A program made the position numbers and the translations under genes. A model generated the notes under the pieces. The model had not been told where the DNA came from, did not search any database, and worked only from the letters and a program-made list of their open reading frames with translations. From the NCBI RefSeq assembly GCF_000214595.1, contig NZ_AFIG01000001.1, positions 1,654,382 to 1,718,381 of the forward strand: a DNA stretch of 64,000 nt, given 5' to 3'. Below are positions 1 to 64,000 of the stretch, one piece after another. Each line of letters starts with the position of its first letter. Position 1 is the first letter of the stretch. The stretch is from Methylophaga thalassica MP. Its GTDB lineage: Bacteria > Pseudomonadota > Gammaproteobacteria > Nitrosococcales > Methylophagaceae.

Positions 1-462
1 AATAATCGGTTTGTTTATACGACCGATCAAAGACCAGTCGAAGGTTTTTCCAGTACCGCCTGGTATCCCAGGCTGATAGGTGTCTAACAGTAAAGCTGAA
101 GCTGACGAGTAGCGAGCTGCAATTTCAGACAAATCTGTACCCTCACTCATTCTGATTGCTTTCAGATACGGTAAATCGAATTGCTGACAAAATTCAGGTG
201 TCTCATTACCATGAAACTGAATTATATCAACCGATACATCGTCAAGGCAGCGTGAAACCAGATCTTTTTCTGGGTCAACGAATAGCGCAACTTTTGAAAC
301 AAAAGGAGATAAATCAGCGGTAATCACCTTAGCCTGCGCAAAAGATATCGCTCGCGGACTCGGGGGATAAAACACCAGACCAATGGCATCCGCCCCTGAT
401 TCTGCAGCAAAATCAGCATCTTGCTGACGTGTTATGCCACATATTTTTACTCGGGTTCTCAT
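1..462 (-). CDS. trpF: Phosphoribosylanthranilate isomerase TrpF (3' end beyond window)
   Basis: TrpF catalyses the Amadori rearrangement of phosphoribosylanthranilate in tryptophan synthesis, in the cytoplasm. Translating the minus strand from an ATG at 460-462 gives 154 residues that run off the left edge without a stop. The N-terminal KICGIT motif carries the expected catalytic Cys8. The LLLDTYQPG segment carries the catalytic Asp127, followed by the phosphate-binding GGTGKTFDW stretch. Only the last quarter of the (about 200-residue) beta-alpha barrel is missing. It lies 35 bases downstream of truA in the same direction, in the common gammaproteobacterial order asd-fimV-truA-trpF, so cotranscription is likely. 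Identity is secure; only the end is unseen. Confidence 0.95.
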   Translation of the reverse strand, partial: MRTRVKICGITRQQDADFAAESGADAIGLVFYPPSPRAISFAQAKVITADLSPFVSKVALFVDPEKDLVSRCLDDVSVDIIQFHGNETPEFCQQFDLPYLKAIRMSEGTDLSEIAARYSSASALLLDTYQPGIPGGTGKTFDWSLIGRINKPII

Positions 463-497
463 CTGTTTCGGTTTTACTCTCAAATAGAGCTGTTACT

Positions 498-1277
498 TTA
501 CCAGAGCACCGGAAAAGCTGACACTGTCGGTATTGAATATTGTTGCGGATATCTCACATCGACCAGATACAAGCCTTCTGCGGGAGCAGTAATGCCTCCC
601 TGACTTCTATCAACACTACGCAGAACTTGACCCGCCCACTCGACTGGCTTGCTGCCATCACCAATAGCCGCCATGACTCCAACCAGATTTCTTACCATGT
701 GATGCAAAAAAGACAGGGCTTCGACATCAATAGCAATACAATCTTGCTGCTGGCTAACCTGAATTTTATCCAGTGTCTTTATTGGACTTTTTGCCTGGCA
801 TTCACTCGCCCTGAATGCTGAAAAATCATGGCGACCGATTAGTTGGTCAGCTGCCGCCTGCATTTTTTCGATATTTAGTGGCGGATAATGCCACCACATC
901 CGGTTTTGGTGAATAGAAGAACGGCTAAGACGGTTTAAAATTAAATAACGATAACTACGTTTAATTGCAGAAAAGCGGGCATTAAAATCATCATCAACAA
1001 ACTGAACCCAGGTAACATTAACATCTTTGGGTAGATTGGCGTTAATCCCCAAAAGCCAGCCACGCTTTTCCCGAACTGAATCGGTGTCAAAATGTACAAC
1101 TTGATTTAAACCATGTACACCAGTGTCCGTTCGCCCCGCGGCATAGACTTCGACAGGATGGTTGGCCACAATGGAAACGGCTTTCTGTAACTCACCCTGA
1201 ACGGTTCTGGAATGCGACTGAATTTGCCAGCCACAAAAATCAGTTCCGGCATACTCTATGCCGAGTGCTATTCTCAC
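498..1277 (-). CDS. truA: tRNA pseudouridine(38-40) synthase TruA
   Basis: TruA converts uridines 38-40 in the anticodon arm of many tRNAs to pseudouridine. The 259-residue protein has the family length. It shows the catalytic motif AGRTDTGVHG with nucleophile Asp51, and the C-terminal HHMVRNLVG motif of the domain that closes the RNA cleft. The start is GTG, preceded by a good GAGGAAG ribosome binding site. The gene follows fimV by 16 bases and precedes trpF, as in Pseudomonas, so it is probably part of one transcript with them. Confidence 0.97.
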   Translation of the reverse strand: MRIALGIEYAGTDFCGWQIQSHSRTVQGELQKAVSIVANHPVEVYAAGRTDTGVHGLNQVVHFDTDSVREKRGWLLGINANLPKDVNVTWVQFVDDDFNARFSAIKRSYRYLILNRLSRSSIHQNRMWWHYPPLNIEKMQAAADQLIGRHDFSAFRASECQAKSPIKTLDKIQVSQQQDCIAIDVEALSFLHHMVRNLVGVMAAIGDGSKPVEWAGQVLRSVDRSQGGITAPAEGLYLVDVRYPQQYSIPTVSAFPVLW

Positions 1278-1293
1278 TACTTCCTCTTTCTAA

Positions 1294-3909
1294 TTATTCT
1301 GATAATGAGTCGAGGATCGTTTGGGCACGTACTTTTTGCTCTTCGTTACCTTCGGCTAACACTTCATTAAGAATACTTCTCGCGCCGTCAGCATCATCCA
1401 TCTCGATATAAGCCGAAGCCAGATCCAGTTTCGTTTCAGCCTCATCAATTTCGTCAATATCACCGATATCAAACTCGATATCAGGTTCATCATCATTACC
1501 ATTGATATCGAATGGTGCAATATCGATACGCTCAGGATCTAGTGAGCTCGATGCACCCGGTTCAAAAGGAAGTAACGAGTCATGCTCAATTTCATTTTCA
1601 TCCTCGTCATCATCTTGTTCAACTGTGCCGAAAGTCGTCCCCGTATCAAATGATAAAAGATCATCATCAATATGATTTTCCTCAGACTTATCATCTTCTT
1701 CGAGTAGAACGTCTGATGTGGTCGCTGGATCGGAAAGCAATAGTTCGTCATCAGCATTATCAGACGAGTACCGCACTGCAGTATCAAATTCCAATGGCGC
1801 TTCATCATTATCTTCGGTGATCTCGGTATCAATCGAATCATCATTGTCTTCGGAGAGCTCAACAACAATCGAATCTTCATCAGTGTCATTGTGGCGACTA
1901 AATTCTAATCGTTCATCATCAACATCATCCGCGTCAACCATATCTTCAATGGCTGAAACAGGCTGACTATCCTCTGTTGCTTGTGACTCTTCAGCTGTAA
2001 ATAATGCATGACCAGGAGCCAATTGCGCTCCCCATTGTTTTATTTCATCCCACTCAATACTTTCTTCATCGAAATCTGTCGTTTCAGCAAGTGAAATAAA
2101 ATCATCAACCTGTTTTTGTTTATATAAAACAAACAACAATTTATATGCTACCAATGTATTAGCTGGCTCTCTGAATTTAGCTTGCTCCAGAGCAATTTTC
2201 GCTTGTGCATAATCGGCATAGCCAACAAACATATCCGCTTGCTCAACCAGTTCCATCACACTTTTCTGTGGTAGTTTTTCATGACTGAGAGGTTCATCAT
2301 CACTATGGTCATCTACGTCGTTATTTTCAGGCACTTCCTCAACCTGAATTTCTGATCTGTATTGCTCATCATCTGTTGGGCTCGGTGCATCAAAATCTGT
2401 CACTTCAGCATATGAGCTGTCATCACTATTTTTTCTTCTGGCAAGTAATAACAGTACAAGCAGCAGTAGTAACGCGCCACCAAGCTGTAATTTATATTCG
2501 ACTAGGAAAGCCTTGATGTTATCAACAAGGTTGTCAGGTACAACGCCATCTGATGCAGGCAGTTCACTAATAGTCTCTTCAGTTTCTGTTGCTGCAGCGT
2601 CTCCTTCTTCTGATTCGATTGAAGATGAATCCGGCTTATCAACACTGCTGGCATCTGATTCTGTCTCTGCTGCGACTTCAGTATCAGATAAATCATCCAT
2701 TGCTTCAACTGAGGTATTAGACTGATCTTTGTCCTCTAATAAATCTTGCAATCGGGCGAGATCAGCATCCTTCAGCGAGATTAAGCGACGCATGGTTTCC
2801 AACTGCTCTTCCATGGCATCCATTCGTGCTTTGAAGTCGATATTTTCTTGAGCTTGTGCTTCTATCGTTTCCTGTGCCAGCGTCAGTTGCTCTGTCAACG
2901 CATTAATTTTTTCATTGCCAGCCAGGTTAGGTGAAGCGTCATCTTGTGTGGTTTCACTTTGCTCAGGCGCAACCAGTTTCAAGTGTGCTTCTTTATCTGC
3001 GTCACTTTCAATTGCAGGAGACGACGCTTGCAAATTATCTTTTACTGGATTTTCAGCATCCGCTTGAACGACCTCGTCTTCAGTCGATGCTGCTTGAGGC
3101 TGCTCCACAACGGCAGGCGCTGCCTTAACTGGCGCTTTATTACGTTGACGCCATTGTGCATTCTGGCTTTTAAATAATTGATAAGCTTCAGCCTGAGATT
3201 TTGACAATATGGCCGCTTGATCAGGAATAGTGAGGGTATACCCCGCTTTCAGTCCGTTAATATTGTTATCGACAAAGGCTTCGGGATTAGCCTCAACCAG
3301 TGCCAACATCATTTGCTGAACTGAAACAGAGGCATTGGGACGTGTTGTCAGTGCAATGTTCCAAAGAGTATCTGCCTTGGCAACGGGCCCGTATTTCTGA
3401 CTACTGAACCCTAATGCATTTGATTGACTACTTTCAGTTTTCGTTGATGTTACGGTGTTAGCTTTCGGGGTGGAGCGGGTTTTCGCTGTCGATGACATCA
3501 ACACTTCAGGTGGATCAAGCAGAACCGTGTATTCTCTGATAAGTCGGCCACCACCCGCTGAAGCTGTTAACAAAAAATCCAGAAAAGGTTCTTTAATCGG
3601 TTGCTCAGAACTAATTAAAACGCGCGATTTTCCTTGCTGTTCAACAACATCAAATTTCAGTTGTGTCAAAATATAGCTTCGATCCAGACCCGCTTTATCA
3701 AATTCATCATTTGACGCTATTCTGATTTCAAAACTTTCTTTTTCTTCGGCAGCTAAAGCATTGATGTCTATGCTTGCTTTGAATGGCTCATTCAAAGCTG
3801 ACATCACTTTAATTTCGCCCAAACCAAAAGCATAACTAGTTAAGGGGGTGAAAAAACCTATCGTTGATGCGACAGCGATACTGGCAAAAAGCTGTTTCTT
3901 CATTTTCAT
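1294..3909 (-). CDS. fimV: FimV-like inner-membrane peptidoglycan-binding hub protein
   Basis: FimV proteins organise the cell pole and support type IV pilus assembly and cAMP signalling. The 871 residues show a signal peptide (cleavage near residue 27, after SYA), the conserved FimV N-terminal domain (about 28-135), a LysM-like peptidoglycan-binding motif (about 172-230) and a coiled coil (about 330-400). One membrane helix (about 475-492, rich in Leu, followed by ARRK) comes next. A long, very acidic cytoplasmic part with many Asp/Glu runs follows. The last about 45 residues are the FimV C-terminal TPR-like motif (ETKLDLASAYIEMDD). Position between asd and truA is typical. Exact partners in this organism are unknown; pilU is also in this window. 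Confidence 0.93.
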   Translation of the reverse strand: MKMKKQLFASIAVASTIGFFTPLTSYAFGLGEIKVMSALNEPFKASIDINALAAEEKESFEIRIASNDEFDKAGLDRSYILTQLKFDVVEQQGKSRVLISSEQPIKEPFLDFLLTASAGGGRLIREYTVLLDPPEVLMSSTAKTRSTPKANTVTSTKTESSQSNALGFSSQKYGPVAKADTLWNIALTTRPNASVSVQQMMLALVEANPEAFVDNNINGLKAGYTLTIPDQAAILSKSQAEAYQLFKSQNAQWRQRNKAPVKAAPAVVEQPQAASTEDEVVQADAENPVKDNLQASSPAIESDADKEAHLKLVAPEQSETTQDDASPNLAGNEKINALTEQLTLAQETIEAQAQENIDFKARMDAMEEQLETMRRLISLKDADLARLQDLLEDKDQSNTSVEAMDDLSDTEVAAETESDASSVDKPDSSSIESEEGDAAATETEETISELPASDGVVPDNLVDNIKAFLVEYKLQLGGALLLLLVLLLLARRKNSDDSSYAEVTDFDAPSPTDDEQYRSEIQVEEVPENNDVDDHSDDEPLSHEKLPQKSVMELVEQADMFVGYADYAQAKIALEQAKFREPANTLVAYKLLFVLYKQKQVDDFISLAETTDFDEESIEWDEIKQWGAQLAPGHALFTAEESQATEDSQPVSAIEDMVDADDVDDERLEFSRHNDTDEDSIVVELSEDNDDSIDTEITEDNDEAPLEFDTAVRYSSDNADDELLLSDPATTSDVLLEEDDKSEENHIDDDLLSFDTGTTFGTVEQDDDEDENEIEHDSLLPFEPGASSSLDPERIDIAPFDINGNDDEPDIEFDIGDIDEIDEAETKLDLASAYIEMDDADGARSILNEVLAEGNEEQKVRAQTILDSLSE

Positions 3910-3936
3910 CCCCTTAACTTCCTTATCTAGCTTAAT

Positions 3937-4959
3937 TTAAAGGTACTTTTCAACTAAGACTTCAGCAATCTGAACACTGTTAAGCGCAGCACCTTTACGA
4001 ACGTTATCTGCAACAACCCATAAATTTAATCCTTTTTCATGGGAAATGTCTTCGCGGATACGTCCGACAAATACGGGATCTTGTCCTGAGGACTCGGTCA
4101 CAGCAGTTGGATATCCACCATCTTTACGCTCGTCAAGCAATACGATGCCTTCAGCCTTTTCATATAAGGCTTTGCATTGTTCTGCCGTTATTTTGTCACG
4201 AGTTTCGATATGAATTGCTTCTGAGTGACCGAAAAACACAGGTACACGAACTGCTGTTGGATTAACTTGAATGGATTCATCACCCATAATTTTGCGGGTC
4301 TCCCACACCATTTTCATTTCTTCTTTGGTGTAGCCGTTATCCATAAACACATCAATTTGTGGTAACACATTAAACGCAATTTGTTTTGGATAGACTTCTG
4401 CTTTCACAGGACGTCCGTTTAATAAATCCGCTGTCTGCTTGGCAAGCTCATCCATTGCAGGCTTACCGGAACCAGAAACCGCCTGATAGGTACAAACATT
4501 AATACGTGTGATACCTACGGCATCGTAAATAGGCTTCAGTGCCACCATCATTTGGATGGTTGAGCAATTAGGATTAGCAATGATGCCACGGTTTTTATAA
4601 TCAGCTACTGCTTCTGGATTGACTTCAGGCACGACCAGCGGGATATCATCGTCATAGCGGAACTGTGATGTGTTATCAATAACTACACAACCAGCTGCCG
4701 CGGCTTTTGGCGCATAAATAGCGGACACGCTTGCACCAGGAGAAAACAGACCAACCTGCACTTTTGAGAAATCAAATTCAGCCAAATCTTCGACAAGTAT
4801 CGATTTATTGCCAAAGCTAACTGTAGAGCCTGCACTTCGTTCACTCGCCAGCGCATATACTTTACCCACTGGGAACTGACGTTGGTGCAAAATTTCCAAC
4901 ATGGCCTCACCTACGGCCCCTGTAGCACCTACAACTGCAACATCTACTTTTTTATTCAC
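3937..4959 (-). CDS. asd: Aspartate-semialdehyde dehydrogenase
   Basis: Reduces aspartyl-4-phosphate to aspartate semialdehyde with NADPH, the branch point to lysine/diaminopimelate, threonine and methionine. The 340-residue protein has the N-terminal nucleotide-binding GATGAVGEAM loop, the active-site motif NPNCSTIQ with catalytic Cys132, and the late HIETRDKI region containing the substrate-handling residues. The start is a GTG with an AAGGTG Shine-Dalgarno sequence. It follows leuB by 21 bases and precedes fimV by 27, so it belongs to the long co-directional run. Length and motifs fit the bacterial family fully. Confidence 0.97.
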   Translation of the reverse strand: MNKKVDVAVVGATGAVGEAMLEILHQRQFPVGKVYALASERSAGSTVSFGNKSILVEDLAEFDFSKVQVGLFSPGASVSAIYAPKAAAAGCVVIDNTSQFRYDDDIPLVVPEVNPEAVADYKNRGIIANPNCSTIQMMVALKPIYDAVGITRINVCTYQAVSGSGKPAMDELAKQTADLLNGRPVKAEVYPKQIAFNVLPQIDVFMDNGYTKEEMKMVWETRKIMGDESIQVNPTAVRVPVFFGHSEAIHIETRDKITAEQCKALYEKAEGIVLLDERKDGGYPTAVTESSGQDPVFVGRIREDISHEKGLNLWVVADNVRKGAALNSVQIAEVLVEKYL

Positions 4960-4980
4960 AATACACCTTTCGTTTTTAAT

Positions 4981-6051
4981 TTATAACGCTGCAAGCACCG
5001 CATCACCCATCTCTGAAGTAGAGACCTTGGTCATACCCGCAGAGTAGATATCAGCAGTACGAAGACCGTCATCCAACACCTTGCTCACAGCTTTTTCAAT
5101 TCGATCTGCCATTGAGGCTTCATCGAGCGTGTAACGTAACATCATAGCAGCTGATAAAATTGTCGCTAGTGGATTCGCAATATTCTGTCCGGCAATATCA
5201 GGTGCAGAACCATGGATTGGCTCATACATGCCTTTGCTGTTTTCATCCAGTGATGCTGAAGGTAACATCCCAATCGAGCCGGTAAGCATAGAAGCACAGT
5301 CCGATAAAATATCCCCAAACATATTGGTGGTAACCATGACATCAAATTGCTTCGGTGCCCTCACCAATTGCATTGCCGCGTTATCCACATACATATGACT
5401 CAATTCAATATCCGGATAGGATTTTGACAATGTTGTCATAGTTTCACGCCACAATTCTGTGCTTTCCAGCACATTTGCTTTATCTACAGAGCAAACTCTG
5501 CCTTGTCGTTTGGCGGCGATATCAAAAGCAACTTTACCAATTCGGTTGATTTCACTTTCGCGATACACAAGTGTATTGAATCCTTGTTTTTCGCCATTAT
5601 CCAATGTTCTGATACCACGAGGCTGACCGAAATAAATCCCCCCCGTCAACTCGCGCACAATCATCAAATCCAAGCCAGCAACGACTTCAGGTTTCAAAGT
5701 AGACGCATCAGCTAACTGCGGATACAAAATAGCCGGACGTAAATTAGCAAATAAATTCAATTCAGAACGTATGCCTAAGAGGCCTTTTTCCGGTCTTACA
5801 CTAATGTCCAGAGATTCCCATTTATAACCACCAACAGCACCTAGCAAAATAGCATCAGCCTGTTTTGACATTTCTAAGGTTTCTGCTGGAAGGGGTGTGC
5901 CTGTTTCATCATAGGCCGCACCACCAATTAAGCCGTACTCAAGGTTGATATTCAGACCTTCTTCACGAAACTTTTCAAGAATTTTGACTGCTTCAGCAAC
6001 GATTTCAGGACCAATGCCATCACCAGGCAAAACTACAATTTTTTTTGTCAT
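4981..6051 (-). CDS. leuB: 3-isopropylmalate dehydrogenase
   Basis: Third step of leucine synthesis: NAD-dependent oxidation and decarboxylation of 3-isopropylmalate. The 356 residues show the N-terminal PGDGIGPE motif, the arginine-rich substrate loop ([11 protein letters not shown]), the metal-binding Asp residues in [13 protein letters not shown], and the NAD-binding HGSAPDIAG segment. The start is ATG. leuD lies 41 bases upstream and asd 21 bases downstream, as in Pseudomonas leuCDB-asd, but leuC is not upstream of leuD here. Confidence 0.97.
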
Positions 6052-6092
6052 TTTTTATATCTTTAAATAATTTACTAAATTCAGAGGTTGTC

Positions 6093-6731
6093 TTAAGAGA
6101 ATAACCAGGGTGCTTCTTGCTTACGCTTTTCTTCATAAGCTTTGATGTCAGCGGTGTGTTGTAATGTCAGGCCGATATCATCAAGCCCTTCAATTAGACA
6201 GTGTTTTTTGAAAGCATCGACATCAAAAGCGATTGACTGCCCATCTGGCAGAGTAATTTTTTGCTCAGGTAAATCAACCGTCAGTTGATATCCAGGTATA
6301 GATTCAACTTGTTCAAAGAGTTTATCTATCAACGACTCTTCTAAAGTTATCGCCAAAATACCATTTTTGCTGGTGTTGCTGAAAAAGATATCAGCAAAAC
6401 TTGGGGCAATAATAACGCGAATACCGAAATCATCGAGTGCCCACACAGCATGCTCACGACTTGAGCCACAGCCAAAATTCTCACGTGCAAGAAGAATCGT
6501 ACCACCTTTGTAACGTGGTTGATTAAGCTCAAAGTCAGGATTCAATGGACGATTTTTTGTATTTTGTCCAGGCTCCCCATGATCAAGATAACGCCACTCG
6601 TCGAATAAATTGGGGCCAAAACCAGTGCGTTTGATGGATTTTAAAAACTGCTTAGGAATAATCGCATCGGTATCCACATTGGGACGGTCTAATGGGATAA
6701 CGATGCCAGTTTCAACTGAAAATTTTTGCAT
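6093..6731 (-). CDS. leuD: 3-isopropylmalate dehydratase small subunit
   Basis: Small (swivel-domain) subunit of isopropylmalate isomerase, which interconverts 2- and 3-isopropylmalate together with the Fe-S subunit LeuC. The 212 residues are the usual length. They contain the conserved start segment ([18 protein letters not shown]) and the substrate-binding motif [14 protein letters not shown]. The ATG is preceded by an AGAGG sequence. The partner gene leuC is not adjacent and not in this window; the upstream neighbour is yceI, 15 bases away. The active enzyme must therefore use a LeuC encoded elsewhere. Confidence 0.96.
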
Positions 6732-6746
6732 TGCGAGGAATACCTC

Positions 6747-7337
6747 TTAGTTCGTCGTGTTCAACGTTAAATAAAAATTCACGGGCACAGCATGGCTGAT
6801 GTTGGGCAAACCAGCCAAGTCACGTAATTTTTCTACACCTGCTGCTAATTCATAATCATCGGCATTTAAAATCACCGGATGAGCAGACACTACCAATAAC
6901 TCATTTGTGGCGACTTTGGTAACCAGCACCTCAAAAGTCAGTGCTTTTTTCTGGCCGTGCAGTTCAAGCATGCCATCCACAGATAACGGTTTTGTCTGTC
7001 CTACTTCAAGCTGTTTAATTTCATCAGGCGGTAACTTGGCAGTTATCACCGCTTTGGGAAAGTCAGCAATATTGAACAAAAATTCTTTCATCCGACTATC
7101 GCGAATTTCAACACCCGTGTCTACCGAGGCTAGATCGATCGATACAGAAAATTCACCACTTTCAGACAGACTCCCCGCTATTTTGTCGAATTGATGTACT
7201 TCAGCAATATTCACTTTCTTTGTCGAAATAAAATTGATTTGTGATTCGCTATTGTTGATTTGCCATTGTGTCGCAGAAGCTGCTGAACTCACCAATAAAA
7301 AACCCAGGGTCGATAACCATACATTCATTTTTTTCAT
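6747..7337 (-). CDS. Periplasmic YceI-family lipocalin-like protein
   Basis: YceI proteins are secreted beta-barrels that bind isoprenoid-type lipids such as polyprenyl or quinone chains; the physiological role is poorly defined. I chose the ATG at 7335-7337 because it is preceded by AGGGAAGA and begins a clear signal peptide (MKKMNVWLSTLGFLLVSSAASA). The open frame extends farther upstream but would overlap motB. The mature part has typical YceI features: WQINNSESQINFISTK, a charged strand pattern, GSLSESGEFSVSIDLASVDTG, and a C-terminal VPVNFYLTL strand. It sits 13 bases after motB and 15 bases before leuD, an unusual location that suggests transcription with either. Confidence 0.9.
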   Translation of the reverse strand: MKKMNVWLSTLGFLLVSSAASATQWQINNSESQINFISTKKVNIAEVHQFDKIAGSLSESGEFSVSIDLASVDTGVEIRDSRMKEFLFNIADFPKAVITAKLPPDEIKQLEVGQTKPLSVDGMLELHGQKKALTFEVLVTKVATNELLVVSAHPVILNADDYELAAGVEKLRDLAGLPNISHAVPVNFYLTLNTTN

Positions 7338-7350
7338 TTTTCTTCCCTTA

Positions 7351-8244
7351 TTATTCGTAAACAGTAGTAACAGAACCATCAACTGATTCATGCTCTTTCA
7401 TTAGCTCATCAATTGAACGGGTTAAACTTTCTTCAACCGGTGATTTAAGAACAATAATTTCTACACGTCTGTTAATCGCTCGGTTTTCTGGTGAATTGTT
7501 GGGCACAAGCGGTTTTGTATCTGCATAACCCTCCAGCACAAACCGTTCTGGCTTCATATCACCCGGAGCCAACAATTCATGTACTACAGACGTTGCTCTT
7601 GAGGTAGATAGTTCCCAATTAGATCGATATCTTGGTGTATTAATCGGCACATCATCAGTGTGACCTGCCACAGCTATTTGTCCACCTGTGTCAACCAATA
7701 CATCATGGATTTTTTTGAGAATGGGTTTAAAACTGGGGTTTAGCCGAGCATCCCCTGATGGAAATGAGCCGTTTTCCCTTATACGAATAACAATGCGACT
7801 AAATTGACTTTCAACTTCAATCAAGCCTTCTTTAATTTCTTCATCAAGTGCTTCACGAAATTTTTGGGTTTCTTCTGCAATTTCCTGTGCCTGTTGCTGA
7901 GCTACTTCTTCAGCATCCATCGTCACCTTAATTTTTTCACGAGTATCGTCAACCGTTTCTTGTCTGACAACTTTCAATGGTGTTGGCTTAGGATCACCTG
8001 GGCTATATTCCTGGGCAATAATACTGGTACCCACAGGCACTGCATCCGCAATGACTTCTCGCTGAACCCCAAAGGCATTATCCAGGGATTTAACGACCAT
8101 CTTATATTTCAGGGCATCCATTTCTGCAAAGGATAACAACAATACAAAAAAGCACATCAGCAGTGACATTAAGTCTGCAAATGTACCCATATAGGCCGGC
8201 AGGCCTTCGTCTTGCTTTTTAGGTCTAGGGCTATCTTCACTCAT
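7351..8244 (-). CDS. motB: Flagellar stator protein MotB/PomB
   Basis: MotB anchors the flagellar stator to peptidoglycan and carries the ion-binding aspartate. The 297 residues begin with a basic cytoplasmic tail, then one membrane helix (about 17-40) with the essential Asp24 in TFADLMSLLMCFFVLLLSF. A plug/linker rich in Glu and Gln follows, then a C-terminal OmpA-like domain (about 150-275) with the peptidoglycan motif VAGHTDDVP and NRAINRRVEI. The helix sequence resembles sodium-type PomB more than proton-type MotB; this is judged by eye. Paired with motA 20 bases upstream. Confidence 0.93.
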   Translation of the reverse strand: MSEDSPRPKKQDEGLPAYMGTFADLMSLLMCFFVLLLSFAEMDALKYKMVVKSLDNAFGVQREVIADAVPVGTSIIAQEYSPGDPKPTPLKVVRQETVDDTREKIKVTMDAEEVAQQQAQEIAEETQKFREALDEEIKEGLIEVESQFSRIVIRIRENGSFPSGDARLNPSFKPILKKIHDVLVDTGGQIAVAGHTDDVPINTPRYRSNWELSTSRATSVVHELLAPGDMKPERFVLEGYADTKPLVPNNSPENRAINRRVEIIVLKSPVEESLTRSIDELMKEHESVDGSVTTVYE

Positions 8245-8264
8245 TATTGTGTGACCAACATTAG

Positions 8265-9029
8265 TTAATCTGCTGGTTCATCTGAGTCGCGTTTTGAAGC
8301 AGGTAGGAAGTTTTGTAATAACTCACCCAACACTTTTGGATTTTGGCCTTCCTGTATCCCCATCACACTCTCGATGATGATGCTTTTATTCATCAGTTCT
8401 TCACTGCTGCGTAAAGCGAGTTTATCGGATACTGGCAGAGCAAACATATTCGCTAACATCGCACCATAAAGTGTTGTCAGCAAGGCGACGGCCATCGCGG
8501 GACCAATCGACTTTGGATCCGACATATTAGATAGCATTTGTACAAGACCTACTAATGTACCAATCATCCCCATTGCAGGGCCCGCATCCCCCATCGTTTT
8601 AAAAATTTGCTGACCAATGGAGTGTCGATTAACAGTTTCATTCATTTCGGTAACCAGTGCTTTTTTGACGACGGCTGGCTCATGGCCATCTACCAGCATC
8701 CGGATACCTTTCGCTAAAACGGGGTTGGTGATTTCTTGTTTTTCCAGAGCAAGTAAACCTTCTTTTCTGGCAATGGTCGCCAGCTCAACAACCGACTGGA
8801 TAATTTCTTGTGGTGATTCCGATTTATACAAAAACGCTTTCATGGCTGTTTTAATAGAGCCTAAAAACTGTCCTAAGGTAAATCGCATCAGTACAACGGC
8901 GAATGAGCCGCCAAGCACAATGGCTAGTGAGGGCATATTGATGAAAACACCGGCTGCAGCCCCCATAGCAATCGTTGCTATAATTAGGCCCCAAGCCGCA
9001 ATAAAACCTAGCAGTGTAGCTAAATCCAC
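8265..9029 (-). CDS. motA: Flagellar stator protein MotA/PomA
   Basis: Membrane ion-channel subunit of the flagellar stator that, with MotB, converts ion flow into torque. The 254 residues show four hydrophobic helices (about 5-25, 28-50, 145-170 and 180-205) and the large cytoplasmic loop between helices 2 and 3. The loop carries charged residues expected to contact the rotor. The length and the opening MDLATLLGFIAAWG are like PomA of sodium-driven vibrio motors. The start is GTG, preceded by a GGGAG ribosome binding site. No other flagellar genes are in the window, so the stator pair is detached from the main flagellar cluster. Confidence 0.93.
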   Translation of the reverse strand: MDLATLLGFIAAWGLIIATIAMGAAAGVFINMPSLAIVLGGSFAVVLMRFTLGQFLGSIKTAMKAFLYKSESPQEIIQSVVELATIARKEGLLALEKQEITNPVLAKGIRMLVDGHEPAVVKKALVTEMNETVNRHSIGQQIFKTMGDAGPAMGMIGTLVGLVQMLSNMSDPKSIGPAMAVALLTTLYGAMLANMFALPVSDKLALRSSEELMNKSIIIESVMGIQEGQNPKVLGELLQNFLPASKRDSDEPAD

Positions 9030-9118
9030 TCAATTACTCCCTAAACACTAGAAACTCATCAATGAAATGCCGAAGCACTGGCAGTGCATTCTACCTAATC
9101 GCATAGTAAAAATCTCCT

Positions 9119-11269
9119 CTATGTCGATGGAAAATGATGCTTTTTATACTTCTTCGAACGGTAAATAAAAACCGCGGGCATGACCATCAGCATAATCACA
9201 ATTATTACAATCCCCAATGGCCAGAGTATCGGCTGATTCCATTGAGACTGAAGTTTTTCACGCACACCCGTATCGATACGTCGGTATTTGAGCGTGTTAT
9301 TAGCCATTAAATTAGGCTTAACATTATGATTCCACTCGTGATAAAGCGAGAACTGTTTAGGATGAAAGCCCCATATCCAGGGCGTATCTTTCCTGACAAT
9401 ATCAACCATCTGTTTGATTATAGCCAATCGCTCTGGTGTGTTTGACATGGTGCGCATCTTTTCAAAAAGTTTGTCAAAGTCTTTATTTTGATAATTTGCT
9501 GTGTTTTCACCACCAAACTGAGCTCGACCATTTGGACCATAAAGTAAGAACAGGAAATTTTCTGGATCGGGATAATCGGCATTCCAGCCCCATTGGAACA
9601 TCTGTACCTGTCCGCGGCGGATTTTATCCTGAAAACGATTGTAGTCACTGCTGCGGAGAACCAGCTGTATTTTCAGCTTTCTAAACTGCTTACGCATCCA
9701 GTCCAAATCCGATTTGCTGTCAGGACCACTCGCGGTGATATCCATGTATATGACAAGTGGCTCACCTGTTTTTTTATCCCTGCCATTTGGATATCCAGCT
9801 TCCGCTAGAAGTTGTTTTGCTGCTTCTATGGATTTACGTTCAGCTTGACCATTCTTCCATGTATACATGTATGGATTGATACCCGCTTTACCTTCACTGT
9901 AGCCAAAAATACCTGGAGGAATAGGTCCCTGTGCAGGGATGCCGCGGCCATTAGCAAATATAGAAATATATTCTTCCTGATCTATGGCGATAGAAATCGC
10001 TTGTCGAAGTTTTCTGGCTCGCTCACTATATCCGCCAACGACAGGATCTAACATGTTAAATCCGGTATAAAAACTAGTCGCAGCAATGGCTGTTTCCAGT
10101 TTTATTCCTTTGGCTTTCATTTCATCACTTAAACCAAATTCGCCCGATGTTGAAATATTCACCGCTTGCTCGAAACTATCTGAACTTATGCCACTAACAT
10201 CATAGTAGCCCTGCATGAATTTTCCCCAGTAAGACGTATTTTCTTTTTCGAGAGTAAAAACAATTTTGTCTATCATGGGCAACGGTTTACCCGCATCGTC
10301 TAATAAGCCATTTTGCTTATCCGTGTCTTCCCCTTCTGCTGGATAGCGTTCACCGTGAAAGTTAGGATTTTTAGTCAACACCATGCGTCGGTTCGGATCA
10401 TTCTCAGTCATGTAAAATGGGCCAGTTCCGACAGGATACCAATCTAGAGTGATATTTTTATTAATCAGCCCTGGCTGGGAGTAAAATTCTTCCGCCTCCC
10501 ATGGGATAGGCGCAAAAAAAGGCATTGCTAACCAGTAATCCAGTTGTGGATATTTTCCGTATACTTTTATCTGATAGTGATAATCATCAATGGTCTTTAC
10601 ACCACTGATTTCATGCTGACGAAGGTCGACTTCACCCTGCTCTTTTCGAATGGCTCTTAACTGCTCAGCGTACTCTTTAAGCCCAACGATATGCTCCGCC
10701 ATCACTCCAAGGATTGGAGAATGGACTTCAGGGTGTGCCAGACGTTTTATCTGGTAGACAAAATCAGCGGCAACCAGCTGCCGTGTACCTGTTTTTTCAA
10801 AGTCCGCTAAATCTTCTACATTGGCGATTTGTTCGTCTGTTAAATGATGGTAAAGCCAGTTTCCATTCTCATCTTTTACAAACGCAGGGTGAGGCTGATA
10901 GAGAATATCGTGTTTGATAGGGATGCTATAGACAGAAAAGGCAATATTCTTGGCATTGGCATTAACCGGGTTATCGTCCTTATCCAAATAAACCACTTCC
11001 GGCATCGCTGAGGCCGACAATGGCTCGAGTTGATAGGGTCTTTTTAAATAATGATACTGATAAGGTGGCTCGTATACCTGACCAGTGATGATAGCTTCAT
11101 TCGCGCTGTAAGAACGGGCGGGATCTAAATGTTTAGGGCGAAGTGAAAAAGCGCTGTAGAGAATAGATTCATCACTGGATGCTTCTGGATAAGGTGAGTT
11201 TATCGCTTTCATATCACATGCTGTTACTAAGAACAGCACGCTACTAAGCAACCAATATTTCAATCTCAT
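9119..11269 (-). CDS. Peptide-type ABC substrate-binding lipoprotein with C-terminal membrane anchor
   Basis: The 716-residue protein is a family 5 (oligopeptide/dipeptide/nickel-type) extracytoplasmic solute-binding protein. The N-terminus is a lipoprotein signal with lipobox VTAC (Cys18), followed by Asp19. The central region has the SBP_bac_5 pattern (FSLRPKHLDPARSYSANEA; YPVGTGPFYMTENDP; RKLRQAISIAIDQEEY; FQWGWNADYPDPENFLFLLY). Unusually the C-terminus has a hydrophobic helix (about 679-701) followed by a basic tail (RSKKYKKHH), so both ends look membrane-attached. No permease or ATPase genes are adjacent: fabI is divergent and motA follows. The substrate is unknown; peptides are the family default. 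Confidence 0.85.
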   Translation of the reverse strand: MRLKYWLLSSVLFLVTACDMKAINSPYPEASSDESILYSAFSLRPKHLDPARSYSANEAIITGQVYEPPYQYHYLKRPYQLEPLSASAMPEVVYLDKDDNPVNANAKNIAFSVYSIPIKHDILYQPHPAFVKDENGNWLYHHLTDEQIANVEDLADFEKTGTRQLVAADFVYQIKRLAHPEVHSPILGVMAEHIVGLKEYAEQLRAIRKEQGEVDLRQHEISGVKTIDDYHYQIKVYGKYPQLDYWLAMPFFAPIPWEAEEFYSQPGLINKNITLDWYPVGTGPFYMTENDPNRRMVLTKNPNFHGERYPAEGEDTDKQNGLLDDAGKPLPMIDKIVFTLEKENTSYWGKFMQGYYDVSGISSDSFEQAVNISTSGEFGLSDEMKAKGIKLETAIAATSFYTGFNMLDPVVGGYSERARKLRQAISIAIDQEEYISIFANGRGIPAQGPIPPGIFGYSEGKAGINPYMYTWKNGQAERKSIEAAKQLLAEAGYPNGRDKKTGEPLVIYMDITASGPDSKSDLDWMRKQFRKLKIQLVLRSSDYNRFQDKIRRGQVQMFQWGWNADYPDPENFLFLLYGPNGRAQFGGENTANYQNKDFDKLFEKMRTMSNTPERLAIIKQMVDIVRKDTPWIWGFHPKQFSLYHEWNHNVKPNLMANNTLKYRRIDTGVREKLQSQWNQPILWPLGIVIIVIMLMVMPAVFIYRSKKYKKHHFPST

Positions 11270-11397
11270 ATAACCTCATTTCAAAGCAATAGATACTGTT
11301 TGCATGATAACAGTAGAAGATTACTGCATGCTTGCCCTTTCCGTCATCCCTAAAATCAGGTAAGTTATCCGCCTTTATATGTAGTTAGGAGAGACAC
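11270..11397. promoter_or_regulatory. Divergent intergenic region between the binding protein and fabI
   Basis: These 128 bases must hold promoters for both divergent genes. I see a TTATATG-like -10 candidate for fabI and a strong AGGAGA ribosome binding site just before the fabI ATG, but no -35 box I would defend. No operator-like palindrome was recognised. Confidence 0.4.
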
Positions 11398-12186
11398 ATG
11401 GGTTTTCTGCAAGGCAAACGCGCATTAATTGTGGGTGTCGCCAGCCCCCGCTCAATTGCATCTGGTATTGCTCATGCGATGGCACGTGAAGGTGCTGAAT
11501 TAGCTTTCACATATCAAAATGAGAAATTAAAATCACGCGTTGAAAAAATCGCTGAAGAATGTGGCGCGAACCCAGCGCTGGTCTTTCCTTGTGATGTTAG
11601 CAGTGATGATGAAATCAACAGTGTATTTGAATCATTAGGTCAACACTGGGATGGTCTTGATACTATCGTTCACTCTGTTGCATTTGCCCCCCGTGAACAA
11701 TTGCAGGGTGGCTTCGTTGATAGTGTGACCCGAGACGGTTTCGCTATGGCCAACGATATCAGTGCATACAGTTTTGCTGCTTTAGCGAAAGCAGGAAAAA
11801 ACATGATGGCGGGCCGTAATGGTTCATTATTGACACTGAGTTACTTAGGTGCTGAAAAAGCGATTGATAACTACAATGTGATGGGTGTAGCAAAAGCCGC
11901 TCTGGAAGCGACTGTCCGCTATATGGCCTACTCGCTTGGTGAACAAGGTATTCGTGTTAATGCAGTGTCAGCCGGTCCAATCAAAACACTTGCTGCTGCG
12001 GGTATCGGTGATTTTGGCAAAATGCTGGCTTATGGTGAACGCAATTCACCATTAAGAAGAAATGTCACCATTGAAGAAGTGGGCAATGTAGCTGCATTCT
12101 TATGTTCCGATCTGGCATCAGGTATCACAGGTGAAATCACCTATGTTGATGCCGGTTATAACATTGTCGGCATTGGTGATAAGTAA
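11398..12186 (+). CDS. fabI: Enoyl-[acyl-carrier-protein] reductase (NADH) FabI
   Basis: Catalyses the last reduction of each fatty-acid elongation cycle, using NADH. The 262-residue short-chain dehydrogenase has the FabI-type nucleotide loop ([13 protein letters not shown]). The catalytic Tyr149 and Tyr159 and Lys166 lie in [20 protein letters not shown]; the C-terminal [12 protein letters not shown] is typical. At the position of E. coli Gly93, known for triclosan resistance mutations, it has Ala (HSVAFAP), as many other FabI proteins do. The ATG has an AGGAGA site. The gene is followed by its own terminator, so it appears monocistronic. Confidence 0.97.
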
Positions 12187-12212
12187 ACCGCTTATTTTTG
12201 CTGGTATTCTAA

Positions 12213-12241
12213 AAGGGCATTTATAAATGCCCTTTTTTTTG
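12213..12241 (+). terminator. Rho-independent terminator after fabI
   Basis: A GGGCATTTATAAATGCCC hairpin is followed directly by eight T residues, 27 bases after the fabI stop. This is a classical intrinsic terminator on the plus strand. Confidence 0.92.
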
Positions 12242-12260
12242 TTCAAAACATGGAGGCCTT

Positions 12261-13463
12261 ATGTCTCATAAACATGCCATGATTTTGCTGGCCTTCATTG
12301 TGCTGGGAGCAGTGAGTGGTGTTTTACTCGGTTGGTATAACCCCACGCTAGCCGTTAATATCAGCTGGCTTGGCACACTGTTTCTCAACGCTCTGAAAAT
12401 GACCATTATCCCTTTGGTGATTGCTTCCATTGTCAGTGGCATAGGTTCATTAGGCAACTTAAAGAAATTAGGCAAATTAGGTGGTTTTACGCTGCTTTAT
12501 TACAGTCTATCGACAGCAACTGCAGTCTTAATTGGACTCATCGTTGTTAATTGGATCCAGCCCGGCGCTGGTATGCAGTGGAGCCAAACGGCTGTGCCCG
12601 ACTATATTTTAGAAAAACAAAATACGGGTATCAGCGATATTATTCTGTCTCTCGTCTCCCCTAATCTGATTTCCTCAGCCGCACAAACTCAGCTTCTACC
12701 GCTCATTGTCTTTGCAATCCTGTTCTCTATGGCATTAAGTACCATAGGTGAAAAAGGTAAACCCGTGTTTCAGCTGTTTGATGGCATCAATGAGGCGATG
12801 ATGACCTTAGTGATCTGGGTTATGCATCTGGCCCCAATAGGTATTTTTGCTCTGATTGCTGCCAGATTGGGTAATGCGGGTGGTGGCGAACACTTTCTTG
12901 CCGAAATGAAAGCCGTTGGTTGGCATGTTGTGACCGTGTTAACAGGACTTTCTATTCATGGGGTCTTGTTACTACTGGTTTTATTTTTGATGACAAGACG
13001 GGGAACCTCCTACCTACTTGGTATGGCTCGTGCATTAGTGACAGCATTTGGTACAGCCAGCTCCTCTGCGACACTTCCATTAACAATGGAATGTGTCAGA
13101 GAGAATGGTGTCAGCCATAAAGTCAGTAAATTTGTATTACCGCTTGGCGCAACTATAAATATGGATGGTACAGCGCTATATGAAGCAGCAGCGGTGATGT
13201 TCATTGCACAGGCTTATGGTATTGATTTAAGCCTGACTCAGCAGGCCATTGTATTTGTTACTGCCACATTAGCTGCTATCGGTGCAGCTGGCATACCTGA
13301 AGCCGGACTGGTCACCATGGTAATTGTTCTAAGTGCTGTAGGCTTACCACTGGATGGCATCGCCTTATTACTCTCTGTTGATTGGTTCCTGGACAGGTTC
13401 AGAACCTCTATCAACGTCTGGAGTGATAGCGTGGGCAGTGCTATCGTTGATCGGTTCACATAA
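12261..13463 (+). CDS. Sodium/proton dicarboxylate or amino-acid symporter (DAACS family)
   Basis: Secondary transporter of the glutamate/dicarboxylate:cation symporter family (GltP, DctA). The 400 residues form about eight membrane helices plus re-entrant hairpins. The family signatures are visible: the serine-rich hairpin TASSSATLPLTMECV, the substrate/Na motif GATINMDGTALYEA, and the second hairpin AAIGAAGIPEAGLVTM. A GGAGG site precedes the ATG. Whether the substrate is glutamate/aspartate or C4-dicarboxylates cannot be decided from sequence by eye. It has terminators on both sides and is likely a single-gene unit. Confidence 0.93.
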   Translation: MSHKHAMILLAFIVLGAVSGVLLGWYNPTLAVNISWLGTLFLNALKMTIIPLVIASIVSGIGSLGNLKKLGKLGGFTLLYYSLSTATAVLIGLIVVNWIQPGAGMQWSQTAVPDYILEKQNTGISDIILSLVSPNLISSAAQTQLLPLIVFAILFSMALSTIGEKGKPVFQLFDGINEAMMTLVIWVMHLAPIGIFALIAARLGNAGGGEHFLAEMKAVGWHVVTVLTGLSIHGVLLLLVLFLMTRRGTSYLLGMARALVTAFGTASSSATLPLTMECVRENGVSHKVSKFVLPLGATINMDGTALYEAAAVMFIAQAYGIDLSLTQQAIVFVTATLAAIGAAGIPEAGLVTMVIVLSAVGLPLDGIALLLSVDWFLDRFRTSINVWSDSVGSAIVDRFT

Positions 13464-13466
13464 AAT

Positions 13467-13492
13467 AAAAAAGGCGCCCTAAGGCGCCTTTA
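13467..13492. terminator. Bidirectional terminator between symporter gene and ppiD
   Basis: An 8-bp stem AAGGCGCC/GGCGCCTT with a CTAA loop lies between two converging genes. The A-rich left flank gives a T tract on the minus strand, so it serves ppiD best; the plus-strand tail (TTTAATAAT) is weaker. Confidence 0.85.
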
Positions 13493-13514
13493 ATAATGCT
13501 CAATAAATAATCAT

Positions 13515-15398
13515 TTATTTCAGTGCATCCTGATGAATATCAATATCTGCATCATTGCGTAATTGGGCAATAAAGGCTTCAACCTCTGCCGATGCATAAA
13601 TGCTCGTTAACTGTTGTTGCAGAGCTTTCTTCTGCTCATCAGTAACATCATCAATATCGCCATTTTTAACCGCTGTTAATTTGATAACAACGTAGTTTCC
13701 ATTATCTGCTGAGAATCCTTCATACTCAGGTGCCGATAAAGGTTTTGGCATTGTGAACGCACGTTGAAGAATTTGACTGCTGACTTTCTCTGCATCACGA
13801 CCATAAAACTCGGCAGCCTGCCAGTTAGTTAACAGAGACTCAGGACTTTCGCTAGATTTGACTTTTTCTACTACAGACTCACCCTCATCTTGTGCCAGTT
13901 TTCTTGCTTTATCAAACACTAACTGTTGTTTGATTGCTGGAGAAACAGACTCAAAGGGTAAAACCGTTTCTGGTATATGTTTGTTCTTATGTACAACGAT
14001 AAGATCATTATCTGACAATTCAATCACAGCACTGTTTAGGTCATTCTTTAAGACATCTTCACTAAATGCTGCATCAATGACTTTCTTATTACTAGTGATC
14101 CCAGCCTCAGTTCCAGTTCGAGTAAAACTCTCGGTTGTTTTGATATCCAGACCAAGTGCCTCAGCCGCGACATCCAGACTATCGGGATTTTCGAAACTCA
14201 AATTGGCTAACTGTTCAGCTTTGTCATAAAAAATAGATTCAGCTTGCTGGCGACGATACATTTTCTCAACTTGATCACGCGCCTGATCAAATGTTTTGCC
14301 TTCTGGCTTTTGAATACCCGTCAGTTTAATCAGGTGATAACCAAATTCTGTCTTGACCGGTTCACTGACATCTCCGACATTCGTCAATGCAAATGCTGCT
14401 TCTTCGAATGCTGGATCCATGACGTCTTTACCAAAGAAACCAAGATCACCACCTTTTTCTGCTGATCCAGTATCATCAGAAGTTTCTTTTGCCAATAAGG
14501 CAAAGTCTTCACCGTTCTCTAAACGGGTTTGAATCGCTTTAATTTTTTCTAAAGCCGCATCGTCATCACCTTCAACTAAAATATGGCTTGCACGACGCTG
14601 TTCAGGACCCACAAATTGATTTTGATTATCAGCATAGAATTTTTTCAGTTCATCATCATTGACTTGAACCCCTTTCGCCAACTCATCAACCGATAACTCA
14701 ATATAGTTCAGTTTGACTTGTTCTGGAGCTGTATAAGCAGCTACGTTGTCCTCGTAATATTGCCTCACTTCGTCGTCATCCACATTCACTTTGTCAACGA
14801 ATCGCTGAATAGGAACGACACCATAAGCTAGCTCACGTTGTTGTCTCTCTAATCTCAATGCTTCATTAAGTAATTTAACACTGGCAATTGATGAATTCTG
14901 AATATTGGTGGTGAGCTCTTGAGATAATAAATCTGCTCTTAACTGCGCTTCATACTGAGCAGGGGTATAGCCTACCCGCGCCAGCACCATCCCGTAATAA
15001 TCGGAATCGAACTTACCATCACGTTGAAAAGCGGGAGTAGAACGGATGAACTGAGATACCGCAGCGTCACTTATGCGTTGTTTTAAGGTTTGATTTGCAT
15101 CTCGTAATAAACGTTGATCAATAAGCCCGTCTAATACGTCTTTTTTTACACTAGCGTTATCAAACATCGCTGGGTCAAATTGATCCCCCATCACGCTACG
15201 CATACGATCACGATACTGCTGTAACGACGTTTGTAGTTCTGTTTGGGTGATGGGTGAGCCATTCACTTCTGCCACAACAACCGACGAGGCGCCAGACAAA
15301 TATGAGTTAATGCCCCACAGAGCAAATGGAATACTAATTAAACCAACGATGAACCAGGCAATCCATCCCTGGGCGTGATTACGTATGAAATGCAACAT
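13515..15398 (-). CDS. ppiD: Periplasmic folding chaperone PpiD (parvulin-type)
   Basis: PpiD is an inner-membrane-anchored periplasmic chaperone that meets proteins emerging from the Sec translocon. The 627 residues show a single N-terminal membrane helix (about 12-35, [21 protein letters not shown]), a SurA/PpiD N-terminal chaperone domain (about 37-250), and a parvulin rotamase domain (about 265-360). The latter shows [10 protein letters not shown] and [20 protein letters not shown] second, degenerate rotamase-like region follows. The start is ATG. It lies downstream of the hup-tRNA unit but behind that unit's terminator, in the hup-ppiD order common in gammaproteobacteria. Confidence 0.95.
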
Positions 15399-15453
15399 AT
15401 GAAGAGAACCTTCCCGAAATGTTGTTAAAAACGGCTATTCTAATACAATAGGC

Positions 15454-15482
15454 AAAAAAAAAGGCGCATAAGATGCGCCTTT
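15454..15482 (-). terminator. Terminator of the hup-tRNA unit
   Basis: A perfect 10-bp stem (AAAGGCGCAT/ATGCGCCTTT, 3-base loop), with a run of T residues on the minus strand, lies 10 bases after the tRNA-Asp 3' end. It is the first recognisable terminator downstream of hup. Confidence 0.92.
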
Positions 15483-15491
15483 CCTCTTTTT

Positions 15492-15568
15492 TGGCGGAGC
15501 GGACGGGACTCGAACCCGCGACCCCCGGCGTGACAGGCCGGTATTCTAACCAACTGAACTACCGCTCC
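15492..15568 (-). tRNA. tRNA-Asp (anticodon GTC)
   Basis: The minus strand folds as a cloverleaf of 77 bases. It has the 7-bp acceptor GGAGCGG/CCGCTCC, anticodon stem CCGGC/GCCGG with loop CTGTCAC (anticodon GTC), T-loop TTCGAGT, discriminator G and an encoded CCA end. It is the second tRNA of a pair, 9 bases after tRNA-Val. Confidence 0.98.
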
Positions 15569-15577
15569 GTATATTCT

Positions 15578-15653
15578 TGGTGGGTGCTGAGGGGTTCGAA
15601 CCCCCGACCCTCGCCTTGTAAGGGCGATGCTCTCCCAGCTGAGCTAAGCACCC
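15578..15653 (-). tRNA. tRNA-Val (anticodon TAC)
   Basis: A 76-base cloverleaf on the minus strand: acceptor GGGTGCT/AGCACCC, anticodon loop CTTACAA (anticodon TAC), T-loop TTCGAAC, discriminator A, encoded CCA. Its 5' end lies only 12 bases after the hup stop codon, with no terminator between, so it is probably cut from the hup transcript by RNase P. Confidence 0.98.
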
Positions 15654-15665
15654 CAAGAAAAAAAA

Positions 15666-15938
15666 CTAGTTTACAGCATCTTTTAATGCTTTGCCAGCTT
15701 TAAATGCAGGAATTTTTGCAGCGGCAATTTTGATTTCTTCACCAGTACGTGGGTTACGACCAGTACGTGCTGCATGCTCACGAACAGAGAATGTACCGAA
15801 GCCAACTAAAGTGACTTGATCGCCACTGCTTAGAGCTTTAGTTACGGCAGATGTCATGCCATCAACAGCTTGTGCAGCTTTTGCTTTTGAAATGTCCGCA
15901 GCTGCAGCAACTGCATCGATGAGTTCAGATTTATTCAC
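15666..15938 (-). CDS. hupB: DNA-binding protein HU (beta type)
   Basis: HU is a small dimeric nucleoid protein that bends and compacts DNA. The 90 residues match the family end to end, including the signature [24 protein letters not shown] that forms the DNA-embracing arms. The start codon is GTG with a GAGGAA site 8 bases upstream. It is followed after 12 bases by tRNA-Val and then tRNA-Asp, sharing one terminator, so it appears to be a mixed mRNA-tRNA unit. A TTGACA-type promoter candidate lies about 90 bases upstream. Confidence 0.97.
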
Positions 15939-16028
15939 AGCTTAATTCCTCATATCATTATTTATTTATGTCGTCCAAGTCCCAATAGCGACGTTAAGTT
16001 ATGCTTATGAGTCCCATTGGTTCTGAGT

Positions 16029-16057
16029 ATCTAACTACAGCAAAATCGGCGTGTCAA
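16029..16057 (-). promoter_or_regulatory. Candidate sigma-70 promoter of hup
   Basis: On the minus strand a perfect -35 box TTGACA (16057-16052) is followed after 17 bases by TTAGAT (16034-16029) as a weak -10. The predicted start leaves a leader of roughly 80 bases before the hup GTG. The -10 match is only moderate. Confidence 0.5.
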
Positions 16058-16154
16058 GACAGTTCATTTGTGTTGTTAGCAAGATTTTATCTAGCTTGAG
16101 TGAATAAGCCATCCAGTTAAAACCAATTTAGATCATCTGGCATGATTATTGAGA

Positions 16155-16955
16155 TTAAGCAGATGCAGCAAGATAACAACGAGTCAATCTGACAAAAGCT
16201 TCAACCGTAATCGTTTCAGGACGTTGTGTTGGATCAATATCAGCGGCCTGAAACATATCGATAGAAATCAATTTTTTCAATGTGTTAGCAATGGTTTTTC
16301 GGCGTTGACTGAATGCTTGAGTGACAATATGACTCAATGTTGCCATGTCGACATCACCACCGAGGCGTTGTTTACGAGGCTGTAAATAAATGATGGCAGA
16401 TTCAACTTTAGGTGCCGGTTCAAACGCTTCAGGAGGAACAACAAATAACATATCCGTCTCACACTGATGCTGAATCATGATACTCAACCGACCGTACTGC
16501 TTTGTTCCAGGCTGCGCACAGATGCGCTCAACAACCTCTTTTTGCAGCATAAAACACATATCCGTGATGTGTTGAGAATAATCAAGCAAATGGAATAGTA
16601 ATGGCGTTGTAATGTTGTAGGGCAGATTACCTATTATTCTCAACGGTTGGTGGTTACTGACAAGTTGATAATAGTCATACCGCAACGCGTCTGCTTCATG
16701 AATATTAAGCTGCTCATAGTTAGAAAACTGGCTTCTTAACAGTGGCACCAGATCTCTATCTAGTTCAATCACGTCAAGCTGCGTACAACGCTGTAATAGC
16801 GGCTCTGTTAAAGCACCTCGCCCAGGACCTATTTCAACAAGATGCTGACCTGCTTCCGGACTTATCGCTTCAATAATTGAATTAATAACTGACTGATCAT
16901 GTAGAAAGTTTTGTCCAAAGCGCTTTCTTGCTCGGGGGAAAGAAGATTGGGTCAT
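16155..16955 (-). CDS. rsmA: 16S rRNA (adenine1518/1519-N6)-dimethyltransferase RsmA/KsgA
   Basis: Dimethylates two adjacent adenines near the 3' end of 16S rRNA, a late step in small-subunit assembly. The 266 residues show the start motif KRFGQNFLHD, SAM-binding VEIGPGRGALTEPL, the catalytic IGNLPYNITTPLLF motif and the Arg/Lys-rich C-terminal domain (FSQRRKTIANTL). It follows pdxA by 13 bases in the classic surA-pdxA-ksgA order. The usual next genes apaG and apaH are not present; the hup promoter region comes next. Confidence 0.97.
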   Translation of the reverse strand: MTQSSFPRARKRFGQNFLHDQSVINSIIEAISPEAGQHLVEIGPGRGALTEPLLQRCTQLDVIELDRDLVPLLRSQFSNYEQLNIHEADALRYDYYQLVSNHQPLRIIGNLPYNITTPLLFHLLDYSQHITDMCFMLQKEVVERICAQPGTKQYGRLSIMIQHQCETDMLFVVPPEAFEPAPKVESAIIYLQPRKQRLGGDVDMATLSHIVTQAFSQRRKTIANTLKKLISIDMFQAADIDPTQRPETITVEAFVRLTRCYLAASA

Positions 16956-16962
16956 GATTTAC

Positions 16963-17949
16963 TCAATGTGTGTTAGCCATCGCAATGGCCATCGATAAAG
17001 CAGCATATAAACTGCTTGGATTAGCCTGACCGCTTGCAGCTAAATCAAGCGCTGTCCCGTGATCAACTGATGTTCTAATAAAGGGTAAACCCAAGGTGAC
17101 ATTAACGGCCTTACCAAAACCATGATGTTTCAAAACCGGCAATCCTTGATCATGAAACATCGCTAATACAACATCATAGTTCAGTAACTTATCCTGATTA
17201 AATATTGTATCAGCCGGCCAGGCACCTGAGACGGCATAGCCTGCTTTAATATAGGCATCAATCACGGGCTGGATAATATCCACCTCTTCACGTCCAAGAT
17301 GACCATCCTCACCCGCATGAGGATTTAAACCACATACGGCTATTCTTGGATTGACTAAACCAAAGTGTTGTCGCATCGACTGGTTAATAATCTCAATGAC
17401 TTGACTCAGTTCATCACGATTAATTGCGTCGGCGACCTCCCGTAAAGGTAAGTGTGTCGTTGCCAGTGCCACTTTTAACGACTCTGTTGCCAACATCATC
17501 ACCACTTTCTTGACACCAGCCCCATCAGCAAAAAACTCAGTGTGTCCTGTAAATGCTGCACCAGCATCGTTGATAATGCCTTTATGTACAGGCGCCGTTA
17601 CCACAGCATCAAATTCATGAGATAAACAGCCTTCCAAGGCTGTTTGCAGTGTTTCCAGCACATAGCGACTATTGAGCTTATCCAGTTGTCCTGCTGTAAC
17701 CGGCACTTTTAAGTGATGAGGCATAACGTAAAGCTCACCAGATTCAGCAATTTTAGGCGGCGCTGACAAATCGACTTCAATCATTTTAATTGATAGACCA
17801 AGTAGATCAGCTCGTTCAGCGAGTAATACTGGATCAGCAAGTGCAATGATTTGAGCCTGATGCTTATGCTGCGCTAGAGTCAGTACCAAATCAGGGCCAA
17901 TTCCAGCCGGTTCGCCTGGGGTTATTGCAATTCGTTTTATTTCACTCAA
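16963..17949 (-). CDS. pdxA: 4-hydroxythreonine-4-phosphate dehydrogenase PdxA
   Basis: NAD-dependent oxidation of 4-phosphohydroxy-threonine in pyridoxal 5'-phosphate synthesis. The 328 residues show ITPGEPAGIGPDL at the N-terminus, the metal-binding histidines in GHTEFFADG, in NPHAGEDGHLGREE and in MFHDQGLPVLKHHGFG, and a C-terminal RTSVDHGTALDLA. The only start compatible with the conserved N-terminus is TTG (17947-17949), which overlaps the surA stop as TTGA. Such an overlap suggests translational coupling to surA. Confidence 0.96.
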   Translation of the reverse strand: MSEIKRIAITPGEPAGIGPDLVLTLAQHKHQAQIIALADPVLLAERADLLGLSIKMIEVDLSAPPKIAESGELYVMPHHLKVPVTAGQLDKLNSRYVLETLQTALEGCLSHEFDAVVTAPVHKGIINDAGAAFTGHTEFFADGAGVKKVVMMLATESLKVALATTHLPLREVADAINRDELSQVIEIINQSMRQHFGLVNPRIAVCGLNPHAGEDGHLGREEVDIIQPVIDAYIKAGYAVSGAWPADTIFNQDKLLNYDVVLAMFHDQGLPVLKHHGFGKAVNVTLGLPFIRTSVDHGTALDLAASGQANPSSLYAALSMAIAMANTH

Positions 17950-19211
17950 GGATTACGGTACTCAACATAGGCCTCATCACGCATCGAACGTAGCCATGTT
18001 TCCATTTCTTCATCAATTTTACGCTGGCGAATTTGTTCACGCGCTTTGCTTCGTTGGTATTCTTCCGCCATGTTTTCTTCACGACGGTCAAAAACTTTAA
18101 TCAAATGCCAACCAAAACGACTCTTAAACACATCGCTCATTTCACCCACAGCTAGCGAATTCATCTTTTCTTCAAACTCAGGCACCATCACACCCGGGCT
18201 AACCCAACCTAAACTTCCACCGTCAATCGCTGAGCCCGTATCATCTGAATTAGCTCGTGCTAACTCGGCAAAGTCTTCGCCATTAACAATGCGCTCTCTC
18301 AGCTTTTCAAGACGTTGTTGTGCTTCTTCATCAGTGGTTAGCTCATTGGTTTTTATCAAAATATGACTAGCTAATGTTTGCTTGACCAAGTGAACATCTT
18401 CACTTTTTTTATCTTTGACTCTGACTAAGTGAAAGCCACTGCCGCTGCGTAATGGTTGACTGACCTCACCTACTGCAAGTGTTGGTACAACATCAGCGAA
18501 CAGTGATGGCAGCTCACCTTGTTTACGCCAGCCTAATTCGCCGCCTTCAAGCGCATTTTGACCATCAGAATATCCGGCAGCAACTTGAGAAAAATCGCCC
18601 CCCTCTTTCAATAAAGCCTGAACTTTTTCCAGCTTTTCTTGTGCTGCTTGCACTTCCTCAGGAGATGCCGCTTCAGGAATACTAATAAGAATATGTTGTA
18701 GATCGTACTCGACTTGTCCACCGTCTTGAATTTTTTGAGTAGCTAGAAAATTGTCGACTTCTCGATCTGATACCACAACTCGGTCTTCAACCTGACTTTT
18801 ACGTAAACGAGCGATAATCATTTCATCGCGAATCGTTTCACGAAATTGGCTAAAGTCATAACCATCTTTCTCTAAAACATCTCTGAACTGCCTCAAAGTC
18901 AATTGGTTTTTATCAGCAATCTGTTTCAGAGCAGCATTAAGTGCATCATCACCAACACGGATACCTACTTTATCTGCTTCCTGAATTTGCAGACGTTGCA
19001 TAATCAATCTTTCCAGTACTTGTTTACGCAATATGTCACTTGGAGGCATAGCAGCATCTCTCTGACGGATTTGCTGACGAATTGTTTGCTCCATATCCTG
19101 TAAATCACTCTCAAGAATGACTTCGTCGTTTACAACTGCAACAATCTTATCTAAAGACTGCGCCCATACATTGGTTGCCAGTAACAAACCGACAATCAGA
19201 TACTTAATCAT
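17946..19211 (-). CDS. surA: Periplasmic chaperone/peptidyl-prolyl isomerase SurA
   Basis: SurA escorts unfolded outer-membrane proteins, including LptD, through the periplasm. The 421 residues show a signal peptide (cleavage after WAQ or nearby, about residue 18), the SurA N-terminal chaperone domain (about 20-160), two parvulin domains (about 165-270 and 280-380) and a short C-terminal helix. The second parvulin domain keeps the typical SHILIKTNE and GSLGWVSPGVMVPEFEEKM motifs. It is 86 bases downstream of lptD with no terminator between, so client and chaperone are likely cotranscribed. Confidence 0.97.
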   Translation of the reverse strand: MIKYLIVGLLLATNVWAQSLDKIVAVVNDEVILESDLQDMEQTIRQQIRQRDAAMPPSDILRKQVLERLIMQRLQIQEADKVGIRVGDDALNAALKQIADKNQLTLRQFRDVLEKDGYDFSQFRETIRDEMIIARLRKSQVEDRVVVSDREVDNFLATQKIQDGGQVEYDLQHILISIPEAASPEEVQAAQEKLEKVQALLKEGGDFSQVAAGYSDGQNALEGGELGWRKQGELPSLFADVVPTLAVGEVSQPLRSGSGFHLVRVKDKKSEDVHLVKQTLASHILIKTNELTTDEEAQQRLEKLRERIVNGEDFAELARANSDDTGSAIDGGSLGWVSPGVMVPEFEEKMNSLAVGEMSDVFKSRFGWHLIKVFDRREENMAEEYQRSKAREQIRQRKIDEEMETWLRSMRDEAYVEYRNP

Positions 19212-19297
19212 TAAATTCTATTACTCCAAATTTATGTTTTAACTTCGTTTCTGTTCGAGGCGTCTAAACGCAATGGACTATCTAGCACATCTCAAGT

Positions 19298-21553
19298 TCA
19301 CTCTGCCTCAAACCCACGAATACTGCGTTCTAATAAACTATCAGATTTCTGGCCGAAGCTTCCCAGGCCTTTTAATTCAATTTGCAGATAAATGGCTGTA
19401 TTCCGTTCTTGATCGGAAACATCATTGACGTAATCACGCATAACTAAACGTGTTGCCCAGCAACAACTGTCATATTGTAGGCCAGCAATTTTTTCCAGCG
19501 TTGTACCTTGATCAATTGCATGATACCAACGACCAAAGAATTTCCAGCGTTCAGAAATGGGAATTTGAGTAGACACATCTATCTGCTCTAATGATTCCTC
19601 TATCCCATTATTCGGTGTTGGATCATCACGACGATAACGATGTGAAATATTGAAAATACCGCCATTATCATTTTTATAACGTAATCCCACTGAAGACATA
19701 TTAGATTTCAAACCACTGGGATCCCATTGAAACTCACTATTCAATGACCACTCATCACCAATATAAGCGACCGCTTCTGCCACCATGTCAGAAGTAGAGT
19801 CACGTTCTGCAATGGTACCGTCTAATGTGACACGTTGATCAGTAAAATAACGAATTTGACCAACGGTTAGCTTAAGATTTTCTTTACCTGACTCCTCATC
19901 AATAATCCGTGTTGTTACTGCCAGGGTTAGCTGATTAGCATCACCAATTCGATCCCGGCCAATAAATCGATTATGAGAAAATAATCTTAGGGAATTAAAT
20001 GTTGTCAGGCTCGTATCAAAGTCTGGAATATCTGATTGTTCACGTTCGGGAACATAAAGATAAAACGCACGTGGTTCCAGCGTCTGAATATAATTATCAC
20101 CCCATGCGGTCATTTGTCTGTCAAAAAATAATCCGCTATCTAAACTCGCTATAGGTAAAGTTCTTATGGCACTATCATCATAAGCATTTGTTTTATCATT
20201 TTTAAGACTGTACTGCGTATGATTAATGGCTAATCGAGGCGTAACAAAAAATGCGGCTGTTCCCATAGGCATACTGATTGCCGGTTCAATATTGATACGC
20301 TGGCCATCGACTTTCTCATTGTGATCGAATTCAACATATTCACTATCTAACTCATAGGTCAATCCTAATGCCTGATCAGGTAGATAACCTTTTAGTAATA
20401 ACTGAGGTAAGCGTTTGTATTGTTCTTCGACATCACCCAGAGTTTGGTAGCCTTGGGCTCTCGCAGTAAAATTCCACACATCACCGGTATAACCAGTTTC
20501 GACATTTCTATTCAAATAAGTCCGGCTAGACAGGCTCAAGCCCGAACCAAAATCTTCAAAATATTCATCATCGGAGACGTAGTTATAATCAACTAAAGCA
20601 CGCCAGCGGTTATCAAAATAACTTTCATGCTGCCATGAGAATAACTTTCTGGCTTCCTGATAATGAGGATTAAAATCTTCACCATTACTTTTTAAATCAT
20701 CGGAGTTCAGATAAGTTGCTTCAACTTCACCTTCTCCTGATTCAAACAAATATCTGAATTGTCCGCCCAGCATTAACCCACGGTCTGACATATAACGAGG
20801 CGTTAAGGTGGCATCCAGATTAGGTGCTATATTCCAGTAATATGGGGTTAATACATCAAACCCTGTTTTATCACTGTTACCAACAGACGGTATTAAGAAA
20901 CCTGATTTACGTTTGTCGTCTAAAGGAAAATTGATATATGGCGTATAGAAAACGGGCCAGCCCCCCATTCTAATCACCACATTTTTTGCTTCACCAACAG
21001 CCGTTTCATGATCTAAATGCACTTTATCTGCTTTGAGCTGCCAGGCGTCGCTTCCTTCTGGACAGGTTGTGTAGGTTGCATCGTCAAGATCCGTCGTTTG
21101 CTGACCCTGCCTTAAAATATGAGTCGCCTCACCACGCGCATGCATCTGACGAGTATGATACTGCGCATTCAGCATTTGACCCTGGTCATTTGCGACCGAC
21201 CACTCTGCCTGCTCAGACTCAATCACCATTTCGCTGCCACGTACGCTCACATTACCACTGGCTCTGACATCACCACTGTTACGGTTATAGGTCGCTCTGT
21301 CAGCACTGAGTAATTGATTATCACGCAAAATATCAACATTACCGGAAAAAACAGACGTGCCGTTTTGTAATAGCTGCACTTTGTTTGCTTTTACATCGAC
21401 CGGGGACTCATTCTCGGATTTTGTTTCTGTGGGGATAGGTAAAAACTGATCTTCGTAACCGAAGTGACAAGTTAACCCTTGCTCTTGTTGCGCAGATGCG
21501 ACACCAGCTGATAAGGATAGTAACAAGGTTGATAATAGCTTCTTTTTGCGCAT
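19298..21553 (-). CDS. lptD: LPS-assembly outer-membrane protein LptD
   Basis: LptD forms, with LptE, the outer-membrane translocon that inserts lipopolysaccharide in the outer leaflet. I chose the ATG at 21551-21553 because a GAGG sequence lies 6 bases upstream; ATG 21559 and TTG 21565 are alternatives. The protein (about 751 residues) has a signal peptide, an N-terminal OstA/LptA-like jellyroll (about 50-180: NGTSVFSGNVDILRDNQLL) and a large C-terminal beta-barrel (LptD family, about 215-680). The late DSCCWATRLV segment has the adjacent cysteines that pair with N-terminal cysteines in the family. surA follows in the same operon. Confidence 0.96.
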   Translation of the reverse strand: MRKKKLLSTLLLSLSAGVASAQQEQGLTCHFGYEDQFLPIPTETKSENESPVDVKANKVQLLQNGTSVFSGNVDILRDNQLLSADRATYNRNSGDVRASGNVSVRGSEMVIESEQAEWSVANDQGQMLNAQYHTRQMHARGEATHILRQGQQTTDLDDATYTTCPEGSDAWQLKADKVHLDHETAVGEAKNVVIRMGGWPVFYTPYINFPLDDKRKSGFLIPSVGNSDKTGFDVLTPYYWNIAPNLDATLTPRYMSDRGLMLGGQFRYLFESGEGEVEATYLNSDDLKSNGEDFNPHYQEARKLFSWQHESYFDNRWRALVDYNYVSDDEYFEDFGSGLSLSSRTYLNRNVETGYTGDVWNFTARAQGYQTLGDVEEQYKRLPQLLLKGYLPDQALGLTYELDSEYVEFDHNEKVDGQRINIEPAISMPMGTAAFFVTPRLAINHTQYSLKNDKTNAYDDSAIRTLPIASLDSGLFFDRQMTAWGDNYIQTLEPRAFYLYVPEREQSDIPDFDTSLTTFNSLRLFSHNRFIGRDRIGDANQLTLAVTTRIIDEESGKENLKLTVGQIRYFTDQRVTLDGTIAERDSTSDMVAEAVAYIGDEWSLNSEFQWDPSGLKSNMSSVGLRYKNDNGGIFNISHRYRRDDPTPNNGIEESLEQIDVSTQIPISERWKFFGRWYHAIDQGTTLEKIAGLQYDSCCWATRLVMRDYVNDVSDQERNTAIYLQIELKGLGSFGQKSDSLLERSIRGFEAE

Positions 21554-21795
21554 GTTCATCCTCAAGCTGCAGCTCTAGCCATGATCGACATCCTGACCTA
21601 ATGATAAATAACTCACAATTTATCGCATATTAATGATGAATCAGCAAATTGAAGAGGCTCAGCATTAAACTAAAAATCAGTTTATCTAAATAGGCTCAAG
21701 TACTTAGTCTAATTGCTTATCTGTTACTATGTACTGGCGATGAGTGAGATTCCGTTCATGTGCTGCTGTGATTGAAATTAATTTGTGATGAAATG

Positions 21796-21824
21796 TTGAC
21801 AGTATGAAACTCAGTCCCTATGAT
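21796..21824 (+). promoter_or_regulatory. Strong sigma-70 promoter of tRNA-Ala
   Basis: A perfect TTGACA (21796-21801), a 17-base spacer and TATGAT (21819-21824, five of six consensus bases) precede the tRNA-Ala 5' end by 14 bases. The GC-rich stretch after the -10 box (ATGCGC) resembles the discriminators of stringently controlled stable RNA promoters. The rest of 21554-21795 shows no gene; it must carry the minus-strand lptD promoter. Confidence 0.88.
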
Positions 21825-21838
21825 ATGCGCTTCCTTTC

Positions 21839-21914
<76 letters not shown>

Positions 21915-21937
21915 AAAACCGAAAGAAAAAGTTTTAG

Positions 21938-22013
21938 GTCCCCTTCGTCTAGAGGCCTAGGACACCGCCCTTTCACGGCGGTAACAGGGGTTCGAACCCC
22001 CTAGGGGACGCCA
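21938..22013 (+). tRNA. tRNA-Glu (anticodon TTC), copy 1
   Basis: A 76-base cloverleaf: acceptor GTCCCCT/AGGGGAC, anticodon loop CTTTCAC (TTC), T-loop TTCGAAC, discriminator G, encoded CCA. It lies 23 bases after tRNA-Ala and is followed at once by an intrinsic terminator. Confidence 0.98.
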
Positions 22014-22018
22014 ACATG

Positions 22019-22050
22019 AAAACGGGTTTGTTAAAACCCGTTTTTATTTT
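22019..22050 (+). terminator. Terminator between the two tRNA-Glu genes
   Basis: A perfect 11-bp stem (AAAACGGGTTT/AAACCCGTTTT) with a GTTA loop is followed by TATTTT. It lies 5 bases after the first tRNA-Glu and 28 bases before the second, so the second copy needs read-through or its own promoter. Confidence 0.88.
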
Positions 22051-22078
22051 AAGTAGTAGAAAAATGTAAAGTTACTGG

Positions 22079-22154
22079 GTCCCCTTCGTCTAGAGGCCTA
22101 GGACACCGCCCTTTCACGGCGGTAACAGGGGTTCGAACCCCCTAGGGGACGCCA
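22079..22154 (+). tRNA. tRNA-Glu (anticodon TTC), copy 2
   Basis: Base-for-base identical to the first tRNA-Glu over the 76-base gene, with unrelated flanks. In the 28 bases between the upstream terminator and this gene I see no -35/-10 pair, so its expression is unclear. Confidence 0.97.
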
Positions 22155-22159
22155 TCTTT

Positions 22160-22180
22160 ATCTGCTCAGTCAGAGCAGAT
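22160..22180. terminator. Hairpin between converging tRNA-Glu and lptG
   Basis: An 8-bp stem ATCTGCTC/GAGCAGAT with a 5-base loop sits between converging transcription units. It lacks a strong T tract on either strand, so it may stop transcription weakly or only protect 3' ends. Confidence 0.5.
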
Positions 22181-22211
22181 ATATCCGGCAATATCTAAAT
22201 TCATCTCAGCG

Positions 22212-23276
22212 TTATTTCACTCTCTTATTCATCCACCACGCCAAGCCTGCAAACAATATCGTAGGCAATGAAGCCGCCAACCATGGCAGTATTCCAAATA
22301 CTAATCCAATATGTTGAAAACTTTGGTTAAACAGGTAAAAACCTAAACCGATCAATACCCCTGCCAGAATCCTGCCGCCGATAGGCGTCGAACGCAATGG
22401 CCCAAAAATAAACGGCACGGCCAACAGCACCATGACTGCTGTGCTTAACGGCATCATCACCTTGCTCCAGAACGCCAGCTCGTATTGAGCGACAGATTGA
22501 TGATTGGTTCTCAGGAAAGAAATATAATCCAGCAAATTCCAGACGGCCAGAAATTCTGGTGGCACAACAACCACGTTTAACATGCCTGGATTTAATTGTG
22601 ATTTCCAGCGGGCATGTGTTGTTGAATTGACTTTAACACCATGCTCATCAATAGTGCTTTGCACAACATCGTTTAATATCCAGCTATCGTCCTCATATTT
22701 GGCACTGCTTGCTTTAGTGAGTGCGCGTAAGCGATTCGCACCATCGAATTCGTAAATGGCTATATTGGTAAATGTGCCATCGCTATTGATTCGTTCGATA
22801 TGGTTAAAATGGTTACCGTCTCGCGTCCAGAATCCATATTCAGATCGTGTGCCTACCGTTCCGGTTTGCGCTACTGACTGCAATTCTCTGGCATGTTCTT
22901 CGGTGAGCGGTCTAATCACCTCACCCACTACAATCGCCAGCAATACCAAAATTGCAGCAACTACCATCACTGACTTGTTAATATCTTTTATCGATATACC
23001 TGCCGCACGCATGGCTACAAGCTCACTCTGACTAGCCAGGTTACCTAAGCCAATAACACTGCCTAATAAAGCAACGACAGGCAGTAGTTCGTATATACGT
23101 TTCGGCATGGTCAGAGCAAGATAAGTCATAATATCAAGTAGCTGATATTGACCTTTACCGAGATCATCAAGCTCAGCGACAAAGTCCATAAAGGTATAGA
23201 GCCCGAGAAGCACCAACAACACGATAAACGTGCTGGAGAGTATGTGGGAAGCGATATATCTAGAAAGAATTTTCAT
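22212..23276 (-). CDS. lptG: LPS export ABC transporter permease LptG
   Basis: LptG pairs with LptF as the inner-membrane permease that, driven by LptB, extracts lipopolysaccharide and feeds it to the LptC-A-D bridge. The 354 residues have three N-terminal membrane helices (about 12-35, 60-85, 98-120), a periplasmic beta-jellyroll domain (about 130-265) and three C-terminal helices (about 270-350). The start ATG overlaps the lptF stop by one base (TAATG), implying translational coupling. ATPase and LptC genes are not in the window, as usual for this locus. Confidence 0.96.
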   Translation of the reverse strand: MKILSRYIASHILSSTFIVLLVLLGLYTFMDFVAELDDLGKGQYQLLDIMTYLALTMPKRIYELLPVVALLGSVIGLGNLASQSELVAMRAAGISIKDINKSVMVVAAILVLLAIVVGEVIRPLTEEHARELQSVAQTGTVGTRSEYGFWTRDGNHFNHIERINSDGTFTNIAIYEFDGANRLRALTKASSAKYEDDSWILNDVVQSTIDEHGVKVNSTTHARWKSQLNPGMLNVVVVPPEFLAVWNLLDYISFLRTNHQSVAQYELAFWSKVMMPLSTAVMVLLAVPFIFGPLRSTPIGGRILAGVLIGLGFYLFNQSFQHIGLVFGILPWLAASLPTILFAGLAWWMNKRVK

Positions 23277-24406
23277 TATTGCAGGCGTCTTTGTTTTTGT
23301 TGCGATAATAATCGCTGAATTTTTTGTCTATTCATCAGAAATAGCATGATCGTGGTCATTAACAGATGTACCCATATCATGCCAACACCTACGCTAATAC
23401 TGCCTTTTTCAATCCATGCCTGATTTACACCGAGTAAATTGCTGTAAATGATATACAGTAAAACAGCAGGCACAAATCCAGCATAACGGCCTTGTCTAGG
23501 ACCGGCATTAGATAAAGGAATAGCAGATAAACAAAGTACTAACACCATAATAGCTGATGAAATTCGCCACTGAATTTCAGCTATATCTTCCAAGCCTCCC
23601 CGCTGCCATAAGACACTGGTGGGAAGCGCTTTATGCCTTTCCCGCACTTGTCCATCGTCCCCTTTTTCAACAAGCAAACTATGTGACTTAAATTCGGCGA
23701 TTGTAAAATCCTGTTGTCCTGCTCTACCTTCATAGCGATAACCGTCATTCAGTACCAGAAATTTATCACCGGTGTCGACATCCACTTCAAAATGTCCTGT
23801 GTCCGAGCGAAAAATCAACGGCTTATCTTTGCGATGAATTTCAATAAATACATTTTCCATCAACTGCTTATCACTACTGAGTTTTTCAGAATAAAATGTC
23901 CAGTCACCATTGCGGCTCTCTTTAAAACTGCCAGCAACAAGTCCTGTCGTGTTCGCCGACATTTTCGCTTTTTGTTCTAACTGGTAGCGATCAGCCAAGA
24001 CGCTTGGAACAACTGTCAATGATAAATACGCCACAACTGTTGCTACCACACCAGCAAATATCAGCACATTTCTGATGATACGTTTACGTGAAATACCACA
24101 AGCAGCCATCACAGTCAGCTCGTTATCTGAGCTCATTCTGCCCAACGACAACATCACGCCAAGAAAGGCGGCAATAGGGAGTAAGATGGACAGTGCACCG
24201 AGGGAACTAAAGCCGAGCAGACTAAAAATAACATCCGCCGGCATATTGCCCACCGCCGCTTCTGCCAGATAGCGCGCAAACCGTGTCGAAATATAAATTA
24301 ACCAGAGTACCCCTGTGATTGCAGTCAGGTTAATCACAAATTCCTTGAGCATGTATCGGTCAATGACCCATAGCCAGGAAAAAATCTGTTGTGGAACGTT
24401 GCGCAT
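23276..24406 (-). CDS. lptF: LPS export ABC transporter permease LptF
   Basis: Partner permease of LptG in lipopolysaccharide extraction from the inner membrane. The 376 residues show the same plan: three membrane helices (about 22-45, 62-85, 108-130), a periplasmic domain (about 135-275) and three C-terminal helices (about 283-370). The cytoplasmic coupling region SLGRMSSDNELTVMAACGIS after helix 2 is characteristic. It is divergent from pepA, the arrangement seen across gammaproteobacteria. The 90-base shared intergenic region has a TATTCT -10 candidate for lptF (24430-24425) but a poor -35. Confidence 0.96.
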   Translation of the reverse strand: MRNVPQQIFSWLWVIDRYMLKEFVINLTAITGVLWLIYISTRFARYLAEAAVGNMPADVIFSLLGFSSLGALSILLPIAAFLGVMLSLGRMSSDNELTVMAACGISRKRIIRNVLIFAGVVATVVAYLSLTVVPSVLADRYQLEQKAKMSANTTGLVAGSFKESRNGDWTFYSEKLSSDKQLMENVFIEIHRKDKPLIFRSDTGHFEVDVDTGDKFLVLNDGYRYEGRAGQQDFTIAEFKSHSLLVEKGDDGQVRERHKALPTSVLWQRGGLEDIAEIQWRISSAIMVLVLCLSAIPLSNAGPRQGRYAGFVPAVLLYIIYSNLLGVNQAWIEKGSISVGVGMIWVHLLMTTIMLFLMNRQKIQRLLSQQKQRRLQ

Positions 24407-24496
24407 GTATTAAGAGTCTTGGTTAGAATAGATCGGTATTATCTGACACACTAAAATAACGAAGTCTAAACCAAATTGACCCTACAGGAGAAATCC

Positions 24497-25996
24497 ATGC
24501 AGTATTTTGTCACTAGCGATGCCCTCGCATCTCAGCAAACCGATTGTATTGCCGTCGGCATATACAACGAAGGTGAACTCAGTCCTTCCGCCCAACAACT
24601 CGATGATGCTTCACAAGGTCAGATTAAACGTATCGCTGATAATGGTGACTTTAGCGCAAATCCAGGCCAAACATTATTTCTCCACAATCTGACAGGGATA
24701 AACAGCCCTCGGGTTTTATTGGTAGGCTTTGGCAAAAAAACAAAAACAACTGAAAACGATTTTAATACCGCCACTGCAGCTGCCATCGTTGCGCTGAATG
24801 AAAGCGGTGCTGAAAAAGCCTTATGCTGTTTTACGGATATTGAAGTAAATGAACGCACAACTGTCTGGAAAGTCCGCCAAACAGCTTGTAATACCGAAAC
24901 AGCACTTTATAAGTATTCACAAACAAAATCAGAAGCGAAAGCTGTCAAGAAACCACTTTTAGAATGCGCTATCTTTGCAGCTCAGAATACTGATGCTGAC
25001 TTACAAAAAGCTGCTGAACAAGGTGCGGCTATCGGTGCTGGTATGAACCTGGCACGTGAGCTTGGTAACCTGCCTGGCAATATTTGCACACCGACCTATC
25101 TGGCTGAACAAGCCGTTGCGTTGGGCAAAAAATTTGCTTCCATTACTACCACCGTACTGGAAGAAGCCGATATGGAAGCCTTGGGTATGGGCTCTCTGCT
25201 CTCCGTATCTCGTGGCAGCCGCCAGCCAGCCAAATTAATCACCATGGAATACAAAGGCGCAGGTGACAGCAAGCCAGTTGTCTTAGTGGGTAAAGGACTC
25301 ACCTTTGATGCCGGTGGTATTTCACTAAAACCATCTCAAGGCATGGATGAGATGAAATACGATATGTGTGGCTCTGCCAGTGTGCTCGGAACACTACAAG
25401 CTGTGGCTGAATTAAACTTGCCAATCAATGTGGTGGGTGTGGTACCCAGTTCAGAAAACATGCCTGATGGTGACGCCAACAAACCCGGCGATATTGTCAC
25501 AAGCATGGCCGGTAAAACTATCGAAATTCTGAATACCGATGCCGAAGGCCGTTTAATTTTATGTGACGCTCTCACCTATAGTGAACGGTTCGATCCAGAA
25601 ATCGTCATTGATATTGCGACATTAACTGGTGCCATCATTGTAGCCTTAGGTAGTACAACCACCGGCTTAATGGCTAATAACCAACAACTTGCTGATGATT
25701 TATTAAAAGCCGGTAATGACAGTTTTGACCGTGCCTGGCAGTTACCTTTATGGGATGACTATCAACCCTTGCTGGACAGCAATTTTGCCGATATTGCTAA
25801 TGTCGGCGGTAAAGAAGCAGGAAGTGTCACCGCCGCCTGTTTCTTATCACGATTTACGGAAAAATATACCTGGGCACATTTAGACATCGCTGGGACAGCA
25901 TGGAATAGTGGAAAAAATAAAGGGGCAACGGGTCGTCCAGTCCCAATGTTAGTTCAATACTTATTAAATCGTATCGACGCTAACAAATCATCATGA
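24497..25996 (+). CDS. pepA: Leucyl aminopeptidase PepA
   Basis: Cytosolic M17 metallo-aminopeptidase that removes N-terminal residues from peptides; in E. coli it also acts as a DNA-binding architectural factor. I chose the ATG at 24497 because CAGGAGAAATCC places a strong ribosome binding site before it; an upstream TTG at 24476 is unlikely. The 499-residue product shows the two-metal active-site motifs VGKGLTFDAGGISLKP, KYDMCGSA and the family signature NTDAEGRLILCDAL. Its stop overlaps the holC start (ATGA), so the two are coupled. Confidence 0.97.
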   Translation: MQYFVTSDALASQQTDCIAVGIYNEGELSPSAQQLDDASQGQIKRIADNGDFSANPGQTLFLHNLTGINSPRVLLVGFGKKTKTTENDFNTATAAAIVALNESGAEKALCCFTDIEVNERTTVWKVRQTACNTETALYKYSQTKSEAKAVKKPLLECAIFAAQNTDADLQKAAEQGAAIGAGMNLARELGNLPGNICTPTYLAEQAVALGKKFASITTTVLEEADMEALGMGSLLSVSRGSRQPAKLITMEYKGAGDSKPVVLVGKGLTFDAGGISLKPSQGMDEMKYDMCGSASVLGTLQAVAELNLPINVVGVVPSSENMPDGDANKPGDIVTSMAGKTIEILNTDAEGRLILCDALTYSERFDPEIVIDIATLTGAIIVALGSTTTGLMANNQQLADDLLKAGNDSFDRAWQLPLWDDYQPLLDSNFADIANVGGKEAGSVTAACFLSRFTEKYTWAHLDIAGTAWNSGKNKGATGRPVPMLVQYLLNRIDANKSS

Positions 25997-26418
25997 CCCG
26001 AATCAGTTTCTACATTCTGAAATCAAGCGAGCTTGAAAAGCGGCGGGCATTTGCCTGCCGTCTCGCGGAGAAAGCCTATCATCAGGGCCATCAAATCTAT
26101 ATCCATACCGCTTCAGAAGATCATAGTCAGTCAGTCGATACGGCACTTTGGGCTATACGGCCTGACAGCTTTGTACCACATGAAATCACTGATAGCTCAG
26201 ATAATCAGAGTCCGGTACTTATCGGCTATGAAGACAAAAAGCCTCCCAGACTGATGGATGTACTAATTAATCTCACCGAAGAACAACCCATGTTCTTTAG
26301 CCAATTTGAACGTGTAGCTGAAGTAATTGATGATAATGAATCAAGTAAACAAGCTGGCCGTCAACGCTTCCAGTTTTACAAACAACGTGGCTATGAGATA
26401 GAAACTTTTCACGTTTGA
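25993..26418 (+). CDS. holC: DNA polymerase III chi subunit HolC
   Basis: HolC bridges the clamp loader to single-strand-binding protein in the replisome. The 141 residues fit the family length and pattern: the opening ISFYILKSSELEKRRAFACRLAEKAYHQG, the HTASEDHSQSVDTALWAI stretch and the C-terminal KQRGYEIETFHV. The start overlaps the pepA stop by four bases. Order pepA-holC-valS is conserved in gammaproteobacteria, which supports the call. Confidence 0.95.
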   Translation: MTRISFYILKSSELEKRRAFACRLAEKAYHQGHQIYIHTASEDHSQSVDTALWAIRPDSFVPHEITDSSDNQSPVLIGYEDKKPPRLMDVLINLTEEQPMFFSQFERVAEVIDDNESSKQAGRQRFQFYKQRGYEIETFHV

Positions 26419-26462
26419 ACCAAGCTAGCAAACCGCTAAAAATACGAAATCCATATTGCCTC

Positions 26463-26491
26463 TGAACAGATGTTGTCGCAGCAGGTATAAT
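26463..26491 (+). promoter_or_regulatory. Candidate promoter of valS
   Basis: TGAACA (26463-26468, four of six bases) is separated by 17 bases from a perfect TATAAT (26486-26491), giving a leader of about 65 bases before the valS ATG. It lies just after the holC stop. Confidence 0.6.
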
Positions 26492-26564
26492 GCGTCGTTT
26501 ATTTATAGCGTATACATACGACATTCGTATATCCCGAACACCGACCAGACAAACAAGACATCAC

Positions 26565-29387
26565 ATGGAAAAAACATACAACCCTGACGCAATTGAGCAA
26601 CGTTGGTACCAGAAGTGGGAACAAGCTGGCGAGTTTAAACCGACAGGCGAAGGCTCGCCTTATGCGATTATGCTGCCCCCACCTAATGTTACCGGTAGCC
26701 TGCATATGGGTCATGGCTTTAATAACACCATCATGGATACCTTGACTCGTTATCATCGCATGAAAGGTGACAATACTTTATGGCAACCGGGCACCGATCA
26801 CGCCGGTATCGCGACACAAATGGTGGTAGAGCGCCAACTTAACGCTGAAGGTAAAACCCGTCTCGACCTGGGACGAGAAGATTTCACTAAACGTATCTGG
26901 GAGTGGAAGGAAGAATCCGGCGGTAATATTACCCGTCAGTTACGTCGTCTTGGTTCCTCACTCGACTGGTCACGTAACCGCTTTACGATGGATGACGATC
27001 TGTCTGAAGCCGTTAAACATGTCTTCGTTAAGCTGTATAAAGAAGGTCTGATCTATCGCGGCAAACGCCTGGTGAACTGGGATCCGAAATTACACACAGC
27101 CATTTCTGATCTGGAAGTGGAAAATCGCGAACAAAAAGGCCATATGTGGCACCTTCGCTACCCACTTGCAGATGGACTGAAAACCAGTGAAGGCAAGGAC
27201 TATATTGTGGTCGCTACAACTCGGCCGGAAACCATGTTAGGTGATACCGGTGTTGCAGTGAACCCGGAAGATCCTCGCTACAAGGATCTGATTGGTAAAG
27301 AGATTATTTTGCCGTTAGTTAACAGACGCATTCCGATTGTTGGCGATGAACATGCCGATATGGAAAAAGGCACAGGCGCGGTGAAAGTTACGCCAGCCCA
27401 TGACTTCAATGACTATGAAGTCGGCAAGCGTTGTGGCCTGGCAATGATCAATATTTTCACCCTCAATGCCGATGTACGTGACGTTCCACAAGTATTTAAT
27501 ACTGATGGCAGTGCTAATACTGAACTCGAGGCCAACATTCCGGAAGCCTATCGTGGACTGGAACGCTTCGCAGCCCGTAAGGCGATTGTGGCTGACTTTG
27601 ACGCAGCTGGTCTGCTGGAAGAGATCAAGGATCATGACCTGACAGTGCCTTATGGCGATCGCGGTGGCGTGGTCATTGAACCGATGCTGACCGATCAATG
27701 GTATGTCGATGCAAAAACACTAGCCAAACCAGCGATTGAGGCGGTTGAAACCGGTAAAGTGAAATTTGTGCCGAAATCCTATGAAAATATGTATTTCAGT
27801 TGGATGCGTGATATTCAGGATTGGTGTATTTCACGCCAACTCTGGTGGGGGCACAGAATCCCTGCCTGGTACGATCCACAAGGTAATGTGTATGTCGGTC
27901 ACGATGAAAATGCCGTTCGCGTAGAAAACAATCTGGGAGCAGACGTCGAGTTAACTCAGGATGAAGACGTACTCGATACCTGGTTCTCCTCTGCACTTTG
28001 GCCATTTTCAACATTGGGTTGGCCTAAAGATGATGAAGCAGTAAAAACCTGGTATCCGGGCAATGTATTGGTCACCGGTTTTGACATTATTTTCTTCTGG
28101 GTAGCCAGAATGATGATGATGGGCATTCATTTTATGGGCGATGTTCCATTTAAAGAAGTGTATATCCATGGCCTGGTCCGTGACTCACATGGTCATAAGA
28201 TGTCGAAATCCAAAGGCAATGTGCTTGATCCCATCGACATCATCGACGGTATTGATTTGGAAACGCTGGTACAAAAACGTACTTCGGGCATGATGCAACC
28301 ACAACTGGCTGAAAAAATTGAGAAAGCCACACGCAAAGAATTCCCGGATGGCATTGAAGCTCATGGTACAGACGCACTGCGCTTTACCTTTGCTTCGCTC
28401 GCCTCTACCGGACGTGATATCAACTTTGATATGAACCGTATCGCTGGCTACCGTAATTTCTGTAATAAATTATGGAATGCGGCACGTTACGTCTTAATGA
28501 ACACCGAAGGACAAGACACCGGTGTTGATAATGATCAGGTTGAACTCAGTCTGGCAGATCGCTGGATTATCTCTCAGTTGCAAATCGCTGAAAAAGAAGT
28601 CAGTACAGCGATTGAGGCTTATCGATTTGATCATGCCGCACAGGGTATTTATGAATTTATCTGGAACAACTACTGTGACTGGTATTTAGAGCTATCGAAA
28701 CCGGTATTAAACAGTGAGTCAGCATCTGATGCAGCAAAACGCGGTACACGTCGCACACTGGTACGAGTGCTTGAAGCGACATTAAGAATGGCACATCCGT
28801 TTATGCCGTATATCACAGAAGAAATATGGCAGACGATTGCACCGTTAGCGGGTGTTAAAGGCGAGACGATTATGCGTCAATCTTACCCGCTTGCTGATGA
28901 AAGTAAAGTTGATCAGAATGCGGTGACTGAAATGGAATGGGTCATGCAATTTGTTACTGGTATTCGCTCTATTCGCTCACAAATGAATATCGCGCCGAAA
29001 AAAGCACTGCCGGTATTACTGAAAGATGCTTCTGATTCTGATAAAGTCATTTTAACCAGCAATCAACAGTTCCTGAGCCGTCTAGCCAATCTGGAATCAA
29101 TTGATATCCTGGAAGGTAAAGCTCCTGCTGCGGCAACAGCCTTAGTCGGTAAAATGGAAATCTTAATTCCACTCGAAGGCTTGATTGATAAAGACGCTGA
29201 AATCAACCGTCTGAATAAAGAAATGGCGAAACTGGATAAGATCATTAAACAGTCTTCAGGTAAGCTATCTAATGAAAATTACGTCGCCAAAGCGCCGGCA
29301 GATGTTGTTGCCAAAGAAAAAGAGAAACTCGCTGAACTGCAGCAATCCTATGAATTACTTGAACAACAACTTAAAGCATTGAGCTAA
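26565..29387 (+). CDS. valS: Valyl-tRNA synthetase
   Basis: Class I synthetase that charges tRNA-Val and edits threonyl errors. I start it at the ATG 26565, giving [16 protein letters not shown], the family N-terminus; the open frame continues upstream but without conserved sequence. The 940 residues include the ATP-binding HIGH-type motif ([14 protein letters not shown]), the CP1 editing domain (about 200-400; [13 protein letters not shown]), the KMSKS loop (HKMSKSKGN), the anticodon-binding domain, and the C-terminal coiled coil (last about 65 residues). A strong terminator follows. Confidence 0.97.
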
Positions 29388-29404
29388 AGCTAAACTAAGC
29401 GATA

Positions 29405-29435
29405 AAAAAAAGCCGCTATAAATAGCGGCTTTTTT
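29405..29435. terminator. Bidirectional terminator between valS and the PepSY gene
   Basis: The stem AGCCGCTA/TAGCGGCT with a TAAA loop is flanked by seven A residues on one side and six T residues on the other, so it can end transcription from both converging genes. Confidence 0.93.
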
Positions 29436-29452
29436 AATGTCAGAATAATAAC

Positions 29453-30007
29453 TTATTCTTTTTCCATACCAATTTCATAAAGTTCAATATTGGCTTCTTC
29501 AATTTCACCTGTTGTGGCATCCACATCAACTTTCACTTCATAGCCATGAATGCTTTGAATATCAAATTCGTAGGTCGCATCACCATCGAAACCGATTTCA
29601 TATTCTGAAGCAACAACTTTCCCTGGGTGTACAGCTAAGGCAAATTCTTTCGCTTCAGCTTGTGAAATTTTCGCTAATTTTTTGAAAACGGGATCATTAG
29701 CATCGACTTCACGCTCAATCTCACCAATGAAACCTTCTTCAGCATTACATTCAACATTGTAGGTCTTGCCATCGGCTTTCGCTTCAATATCAAATTCATA
29801 AACAGGATCATCGCCTTCCATTTTCATTTCAACTTTACGTGCATGACCAGGAATAGTATCCAAAGCGGCATCCAGACAAGTTTCAATTTTTACGATATCC
29901 CAGCTACGGATATCATCCAAATCATAATTATCATTTTCAGCAAATGCAGTTGAACTAATGCTTAAAGCGAGGACAGCAGGGATTGTCTTCAAGAACATTG
30001 AAGTCAT
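29453..30007 (-). CDS. Secreted tandem-PepSY-domain protein 1 (possible lanthanide-binding, Lanpepsy-like)
   Basis: The 184-residue protein has a signal peptide (cleavage after TAFA, residue 23) and then two PepSY-like repeats (about 38-101 and 112-178). Each repeat holds a YEFDI strand (70-74 and 146-150) and dense Asp/Glu residues. The first repeat has a cysteine pair (Cys44, Cys87), which may form a disulfide in the periplasm. A paralogue with the same plan lies at 43064-43564. A protein of this architecture, Lanpepsy of Methylobacillus flagellatus, binds lanthanides; a similar metal-binding role here is inference. PepSY domains are also known as protease inhibitors, an alternative. It is followed by a terminator and preceded by an inverted repeat. 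Confidence 0.8.
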   Translation of the reverse strand: MTSMFLKTIPAVLALSISSTAFAENDNYDLDDIRSWDIVKIETCLDAALDTIPGHARKVEMKMEGDDPVYEFDIEAKADGKTYNVECNAEEGFIGEIEREVDANDPVFKKLAKISQAEAKEFALAVHPGKVVASEYEIGFDGDATYEFDIQSIHGYEVKVDVDATTGEIEEANIELYEIGMEKE

Positions 30008-30053
30008 AAAGTAAAGCTCCTTATTAGATTAGATAGATCAAAAGATCAGTCTC

Positions 30054-30086
30054 TACCCACAAGAGCAATGATCAAACTTGTGGGTA
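30054..30086. promoter_or_regulatory. Inverted repeat upstream of PepSY gene 1
   Basis: Perfect 10-base arms TACCCACAAG (30054-30063) and CTTGTGGGTA (30077-30086), 13 bases apart, lie 47-79 bases before the PepSY start. A TATACT -10 candidate on the minus strand (30093-30088) is immediately upstream, with a TTGTCC at a rather long 19-base spacing. The repeat would therefore fall at the start of the transcript, as an operator or a leader hairpin. It has no T tract, so it does not look like a terminator of the malic enzyme gene. Confidence 0.6.
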
Positions 30087-30165
30087 AAGTATAACATCCA
30101 TTGGTAAAAATAGGACAAACTCCTATTTCATAAAATGATATCAAATGGTATGAAGGAAATTTTTC

Positions 30166-31860
30166 CTAAACACTGACACGTTTATATTGACGATATTGTG
30201 GATGCCAGAAGAGCTCTTCAATCTTATGTTCTAATTCACTATCCGATATCTTAGAAGCCAGTTGCTGATTTTGCGCAATTTTCACAATTTGAAATGCCAT
30301 CTTTTTGCTTAACTCAGCGATATCATCCAAGGCTGGCAGTAACTGCTCTTCTTCCCCATTAAGTAGTGGTGAGTGTGTTGCCAGCACCTCACTTGCGACC
30401 ATCATCATTTCATGTGTGATGTGTTTAATTTGACCAGCGATAACGGCCAAACCAATCCCAGGAAAAATATAGCTATTATTACACTGTGCTATTGGATAGG
30501 TTTTACCTTGATAGACAACCGAGTTAAAGGGGCTCCCAGTAGCGATAATGGCTTTACCCTCCGTCCAGCTAAGCAGTGACTCAGGCAAGGCCTCAATCTG
30601 CTTTGAAGGATTACTCAAAGGAAAGATAATGGGCCGCTCGCAATGGGCTAACATCGTTTTGATGACTGTCTCATTAAACAGTCCCGCCTGCCCAGATACT
30701 CCAATAAGTACTGTCGGTGAAGCGTGATGAATAACATCCGTTAAATCCAGCGTAATTTTATCAACCTCCCACTTTGTTCGCAGACTGGCCTTTTGGCTTA
30801 GACGGCGTTGAAAATCGAATAAGCCAGCCATGTCATCCATTAATAGTCCGGCTTTATCAATCATGAATACACGTTCGCGGGCCTGAGCTTCACTAAGCCC
30901 TTCTGTCATCATTTGTCGGATTATCTGCTCAGCAATGCCACAACCGGCAGAACCCGCTCCTGCAAATACGATAGTCTGCTGTGACAATGTTTCATGTTTT
31001 GCTTTACACGCCGCCAATAAAGAGCCGACCGTTACTGCAGCCGTGCCTTGAATATCATCATTAAAACAACACAATTGTTGTTGATATCGCTCCAGTATCG
31101 GCAGCGCTTTGCTTTGTTCGAAATCCTCAAATTGTAATAAAACATCGGGCCAGCGTTTTTTGATTGCCTGGATAAACAGGTCGATAAACTCATCATATTC
31201 TGCGTCGTTTATACGTTTATGTTTCCAGCCGATATAAAGCGGATTATCAAGTAAGGCCTTATTGTTAGTCCCAATATCCAACATTACCGGTAAGGTATAA
31301 GCTGGACTTATCCCAGCGCAGGCGGTATAGAGTGATAACTTACCAATAGGGATCCCCATCCCTCCCACGCCCTGATCACCCAGTCCGAGAATCCGGCTAC
31401 CATCGGTGACCACGATAACTTTGATCTTATCTTTAGTGACATTGTGCAGAATATCGTCAATGCGATCTTTATCCGGATAGGAAATAAATACACCACGCGC
31501 CCGCCGATAAATTTCAGAAAAGCGTTCACAAGCTTCACCTACTGTCGGCGTATAAATAATCGGCATCATCTCAACCAGGTGCGCTTTTAATAAATAATAA
31601 AATAAGGTTTCATTATTATCCTGAAGATAACGCAAATAGATGTGCTGATTGATGGGGGCTTTGAAGGTTTTATATTGCAGATAGGCTCTTTCCGCCTGTT
31701 CTTCAATCGTTTCAAAGCGATGTGGAATTAAACCATTGAGATTAAAATCATGACGTTCCTGCTCGCTAAAGGCAGTGCCTTTATTCAGTAAAGGTGTGGC
31801 AAGTAAGGCCGGCCCAGCATGAGGAATATAAATTGGATCTTTCGCCTTAATACCACGCAT
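30166..31860 (-). CDS. maeA: NAD-dependent malic enzyme (oxaloacetate-decarboxylating)
   Basis: Converts malate to pyruvate and CO2 with reduction of NAD(P). The 564 residues match the large-subunit (SfcA/MaeA) type: the conserved [19 protein letters not shown] with catalytic Tyr103, [26 protein letters not shown], the metal-binding [11 protein letters not shown], and the Rossmann loop [15 protein letters not shown]. The DIGTNN motif is also typical. The start is ATG. It lies between the PepSY gene and the two-component genes with gaps of 158 and 131 bases, so it is probably transcribed on its own. Confidence 0.96.
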
Positions 31861-31991
31861 CGATATACCTCACTTCTGATTCACATTAGCATCAGTTAAA
31901 CAGTAAAACGACGATGGATTCAAGTCAGCTTTTTTAAGTTACGGCTCACAACGATATTGATAATATCGAATAAAAGAAGGCATCCCAACCA

Positions 31992-32648
31992 TCAAGGTTT
32001 GATAATGCCTAACACAACCGCAATATTAGCCAGGTCTGCTGCGGTATTTACCCGCAGTTTACTTTTAATCTGTGTATTGTAGTTTGCAATGGTTTTATAC
32101 CCCAGGTGCATATCTGCGGCGACTTCATGGGCAGTCATGCCTTTTGCCAGTCGACAAAATACATCAAATTCACGTGGTGAAAGTAAATCCAGCACTTTTC
32201 GATAATGCTCGATATTGTCATGCCGGACATCATCAACTTCAGGGAGCAGACTTTCTTCAATATATCGCTTGCCTTCTGCCACACTTTTAACCGCTTCAGC
32301 CAGCACTTCGGCTGCACTATTTTTACTGACGTATCCCATAGCACCCGCTTCCAGTGCGCGTTCAACATAAATAGCCTCATCATGAATGCTGTAGACCAAA
32401 ATAACCGCGTCAGAATCCAGCTTTTGAAGTCGACGGATAGTTTCAAGCCCACCGATGCCTGGCATGGATAAATCCATCACCACCACGTCGGGTTTAAAGC
32501 GTTCATATTCCTGTGTGACTAACTCCCCTCTGTCCAGGTCACTAATCTGCCCGATAAAGGGTTGTGATGATAGTAGAATTCGAAATCCTGCTCGTACTAC
32601 TTCATGGTCATCGACTAACAGTACTTTGATTTTATTATTGTTGTTCAT
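31992..32648 (-). CDS. NarL/FixJ-type response regulator (MoxX-like)
   Basis: DNA-binding response regulator of 218 residues. The receiver domain (1-125) shows the acidic pocket VDDHE (Asp13, Asp14), phosphoacceptor Asp59 in VVVMDLSMPG and Lys109 in GYVSKNSA. The C-terminal LuxR-type helix-turn-helix (about 150-215) has LSPREFDVFCRLAKGMTAHEVA and KTIANYNTQIKSKL. Its start is one base after the stop of the cognate kinase gene, so they form one unit. Targets are unknown; by the kinase type, methylotrophy genes are a candidate. Confidence 0.93.
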   Translation of the reverse strand: MNNNNKIKVLLVDDHEVVRAGFRILLSSQPFIGQISDLDRGELVTQEYERFKPDVVVMDLSMPGIGGLETIRRLQKLDSDAVILVYSIHDEAIYVERALEAGAMGYVSKNSAAEVLAEAVKSVAEGKRYIEESLLPEVDDVRHDNIEHYRKVLDLLSPREFDVFCRLAKGMTAHEVAADMHLGYKTIANYNTQIKSKLRVNTAADLANIAVVLGIIKP

Positions 32649-32649
32649 A

Positions 32650-33969
32650 CTACTTCTCTATAAATGGCATACGTGCTGTCACCGTCACGCCATCATCTGG
32701 TGAAGACTCGAACATAAACAGTCCTCCCATACTTTCTACTCTCTCACGCATGGCAAGAACACCAAACCCCTCGCCTGATGATGAACCGCCGATACCATCA
32801 TCGGATACTTGAATCACCACCCATTTTTTTTGCTGAACAAGGCTCTGCCTGACGCTGATATTTGCCAGATTAGCTCTGGCATGACGTACGACATTGGTCA
32901 AACATTCCTGCACAATACGATAAACATGGATCGCCACTTCCTCATCCAAGTCATCAATACAGTCATCGTAATTTAAATGAATATCCAGGGACGGCTGCCG
33001 GCGTTTCCACTCGCCAACCAGGTCGGTCAGGGTCGCCACCAGTCCTAAATCAGTTAAACTGAGAGGATGTAACGTTCTCATCATCGATCGCACAACCCCA
33101 GATAAATGATTACAAATTTCGATAATCGAATCAGCAATACTCTGGACTTTGCTATCGGATTGTTTAGCCACAACAGCCATCGCTTTCACTGCAGTAAGAG
33201 ACTGCCCCATTTCATCATGTAATTCACGTGACATATGTCGACGTTCATTTTCCTGAATATGCATGGTATGTCTTGCCAGCGCCTGATTATTTTGTCGGGC
33301 CGCATTTAACGCACCGGTCAGGTTATTAATCTCTGCCGCAATAGCATCAAACTCACTAATGCGAAAGCGTGGTAATCGTTGTTCATAATTACCACTTTCC
33401 ACCGTTTTTAAACCCGATAAAATGGTTTTCACCGCCGTCAACATCGAATGAAACACGACATTGATAGCTAGGAAAATAATGCCGAGCATTAATACGATCG
33501 ACCAGAAATACACCTGTGACTCCCGCCAGGCTTCATGGATTTCATCCATTGGGTCAGCGCTGATCACAATACGTTGAACCGCATCGTTAGGCAGTTTTAT
33601 TTCATAGGCAGAACTGATGCTATCCATCATCACCGCATCAATAAACCATTGAGGTGGTGCATCATCGGTGATGTCACTCTTTTCATCAGTCAGCATGGTT
33701 TCATTACCGGCCTGGTCAAAGATCGTGATCTGTAAATGACGCGTTTCACGTAAGCGACTGATTTGTTCCAGCCATTCACTCTCGGTATGCTCATCCCGCG
33801 TGAACTGATTAAGTCCAAACTCAACCATTTGCAGCGCCAAATTGTAGGAAGATGTCACCTCATCCCTGACCGACTCACGGGCCTGCCAGACAGCCAAACC
33901 GGCTCCGAATACGATGATAACCAGTACCGAAATAACAATCCGTAAATTAATTAATCCTCTTAAGCTCAT
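32650..33969 (-). CDS. NarX/MoxY-type sensor histidine kinase
   Basis: Membrane sensor kinase of 439 residues. Two membrane helices (about 10-28 and 154-176) flank a periplasmic domain of about 125 residues that by its pattern (RESVRDEVTSSYNLALQMVEF) resembles the LapD/MoxY N-terminal domain. A HAMP linker (177-230) follows. The HisKA_3 box is ERRHMSRELHDEMGQSL with phospho-His251. The ATPase domain shows the N box (VQECLTNVVRHARA), G1 (DDGIGG) and G2 (GEGFGVLAMRERVES). MoxY kinases of methylotrophs control methanol oxidation; that assignment is inference from domain type. The ligand is unknown. The response regulator follows directly. Confidence 0.9.
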   Translation of the reverse strand: MSLRGLINLRIVISVLVIIVFGAGLAVWQARESVRDEVTSSYNLALQMVEFGLNQFTRDEHTESEWLEQISRLRETRHLQITIFDQAGNETMLTDEKSDITDDAPPQWFIDAVMMDSISSAYEIKLPNDAVQRIVISADPMDEIHEAWRESQVYFWSIVLMLGIIFLAINVVFHSMLTAVKTILSGLKTVESGNYEQRLPRFRISEFDAIAAEINNLTGALNAARQNNQALARHTMHIQENERRHMSRELHDEMGQSLTAVKAMAVVAKQSDSKVQSIADSIIEICNHLSGVVRSMMRTLHPLSLTDLGLVATLTDLVGEWKRRQPSLDIHLNYDDCIDDLDEEVAIHVYRIVQECLTNVVRHARANLANISVRQSLVQQKKWVVIQVSDDGIGGSSSGEGFGVLAMRERVESMGGLFMFESSPDDGVTVTARMPFIEK

Positions 33970-34187
33970 CCTTCACGGCTCCACGGGTAAGGCATTGACT
34001 TCGACGCCAGTATTCTTAGTCTTGTTCATAACATGATTTACACATTAATAACTGAAAATAGAACTTTAGCACCGACGGTTTTTAATACTACTTTCTGTTA
34101 TTCACAAAAAAAGGAATTCTTCCTATAACACTTACATGTACAGACACCTACCATTGAAGGTTAATCATAACAACCTGAATAGCCTGA

Positions 34188-34391
34188 ATGAGTGAAATAA
34201 AAGATAATAAGACTGATAAGGTCAAAAACAAATTACTCGAGTTATTTGATGATGTACTAACTCATGATGGGTTTGGTGAAATTAAAATAGAAATGCGAAT
34301 ACTCAAACGCCAACAAAAGGAAGTTATTCTACACTGTGGAAAACAATATCGATTTGTTATTGATACGCCACAGCAGCCATCAAACGACTAA
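34188..34391 (+). CDS. Small conserved-looking hypothetical protein, 67 residues
   Basis: A 67-residue open frame followed by a strong terminator. The composition is protein-like: a charged N-terminus, an amphipathic helix KVKNKLLELFDDVLTHDGFGE, then alternating strands ending KEVILHCGKQYRFVID with one Cys. No signal peptide or membrane helix. I do not recognise a named family, although the LTHDGFGE and KEVILHCGKQYRFV stretches look conserved rather than random. The ribosome binding site is weak. It is divergent from the sensor kinase gene. Function unknown. Confidence 0.65.
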   Translation: MSEIKDNKTDKVKNKLLELFDDVLTHDGFGEIKIEMRILKRQQKEVILHCGKQYRFVIDTPQQPSND

Positions 34392-34435
34392 CATCATATC
34401 TACTCGCAAAACTACACAGATAAATACTAAGTAAT

Positions 34436-34478
34436 AAAAAAGGCCTGTGATGACTTATTTATCATCACAGGCCTTTTT
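34436..34478. terminator. Bidirectional terminator between the small gene and sufT
   Basis: A 12-13-bp stem (GGCCTGTGATGA/TCATCACAGGCC, 8-base loop) is flanked by A and T runs on both sides. It serves both the plus-strand small gene and the minus-strand suf operon. Confidence 0.93.
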
Positions 34479-34498
34479 GTCAGGATAAAAATGATGTG

Positions 34499-34828
34499 CT
34501 AAAACATGCCCAGCTGTAACTGCGCAGCTTCAGTCATCATATCTTTGGTCCATTGGGGTTCCCAAACCAATTCCACGTGCGCTTTTTTTACACCGGGAAC
34601 AGACATTACCCGAGATTCGACATCACCTGGGAATGACTGAGCAACAGGACACCCTGGTGCAGTCAGAGTCATATCGATATTCACATTACCTGAGGTACTG
34701 ATTTGAATATCGTAAATTAGACCCAGTTCGTAAATGTTAATCGGTATTTCCGGGTCATAGATGGTCTTTAATACATCTATCACATCTTCTTTTAACTGTT
34801 CCGGGCTGATTTGATATTGATCGTTCAT
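34499..34828 (-). CDS. sufT: SufT-type Fe-S assembly protein (DUF59/MIP18 family)
   Basis: Small cytosolic protein of the MIP18/DUF59 family, linked to maturation of Fe-S proteins. The 109 residues contain the family core DVLKTIYDPEIPINIYELGLIYDI, the cysteine motif TLTAPGCPVAQSFPGDVES, and the C-terminal VELVWEPQWTKDMMTEAA. It is the last gene of the suf operon, 12 bases after sufU, and is followed by a terminator. The exact step is less well defined than for other Suf proteins. Confidence 0.92.
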   Translation of the reverse strand: MNDQYQISPEQLKEDVIDVLKTIYDPEIPINIYELGLIYDIQISTSGNVNIDMTLTAPGCPVAQSFPGDVESRVMSVPGVKKAHVELVWEPQWTKDMMTEAAQLQLGMF

Positions 34829-34840
34829 AAACCTGCCCTT

Positions 34841-35287
34841 TTATTCTGTAGAAACTGAAATATCATGATCATTGTCAACTGCGGCATGAACGGTATGCCA
34901 GGACAATGTGGCGCATTTAACGCGCGCTGGAAACTCTTTTACCCCTGCCAATACCTGTAATTTGCCAGCAAGCTCAACAGCATCTTTATCACCGGTTAAG
35001 GCTTTATGGACATCTTCATAAAGTGCCTCGGCATCAGCTAGTGTTTTTCCTTTCAGGGTCTCCGTCATTAAAGACGCAGATGCTACTGAAATCGCACAAC
35101 CACTGCCCTGGAAACTGATGTCCTCAATGACATCCCCATTGAGTTTCACATAGACAACTAAAGCATCACCACATAAAGGGTTGTTACCATGTGCCATATG
35201 ATTCGCATCGGTAATTTCTCTGAAATTACGTGGCTTTTTCTTATGATCCATGATCACTTGTTGATAGAGATCTCGTAAATCACTCAT
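34841..35287 (-). CDS. sufU: SufU-type Fe-S cluster assembly protein
   Basis: SufU accepts persulfide sulfur from SufS; it is a zinc protein related to IscU. The 148 residues have the three conserved cysteines and aspartate: Cys39 and Asp41 in NPLCGD, Cys64 in GSGCAISVAS, Cys125 in VKCATLSWHT. The insertion between the second and third cysteine (KGKTLADAEALYEDVHKALTG) is the region that separates SufU from IscU. The start overlaps the sufS stop by one base. sufE and sufA are absent here, so SufU probably replaces SufE as sulfur acceptor. Confidence 0.94.
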   Translation of the reverse strand: MSDLRDLYQQVIMDHKKKPRNFREITDANHMAHGNNPLCGDALVVYVKLNGDVIEDISFQGSGCAISVASASLMTETLKGKTLADAEALYEDVHKALTGDKDAVELAGKLQVLAGVKEFPARVKCATLSWHTVHAAVDNDHDISVSTE

Positions 35288-36546
35288 CAGGCAAACAACT
35301 CCTGTGTGGTGTGAATGGCTTTAACCAACGCGTCAATTTCCTGTTCTGTATTGTAGAAAGCAAATGAAGCACGTGCGGTGGCAGCAATACCATAATATTG
35401 CATAATAGGTTGGGCACAGTGATGGCCAGCACGTATAGCAACACCTTGCTGATCAAAAATAGTACCCACATCATGAGGATGAACATCTTCAATCAGAAAC
35501 GATAAAACACTGGCTTTGTGTTCGGCTGTACCAACGATCCTGACGCCATCAATAGCCGATAATTTATCCGTGGCTAATTCAAGCAAAGCGTGTTCGTAGG
35601 CGGCGATTTTTTCAATACCGATTGACTGCATGTAATCAATAGCTGCCCCTAAGCCCACTGCACCGCCGATATGCGGGGTACCGGCTTCAAATTTATACGG
35701 TAATGCGTTGTATTCTGTGTGGTCAAAACTCACAGAAAGAATCATATCGCCGCCACCTTGCCATGGCGGCATGGCTTCTAATAAGGCTTGTTTACCATAT
35801 AAAGCCCCAATACCCGTTGGTGCAAACATTTTATGGCCTGAAAACACATAAAAGTCACAATCCAACTCCTGCACATCAACTTGCATATGTGGCACCGCTT
35901 GTGCGCCGTCAATCAATACAGGTATGCCTTTAGCTTTGGCTTTTTCCGTCATTTGTTTGACCGGATTGACCGTACCTAATGCATTAGAGACTTGGCCAAC
36001 AGCCATGATTTTGGTTTTGTCGGTCAGCAGCTCATCCAATCCGGACAAATTCAGCTCACCTGATTCTGTCATCGGGATGATCTTTAACGTAGCCCCAGTC
36101 TGTTCACAGACCATTTGCCACGGCACAATATTGGCATGATGCTCAAGGTAACTGATAAGAATCTCATCACCCGCTTGCAGTTGGGGCCTGACAAAACTTT
36201 GAGCCACTAAATTAATAGCTTCTGTTGCACCGCGAACAAAGATAATTTCTTTATCCGACTTCGCGTTCAGGAAGCCTCTTATTTTGCTTCTGGCACCTTC
36301 ATAAGCATCTGTGGCGCGTTGACTCAGTCTATGCACACCACGATGGACATTAGCATTATCAAGCCGATAATACTGATCCACTGCATCAATGACCTGAACA
36401 GGTTTTTGGCTGCTCGCGGCATTGTCTAAGTAGACTAAAGGATGTCCGTTAATTTGCTGATTCAGGATTGGAAAATCACGACGAATGGCAGCAATGTCAA
36501 AATCATTCAGCATTGTATCGACCAAATTATGAGTAGATTGCGTCAT
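35287..36546 (-). CDS. sufS: Cysteine desulfurase SufS
   Basis: PLP enzyme that takes sulfur from cysteine for Fe-S cluster assembly. The 419 residues show the start DFPILNQQINGHPLVYLDNAASSQKP pattern, the PLP-binding Lys239 in FSGHKMFAPTG, and the catalytic Cys377 in RAGHHCAQP, as in group II desulfurases. It follows sufD by 3 bases and overlaps sufU by one, so translation is likely coupled to its sulfur acceptor. Confidence 0.97.
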   Translation of the reverse strand: MTQSTHNLVDTMLNDFDIAAIRRDFPILNQQINGHPLVYLDNAASSQKPVQVIDAVDQYYRLDNANVHRGVHRLSQRATDAYEGARSKIRGFLNAKSDKEIIFVRGATEAINLVAQSFVRPQLQAGDEILISYLEHHANIVPWQMVCEQTGATLKIIPMTESGELNLSGLDELLTDKTKIMAVGQVSNALGTVNPVKQMTEKAKAKGIPVLIDGAQAVPHMQVDVQELDCDFYVFSGHKMFAPTGIGALYGKQALLEAMPPWQGGGDMILSVSFDHTEYNALPYKFEAGTPHIGGAVGLGAAIDYMQSIGIEKIAAYEHALLELATDKLSAIDGVRIVGTAEHKASVLSFLIEDVHPHDVGTIFDQQGVAIRAGHHCAQPIMQYYGIAATARASFAFYNTEQEIDALVKAIHTTQELFA

Positions 36547-36549
36547 AAC

Positions 36550-37854
36550 TTACGCACCTCGCGGTAATCGCGTTTCGATCACATTTGATAAGGCCTGGCG
36601 AATCGGCATATCTGAAATTCGTTGCAGCACTTCCACAGCAAACGCATAGGTCAATAAGCTTCGAGCACTGGTTTCATTCATGCCACGCGCACGCAGGAAA
36701 AATAATTGCTGTTCGTCCAACTGACCAACGGTACTACCGTGACCGCATTTGACGTCATCAGCATAAATTTCCATTTCAGGCTTGGTATCAATTTCACAAG
36801 TGCGCGACAGCAGTAAATTACGGTTGCTCTGATTCGCATCTGTTTTCTGTGCATCTTTATGCACGATAACTTTGCCGTTAAAGACGGCATGGCTATCACC
36901 ATCCAACACGCCTTTATAGATCTCTTCACTAGTGGTATTGGGCACAGCATGATCGATGCGTGTGTGGTTATCGACATGTTGCTTTCCAGCGACCAGATAT
37001 AAGCCATCCATTGTCACATGGGCCTGCTCACCCAATAGCTGGCTATGAATATCATTTCTCGCCAGTTTAGCCCCTAGAGAAATATTATTGGTATGCCAGA
37101 CACTGCTACTCGCCTGCTTACCGGCCAATGTCGCTATATGATAATGAGACAAGGACTCATGCTGTAATTTGAAATGACTCAAATGAGCCTTTTCTGCCAA
37201 GTTCACTTCTGAAATGACATCTGTCAATCCAACGCTGTTATCAGCTAGGCTGACATAATGCTCGACCAGTGTTAATTCAGCATCTTCAGCGATATCGATC
37301 ACATGACGTAAATGCGTAGCCAGTTTATCGGTTTCACCCGTATTAATCACCAGCAACTCTACCGGCTTGGATACCTTGGTGTTCGCAGTGACCTGAATAT
37401 AAGCGCCTTCGGTCATCAACATCGTATTGAGGGCATTCAAGCCAGCTTTTTCAAGCGACACCTGCTGACCTAACACTGATTTTGTTTTAGGAAATGCCTG
37501 TGAAAGCGGCTCTACAGTCAGTCCAGCCTCTAGACCATCCAGATGTGATAACTCAGCACTGAATTGGCCATCAACAATGACTAATCGATAGGCAGTTTCC
37601 AGTAATGCGACCTGTGAACAACGCATCTCATCCAACTGGCTCGCAGCAGCTTCGTGTGTGAATGCCTCTTGAGATAAAGCCCATAAAGACGTGTATTTCC
37701 AGTCTTCAACTTTTTTAGAGGGTAATCCTTGACGCTGAAATTGCGCACTGGCTTGTTGGCGTAACTGCTGCAGCCAACCAAGCTCTTGACCGGGTAAAGT
37801 CTGAGTCGCGGCGATATCGTCAAAAGGTGTTGTGATATCTGTTAACTGTTTCAT
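36550..37854 (-). CDS. sufD: Fe-S scaffold complex subunit SufD
   Basis: SufD is the SufB paralogue in the SufBC2D scaffold that builds nascent clusters. The 434 residues have the variable N-terminal helical part ([20 protein letters not shown]) and the right-handed beta-helix core. The core ends with the typical [25 protein letters not shown] segment, whose Cys and His belong to the SufB-SufD interface, and [20 protein letters not shown]. The ATG overlaps the sufC stop as ATGA. Confidence 0.96.
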
Positions 37855-38612
37855 GCAGTCTCACCTTCAGGCGCATCATGAATCCAGCTGTAACCTGATT
37901 TTTCCAGTTCTTTTGCCAGTTCTTTATCACCTGATTTAACGATACGTCCTTCAGATAACACATGAACAAAATCAGGAACAATATGATCTAACAAGCGCTG
38001 GTAGTGGGTAATCATCACGATAGAACGATCTTCAGCACGGAGCGCATTCACGCCTTCTGAAACGGTACGTAATGCATCAATATCCAGTCCTGAATCGGTT
38101 TCATCAAGAATCGCTAATGCCGGCTCTAATACCGCCATTTGCAGAATTTCATTACGCTTTTTCTCACCACCAGAAAAACCTTCGTTAACGTTACGGTGAA
38201 GGAATTCTTCATTCATCTTAACCAGTTTCATTTTTTCACGAACCAGAGTTAAGAAATCCATCGCGTCGACTTCTTCCAGGCCCTGATATTTACGCACGGC
38301 ATTCAAAGCCGCTTTCAGCAAATAAACATTGCTGACACCAGGAATTTCTACTGGATATTGGAATGCCAGGAAAACACCACGTTGTGCACGTTCTTCAGGC
38401 TCAAGCTCTAATAAGTTTTCACCTTTATAGATGACTTCACCTTGGGTAATTTCGTAACCATCACGTCCGGCAAGAACATTCGACAGCGTACTTTTACCAG
38501 CACCATTAGGGCCCATGATCGCATGGATTTCACCAGGGTTAACTGTCAGGTCAATACCGCGAAGAATTTCTTTGCCATCAACGCTGGCGTGTAAGTTTTT
38601 AATTGTTAACAT
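37851..38612 (-). CDS. sufC: SUF complex ATPase SufC
   Basis: ABC-type ATPase that drives conformational change in SufBC2D. I start at the ATG 38610-38612, preceded by AGAGAG, which gives [13 protein letters not shown] as in E. coli SufC; a GTG two codons upstream is the alternative. The 253 residues show Walker A ([16 protein letters not shown]), the Q-loop, the signature [15 protein letters not shown], and Walker B ([16 protein letters not shown]). It lies between sufB and sufD in the operon. Confidence 0.97.
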
Positions 38613-38660
38613 CTTCACTCTCTAAAATTTCTGAATATTGTTTGGCAGTTCTCTTATGGT

Positions 38661-40109
38661 TTAACCCACGGAACCTTCTAATGACAAACCGAGTAGATTT
38701 TGTGCTTCTACCGCGAATTCCATTGGTAATTCACGTATGACTTGTTTACAAAAACCATTCACGATCATCGACACAGCATCTTCTGCATCTAATCCACGCT
38801 GTTTACAGTAAAACAGTTGGTCTTCACTGATTTTCGATGTGGATGCCTCATGTTCAACTTTTGCAGTCGGATTTTTCACTTCGATATAAGGGAAAGTATG
38901 CGCACCACAGGTATCACTCATTAATAAAGAGTCACACTCGGTATAGTTGCGAGCGTTTTCCGCGTTAGGTCCAATTCGTACCAGACCTCGATAAGCATTT
39001 TGTGAACGACCAGCCGAGATACCTTTGGAAATGATCGTTGAACTGGTGTTTTTACCCAGATGAATCATCTTGGTACCCGTATCGGCTTGCTGCATATTAT
39101 TGGTGACGGCAACTGAATAGAATTCACCTACCGAATTATCACCTTGTAAAACAACGCTCGGATACTTCCAGGTAATCGCAGAACCAGTTTCTACCTGTGT
39201 CCAGGAGACTTTTGATGACTCACCACGGCATGCAGCACGTTTTGTCACAAAGTTATAGATACCGCCTTTGCCATTTTCATCACCGGGGTACCAGTTTTGA
39301 ACGGTCGAATACTTGATTTCAGCACGGTCCATTGCCACCAATTCCACCACCGCTGCATGGAGCTGATTTTCATCACGCATTGGTGCGGTACAGCCTTCCA
39401 GATAACTGACATAAGCATCATCATCAGCAATGATTAATGTACGCTCAAACTGTCCGGTATTGGCGGCGTTGATACGGAAGTAAGTTGATAATTCCATTGG
39501 GCAACGTACACCTTTAGGAATGTAAACAAACGAGCCATCAGTGAATACCGCCGAGTTCAGCGCGGCATAAAAGTTATCTTTATGTGGAACGACGCTACCA
39601 ATATATTTTTTCACTAATTCAGGATGTTCCTGAATTGCTTCTGAAATAGGCATAAACAAGATGCCTTCTTCAGCTAATTTATCTTTGAATGTATTGGAAA
39701 CAGAGACACTATCAAAAACGGCATCAACAGCTACACCAGCCAGACGCGCTCTTTCATCTAATGGTACGCCGAGTTTTTCATAGGTTTTTAACAGCTCAGG
39801 ATCGACTTCATCCAGACTTTTAGGACCATCAGTTTTTTTCTTTGGAGCAGAGTAATAACTGATTTCCTGATAGTTGATGGCCGGATAATGAACATGAGCC
39901 CACTCTGGCGTTTCCATAGTTAACCAGTGTCGATACGCTTCTAAACGCCATTCGAGCATCCAGTCAGGTTCATTTTTGATGAGTGATATTTGTTTGATCA
40001 CATCCTCATTCAAACCAGGCGGCAGGCTGTCTACTTCAATATCAGTGACAAACCCTGCTTTGTATTCTTTTTGTGTAATCGCTTCAAGTTGTTGACTTTG
40101 TTCAGTCAT
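38661..40109 (-). CDS. sufB: Fe-S scaffold complex subunit SufB
   Basis: Main scaffold subunit of SufBC2D, where clusters form. I prefer the ATG at 40107-40109, which has GGTGAG six bases upstream; an ATG four codons earlier (40121) has a poorly spaced site. The 482 residues have the SufB core with [19 protein letters not shown] and the conserved [22 protein letters not shown] segment, containing the catalytic cysteine region, and the [13 protein letters not shown] end. The 5' end overlaps the regulator gene sufR by eight bases, linking their translation. Confidence 0.96.
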
Positions 40110-40593
40110 GGAACTCACCATCCTGTATAGTTGTTTTATTCACCTCGTTATAAGATGAATAGAATCTGATCGGACTGATACCCAGTGAAGTCTGTGGTGT
40201 CAGCATATCCGATAGTTTTACTTCGTCTAATGCCTGAAAAACGGCATCATTAATTTTGGTCCAATTAGTCTGTACGGCACAGTGCGTTTCCTGATCACAG
40301 TGACTGTCACTGCTCACACACTCGGTCAAAGCAATCGGTCCTTCGATCGCTGTAATAATTTCTGCAATGGTAATCTCATCAGCTTGACGGCTCAGACTAT
40401 AGCCGCCCATTACGCCGCGTTCAGACTTTAACAGCCCTGAATGAGACAATAACTTTAAAACTTTTCTTACCGTTGGCAGTGGTACTTTTACTGCTTCAGC
40501 AATAGCATGTGCACTATGTTGAAGTTGAAGATTTGAGGCAAAATAGCTCATCAGCACAATGCCATAATCTGTCAATTTTCCCATTCGCAACAT
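40102..40593 (-). CDS. sufR: SUF operon Rrf2-family regulator SufR
   Basis: Rrf2-family transcription factor, first gene of the suf operon, expected to sense Fe-S status and control the operon. The 163 residues have an N-terminal winged helix (about 1-65: [48 protein letters not shown]). A Cys cluster with the spacing CX6CX5C ([14 protein letters not shown]) follows, comparable to the cluster ligands of IscR. It resembles the SUF-regulator subfamily described in Xanthomonas. The ATG has a strong AGGAGGTG site. A near-perfect palindrome over its -10 box implies autoregulation. Confidence 0.93.
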
Positions 40594-40605
40594 TGGTGCA
40601 CCTCC

Positions 40606-40645
40606 TAATTGGTACTATTATAGTATCAATTAAAGCAATAACCAA
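40606..40645 (-). promoter_or_regulatory. suf operon promoter with SufR operator palindrome
   Basis: Bases 40606-40632 form a 27-base palindrome with one mismatched pair: arms ATTGGTACTAT and ATAGTATCAAT around a central T. On the minus strand its centre is a perfect TATAAT -10 box (40622-40617). A TTGGTT -35 box (40645-40640) lies 17 bases upstream. The predicted transcript begins just before the AGGAGGTG site of sufR. A repressor bound here would block the polymerase, so it is the natural operator for SufR. Confidence 0.85.
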
Positions 40646-40697
40646 GTGTTTTTCTCAGTTATTAGCTCATTGTAGTCGTGAAAATATTGTGGATTTA

Positions 40698-40760
40698 GCG
40701 TATGGTATTGAACTTTTAGCCTATGCTAATGAACTTTTAAGGCAGAGCATTGTACTAAAT
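40698..40760 (+). repeat. Helically phased 21-base repeats upstream of the FKBP gene
   Basis: Two adjacent 21-base units (40698-40718 and 40719-40739) agree at 18 of 21 positions, with core TGAACTTTTA. A third, degenerate unit has ATTGTACTAAAT in the same register (40749-40760). The TG of each core recurs every 21 bases, two DNA turns, placing equal sites on one face of the helix. They lie 37-99 bases before the FKBP start. Probably a multi-site operator; the protein that binds is unknown. Confidence 0.65.
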
Positions 40761-40796
40761 CGGGCACACACCTTATCTATACATTGAGAGCATTAT

Positions 40797-41480
40797 ATGA
40801 AATTAAAAACACTCGCGATTTTACCTTTACTATTATTTGGAGCAAACGTAATGGCAGCTGACAACGCCACAACATTAGATACAGATAAACAAAAAATTAG
40901 TTACATCTTTGGTATTCAAGTTGGTCAGAATATGATGCAAGAAGGTGTGGATCTTGATATTGAAGCATTTAAAGCGGGTGTAGCAGATATGCTGGCTGGC
41001 CAAAAACCACAACTTGATCAAACGACAGCAGAACAAGTTGTGCAAGCTTACCAAGCACAAAAAGCACAAGAATTAGCAAAAGTCATGAATGAAAAACAAG
41101 CTGAAGCTAAAGCTTACATGGAAAAAAATGCTAAGAAAGAAGGTGTTGTAACGACTGACAGTGGTCTGCAATATGAAATTCTGAAAGAAGGTGATGGCGC
41201 CACTCCGACAGAAAATGACAAAGTTATTGCTAACTACAAAGGTACTTTAATCGATGGTACCGTTTTCGATAGCTCATATGATCGTGGCGAACCAGCTACC
41301 TTCCCTGTTAATGGCGTTATTCAAGGCTGGCAGGAAGCATTAAAAATGATGAAAGAAGGTTCAAAATGGCGCATCGTTGTTCCTGCTAACCTGGCCTATG
41401 GTCCACGTGGCGCCGGTAACCTGATTGGTCCAAACGAAACCTTAATTTTTGAAATTGAGCTGATTGCAATCACTAAGTAA
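40797..41480 (+). CDS. Periplasmic FKBP-type peptidyl-prolyl isomerase (FkpA/Mip type)
   Basis: Secreted prolyl isomerase and chaperone. The 227 residues start with a signal peptide (cleavage after VMA, about residue 20). An N-terminal dimerisation domain (about 25-110: ISYIFGIQVGQNMMQEGVDLD) and a linker helix rich in Lys/Glu/Ala follow. The C-terminal FKBP domain (about 120-225) keeps the binding-site pattern VIANYKGTLIDGTVFDSSYDRGEPATFPVNGVI and LAYGPRGAG. It is divergent from the suf operon and ends in its own terminator. FkpA versus Mip cannot be decided by eye. Confidence 0.94.
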   Translation: MKLKTLAILPLLLFGANVMAADNATTLDTDKQKISYIFGIQVGQNMMQEGVDLDIEAFKAGVADMLAGQKPQLDQTTAEQVVQAYQAQKAQELAKVMNEKQAEAKAYMEKNAKKEGVVTTDSGLQYEILKEGDGATPTENDKVIANYKGTLIDGTVFDSSYDRGEPATFPVNGVIQGWQEALKMMKEGSKWRIVVPANLAYGPRGAGNLIGPNETLIFEIELIAITK

Positions 41481-41498
41481 CTGCCTGTTTCGATTCTT

Positions 41499-41528
41499 AA
41501 AAAAGCCGCCTTTAAGGCGGCTTTTTTA
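41499..41528. terminator. Bidirectional terminator between FKBP gene and ampD
   Basis: The stem AAGCCGCC/GGCGGCTT with a 5-base loop has a T6 tract on the plus strand and a T run on the minus strand. It touches the ampD stop codon, so it can terminate both converging genes. Confidence 0.9.
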
Positions 41529-42083
41529 TTTCTCTCTTTTTAGCATGGTTGTTAATTTTTGCCAGTCAAAATAAGGGCCAGGATCGGTTTTCCGTCCTGG
41601 AGCAATATGCTCATGTCCGGTTATTTTCTCGTATGTCAGCTTTGGATAGACGTGGCATAATGCTTTTATTAATTGCACAAGTTCAGTGTATTGAACTTCA
41701 GCAAACGGTTTGTCGTCACACCCTTCCAGCTCTATTCCGATAGTAAAGTCATTACACTTTTCCCTTCCTTGCCACTGCGATACGCCTGCGTGCCAGGCTC
41801 GTTGATGAAATGGTACAAACTGGACAACTTCACCATTACGTCTAATCAATATATGCGATGAGACTTTTAAGCCATCTAACTGCTCGAAGTAAGGATGAGT
41901 GGAGCAATCCAGCTTATTCAGAAACAGATCATCAATAAATGTGTCGCCAAACTCACCAGGTGGCAGGCTGATATTGTGTATCACAATACCGCTAAGATCA
42001 TGTTGGTCAGGCCGCTCATCATAATTAGGTGATAGCGTAATTATTCCGTTTTCGATCAGACCCGATTGTTTATTTATTTTCAC
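41526..42083 (-). CDS. ampD: 1,6-anhydro-N-acetylmuramyl-L-alanine amidase AmpD
   Basis: Cytosolic zinc amidase that splits the anhydro-muropeptides imported during cell-wall recycling. The 185 residues show the zinc ligands His in GIVIHNISLPPGEFG and His in GHEHIAPGRKTDPGPYFDW, and the middle motif RAWHAGVSQWQGREKCNDFTIGIELEG. The start is GTG with a weak ribosome binding site. nagZ, the next enzyme of the same recycling pathway, is also in this window (63550-64000) but not linked. Confidence 0.95.
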   Translation of the reverse strand: MKINKQSGLIENGIITLSPNYDERPDQHDLSGIVIHNISLPPGEFGDTFIDDLFLNKLDCSTHPYFEQLDGLKVSSHILIRRNGEVVQFVPFHQRAWHAGVSQWQGREKCNDFTIGIELEGCDDKPFAEVQYTELVQLIKALCHVYPKLTYEKITGHEHIAPGRKTDPGPYFDWQKLTTMLKREK

Positions 42084-42157
42084 TAAGACGTCTCATTATG
42101 TAGATTAATCATGCCGCACACGTTAACCTGTTTTGATTTAGCCATTACCTTATCGAT

Positions 42158-43000
42158 ATGACCATAGAAAATCCACTCCCAGACGCATTTATAGATTCAC
42201 AAGTTAAACTTGCTTTGCTTGAAGACATTGGTCAGGCAGATCTGACCGCTAATCTGATTCCGATTGATGCAGTCTCAAACGCCACATTAATCACACGTGA
42301 GGATGCAACAATTTGTGGCATGCAATGGTTTGAACGCGTTTTTAAACAACTTGATGCATCAATAAGCCTTAGCTGGAAAGCCCAAGATGGTGATCGAGTG
42401 AAGGCCAATACGGTTATTTGTGAGTTACACGGACCAGCCAGAGCCTTATTAACAGGTGAGCGTACGGCAATGAATTTTTTACAGACATTGTCCGGCACCG
42501 CAACACTCTCTTCGATTTACAGCGATGCTGTAGCAGGGTTGCCTGTTAAAATATTGGACACGCGTAAAACACTACCAGGCTGGCGTGTTGCTCAAAAATT
42601 CGCAGTAAAATGTGGTGGCTGCTTTAATCACAGAGTCGGTCTATATGACGGTATTCTTATTAAAGAAAATCATATTATGGCAGCGGGTTCCATCAGCAAT
42701 GCTATAAATCAGGCGAAAGCCCTATCTGCTGGCGTACCAATAGAAGTTGAAGTTGAAAATTTCTCAGAACTCGAACAGGCGCTTGCGAGCGGAGTCGATA
42801 TTATTATGTTAGATAATTTTAGTATTGATGATTTAAAACAGGCCGTTGCTATCAACCAAGGCCGAGCAGAACTTGAAGCTTCGGGTAATATTACTTTGAA
42901 TAATATTCGTCGTGTTGCAGAAACAGGCGTAGATAGAATCTCAGTAGGCGCATTAACAAAAGATATTAAAGCCGTTGATCTTTCTTTACGTTTTTCATAG
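42158..43000 (+). CDS. nadC: Nicotinate-nucleotide pyrophosphorylase NadC
   Basis: Quinolinate phosphoribosyltransferase, the step from quinolinate to nicotinate mononucleotide in NAD synthesis. The 280 residues show the substrate-binding motifs ERTAMNFLQTLSGTAT, LDTRKTLPGWRVAQKFAVKCGG (with the conserved Arg and Lys), the NHRVGLYDGILIKENHI region, and late VEVENFSELEQAL and IMLDNFSIDDL. The divergent ampD-nadC pair is common in gammaproteobacteria. Confidence 0.97.
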   Translation: MTIENPLPDAFIDSQVKLALLEDIGQADLTANLIPIDAVSNATLITREDATICGMQWFERVFKQLDASISLSWKAQDGDRVKANTVICELHGPARALLTGERTAMNFLQTLSGTATLSSIYSDAVAGLPVKILDTRKTLPGWRVAQKFAVKCGGCFNHRVGLYDGILIKENHIMAAGSISNAINQAKALSAGVPIEVEVENFSELEQALASGVDIIMLDNFSIDDLKQAVAINQGRAELEASGNITLNNIRRVAETGVDRISVGALTKDIKAVDLSLRFS

Positions 43001-43001
43001 A

Positions 43002-43044
43002 TAAAAAAAACCGCAGTGCACTTAGCGAAATATGCACTGCGGTT
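43002..43044 (-). terminator. Terminator between nadC and PepSY gene 2
   Basis: A perfect 12-bp stem (AACCGCAGTGCA/TGCACTGCGGTT, 12-base loop) has eight T residues after it on the minus strand. It ends the TonB receptor-PepSY transcript; with the hairpin alone it may also slow nadC transcripts. Confidence 0.88.
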
Positions 43045-43063
43045 GAGAGTAAAACGAGAAAAT

Positions 43064-43564
43064 TTATTCTAAACCGACTTGCCAGAGCTCAAGGTTTTTC
43101 TCAATAATCTTCCCAGAACTCGCATCGACCTCCACTTTCATTTCTTTTCCATCTTTTGTGGCAATATCAAATTCATAGGTGGCTTTTCCACCTTCTTCAA
43201 TTTCATATTCCACTTCAACCACTTCGCCAGGATAGAGCGCTAAGGCAATTTGTCTTGCCTCTAACTCGCTAATTTTGGCGTGTGCTTTAAATTTCGGATG
43301 GTTCGGATGATCGACTTCTTGTTCCACTTCTATAATTTCGCCCGTTTTTACTAAGCACTCAAGGTCCCAGTCAGCACCATCAATACCACGGATATCAAAT
43401 TCATAAACATCACGCTCGTCTTCGACTTTACGTTCAACCTTAATAACATGACCTGGTTTCAAGGTTTTAGCCGCTGTTAAACAACGCTCGAAATACTGAG
43501 GTGTTTCCTCGGCCCATAGCAAACATGGAAATAATAATGTGAAACAAAGAAATAGAACTTTCAT
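43064..43564 (-). CDS. Secreted tandem-PepSY-domain protein 2 (possible lanthanide-binding, Lanpepsy-like)
   Basis: The 166-residue protein has a signal peptide (cleavage after LLWA, residue 18) and two acidic PepSY-like repeats (about 22-84 and 97-160). YEFDI strands lie at 54-58 and 130-134, and a cysteine pair (Cys28, Cys70) occurs in the first repeat. It aligns along its whole length with the protein at 29453-30007, so the two are paralogues. It lies 54 bases downstream of a TonB-dependent receptor gene, with a hairpin between them, and has a strong terminator after it. Metal binding in the periplasm, possibly lanthanides, is inference from the known two-PepSY lanthanide protein of Methylobacillus. 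Confidence 0.82.
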
Positions 43565-43582
43565 TTATGTACCTTACAAATG

Positions 43583-43608
43583 AAAAGGGGCTGAAATCAG
43601 CCCCTTTT
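43583..43608 (-). terminator. Hairpin between the TonB receptor and PepSY gene 2
   Basis: An 11-bp stem (AAAAGGGGCTG/CAGCCCCTTTT, AAAT loop) lies 10 bases after the receptor stop. The T run after the stem is only four bases, part of the stem itself, so it may be an attenuating terminator that lets some transcripts continue into the PepSY gene. Confidence 0.75.
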
Positions 43609-43618
43609 AAATAGATGA

Positions 43619-45910
43619 TTACATGGTTAGTTTGAAACCAATCCATCCTGCACGAGGTGCACTTGTACCGACGAAATGTTCATCACTGTCATAAGCATCC
43701 AGACCCGGTGCTTCATCAGGCTCACCGTATAAACCAAAAGTGTTGTACTCGCTGTCGAATAAATTATCGACTTTTGCGAAGAACTGCAGATGCTCATTGA
43801 CTTTGTAACGGCTGTGCAGGTTCACAACACGATAACCCGCAATTTTCTTATCGTCATTGGCTTCATCACCACGGTAGTACTGACTAGAGTGATATGACGC
43901 GGTTAAACCTGCAGAAAATTGTTGCGTGAATGCATAGTCCAGACCTACATTTAAGTTATGTGCAGGAATGCTTGGCAGACGATCACCTTTAGACACGTTA
44001 TATAAATCACCATCACGTGAATAAGTGAAATCATCTTCAAATGTCGCACGAACATAACCATAGTTTGCTGACCAGCTTAGCTTCTCATATTGTCCGGCCA
44101 TACCCAGTTCAACACCCGCACGCGCTGTTTTATCAATATTTCTGAAGTTACCTAAGCCTAAACGACCACTCACATCATCCGATTGACTTTCATCTTCTGG
44201 GAAAAACAATAAATCATCTTTTAACTGGGTGTAATAGACATTGGCATACCAGTTGAATAATTCTTGTTGACCACGCAGACCTGTTTCAATGGTTCTGGCA
44301 ACCACATCATCCAACGGTGGATCGGCTAAGAACGCATTTGGATAAGCACAAGGTGACTCTGGTTCAGCACAAGTCAATTCAGTTGCAGTTGGTGCACGAT
44401 TTGATTCGTTATAGCTGACATAAGAAGTCATAGTATCTGTCAATTTATACGTTAAGCCCAATGAAGGATTTAAACGTTTAAATGTATGAGAATTTCCTGA
44501 CTCATTCAGATCTTGATCACCACCTTCACTAGTACCTGAAATATCCACTTCAATCCAGTTATAACGCGCGCCAACCGTCATGGCTAGACGTTCAGTTAAT
44601 GAATGCGTATTAGTGAAGAAAATACTATAAGTATCTGTCTTAACATTGCCATCAACTACTGTATCATCAAGAATATATCCAGTACCTACTGTACCTCGAG
44701 TATCATCGAAAGTAGCCAATTCTGTTTGTGAGGAATAATCCACATTTGAATGATCAAAACCTACACCCACAATTAATTGATTATCGCGACCAAACAAATC
44801 ATTTAAAAAAGTTGATTGTAAAGCAAAGCCAAAGCTGTCTTGCTCTGTTTTACTTGTATTATTCGCTGCAAGGTCTTCAGTACCGTCTAGACCCAAGGTG
44901 GTGCCATCAACAATCAGGTCACCATCTTCATCTTCAATGTCTGTGCCATTAAATTCATTCTCGGTACCATCACCATTAAATGAATCACGATCACTCTTAC
45001 GATAGTACGTATTAGCAGCCAACATAGTTTTATCATTTAACCAGTGAGTACCATTCAGGGTAAACATACGCAGTTTATTTTGCGTGTTATCTGGATGCGT
45101 GAACACTGCTTCACGGTCTGCATCGACTAAGAGAGTAGGAGATGCCCCGTTACCATTTAAATCACTATCAACGGCTGTGATACCAAAATCTAATGTGGTG
45201 TCTTCATCAGCATAGCTTAAGTTTGTGAAAAACTGCTCTACACGCGATGGAGAGTAATCACGCCAACCATCTTCTTTGGTAATCGAACCTGTAACAAAGT
45301 AAGCTAAGTTACCATCACTACCACCACTTTCAATGGTACCTGAGTCACGACCAAATGAGCCTGTATATGCTTCTAAGCTATGGCCTGGGTTAGTAAAACC
45401 GTTCTTAGTTTTGATAGATAAAGCACCGCCCAGCGTATTCAAACCAAATAACGGATTTGAACCTGGAATCAGGTTCATGCTGGCAATCGCTGACTGTGGA
45501 ATTAATTCAAAGTTAACCGCGTCACCAAAGGGCTCATTAACACGAATGCCATCAACATAGACAGACAAACCTTGAGAGTTACCCACTAAAGGTGAAGCCG
45601 TAAAGCCACGGAATTGCAGATCAGGCTGGAATGGGTTGTTTTGTGCCTGATTCAGACTGACACTGCCCAATGTTTTATTCATGAAATCAGAAATATCTAA
45701 CGCCTGAACACGCTCGATATCTTCATCAGTTGCTGTCTGCACATTCGCAGCAACTTGATCCTTAGGTAAGCCTACTCCATGTAGAGGGGTTGTTCCCACG
45801 ACTTCAATGTCACTTAATTTAACATCATCGTCAGCAGCAAAACTCGCACTGGAAAACAGCGCGGAAGCTAGCATGACGCAAATCAGCTTTCTCTTTTGCG
45901 GAAATTGCAT
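43619..45910 (-). CDS. TonB-dependent outer-membrane receptor
   Basis: Outer-membrane active transporter of 763 residues. A signal peptide (cleavage after SFAA, about residue 25) precedes a TonB-box-like segment (DIEVVGTTP). The plug domain (about 50-160) shows LQFRGFTASPLVGNSQGLSV, YVDGIRVNEPFGDAVNF and NPLFGLNTLGGALSIKTK. The 22-strand barrel region ends APRAGWIGFKLTM with a terminal hydrophobic residue. The ligand cannot be read from the sequence. The co-directional PepSY gene and the apparent methylotroph background suggest a metal or metal chelate, possibly lanthanide; siderophores are the default alternative. A -24/-12-type promoter candidate lies upstream; I saw no Fur box. Confidence 0.92.
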   Translation of the reverse strand: MQFPQKRKLICVMLASALFSSASFAADDDVKLSDIEVVGTTPLHGVGLPKDQVAANVQTATDEDIERVQALDISDFMNKTLGSVSLNQAQNNPFQPDLQFRGFTASPLVGNSQGLSVYVDGIRVNEPFGDAVNFELIPQSAIASMNLIPGSNPLFGLNTLGGALSIKTKNGFTNPGHSLEAYTGSFGRDSGTIESGGSDGNLAYFVTGSITKEDGWRDYSPSRVEQFFTNLSYADEDTTLDFGITAVDSDLNGNGASPTLLVDADREAVFTHPDNTQNKLRMFTLNGTHWLNDKTMLAANTYYRKSDRDSFNGDGTENEFNGTDIEDEDGDLIVDGTTLGLDGTEDLAANNTSKTEQDSFGFALQSTFLNDLFGRDNQLIVGVGFDHSNVDYSSQTELATFDDTRGTVGTGYILDDTVVDGNVKTDTYSIFFTNTHSLTERLAMTVGARYNWIEVDISGTSEGGDQDLNESGNSHTFKRLNPSLGLTYKLTDTMTSYVSYNESNRAPTATELTCAEPESPCAYPNAFLADPPLDDVVARTIETGLRGQQELFNWYANVYYTQLKDDLLFFPEDESQSDDVSGRLGLGNFRNIDKTARAGVELGMAGQYEKLSWSANYGYVRATFEDDFTYSRDGDLYNVSKGDRLPSIPAHNLNVGLDYAFTQQFSAGLTASYHSSQYYRGDEANDDKKIAGYRVVNLHSRYKVNEHLQFFAKVDNLFDSEYNTFGLYGEPDEAPGLDAYDSDEHFVGTSAPRAGWIGFKLTM

Positions 45911-45960
45911 TACCTATACTCTCCTGAGTTATTTTTATGGTTGTAAAACTCAGATAAGAT

Positions 45961-45977
45961 TGCACATATAGTGCCAA
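45961..45977 (-). promoter_or_regulatory. Candidate sigma-54 (-24/-12) promoter of the TonB receptor gene
   Basis: On the minus strand TTGGCAC (45977-45971) is followed after five bases by GTGCA (45965-45961). The GG and GC pairs are 12 bases apart, the exact spacing sigma-54 polymerase requires, with one mismatch (G for T) in the -12 element. The site is about 50-65 bases before the ATG. An inverted repeat CTGAGTT/AACTCAG (45924-45930, 45947-45953) lies between it and the ribosome binding site. No activator site was recognised. Confidence 0.45.
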
Positions 45978-46070
45978 CTTCCTTAATGCTTTTTTTACAA
46001 ACACTTACAAATCTTTAACTTTATGGATATGGCACAAACGGCTGCAATAAACCAACCACAATGGCTGATA

Positions 46071-47456
46071 TCAACCAGATCTAAACCAGGCCAATTTCTC
46101 ATGTAAGCGTGTGACTTCACCAATGATAAGCAATGTAGGTGCTATCGGTTTTTCACGCTCAGCAAGCTCGGGTAACTCTGCTATCGTACTTAACCAGACT
46201 TTTTGATTTTCAGTTGTTCCTTGCTGAACCAATGCGGCAGGCATATCGGCTGGCATTCCATGCGCTTGTAACTTTTGACTTAGTTGAGCCAGACCGGCTA
46301 ACCCCATATACACAACCACTGTTTGTCTGGGTTTGACTAATACTGACCAATTTAAATCTAATTCACCTTCTTTTAATTGGCCGGTTACGAAGACGCAGCT
46401 TTGTGCATAGTCTCTATGTGTCAGGGGAATACCGGCATAAGATGCGCAGCCTGATGCTGCTGTGATGCCCGGTACAACCTGAAACGGAATAGCATTTTCA
46501 GCCAGTGTATCGATCTCCTCACCACCACGGCCAAATATAAAGGGATCGCCCCCTTTTAAGCGTAATACCCGCTTACCCTGCTTCGCGTGTTCCAGTAATA
46601 AATTATTGATTTCTTCCTGTCTGACGGCATGCCATGCCCGCTGTTTACCAACATAGACTAATTCAGCTTCTTTACGAACCAGCGCCAGAATTTCTTTACT
46701 CACCAGACGATCATAAAAAACAATGTCGGCCTGTTGCATGAGTCTTAGTGCTTTAAATGTCAGTAATTCCGGATCACCAGGTCCAGCACCCACCAAAAAG
46801 ACTTCGCCGGTTTCAACAGTTTTGATTTCATCAGCCAGTTGCTGCTGTAATATCTGTTCGGCAATCCCTTCCCGCCCAGCCATCACGTGATCAGCAATAG
46901 GACCAGACAAAACGCTATCCCAGAACTGTCTTCTCTGACGGAGTTCACCAAATTTTTGTTTGACTGTCTCGCGGTACTTACCCATTAATTCACCCAGCTT
47001 ACTATACGCAGGCGGAATTAATGTTTCTAAACGGGCACGTAAGTTTCTGGCCAAAACTGGTGATTCACCACCACTGGATACCGCTACAATAATCGGCGAT
47101 CGATCTAATACAGAAGCAAAAATAAAGTCGCTGTCATCAGGGTTGTCTGTCAGATTAGTTAATATATGTTTTTGCTTAGCAATATCATGTACCAGATGAT
47201 TAACTTGTTCATTATCTGTTGCCGCAATAATCAGGCGTTGATCCGTAATATGCTCAGCTTTAAATATGGATTGCACCCAGCGAAGCTGGCCTTGTTTAAC
47301 CAGCGTCCCAAGTGCATCACTGATTTCAGGTGACACCACGCTGACCTTGGCCTGTGCTTTCAGTAATAACTTCACTTTTCGTGTAGCAACGCTACCACCA
47401 CCGACAACCAGACAGTCTTGCTGTTTTAAATCTAAAAATATTGGTAAATAATCCAT
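46071..47456 (-). CDS. cysG: Siroheme synthase CysG
   Basis: Trifunctional enzyme making siroheme from uroporphyrinogen III for sulfite and nitrite reductases. The 461 residues combine an N-terminal dehydrogenase/ferrochelatase (about 1-200: PIFLDLKQQDCLVVGGGSVATRK; VSSGGESPVLARNLR) and a C-terminal uroporphyrinogen methyltransferase (about 215-455: VFLVGAGPGDPELLTFKALRLM; LRLKGGDPFIFGRGGEE; VPGITAASGCASYAGIPLTHRD). The length equals other fused CysG proteins. It abuts the upstream DUF1223 gene with no gap. Confidence 0.97.
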   Translation of the reverse strand: MDYLPIFLDLKQQDCLVVGGGSVATRKVKLLLKAQAKVSVVSPEISDALGTLVKQGQLRWVQSIFKAEHITDQRLIIAATDNEQVNHLVHDIAKQKHILTNLTDNPDDSDFIFASVLDRSPIIVAVSSGGESPVLARNLRARLETLIPPAYSKLGELMGKYRETVKQKFGELRQRRQFWDSVLSGPIADHVMAGREGIAEQILQQQLADEIKTVETGEVFLVGAGPGDPELLTFKALRLMQQADIVFYDRLVSKEILALVRKEAELVYVGKQRAWHAVRQEEINNLLLEHAKQGKRVLRLKGGDPFIFGRGGEEIDTLAENAIPFQVVPGITAASGCASYAGIPLTHRDYAQSCVFVTGQLKEGELDLNWSVLVKPRQTVVVYMGLAGLAQLSQKLQAHGMPADMPAALVQQGTTENQKVWLSTIAELPELAEREKPIAPTLLIIGEVTRLHEKLAWFRSG

Positions 47457-48239
47457 CTATCTATCTTTTAAAGGTAAGGCCAGCCCTTGTAAGACATAAC
47501 CATTTTCCATATTTTGAACAATTGCCACTAATGACATATCAGCTAATTTCCACGACTTTTCGAGAGCAACTTCAGTCGTCATATCCGCTTTACCGTTGGC
47601 ATCTAACTTAAACGGCCCTAACCACTTTCTTACGAGATGTTGATGATTAAATGTGGCGCCGGCATTATCGCCTCCCCTTACCTCACTAATCACATTATTT
47701 TCAGTCAAAGCGAGATACAACTGGCTATATTGCTTATTTTCATCGCCTTCAACGCTTACCCGACTATGAACAGAAAGACTGTTTTTATCTTGCTTTGCCT
47801 CGAGGTTGATATTGGCTTCAGGCTTAAACTCACTGACAAAATTGATGGCATCAAGCCCATGAGCGCGCCAATCATGTAGCACTTCACCACTGATAAAGAA
47901 CTCAGGGGTATACACTGTTTGGAATAAATTTAATCTGGTCAGCTGCTTTTGTCTGTCAGTAAAAACTGGACTGGCAAATTTATCAACCCAGCCCTTCTTC
48001 TGGTCAAGATAATCGACATGGAAATTTAATATCACCACATCGTTATCTGTAAGCCCTTTCTGTGGCAGTTGTTTAACCCAGCGTTCTGCCGCCGGACATA
48101 AGCCACAGCCTTCAGCAGTAAATAGCTCTATTACTACAAGGTGCTTGTCAGTCGTTTTTGCCTGCCAATCACCAGCACAAGCGAGAGAGCTTATAAGCAT
48201 GCTAGAGAAGGCAAATATTAGACATAATCGTTTCAACAT
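47457..48239 (-). CDS. Secreted thioredoxin-fold protein, DUF1223 family
   Basis: The start at ATG 48237-48239 has a GGAGGAAGG site and begins a signal peptide (MLKRLCLIFAFSSMLISSLA); longer open frame upstream would overlap truD. The mature domain has the family opening VVIELFTAEGCGLCPAAERW with a CXXC pair (Cys45, Cys48), a thioredoxin-like fold signature, then NFHVDYLDQKKGWVDKFASP and QTVYTPEFFISG. DUF1223 function is not established; a periplasmic thiol role is plausible. It lies between truD and cysG, 25 bases after truD and directly abutting cysG. Confidence 0.88.
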   Translation of the reverse strand: MLKRLCLIFAFSSMLISSLACAGDWQAKTTDKHLVVIELFTAEGCGLCPAAERWVKQLPQKGLTDNDVVILNFHVDYLDQKKGWVDKFASPVFTDRQKQLTRLNLFQTVYTPEFFISGEVLHDWRAHGLDAINFVSEFKPEANINLEAKQDKNSLSVHSRVSVEGDENKQYSQLYLALTENNVISEVRGGDNAGATFNHQHLVRKWLGPFKLDANGKADMTTEVALEKSWKLADMSLVAIVQNMENGYVLQGLALPLKDR

Positions 48240-48264
48240 AGCGCCTTCCTCCTTTCTGTCATTA

Positions 48265-49344
48265 CTATACTGACTCTCTGTCAGCCTGAATAATTCTCTC
48301 ACTGCTATCTTCAACAACAGCCATTTCTCTCAAAACGGCTGTCGCAAAACAGCCCGAAGGTAAAAAGAATGTGAGTTGTAAACGTGAGTTATGCCACTGC
48401 CAGTTAAATTCTGTCGGCACCAGACGTAAAGCCCGTCGCTCCTGTTTCAGGCCCTGCCTTGATAATCCCTGAACCCAAGCCTGCCATGCGTCAAGCACGG
48501 CTGTTTCCAGCTGCTTGCATTCATCATGACTCTGAAGTTCTCCCTGCCCTGCAAGTGCCCCTGTAGGGTGAATATCAAAGGTTTTCAGGCGCTCAAATAA
48601 CTCAGTATCATCATTTTCTGACTGAAAACAACTGTGGTTGCCATTTAACTGCATCACATCACCCGGAATAAATTGATTCCAGTTTTGTGCTTTTACTCGC
48701 TCGCTGACAACAAGATTAAACAACCATGACCGTGCAGCAGAAAGATACAGACTTTTTTTATTACGGCTTTTAGGTTTTCTACCCTGCTCAAACCACTGCT
48801 CAACACCATGTAAATTGCCCATCTGATAACCAAAGCGCTGTTCACCAAAATAATTAGGTACGCCTTGCTTTTGTATCTGACTGAGTGCCGATTCCCAGCT
48901 ATCTCTGTCGCCATCAAGTACTTCCAGATTTAGCTTAAAGCTATTGCCAGACAAAGCGCCTCGTTTTAACTTCTTATTATGGCGTGTAATAAGGTTAATT
49001 TTTATCAGATCCGACTCAAAGGCAGACCAATCAGGTTCAGCCACACCCTCGGTATTCACACTAAACCACTGTGTCGTCACCGCATGGCGATCTTTTAGTC
49101 CTGCATAACCAATGGCCACCTCATCGACACCTGCAAATTGTGCCAGCTCTTTCGCCAGCCAATCGGTATTGGTATCCGTTTTGGTGATCTGTAACATCAC
49201 ATGTGGACCAGACCCAGCCGGTTCGAAAGGCAGTTTTTCTTCCACCTTAAAATCTTCCGGCGTTTGGCGAATACGGCAACGGTGACTCAAGGCGGCCGGA
49301 TTAACTCGGGCTAATGACTCAAAATCAAATGCTGACAATGTCAT
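48265..49344 (-). CDS. truD: tRNA pseudouridine(13) synthase TruD
   Basis: Makes pseudouridine at position 13 of tRNA-Glu. The 359 residues show the N-terminal RIRQTPEDFKVEEKLPF, the catalytic motif GYAGLKDRHAVTTQWFSV with Asp85, and the TRUD-domain motif GVPNYFGEQRFG. The start overlaps the ispF stop by one base (TAATG). Order ispD-ispF-truD is conserved in gammaproteobacteria. Confidence 0.96.
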   Translation of the reverse strand: MTLSAFDFESLARVNPAALSHRCRIRQTPEDFKVEEKLPFEPAGSGPHVMLQITKTDTNTDWLAKELAQFAGVDEVAIGYAGLKDRHAVTTQWFSVNTEGVAEPDWSAFESDLIKINLITRHNKKLKRGALSGNSFKLNLEVLDGDRDSWESALSQIQKQGVPNYFGEQRFGYQMGNLHGVEQWFEQGRKPKSRNKKSLYLSAARSWLFNLVVSERVKAQNWNQFIPGDVMQLNGNHSCFQSENDDTELFERLKTFDIHPTGALAGQGELQSHDECKQLETAVLDAWQAWVQGLSRQGLKQERRALRLVPTEFNWQWHNSRLQLTFFLPSGCFATAVLREMAVVEDSSERIIQADRESV

Positions 49345-49820
49345 TAGTCCGCTTGTCTAATCAAGGCAACTGCATGCGTGGCAATACCTTCTTTTCGACC
49401 AGCAAAGCCTAATTTTTCGGTCGTGGTTGCTTTGATATTAATCGCCGTGACATCTACTTCCATGTCTACAGCCAGTAACGCTCGCATTTGTGGAATAAAA
49501 GGCGCCATCTTGGGTGCCTGAGCAACAATCGTGGCATCCACATTACCAACACACCAGCCGCGTTCTGAAAGATCACTGATCACTCGCCGTAAAAGTACAC
49601 GGCTATCTATTCCTTTAAATGCGTCATCATTGTCAGGAAAATGATGACCAATATCCCACAGGCCAGCAGCACCTAACAAGGCATCACAGATCGCATGAAT
49701 AAGCACATCACCATCTGAATGCGCTTCAAGACCATGTGTATGTGGAATGGTGACCCCACCGATGATTAATGGTGCATCCTCAATAAAGCGATGAACATCA
49801 TAGCCATGCCCTATACGCAT
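49344..49820 (-). CDS. ispF: 2-C-methyl-D-erythritol 2,4-cyclodiphosphate synthase IspF
   Basis: Fifth step of the MEP isoprenoid pathway, forming the cyclic diphosphate. The 158-residue protein has the zinc ligands Asp8 and His10 in HGYDVHRF, the [18 protein letters not shown] segment with the third ligand, [10 protein letters not shown], and the [20 protein letters not shown] end. The start overlaps the ispD stop as TAATG, so the two pathway enzymes are coupled. Confidence 0.97.
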
Positions 49821-50530
49821 TAATTGCCTCCAGCCTGTTGACGTAAATAAAGTGCTGCAAGCGCTAAGTCCTGCGGTACGGTGATTTTGATATTGTCGCT
49901 GTGCCCTTCCACCATGCGCGGCTGATAACCAGCTAACTCTATCGCGCTGGCTTCATCCGTCACAGCTAATGACTTTTCTGCCGCTGAGATTAATGCCTCA
50001 GAAAGCGGTGCCAAGCGAAACATCTGCGGCGTGGCAGCTCGCCATAAACCCTGGCGGCAAACGGTTTCCTGGATCATATTATTGTCATCCACACGTTTAA
50101 CGGTATCGGAGACGGGAATCCCGAGAATCCCCCCGACGGCATCATCCGCAAGTGTATCTAACATGGCATCAATATCAGCATGTCGCAGACAGGGTCTGGC
50201 TGCATCATGCACTAATACCCATGGGTTATGCTCAATGTGCTGCTGTAATAGTTTTAAAGCATTAGACACGGAATCTGAGCGATCTTTACCGCCTTTAGCG
50301 ATTAATAATTCACAGGATAAAGACAGTGATAAAGACGGCCACCATTGATCATTTTCTGCTAATGCAATCACAATCCCTTCAATGGCCGGATGTGAAGCCA
50401 ATCTCTCAAGCGTTAACTGTAAAACAGGCTTATCATCGATCAATAAATATTGCTTTGGTATCTCAGCCTGCATTCGACTACCAATACCGGCAGCAGGCAC
50501 TACAGCCCAAACAGCCTGTTTACTGCTCAT
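49820..50530 (-). CDS. ispD: 2-C-methyl-D-erythritol 4-phosphate cytidylyltransferase IspD
   Basis: Third step of the MEP pathway, joining CMP to methylerythritol phosphate. The start at ATG 50528-50530 overlaps the end of ftsB by 11 bases; a TTG four codons upstream is possible but less likely. The 236 residues show the nucleotide-binding [41 protein letters not shown] and [14 protein letters not shown] motifs. Confidence 0.96.
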
Positions 50531-50807
50531 CTGGTTTATCAATAATCTGGAAAAAGGTTTCGCCAGGTTTCACCATACCGAGTTCGCTACGCGCTCTTTC
50601 TTCCAAGGCATCAAGACCACTTTTCAGATCTTGCACCTCAGCAGCTAACACTTGATTACGTTCTTTTAACTCAGTGTTATCAAGACGTTGCTTTTCTACA
50701 GCTTGGTGAAGGCGTAATAAAGAAGGAAGCCCGTCATGACTGAGCCACAATCGGTATTGAAGTAATACCAAAATTGCGGCTAACAAAATCATGACGGGTT
50801 TAGACAT
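50520..50807 (-). CDS. ftsB: Cell division protein FtsB
   Basis: Small bitopic divisome protein that forms a complex with FtsL and FtsQ. The 95 residues show one N-terminal membrane helix (about 5-22), then a coiled coil (about 30-70: QAVEKQRLDNTELKERNQVLAAEV), and the DALEERARSELGMVKPGETFFQI segment that matches the family. Located between eno and ispD, its usual place. Confidence 0.95.
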   Translation of the reverse strand: MSKPVMILLAAILVLLQYRLWLSHDGLPSLLRLHQAVEKQRLDNTELKERNQVLAAEVQDLKSGLDALEERARSELGMVKPGETFFQIIDKPDEQ

Positions 50808-50812
50808 AAGAC

Positions 50813-52135
<1,323 letters not shown>

Positions 52136-52981
52136 TTATCGACGAGCTAACAGCTCATCTTCGATAAAGTCTTGTTGTTTTACTGTTGCATCTATTGCTT
52201 GCAGCATTTCTAACAATGCTGTCATTTTATGTAATGGCCAGGAATTAGGCCCATCACTTAAGGCTTTTTCAGGTTCTGGATGCGTTTCCATAAACACACC
52301 GGCAATACCCGTGGCTACCGCAGCACGCGCCAATACGGGTACAAATTCACGTTGACCACCTGAAGCACCACCTTGTCCACCGGGCTGCTGAACAGAATGT
52401 GTCGCATCATAAACCACCGGACAATCCATATTTCGCATGGTAGGTAGACCACGCATATCAGAAATTAAGGTGTTATAACCAAAGGATGTGCCACGTTCAC
52501 ACAACATAATTTGTTGGTTACCGGTCGACTTGGCTTTGTCTGCGACGTGTTGCATATCCCAGGGCGCTAAAAACTGGCCTTTTTTGATATTGACCGGCAA
52601 GCCTTGACTGGCCACATTGACGATGAAGTTCGTCTGACGGCATAAGAACGCTGGCGTCTGTAACACATCCACTACGCTGGCGACTTCGGCTAACGGCGTG
52701 TCTTCATGCACATCCGTCAACACTGGCAGGTTAAATTCTTTTTTCACTTTTTCCAGAATCGCTAAGCCTGCTTCCAGACCCGGTCCACGATAACTCTTTG
52801 TCGAAGTACGATTCGCTTTATCGAAAGACGATTTATAAATGAACGGAATGCCGAGCTTGTCAGTGATTTCTTTCAACTGACCTGCCACATCCATGGTCAT
52901 TTGCTCACTTTCAATGACGCAGGTGCCCGCGATTAAAAATAAAGGCTGTCTGCCGCCCACTTCATGACCACATAACTGCAT
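52136..52981 (-). CDS. kdsA: 3-deoxy-8-phosphooctulonate synthase KdsA
   Basis: Condenses arabinose 5-phosphate with phosphoenolpyruvate to KDO 8-phosphate for lipopolysaccharide core. The ATG at 52979-52981 has a GAGGG site and gives the family N-terminus ([20 protein letters not shown]); a longer frame overlaps pyrG and is not conserved. The 281 residues show [33 protein letters not shown] and [11 protein letters not shown]. It begins four bases after the pyrG stop. Confidence 0.96.
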
Positions 52982-52985
52982 GGTG

Positions 52986-54629
<1,644 letters not shown>

Positions 54630-54633
54630 TCAA

Positions 54634-54663
54634 TAAAAAACGACGCGGCCAGAATGGCTGCGC
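54634..54663 (-). terminator. Probable terminator after tilS
   Basis: On the minus strand a GC-rich stem with one mismatch (about 54644-54651 with 54655-54662) is followed by TCGTTTTTTATT. It separates tilS from pyrG; the pyrG promoter must lie in the remaining few tens of bases or earlier. Confidence 0.6.
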
Positions 54664-54702
54664 TCAAAATAGCGTATAAATTATCAGAATTGCCCTTCTC
54701 GC

Positions 54703-56043
54703 TCAATCTAAATCTGGTCGAAAATCACCTGCCAGATAAGGCAGCCAGCCTTTTTCGCCAGTCTCGGCTGCATAATGTTCGGCATAACCATAGCCAACGA
54801 CAGCGACTAACTCGGTTCCAACAAAAAACAGCGGAATAATTGACCGCTTCCAAGGAGGAACAGACCACTCCTGAAAAAGTTGTTTTAATGATTTATGTTG
54901 CGAATGACCCCTGAGTCGGATCTTTTCCCCACCCTGACGATAACGCATGATTACATCGCCATTGAGTACCGATGTTTTCAAGCCATCACCAGAAGTGAGC
55001 TGCCATTTGAGCGTGCAGCCGTTGGACAAAACAAGTTCAGCAGGACCAGTGAAAGTGACTTCTGCTTGTGGGGGTTCTGAATGTTTGGATGTCTGAAGAT
55101 ATAAATCATCACGATAACGCCTGACTTCAACATTGGACCAGCGAACTATCGGCGTTTTGTCTTCAGCGGCACTGATCACATCCTCAATAATGCGCTGTAA
55201 AATCGCGGTAGACGGCAACTCATAACCAGCTGTTTCAATCATAAACCGCAACAGGTTCCGTTGTCGCTCTGCAGGCAGTTGCTTCACAGCAGCAATAGAC
55301 AAATGTCCATCATCTTGCAACTGACATTGTGCTCTGTCCTGTTCCGCCAATTGTGCTAATAACAGGCTAGTCTCCTGACAATGCGCAGCACTACGAGCGA
55401 TTGTTTTTTCCAGCGAGGGCCAGCGTTCCTGTAATAAAGGCCAGAGGGTTTGCCGCAAATAATTGCGATTAATCTCAGTGTCCTGATTACTGGGATCATC
55501 AATCCAGTCGAGCTGATGAAGTTCAGCGTAATGAACAATCTCGTGTTTAGACACATCCAACAGTGGTCGGATAATGGTCATACCATGCGACTGACTTTCC
55601 GGCCACATAGCAGAAAGTCCTAATGGGCCGGCACCACGAAATAATTGTAATAAAAGTGTCTCGGCCTGATCATGCTGATGTTGTGCCGTCACCAACACTT
55701 CATCAGGCAACAATTCATTACTCAAAGCCTGATAGCGGGCTTTTCTGGCTGCCGCTTCCATGCCTAATTCATCAATGTCCGGAACATCGACATCAATATT
55801 TTTAAATGGTATATCAAGCTTGTTAGCAACCTCAGCGCAGTGTTGAGCCCACTGCGCTGCTGCTTTATTCAAACCGTGATTGATATGTACTGCACGAACC
55901 TGAGCGAGCTGTGAATGCTGTGTTGTTGCTAACAGGTGTAACAAGACGTGAGAGTCAACACCACCACTATAGGCAAGACAAACAGAACGTCCTGCCGCCA
56001 GTGTTGTAATGTCAGTGATGATTTTCTGGGGATTTAATGCCAC
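54703..56043 (-). CDS. tilS: tRNA(Ile)-lysidine synthase TilS
   Basis: Converts C34 of the CAU-anticodon tRNA-Ile to lysidine so it reads AUA. The 446 residues show the ATP-binding P-loop YSGGVDSHVLLHLL, the HQHDQAETLLLQLFRG motif, the IDDPSNQDTEINRNYLR segment, and a C-terminal substrate-binding domain (GGEKIRLRGHSQHKSLKQLFQEWSVPPW). The start is GTG, eight bases after the accA stop, so it is probably translated from the accA transcript. Confidence 0.95.
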   Translation of the reverse strand: MALNPQKIITDITTLAAGRSVCLAYSGGVDSHVLLHLLATTQHSQLAQVRAVHINHGLNKAAAQWAQHCAEVANKLDIPFKNIDVDVPDIDELGMEAAARKARYQALSNELLPDEVLVTAQHQHDQAETLLLQLFRGAGPLGLSAMWPESQSHGMTIIRPLLDVSKHEIVHYAELHQLDWIDDPSNQDTEINRNYLRQTLWPLLQERWPSLEKTIARSAAHCQETSLLLAQLAEQDRAQCQLQDDGHLSIAAVKQLPAERQRNLLRFMIETAGYELPSTAILQRIIEDVISAAEDKTPIVRWSNVEVRRYRDDLYLQTSKHSEPPQAEVTFTGPAELVLSNGCTLKWQLTSGDGLKTSVLNGDVIMRYRQGGEKIRLRGHSQHKSLKQLFQEWSVPPWKRSIIPLFFVGTELVAVVGYGYAEHYAAETGEKGWLPYLAGDFRPDLD

Positions 56044-56051
56044 CCCGTTTT

Positions 56052-57008
56052 TTATCCCTCAAACGCGCCGTAATTCAGTAGTTTTTCCTGACGGCGTTTG
56101 ATTAATTTATCTGTGGGGATTTTCTCTAATTCTTTCAGTTTGTTTTCAATAGCTTGTTTGACACGTTTTGCCATCTCAGGAACATTGCGATGCGCGCCAC
56201 CTAAAGGTTCAGCAACGACTTCATCGATTAATTTCAGTTCTTTCAATCGTGATGAGGTCACACCTAATGTAGCAGCTGCATCTGAGGCTTTTTCTGCACT
56301 TTTCCACAAAATAGAGGCACAGCCTTCTGGTGAAATCACTGAATAAATACCATATTCAAGCATCATGAGATGATCAGCCACACCTACTGCTAAGGCACCA
56401 CCAGAACCACCCTCACCGATAACCGTGCTGATAATCGGCGTTTTTAATTGCGCCATTTCAAACAGATTACGGGCAATCGCTTCACTTTGACCACGTTCTT
56501 CTGCACCGATGCCAGGGTATGCACCAGGCGTATCAATAAAGGTGATCACAGGCATGCCAAAACGTTCCGCCATTTTCATCACACGTAATGCTTTACGATA
56601 TCCTTCTGGTCGTGGCATGCCGAAGTTTCTGGCGACTTTTTCTTTAGTATCACGGCCTTTTTGATGACCGATAGCCACTACCGGGCGACCATTCAAACGG
56701 CCAATACCTGTTACCAGAGCAGCATCATCGGCATAAGTGCGATCGCCATGTAACTCTTCGAAGTCAGTCAGTAATAATTTGATGTAATCAAGTGTATATG
56801 GACGTTGAGGATGACGCGCCATTTGGGTGATTTGCCAGGGCGTTAATGAGGCGAAAATCGATTTTGTCAGACTTTCACTTTTTTCCTTTAACTTTTGAAT
56901 CTCTTCAGTGATGTTTAAATCACTGTCATTACTCATATAACGCAACTCATCAATTTTCGCTTCCAGCTCAGCGATGGGTTGTTCGTAGTCAAGGAAATTT
57001 AACTGCAT
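56052..57008 (-). CDS. accA: Acetyl-CoA carboxylase carboxyltransferase subunit alpha
   Basis: Transfers the carboxyl group from biotin to acetyl-CoA, with AccD, to make malonyl-CoA. The 318 residues show the N-terminal coiled-coil, [11 protein letters not shown], the oxyanion-hole stretch [16 protein letters not shown], and [13 protein letters not shown]. Length is typical. Order dnaE-accA-tilS is conserved in gammaproteobacteria, but here pilU sits between dnaE and accA. Confidence 0.97.
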
Positions 57009-57040
57009 CAGGATTACCTTAGATATTCAAAAATGGGTGA

Positions 57041-57046
57041 ATTATA
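57041..57046 (-). promoter_or_regulatory. Candidate -10 box of accA
   Basis: A perfect TATAAT on the minus strand (57046-57041) lies 32 bases before the accA ATG. The matching -35 region (TAAGTG at 18 bases) is poor, so only the -10 is convincing. Confidence 0.45.
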
Positions 57047-57067
57047 CACATTAAGCCAGTAATACAC

Positions 57068-58168
57068 TTAGCTGAGAATTAATTCATCTGGTGCGTCTGA
57101 ACCGGCACTGTCATCACCAAGACGAATGGCCAGGCTCAAATCGTTACGTGAATCAGCATTCATCAATGCGTCTTCTTCTGTGATCTTACCACTGCGATAC
57201 AGGCCAAGCAGCGCCTGATCAAATGTGATGGTGCCTTTTTCATTACTATCACGCATGGCATCTTTGATACTGCCAATTTCTCCTTTATTAATCAAATCGG
57301 AGATATAAGGCGAGTTGATCATTACTTCGACTGCCGGCACACGACCCGCGTCTTTCGTGGGTAATAAGCGTTGAGAAATAATGGCACGTAAGTTCAAAGA
57401 TAAATCCATCAGTAACTGACGGTGCAAAATTTCAGGGAAAAAGTTAATAATCCTGTCCAGCGCCTGATTCGCGTTATTGGCATGCAGTGTCGCTAAACAT
57501 AAATGACCGGTTTCAGCGTAATTAATCGCGTGTTTCATCGTTTCCATATCACGGATTTCACCGATAAGAATCACGTCAGGTGCTTCACGTAAGGCATTCT
57601 TTAGGGCATTTTCGTAAGATAAGGTATCGATACCCACTTCACGCTGTTGCACAATTGAACGTTCGTGTTTGTGCACAAACTCCAGCGGATCTTCAATGGT
57701 AAGAATATGCGAACTGGAATTACGGTTACGATGACCGATCATTGATGCCAAGGTCGTTGATTTACCTGAGCCAGTTGCACCCACCACCAGAATCAGTCCG
57801 CGTTTTTCCATGACCACATCACCGAGCACATCAGGCAGGCCAATTTGTTCAAAGGTGGGGATCGTCGTTCTGATATAGCGAATGACAATCGAACACTCAC
57901 CACGCTGACGGAAAATATTCACCCGGAAACGCCCCACACCTTTAAGCGGCACCGCAAAGTTCATCTCAAGCGTGTTTTCAAACTCTTTTGCTTGCTCATC
58001 CGTCATCATCGAATAAGCCATTTCTTTCACATCACCCGGGGCTAATTTCTGGGTGCCGACCGGTCTGATAACGCCCTGAATTTTGATATGGGGTTCAGTG
58101 CCCGTACAGAAAAACATATCTGAGGCATCCTTGTCTGCCATCAGTCTGAAATAAGGTGTCATATCCAC
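57068..58168 (-). CDS. pilU: Type IV pilus retraction ATPase accessory PilU
   Basis: Hexameric ATPase that works with PilT to retract type IV pili. The 366 residues show an N-terminal PAS-like domain and the RecA-like core: Walker A (VGATGSGKSTTLASMIG), Asp box (ILTIEDPLEFVH), Walker B (APDVILIGEIRDMETM) and His box (AETGHLCLATLHANN). The AIRLG end and overall pattern match PilU rather than PilT. The GTG start has an AGAGGA site. No pilT is adjacent, although the two are usually paired. FimV is the only other pilus-related gene here. Confidence 0.92.
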   Translation of the reverse strand: MDMTPYFRLMADKDASDMFFCTGTEPHIKIQGVIRPVGTQKLAPGDVKEMAYSMMTDEQAKEFENTLEMNFAVPLKGVGRFRVNIFRQRGECSIVIRYIRTTIPTFEQIGLPDVLGDVVMEKRGLILVVGATGSGKSTTLASMIGHRNRNSSSHILTIEDPLEFVHKHERSIVQQREVGIDTLSYENALKNALREAPDVILIGEIRDMETMKHAINYAETGHLCLATLHANNANQALDRIINFFPEILHRQLLMDLSLNLRAIISQRLLPTKDAGRVPAVEVMINSPYISDLINKGEIGSIKDAMRDSNEKGTITFDQALLGLYRSGKITEEDALMNADSRNDLSLAIRLGDDSAGSDAPDELILS

Positions 58169-58263
58169 TTTGCGATTCCTCTTGCAACAATGCTCAGATA
58201 GTGTGTTTATCGTACAACAATGCGAGTTTCCATACTATTATGCCTGTCACGCTTTATACGCGT

Positions 58264-61200
58264 TCAGTTTGCCACCGTGGCACGGTATCTGATCGTGACT
58301 TTTTGACTTTCCGGCAACATAGCTAACTGACTCATCAATGTATCACTCGGGGTAACCTGCCAGTCATCACCTAACATAATCACGGTACTCGCCTGTTCAT
58401 TCTGATATAACAATTCCAGTGATAAAGCGCCGCCTTTGAACGGCGTGAGCATATTTTTTATTTGCTCTACCCATTGGCTGGCCATCTCTTTATTATCGAT
58501 ATTAATCTGCAAGGAATGACCAAATGCTTCGCGTGCACCCGTGATGTCAAATACTTTTTCTGCGGTCGCCGCCAAGCCACCGGTAAAATTATCCTGGCCG
58601 ATTTTGCCTTGAATCACCACCAATTTATCTGGCTGAATAAAGCTCTGATATTGGTCATAGACATCAGCAAACACACGCACTTCCAGACGACCACTCTGAT
58701 CATCCAGCGTGATGAAGGCCATACGGCCACCATTTTTTGACTTCATGGTGCGAATCGCCACCACCAATCCAGCGGTTAACACAGGCTTCTCATTACGCTG
58801 GTAACCTTTTGACTCAGGTGCATCCAGTTCATTAATACGTTTAGGAATAAATTCAGCCAATTCTTGCTGATAACGATCAATCGGATGACCACTTAAATAT
58901 AAACCTAAAGTGTCTTTTTCAGCCTGTAATAAATGCTCTTCCGCCCATTCCGCTGCCGGTTCCAGAGGCTCATCCTGACCGTTGCCAACTTCCGGACTGA
59001 GACCAAATAAATCATTCTGACCACTATCTTTATTGCGACGATGTTGGTCAGCAATCTGCATGGCTTTGGTGAGACTGGCTTCAATACTGGCACGATGACC
59101 ACCTAATGAATCCATCGCTCCCGCTTTCACCAGTGACTCCATCACGCGTCGATTAATCTTACGCATATCGACCCGGCGGCAGAAATCATACAGCGAGCTA
59201 AAAGCATCGCCTTGTTCTCGCTCAGAGACAATACCAGCCAAGGCTGACTCACCCACCCCTTTAATCGCGCCTAAGCCATAGCGAATCGTTCTTTCATCTT
59301 CAACGGTAAACTTGATTTTGCTGTGGTTAACATCCGGTGGTAACACCTTCAGTTTCATATCACGACATTCATCAATCAGGCCAACGACTTTATCGGTATT
59401 ATCCATATCCGCTGATAACACGGCCGCCATAAACGCCGCTGGATAATGCGCTTTTAGCCACGCCGTCTGATAGGCCACTAAGGCATAGGCTGCTGAGTGA
59501 GATTTATTAAAACCATACTCCGCGAATTTTTCCATCAGATCGAAAATAGGACCGGCTTCTTTTTCTTCAATGCCACGTTTAGCTGCGCCTTCCAGGAACA
59601 ACAAACGCTGCTTGGCCATTTCTTCCGGTTTTTTCTTACCCATCGCTCGACGCAACATATCGGCGCCACCCAGACTGTAGTTCGCCAGAATCTGAGCGAT
59701 CTGCATAACCTGTTCCTGGTAAACAATAACCCCGTAGGTCGGCTTCAATACAGGTTCAAGATCAGGGTGCGGATAATCGACTTTTGCCCGACCATGTTTA
59801 CGGTTAACAAAGTCATCCACCATGCCTGATTGCAATGGACCAGGACGGAATAAAGCCACCAGCGCCACGATATCCTCAAAGGTATCTGGCTGCAGACGTT
59901 TGACCAGCTCTTTCATACCGCGCGATTCAAGCTGGAATACCGCTGTGGTTTCACAGCGTTTCAATAAGGCATAGGTCGGTTTATCATCCAACGGTAAGTT
60001 GGCAATATCGATTTTATCGGCTTCTTCTTTAGGTAACAGGCTGCGAACATTTTTCATCGCCCAGTCAATGACGGTCAGTGTTTTCAGCCCCAGGAAGTCA
60101 AACTTCACCAGCCCTACACTTTCCACATCATCTTTATCAAACTGAGAAACCAGCCCCGCCCCGTTATGCTCACTATAAATGGGCGTGTATTCCGTTAATA
60201 CTTTCGGGGCGATGACCACACCACCGGCATGTTTACCGACATTTCTTGTTAAACCTTCCAGCTGTAAGGCCAGATCAATCAGGGTTTTAACTTCTTCCTC
60301 ATTGTCATAACGCTCTTTCAGCAATGGCTCCTGCTCCATTGCTTTGCTAAGCGTCATTTTTAATTCAAACGGGACTAATTTCGCTAACTGATCAACAAAG
60401 CCATAGGGATGACCTAATACACGTCCAACATCACGCAGAACCGCTTTAGCCGCCATGGTCCCGAAAGTGATGATCTGTGATACGTGATCCCGTCCATAAT
60501 GTTGTGATACATATTCAATGACCCGGTCACGACCATCCATGCAAAAGTCGACGTCAAAGTCAGGTAAGGAAACACGTTCAGGGTTAAGGAAACGTTCAAA
60601 CAGCAAGTCATACTGCAAGGGATCAAGATCGGTGATTTTTAAGGCATAAGCCACTAATGAACCCGCACCAGACCCCCGTCCAGGGCCAACGGGAACATCA
60701 TTATTTTTGGCCCACTGAATGAAGTCAGCAACGATCAGGAAGTAACCAGGGAAACCCATTTGGTTGATCACATCCAGCTCAACCTGCAAACGTTCTTCAT
60801 ATCGGGGTTTATTCGCTTCTCTGTCTGCTTCATCAGGAAACAAGACTTCTAAGCGTTCAGCCAGACCTTTGAAAGACTCTTCACTGAAGAACTGTTCAAT
60901 GGTCATGCCTTCCGGTACAGGGAAGTCAGGCAGATAATGTTCGCCCAGCGTGAGTTGCAGATTACAGCGTTTGGCAATTTCAACGGTGTTTTCTATCGCT
61001 TCCGGAATGTCCTCAAACAAGGCGGTCATTTCTTCAGCGCTTCGTAAATATTGATGTTCAGAGTAATTACGTGGCCGACGCGGATCATCCAGTTGCCGAC
61101 CTTCATGAATACACACTTTGGCCTCATGTGCTTCGAATTGATCCGGCGTTAAAAAGCGTACATCGTTGGTCGCGACCACTGGCAAGTCTTTTTCAGCCGC

Positions 61201-61761
61201 TAACGCGATAGCCGCACGGATAAACCGTTCTTCATCTTCACGTCCGGTACGGATAAGCTCCATATACAAACGATCAGGAAATAATGGCTGCCAAAAGGCT
61301 AATTGCTGCTCAATTTCGTCTTTCTGATGATTCAGTAAGGCTTTACCCAAAATACCTTCACGACCGCCCGACAAACAAATCAGTCCATCAGTTTGGCCCT
61401 GCAACCAGTCAGCTTCCAGCATCGGAACCCCCAGATGCTGACCTTCCATATAGGCTTTTGATAACAGGCGTGACAGATTATGAAACCCTTCCAGATTCAT
61501 ACATAACAACACAAAGCGTGTGCTTTGTTTTGCATCACTAGGATCACGCAAACGCAGATCAGCACCTAATATCGGTTTCACACCGGCTTGCATGGCGGCA
61601 TTAAATAATTTCACTGCCGCGAATAAATTATGATGATCGGTGATCGCAATAGCAGGCATACCTGCATCGGCCACATGCTTGACCAAGGGTTTGACTCTGA
61701 CTAAACCATCAACTAACGAGTAGTCAGTATGCAAATGAAGATGGACAAACGATTTTGGCAT
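58264..61761 (-). CDS. dnaE: DNA polymerase III alpha subunit DnaE
   Basis: Main replicative polymerase. I start at the ATG 61759-61761, which gives the conserved FVHLHLHTDYSLVDGLVR; a TTG farther upstream would overlap the mscS-like gene. The 1165 residues include the PHP domain at the N-terminus, the catalytic aspartates in PLPDFDVDFCMDGRDR, the palm/finger (GPGRGSGAGSLVAY; FGTMAAKAVLRDVGRV), the helix-hairpin-helix region, the OB domain (late RMAFITLDDQSGRLEVRVFADVY) and C-terminal tail. Length is standard. Confidence 0.97.
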   Translation of the reverse strand: MPKSFVHLHLHTDYSLVDGLVRVKPLVKHVADAGMPAIAITDHHNLFAAVKLFNAAMQAGVKPILGADLRLRDPSDAKQSTRFVLLCMNLEGFHNLSRLLSKAYMEGQHLGVPMLEADWLQGQTDGLICLSGGREGILGKALLNHQKDEIEQQLAFWQPLFPDRLYMELIRTGREDEERFIRAAIALAAEKDLPVVATNDVRFLTPDQFEAHEAKVCIHEGRQLDDPRRPRNYSEHQYLRSAEEMTALFEDIPEAIENTVEIAKRCNLQLTLGEHYLPDFPVPEGMTIEQFFSEESFKGLAERLEVLFPDEADREANKPRYEERLQVELDVINQMGFPGYFLIVADFIQWAKNNDVPVGPGRGSGAGSLVAYALKITDLDPLQYDLLFERFLNPERVSLPDFDVDFCMDGRDRVIEYVSQHYGRDHVSQIITFGTMAAKAVLRDVGRVLGHPYGFVDQLAKLVPFELKMTLSKAMEQEPLLKERYDNEEEVKTLIDLALQLEGLTRNVGKHAGGVVIAPKVLTEYTPIYSEHNGAGLVSQFDKDDVESVGLVKFDFLGLKTLTVIDWAMKNVRSLLPKEEADKIDIANLPLDDKPTYALLKRCETTAVFQLESRGMKELVKRLQPDTFEDIVALVALFRPGPLQSGMVDDFVNRKHGRAKVDYPHPDLEPVLKPTYGVIVYQEQVMQIAQILANYSLGGADMLRRAMGKKKPEEMAKQRLLFLEGAAKRGIEEKEAGPIFDLMEKFAEYGFNKSHSAAYALVAYQTAWLKAHYPAAFMAAVLSADMDNTDKVVGLIDECRDMKLKVLPPDVNHSKIKFTVEDERTIRYGLGAIKGVGESALAGIVSEREQGDAFSSLYDFCRRVDMRKINRRVMESLVKAGAMDSLGGHRASIEASLTKAMQIADQHRRNKDSGQNDLFGLSPEVGNGQDEPLEPAAEWAEEHLLQAEKDTLGLYLSGHPIDRYQQELAEFIPKRINELDAPESKGYQRNEKPVLTAGLVVAIRTMKSKNGGRMAFITLDDQSGRLEVRVFADVYDQYQSFIQPDKLVVIQGKIGQDNFTGGLAATAEKVFDITGAREAFGHSLQINIDNKEMASQWVEQIKNMLTPFKGGALSLELLYQNEQASTVIMLGDDWQVTPSDTLMSQLAMLPESQKVTIRYRATVAN

Positions 61762-61792
61762 TAATGTATTAAACCTATTTTCTGTAATTAAT

Positions 61793-63553
61793 TTAGCGAG
61801 GGAACTCAACTGGACCAGGGATTCTATCGCCTAGCGTCTGACTAACAATAGACTCAGCTTCTGCATGGCCTTTGGCAAAGGCCTCTTCCTGAGTCATTGC
61901 TGGGGAATAAGGTGACGCTTTGGGTACACCATTTTGACCCCGTTTGAGATAAAGTGTCTGGGTCGGGAAAGCAAACTCGATTTCCATCTGGCGCGCCAAC
62001 CTGAGTACATCTAATAGAAAGCGATGGCGCTCCCGTAGCTCTGTATTCCAGTCCGGGGTAGCCCAGAACACATATAACAAAATATCTAGTGAATCCGCAC
62101 CATAATCATTGAAATAAACCTGATACAGATCTTTTCGCATATAGGGATGTAACTGAATAATACGGCGGATACCTTCACAAAAACCTTCGATTTTTTCTGG
62201 CGGCGTATCGTAAGTCACAGCCAGTTTTGTCAGCATACGACGATAGCGACGCGCGCCCATATTATCAATCTTGGTTGTCGTTAAAATGGAATTAGGCATG
62301 GTGACTAGAGAGTTATAAAACGTGCGGATGCGCGTACTACGAAAACCGACCTCTTCCACCATACCTTCAATATCACCAATGACGACCCAGTCACCAATAT
62401 GAAAAGGACGATCCATCAACACGGTGAGTGAACCAAAGAAATTGCCCAATAAATCTTTAGCGGCTAAGGCAAAAGCTAAACCACCGAGACCAAGCCCCGC
62501 TAATAAACTGGTGACGTCAATATTCAGATTATCAGCGGCAAAGACGATTCCCATCACCACCACAAACACCTTCATACTTTTAGTGATCATGGGCACTAAT
62601 AAGTCATCGTATTTGGTCTGGGTTTTACTGACTCGGGCCGTCCAATAGGCATTGAAAATATCCACCAGACGGAAAGCACTCCAAATGCCTGAGATAGAAA
62701 CCAATAACTTCACCGCAACCAGCAAAATCAGCAATGCCGTATCGGGTAACCCCAGTAAATTCAGACCTGACCACCACATCAGAGCCATCGCCATTAAACC
62801 TAATGGACGAAGCACATCATCATCTAGTTCGGTATACAGAGCATGATTATGTTTGCGACGTTTGATATGGAGTTTTAATAAAAAGGCGAGTGTTTTATCG
62901 GCGATTGAACCGATAACAATAATCAGAAATAAACCTACCCATTGCCAGTATTCTAATAAAAATCCAGATTTCAGAAATTCGGGTATGTCTGATCGTAATC
63001 TGACGCTGATAGGCAATGACACTTTTTCTGCAGACTTTTTAACCAGTTCTTTGTTATCACTCAGTTCATTGAAAATATCAGGAATGGCTTCAACTGATTC
63101 AGAGCTAAATAACCAGTCACCTTGCTCATCAGCCTGTAGCACAATATCACCGCTATCGGTTCGTAAGTAAGTGTATTGTTTTGTTTTAGGATTTTGTGGA
63201 ATCTCACTGAGTTTCGGCATCTTGGCGATTTGCATAATGGTATACAACAACCGGGCAGTTTCGCGGCCGCGCTCTGTTCGTATCAGGGGACTAACAGCAG
63301 ATAAATCAAATGTCGAAACAGCTTGTTCAATGGCACTATTATCACCATTGGCCACCTTATCCATTGCTTTGATAAAGTGTTTTACCGTGATTCTGGGCTG
63401 TGTCAGATTAAGTTTTTCAACTGGGGGCTCGACTGCTTTTTCCTGAGTGCTTGCACTCTGCATCCCGACAATAGCCGCAGGATTGATTCCCCCGCCCGCT
63501 TGCACTGACAAGCTTAATATCATCAGAAAGAAAAACAGTAACCTCGTTGTCAT
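61793..63553 (-). CDS. Mechanosensitive channel family protein (MscS type)
   Basis: The 586-residue protein has a signal peptide, an about 180-residue N-terminal part without clear family, and several membrane helices (about 205-225, 255-275, 285-305, 340-360). The MscS pore and beta domain follow: LAFALAAKDLLGNFFGSLTVLMDRPFHIGDWVVIGDIEGMVEEVGFRSTRIRTF in pattern, and a cytoplasmic alpha/beta domain (RYRRMLTKLAVTYDTPPEKIEGF). It probably opens on osmotic downshock. The 3' end is near dnaE and the 5' end overlaps nagZ by four bases (ATGA), so it is likely cotranscribed with nagZ. Confidence 0.92.
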   Translation of the reverse strand: MTTRLLFFFLMILSLSVQAGGGINPAAIVGMQSASTQEKAVEPPVEKLNLTQPRITVKHFIKAMDKVANGDNSAIEQAVSTFDLSAVSPLIRTERGRETARLLYTIMQIAKMPKLSEIPQNPKTKQYTYLRTDSGDIVLQADEQGDWLFSSESVEAIPDIFNELSDNKELVKKSAEKVSLPISVRLRSDIPEFLKSGFLLEYWQWVGLFLIIVIGSIADKTLAFLLKLHIKRRKHNHALYTELDDDVLRPLGLMAMALMWWSGLNLLGLPDTALLILLVAVKLLVSISGIWSAFRLVDIFNAYWTARVSKTQTKYDDLLVPMITKSMKVFVVVMGIVFAADNLNIDVTSLLAGLGLGGLAFALAAKDLLGNFFGSLTVLMDRPFHIGDWVVIGDIEGMVEEVGFRSTRIRTFYNSLVTMPNSILTTTKIDNMGARRYRRMLTKLAVTYDTPPEKIEGFCEGIRRIIQLHPYMRKDLYQVYFNDYGADSLDILLYVFWATPDWNTELRERHRFLLDVLRLARQMEIEFAFPTQTLYLKRGQNGVPKASPYSPAMTQEEAFAKGHAEAESIVSQTLGDRIPGPVEFPR

Positions 63554-64000
63554 GTGAGATTTAACTCCATCTCAGGGTCAGGCGCGTAATCCATGACTGT
63601 TTGAACCGCTTGTTTCCATTCAGCACTTTGTTGTAACTCATGACGCGGTGTAGCGTGTCGACCATGCAAACGCATCAAACGTGCATTTCTCAAAGGATCG
63701 GTACTGACTTTTAAACCATCAATCACCTGCTCGACACTGCCTGGATTATTACATACCAGCACCATATCGCAGCCGGCAGATAAAGCGGCTTCAGCACGCT
63801 CTAGTGGGCCACCCATAATAGCCGCCCCTTCCATGCTCAGGTCATCGCTCAAAATGGCACCTTGAAATTGCAGCTTACCGCGCAACATTTCCTGTAACCA
63901 AAACGGTGAAAAACAAGCCGGTAGTTTGTCATTATTTTCGTAAACAATATGGGCTGGCATAATGCCCGCCAGCTCTGTCTGGCACAAACGCGTGAACGGC
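63550..64000 (-). CDS. nagZ: Beta-N-acetylhexosaminidase NagZ (5' end beyond window)
   Basis: Cytosolic enzyme that removes N-acetylglucosamine from recycled muropeptides. Only the last 149 residues are visible, read to the window edge without a start: the extended frame gives PFTRLCQTELAGIMPAHIVY and then the signature GAILSDDLSMEGAA with the catalytic Asp. The last about 90 residues (GPLERAEAALSAGCDMVLVCNNP) fit NagZ. It overlaps the MscS-type gene by four bases, so the two are coupled. Probably also coupled in function to AmpD (41526-42083). Confidence 0.92.
   Translation of the reverse strand, partial: PFTRLCQTELAGIMPAHIVYENNDKLPACFSPFWLQEMLRGKLQFQGAILSDDLSMEGAAIMGGPLERAEAALSAGCDMVLVCNNPGSVEQVIDGLKVSTDPLRNARLMRLHGRHATPRHELQQSAEWKQAVQTVMDYAPDPEMELNLT

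Follow-up and report, generated by a model that had tools for sequence, protein, structure and literature searches.

The window (the whole stretch of DNA analysed, 64,000 nucleotides) carries on its minus strand a gene for a very acidic TonB-dependent receptor of 763 aa from a XoxF-associated family (positions 43619..45910), followed after a 54-bp gap by lanP1 (43064..43564, minus strand), the gene of a secreted tandem-PepSY protein of 166 aa. Both ORFs and the gap agree with the original prediction, and domain searches confirmed the identities it gave: the large protein contains the Pfam plug (PF07715) and beta-barrel (PF00593, E 1.9e-47) domains of TonB receptors, while two PepSY stretches were found in the small one (E 3.9e-21). 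The YEFDI strand is present in both PepSY repeats of LanP1. The protein is also acidic, as had been claimed, with 36 D and E in 148 mature residues, a count that presumes cleavage after residue 18 of an N-terminus that reads as signal-like. The predicted model of LanP1 has a pLDDT of 92.

The two genes had been described as sharing a terminator, which is partly right. A terminator-like 12-bp hairpin does lie 3' of lanP1 (43009..43044, minus strand). In the 54-bp gap, however, there is a perfect 12-bp hairpin with a short T tail (43583..43608, minus strand; stem arms AAAAGGGGCTGA/TCAGCCCCTTTT), so the receptor gene comes with a separate terminator- or attenuator-like element. A consensus terminator scan listed neither hairpin, because its rule wants a loop of 3-8 bases and theirs have 2 and 12. 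Perfect stems of at least 7 bp were found in 14 of the 21 receptor-lanP gaps examined (that of the window and those of 20 out of 22 named loci that have such a pair), and a simple operon with a shared terminator was rejected in view of this conserved intergenic hairpin. No Rfam element reached the gathering threshold between positions 28000 and 47000. No Fur box was found in the window using a 19-bp consensus with up to 3 mismatches allowed, and Fur control of the pair was rejected on this ground.

LanP1 and the lanpepsy family

LanP1 matches the PDB chain 9vy3_A (153 aa) with an E value of 9.8e-54 and 64% identity over 141 residues. The chain is titled 'Propeptide, PepSY amd peptidase M4' and is contained in eight entries, 9vy3-9vya; our literature search found no paper naming 9VY3. 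Judging by sequence, it is very probably the lanpepsy (LanP) of Methylobacillus flagellatus, since its length fits the D24-E175 construct and, among 80 named loci, it is closest to two Methylovorus proteins (76%), from a genus closely akin to Methylobacillus. The predicted likeness to lanpepsy is thus upheld by full-length homology, to the extent that the chain is lanpepsy. Acidic positions of 9vy3_A are identical in LanP1 in 30 of 34 cases, versus 56% identity at other positions. In an alignment of 73 rows, 16 columns carry an acidic residue in 90% of the rows or more. The rows, selected by hand, are the two proteins of the window, 59 of the named loci (80 in all), and 12 unnamed loci; two mis-framed loci and one with a doubtful start were kept out of all alignments.

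By its sequence, LanP1 belongs to the lanpepsy family, which is known for binding lanthanides. The M. flagellatus protein, reportedly described by Hemmann et al. (2023, JBC 299:102940), is likewise small and secreted, with two PepSY domains and acidic positions that LanP1 has kept. The host of the window differs in having two divergent paralogues, one next to a TonB receptor and one next to an MxaY-like kinase, and the tree does not settle the orthology of either LanP1 or LanP2 to M. flagellatus LanP. A structure search with LanP1 returned one Foldseek match at E ≤ 0.001, and the best VIA-align match among those listed had a Z-score of 8.4 over 65 residues. The 9vy3 entry was absent among the structure matches listed, from a library extending to April 2026. 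A methylotroph genus or family appears in the title of 48 of the best 80 lanP loci (120 were found), the other 32 titles being mostly generic; Methylophaga, Methylotenera, Methylococcaceae, and Methyloversatilis are among the names encountered.

The receptor, XoxF, and the likely ligand

The original prediction had proposed a check against ordinary siderophore receptors. The receptor scored below the cut-off in all 19 NCBIfam families listed, including TIGR01783 (141 bits, cut-off 223.5) and the named siderophore models. Its fold matches reached a Z-score of 36.8, and PqqU with bound PQQ (9c4o; Z 36.5 over 620 residues, rmsd 2.5) was among the tied best. Naming the ligand by fold was rejected, as BtuB, PqqU, FoxA, and FhuA were tied. 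Of the 23 receptors in the host genome it has the most acidic composition, with a net charge of −7.86 per 100 aa; the others average −4.21 (sd 1.05). A long loop of the receptor has a mean charge of −13.9 over 32 rows. A cation importer might show such acidity. Marine bacteria often have acidic proteins, the control comprised receptors of the host genome only, and one receptor homologue has a net charge of +9; all three points were counted against the charge argument.

In 26 of the family's 57 genomes, lanP has a homologous receptor gene in the same orientation on its 5' side, at a distance of under 600 bp, which argues that the adjacency in the window is not due to chance. Known lanthanide TonB receptors are LutH of Methylorubrum extorquens and LanA of Methylotuvimicrobium buryatense. 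The receptor of the window shares with them its class, a XoxF-bearing methylotrophic host, and proposed lanthanide import. The xoxF gene adjoins homologous receptors at three loci. At two others, such receptors lie 1-6 kb from PedC / PQQ-dehydrogenase ABC-type genes; according to passages of PMC12997753, Pseudomonas putida requires this transporter type (PedA1A2BC) when its growth depends on PedH. At one locus lanP is 3' of a block with ExbB-type, ExbD-type, and TonB genes, and at two more, by homology, ExbB and TonB precede lanP.

The genome, which is Methylophaga-like, does have the XoxF-type dehydrogenase on which the original prediction depended: seven copies carry the WDYD motif of XoxF, beside a single WDYA (MxaF-type) enzyme, and pqqC is present. 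The co-occurrence extends well beyond this genome. Among 369 genomes of the class, lanP and XoxF-like genes are shared by 16 of 18 genomes (2.0 expected, p 3e-15), the receptor and XoxF-like genes by 33 of 37 (4.1 expected, p 4e-35), and lanP and the receptor by 15 of 18 (1.8 expected, p 3e-14). Four weaker lanP hits were left out before these counts; with them put back, lanP and XoxF-like genes share 17 of 22 genomes. Within the family, each pair from lanP, receptor, and XoxF-like is common to 26 of 28 genomes in the set of 36 good ones (p 4e-4), and lanP and XoxF-like genes coincide in 36 of 41 when all 57 are taken (p 3e-4), the number of family genomes with lanP being 41 rather than 42 after weak short PepSY rows were left out. 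The XoxF-like set (41 genomes) takes in MxaF- and ExaF-like hits; motif reading at 30 of its loci gave WDYD in 24, WDYA in one, and no readable motif in five. Nine genomes with lanP and no or doubtful XoxF were searched again. Dehydrogenases of the D-x-D type were found in four (G160, G382, G389, and G025). Two have a complete MxaF type and unreadable fragments, one has a complete MxaF type and XoxF fragments (88-90% identity), and two, 73% and 69% complete, hold at most a fragment.

These data support the earlier reading of the pair as one for lanthanide import and buffering. We propose, with a probability of roughly three in four, that the receptor imports lanthanide and that LanP1 buffers Ln3+ for XoxF-type methanol dehydrogenases. 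With energy supplied through TonB, the receptor would carry the lanthanide over the outer membrane as a free ion or a chelate. LanP1, whose gene adjoins that of the receptor and is presumably co-expressed with it, would capture the arriving Ln3+ in the periplasm with its rows of carboxylates, and this buffering would lead to delivery of the metal to the dehydrogenases. Several observations were counted against import and buffering: the hairpin that parts the receptor gene from lanP1, five genomes of the genus in which the receptor lacks an adjacent lanP1, and two genomes (G382 and G389) in which receptor and lanP are on separate contigs. Two published null results were counted likewise. Section 12 of a review (PMC11845868) states that, under the conditions tested, M. 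flagellatus LanP has no apparent direct tie to XoxF upregulation, Ln3+ uptake, or growth, and leaves lanpepsy without an assigned role; passages of PMC11899968 report that binding of La or Tb by E. coli with lanpepsy was not enhanced.

The pair could instead serve a different hard metal, Fe3+ or Ca2+ for example. Binding of uranium and iron is known from PepSY proteins such as UipA, lanpepsy binds Ca2+ too according to the same section of the review, and near lanP relatives there is a CusA/CzcA-like efflux gene of the heavy-metal RND type, which hints at wider metal roles. We nevertheless consider another metal unlikely, given the close co-occurrence with XoxF-like enzymes, the D-x-D type dehydrogenases found in four of the nine genomes lacking or seeming to lack XoxF, and the Fur-box result in the window. 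Import of PQQ, the cofactor shared by the dehydrogenases, with LanP1 as an independent neighbour, would give the same co-occurrence with PQQ enzymes. E. coli PqqU (YncD) resembles the receptor in its TonB receptor fold and its link to PQQ enzymes, PQQ-bound PqqU ties for the top fold match, and a distant homologue of the receptor has pqq genes nearby, of which those for PqqB and PqqE were confirmed. We regard PQQ import as quite improbable, because the receptor is not recognised by the NCBIfam PqqU equivalog model (104 bits, cut-off 1200), the host has its own pqqC, and the receptor-lanP linkage recurs. A general regulatory role of LanP1, as a PepSY protein acting on a kinase or peptidase with the receptor as an unrelated neighbour, is in our view very unlikely. 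In its favour, DbfQ, a PepSY protein, binds its kinase DbfS at 30 nM (passages of PMC12714742), and ten of the 58 other named loci link lanP to a kinase; against it, the gene directly adjoining lanP1 is that of the receptor, and LanP1 has kept the acidic positions of its solved relative.

A second paralogue beside an MxaY-like kinase

The window contains a second tandem-PepSY gene, lanP2 (29453..30007, minus strand; 184 aa), which was absent from the original prediction and whose product is 52% identical to LanP1. It sits in a conserved block with an MxaY-like histidine kinase gene (32650..33969, minus strand) and the adjoining gene of a LuxR/NarL-type response regulator (31992..32648, minus strand). 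The kinase has a periplasmic LapD_MoxY_N domain (PF16448, 35.4 bits versus 25) together with HisKA_3 (44.7) and HATPase_c (44.9). A gene named malic-enzyme-like from sequence reading (30166..31860, minus strand) stands between the regulator gene and lanP2; it probably lies outside the module, since it is missing in 5 of 12 relatives with the lanP2-kinase block.

The linkage of lanP to a kinase was seen again in Methylococcaceae and Betaproteobacteria. The window kinase is 43-44% identical to lanP-adjacent kinases from Methyloprofundus (L126) and two Methylococcaceae loci (L134 and L150), and 35-37% identical to those of L127 and L152. Not all of the ten loci with a kinase and the nine with a receptor are independent, because four (L106, L115, L121, and L137) fall into a single clade and L129 resembles L135. 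Neighbourhood ORFs were picked mechanically, with some genes masked, mostly at high-GC loci, and rows of the lanP tree whose wider neighbourhood was unread were scored as unlinked.

In Methylotuvimicrobium buryatense, the lanthanide switch between calcium- and lanthanide-using enzymes is under the control of MxaY (Chu et al. 2016, passages of PMC5018670). As described there, it shares with the window kinase the LapD/MoxY periplasmic domain, HisKA_3, HATPase, and a following LuxR-type regulator; the window kinase differs in its linkage to lanP2. The DbfQRS system of Vibrio cholerae likewise encodes a periplasmic PepSY protein together with a kinase and a regulator, but DbfQ has one PepSY domain and acts in a membrane-stress pathway, whereas LanP2 has two acidic PepSY domains (passages of PMC12714742). 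As to how lanthanides are sensed, a direct role of MxaY residue E147 is called speculative in passages of PMC5018670, and passages of PMC6115532 consider both direct binding and an uncharacterised indirect interaction for PedS2.

We tentatively suggest, as a possibility against which the odds still lie, that LanP2 serves the switch as its lanthanide receptor, acting as the Ln-loaded partner of the MxaY-type kinase. Ln3+ in the periplasm would load LanP2, which would dock on the LapD/MoxY domain and push the kinase from kinase to phosphatase activity, turning mxa off and xox on. LanP proteins would then have two arms, import and buffering by LanP1 with the receptor, and sensing by LanP2 with the kinase. 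The lanpepsy family itself is known; what is new here is the paralogue LanP2 in a block with a kinase of the MxaY type.

Across genomes, lanP is recurrently linked both to a kinase of the MxaY type and to a receptor associated with XoxF, which gives lanpepsy two testable roles and names the receptor family as a candidate for lanthanide import. If LanP2 does act in sensing, that role would be a general one, given that lanP is linked to a kinase in Methylococcaceae and Betaproteobacteria too. The pair and its twin in a marine methanol-using bacterium suggest a route by which such cells import rare earths and, perhaps, a means of sensing them.

A receptor gene paired with a probable lanpepsy relative

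In the genome around the window (3.26 Mb, three contigs), the predicted gene pair was confirmed as two real minus-strand open reading frames with 54 bp between them: a 763-residue TonB-dependent receptor with Pfam plug and barrel domains (43619–45910), and LanP1, 166 residues with two PepSY domains (43064–43564). The terminator that the two genes were proposed to share did not hold for the receptor. The 54-bp gap contains a perfect 12-bp hairpin, which gives the receptor a separate terminator- or attenuator-like element; perfect stems of at least 7 bp were present in 14 of 21 receptor–lanP gaps examined.

The proposed kinship to lanpepsy, the lanthanide-binding protein of Methylobacillus flagellatus, was supported by a match of LanP1 to PDB chain 9vy3_A (E 9.8e-54). 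LanP2, the product of a second tandem-PepSY gene in the window (29453–30007, minus strand, 184 residues), is 52% identical to LanP1 across 142 residues and matches the same chain (E 6.4e-43). This chain (153 residues, eight PDB entries, titled “Propeptide, PepSY amd peptidase M4”) is named lanpepsy by no tool; we take it as such because the D24–E175 construct described in the available part of PMC11899968 fits 153 residues, and because its nearest relatives among the best 80 of 120 lanP loci are two Methylovorus proteins (76%). Within the same 80 loci, the closest named relative of LanP1 is a Methylophaga sulfidovorans protein (89% identity). Thirty of the 34 acidic residues of the chain are identical in LanP1 (56% identity at other positions), versus 23 in LanP2 (26 acidic; 54% elsewhere), so acidic positions are kept less strictly in LanP2. 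In the family alignment, 16 columns hold an acidic residue in 90% or more of the rows, and AlphaFold models LanP1 with confidence (pLDDT 92). In a 74-row tree, LanP1 and LanP2 fall into different clades (with 13 rows, support 97/83, and with eight rows, 100/99, respectively), while the 9vy3 chain lies, without resolution of its exact place, in a 51-row group that includes Methylotenera and Methylovorus.

Receptor neighbourhoods and co-occurrence with XoxF

A receptor homologue lies immediately 5' of lanP in 26 of 57 Methylophagaceae genomes, and 22 of the 80 named loci (the best 80 of 120, some ending at contig edges) have this arrangement. Beyond this group, the two genes are adjacent and co-directional in L131 and L134, and adjacent but divergent in L129, L135, L138, and L217. 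In 20 fetched receptor-homologue loci, the receptor adjoins xoxF in L214, L215, and L216, and a kinase–regulator pair in L218, L220, L221, L223, L224, L227, and L228 (the Pfam check for a MoxY domain covered L224). ExbB/ExbD genes are nearby in L224 (checked) and L223 (by homology), and methanopterin genes in L226 (checked), L217, and L219 (by homology). Beside the receptor in L131, L138, L217, L219, and L226 is a pair of ~240-residue proteins with a Sel1/SPOR protein; the one protein of the pair that was tested had no Pfam or NCBIfam match. An mtdB-like gene also belongs to the cluster in all of these loci except L217.

The window receptor is strongly acidic: its net charge per 100 residues is −7.86, whereas the genome's 22 other receptor reading frames (one truncated) average −4.21 (sd 1.05). 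Its loop 312–348 averages −13.9 over 32 rows; the homologue in L231 lacks the acidity. Another locus of the genome (L273, G000:C3:1403000-1422500) encodes a pair of very large TonB receptors (1159 and 1185 residues) together with FecI/FecR-type regulators; in their N-terminal part these receptors are 46–47% identical to the window receptor. Comparison of the receptor fold named no ligand; PQQ import is an alternative of low probability. In a phylum survey (homologue in 32 of 349 genomes), PqqB and PqqE are encoded near the homologue in L277, and PQQ-dehydrogenase ABC genes within 6 kb of it in L274 and L284.

Besides pqqC, the genome encodes eight PQQ alcohol dehydrogenases that exceed the family cut-off; a ninth relative scores lower. 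The search for an XoxF enzyme was positive: seven of the eight carry WDYD, the lanthanide (XoxF) signature, and one carries WDYA (MxaF). At L286 (G000:C1:608000-624000), four xoxF genes are interspersed in alternation with genes for histidine kinases and response regulators, next to a confirmed pqqC and, by reading alone, a pqqB-like gene. Among 369 genomes of the class, full tandem lanP and XoxF-like genes (E ≤ 1e-100) co-occur in 16 of 18 lanP genomes (2.0 expected; 17 of 22 with four weaker PepSY hits included), receptor (E ≤ 1e-50) and XoxF-like genes in 33 of 37 receptor genomes (4.1 expected), and lanP and receptor in 15 of 18 (1.8 expected); eight XoxF-like genomes lack the receptor. 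Within 36 good Methylophagaceae genomes, each pair of these traits was common to 26 of 28 (p 4e-4), p-values being guides only because related genomes are not independent. Genomes G382 and G389 contain a WDYD enzyme, though both were scored as XoxF-negative in this count.

lanP2 and an MxaY-like kinase

On one strand of the window (minus) lie a kinase gene (32650–33969), a LuxR-type regulator gene (31992–32648), a malic-enzyme-like gene, and lanP2, in that order. The kinase bears a LapD/MoxY domain (35.4 bits, cut-off 25), as does MxaY of M. buryatense according to the accessible text of PMC6115532. The kinase–regulator pair is near lanP2 in 12 of 13 fetched Methylophagaceae lanP2 loci, in five of which the malic-enzyme gene is absent or replaced. 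The thirteenth, L245, has a different pair, a kinase and an OmpR-type regulator (L245:5760-7699). Three lanP2-type loci from other families (L248, L250, and L249, which is short) lack such a pair.

Among the 58 named loci outside the receptor–lanP group (from the best 80 of 120), 10 have a kinase of this type, each within 1.1 kb of lanP, a proximity matched by none of 20,000 random placements; four of the 10 belong to a single clade, and their kinases score low. When eight of the kinases were examined with Pfam, LapD/MoxY exceeded the cut-off in L126, L134, L150, and L152, fell below it in L096 (20.2 versus 25), and gave no match in L127, L115, and L106. The linkage requires at least 10 changes on the tree. 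A conserved DEIxEAWxE motif ends the domain, and all 20 aligned kinases share E143 of the window kinase. Changing MxaY E147, which may lie within this region, to glycine gives a constitutively active kinase (PMC5018670, in part).

Other genes also accompany lanP. It follows a DUF3450/ExbB, ExbB, ExbD, TonB block in L097 (DUF3450, both ExbB, and TonB by Pfam), L102 and L104 (TonB and ExbB by homology), and L151 (ExbB alone by homology). In Methylotenera-like L112, L117, L122, L124, and L133, xoxF starts about 2.2–2.6 kb past the lanP start. L146, from a record titled Klebsiella pneumoniae MAG, resembles Betaproteobacteria loci L106 and L121 and is probably a mislabelled bin.

Proposed lanthanide import and sensing

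Several observations count against a part in lanthanide import or sensing. CusA/CzcA-like RND genes, possibly for export of lanthanide or another metal, lie within about 3 kb of lanP relatives in L103, L109, L123, L128, and L132 (the one tested, L103, scored 660.6 bits, below the CusA/CzcA cut-off of 701.5). In M. flagellatus, lanpepsy was reportedly not linked with growth, uptake, or the expression of XoxF, and the protein binds Ca2+ as well (PMC11845868, section 12). The regulator encoded after mxaY was dispensable for the switch in M. buryatense (PMC5018670). Sensing has also been modelled otherwise, by XoxF itself acting on MxcQ (PMC6115532, in part) or by lanthanide entering the cytoplasm and reaching PedS2 (PMC12997753, in part). 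LanP, lanthanide receptors, and MxaY were already known; the lanP–receptor pair and the lanP–kinase module were not found in the literature searched, including the available part of the main lanthanome survey (PMC12482762), a scope outside which the original lanpepsy or LanA papers may report them.

A precedent for a kinase partner is DbfQ, a PepSY protein likewise encoded with a kinase, whose binding to the sensor domain at 30 nM leads to phosphatase activity (PMC12714742, in part). MxaY is active without lanthanum and predicted to be inactive with it (available text of PMC5018670), which agrees with the direction that such a model requires. Our best reading is that the receptor would import lanthanide and LanP1 would buffer it; more boldly, and by analogy, metal-loaded LanP2 may be the partner of the MxaY-like kinase.
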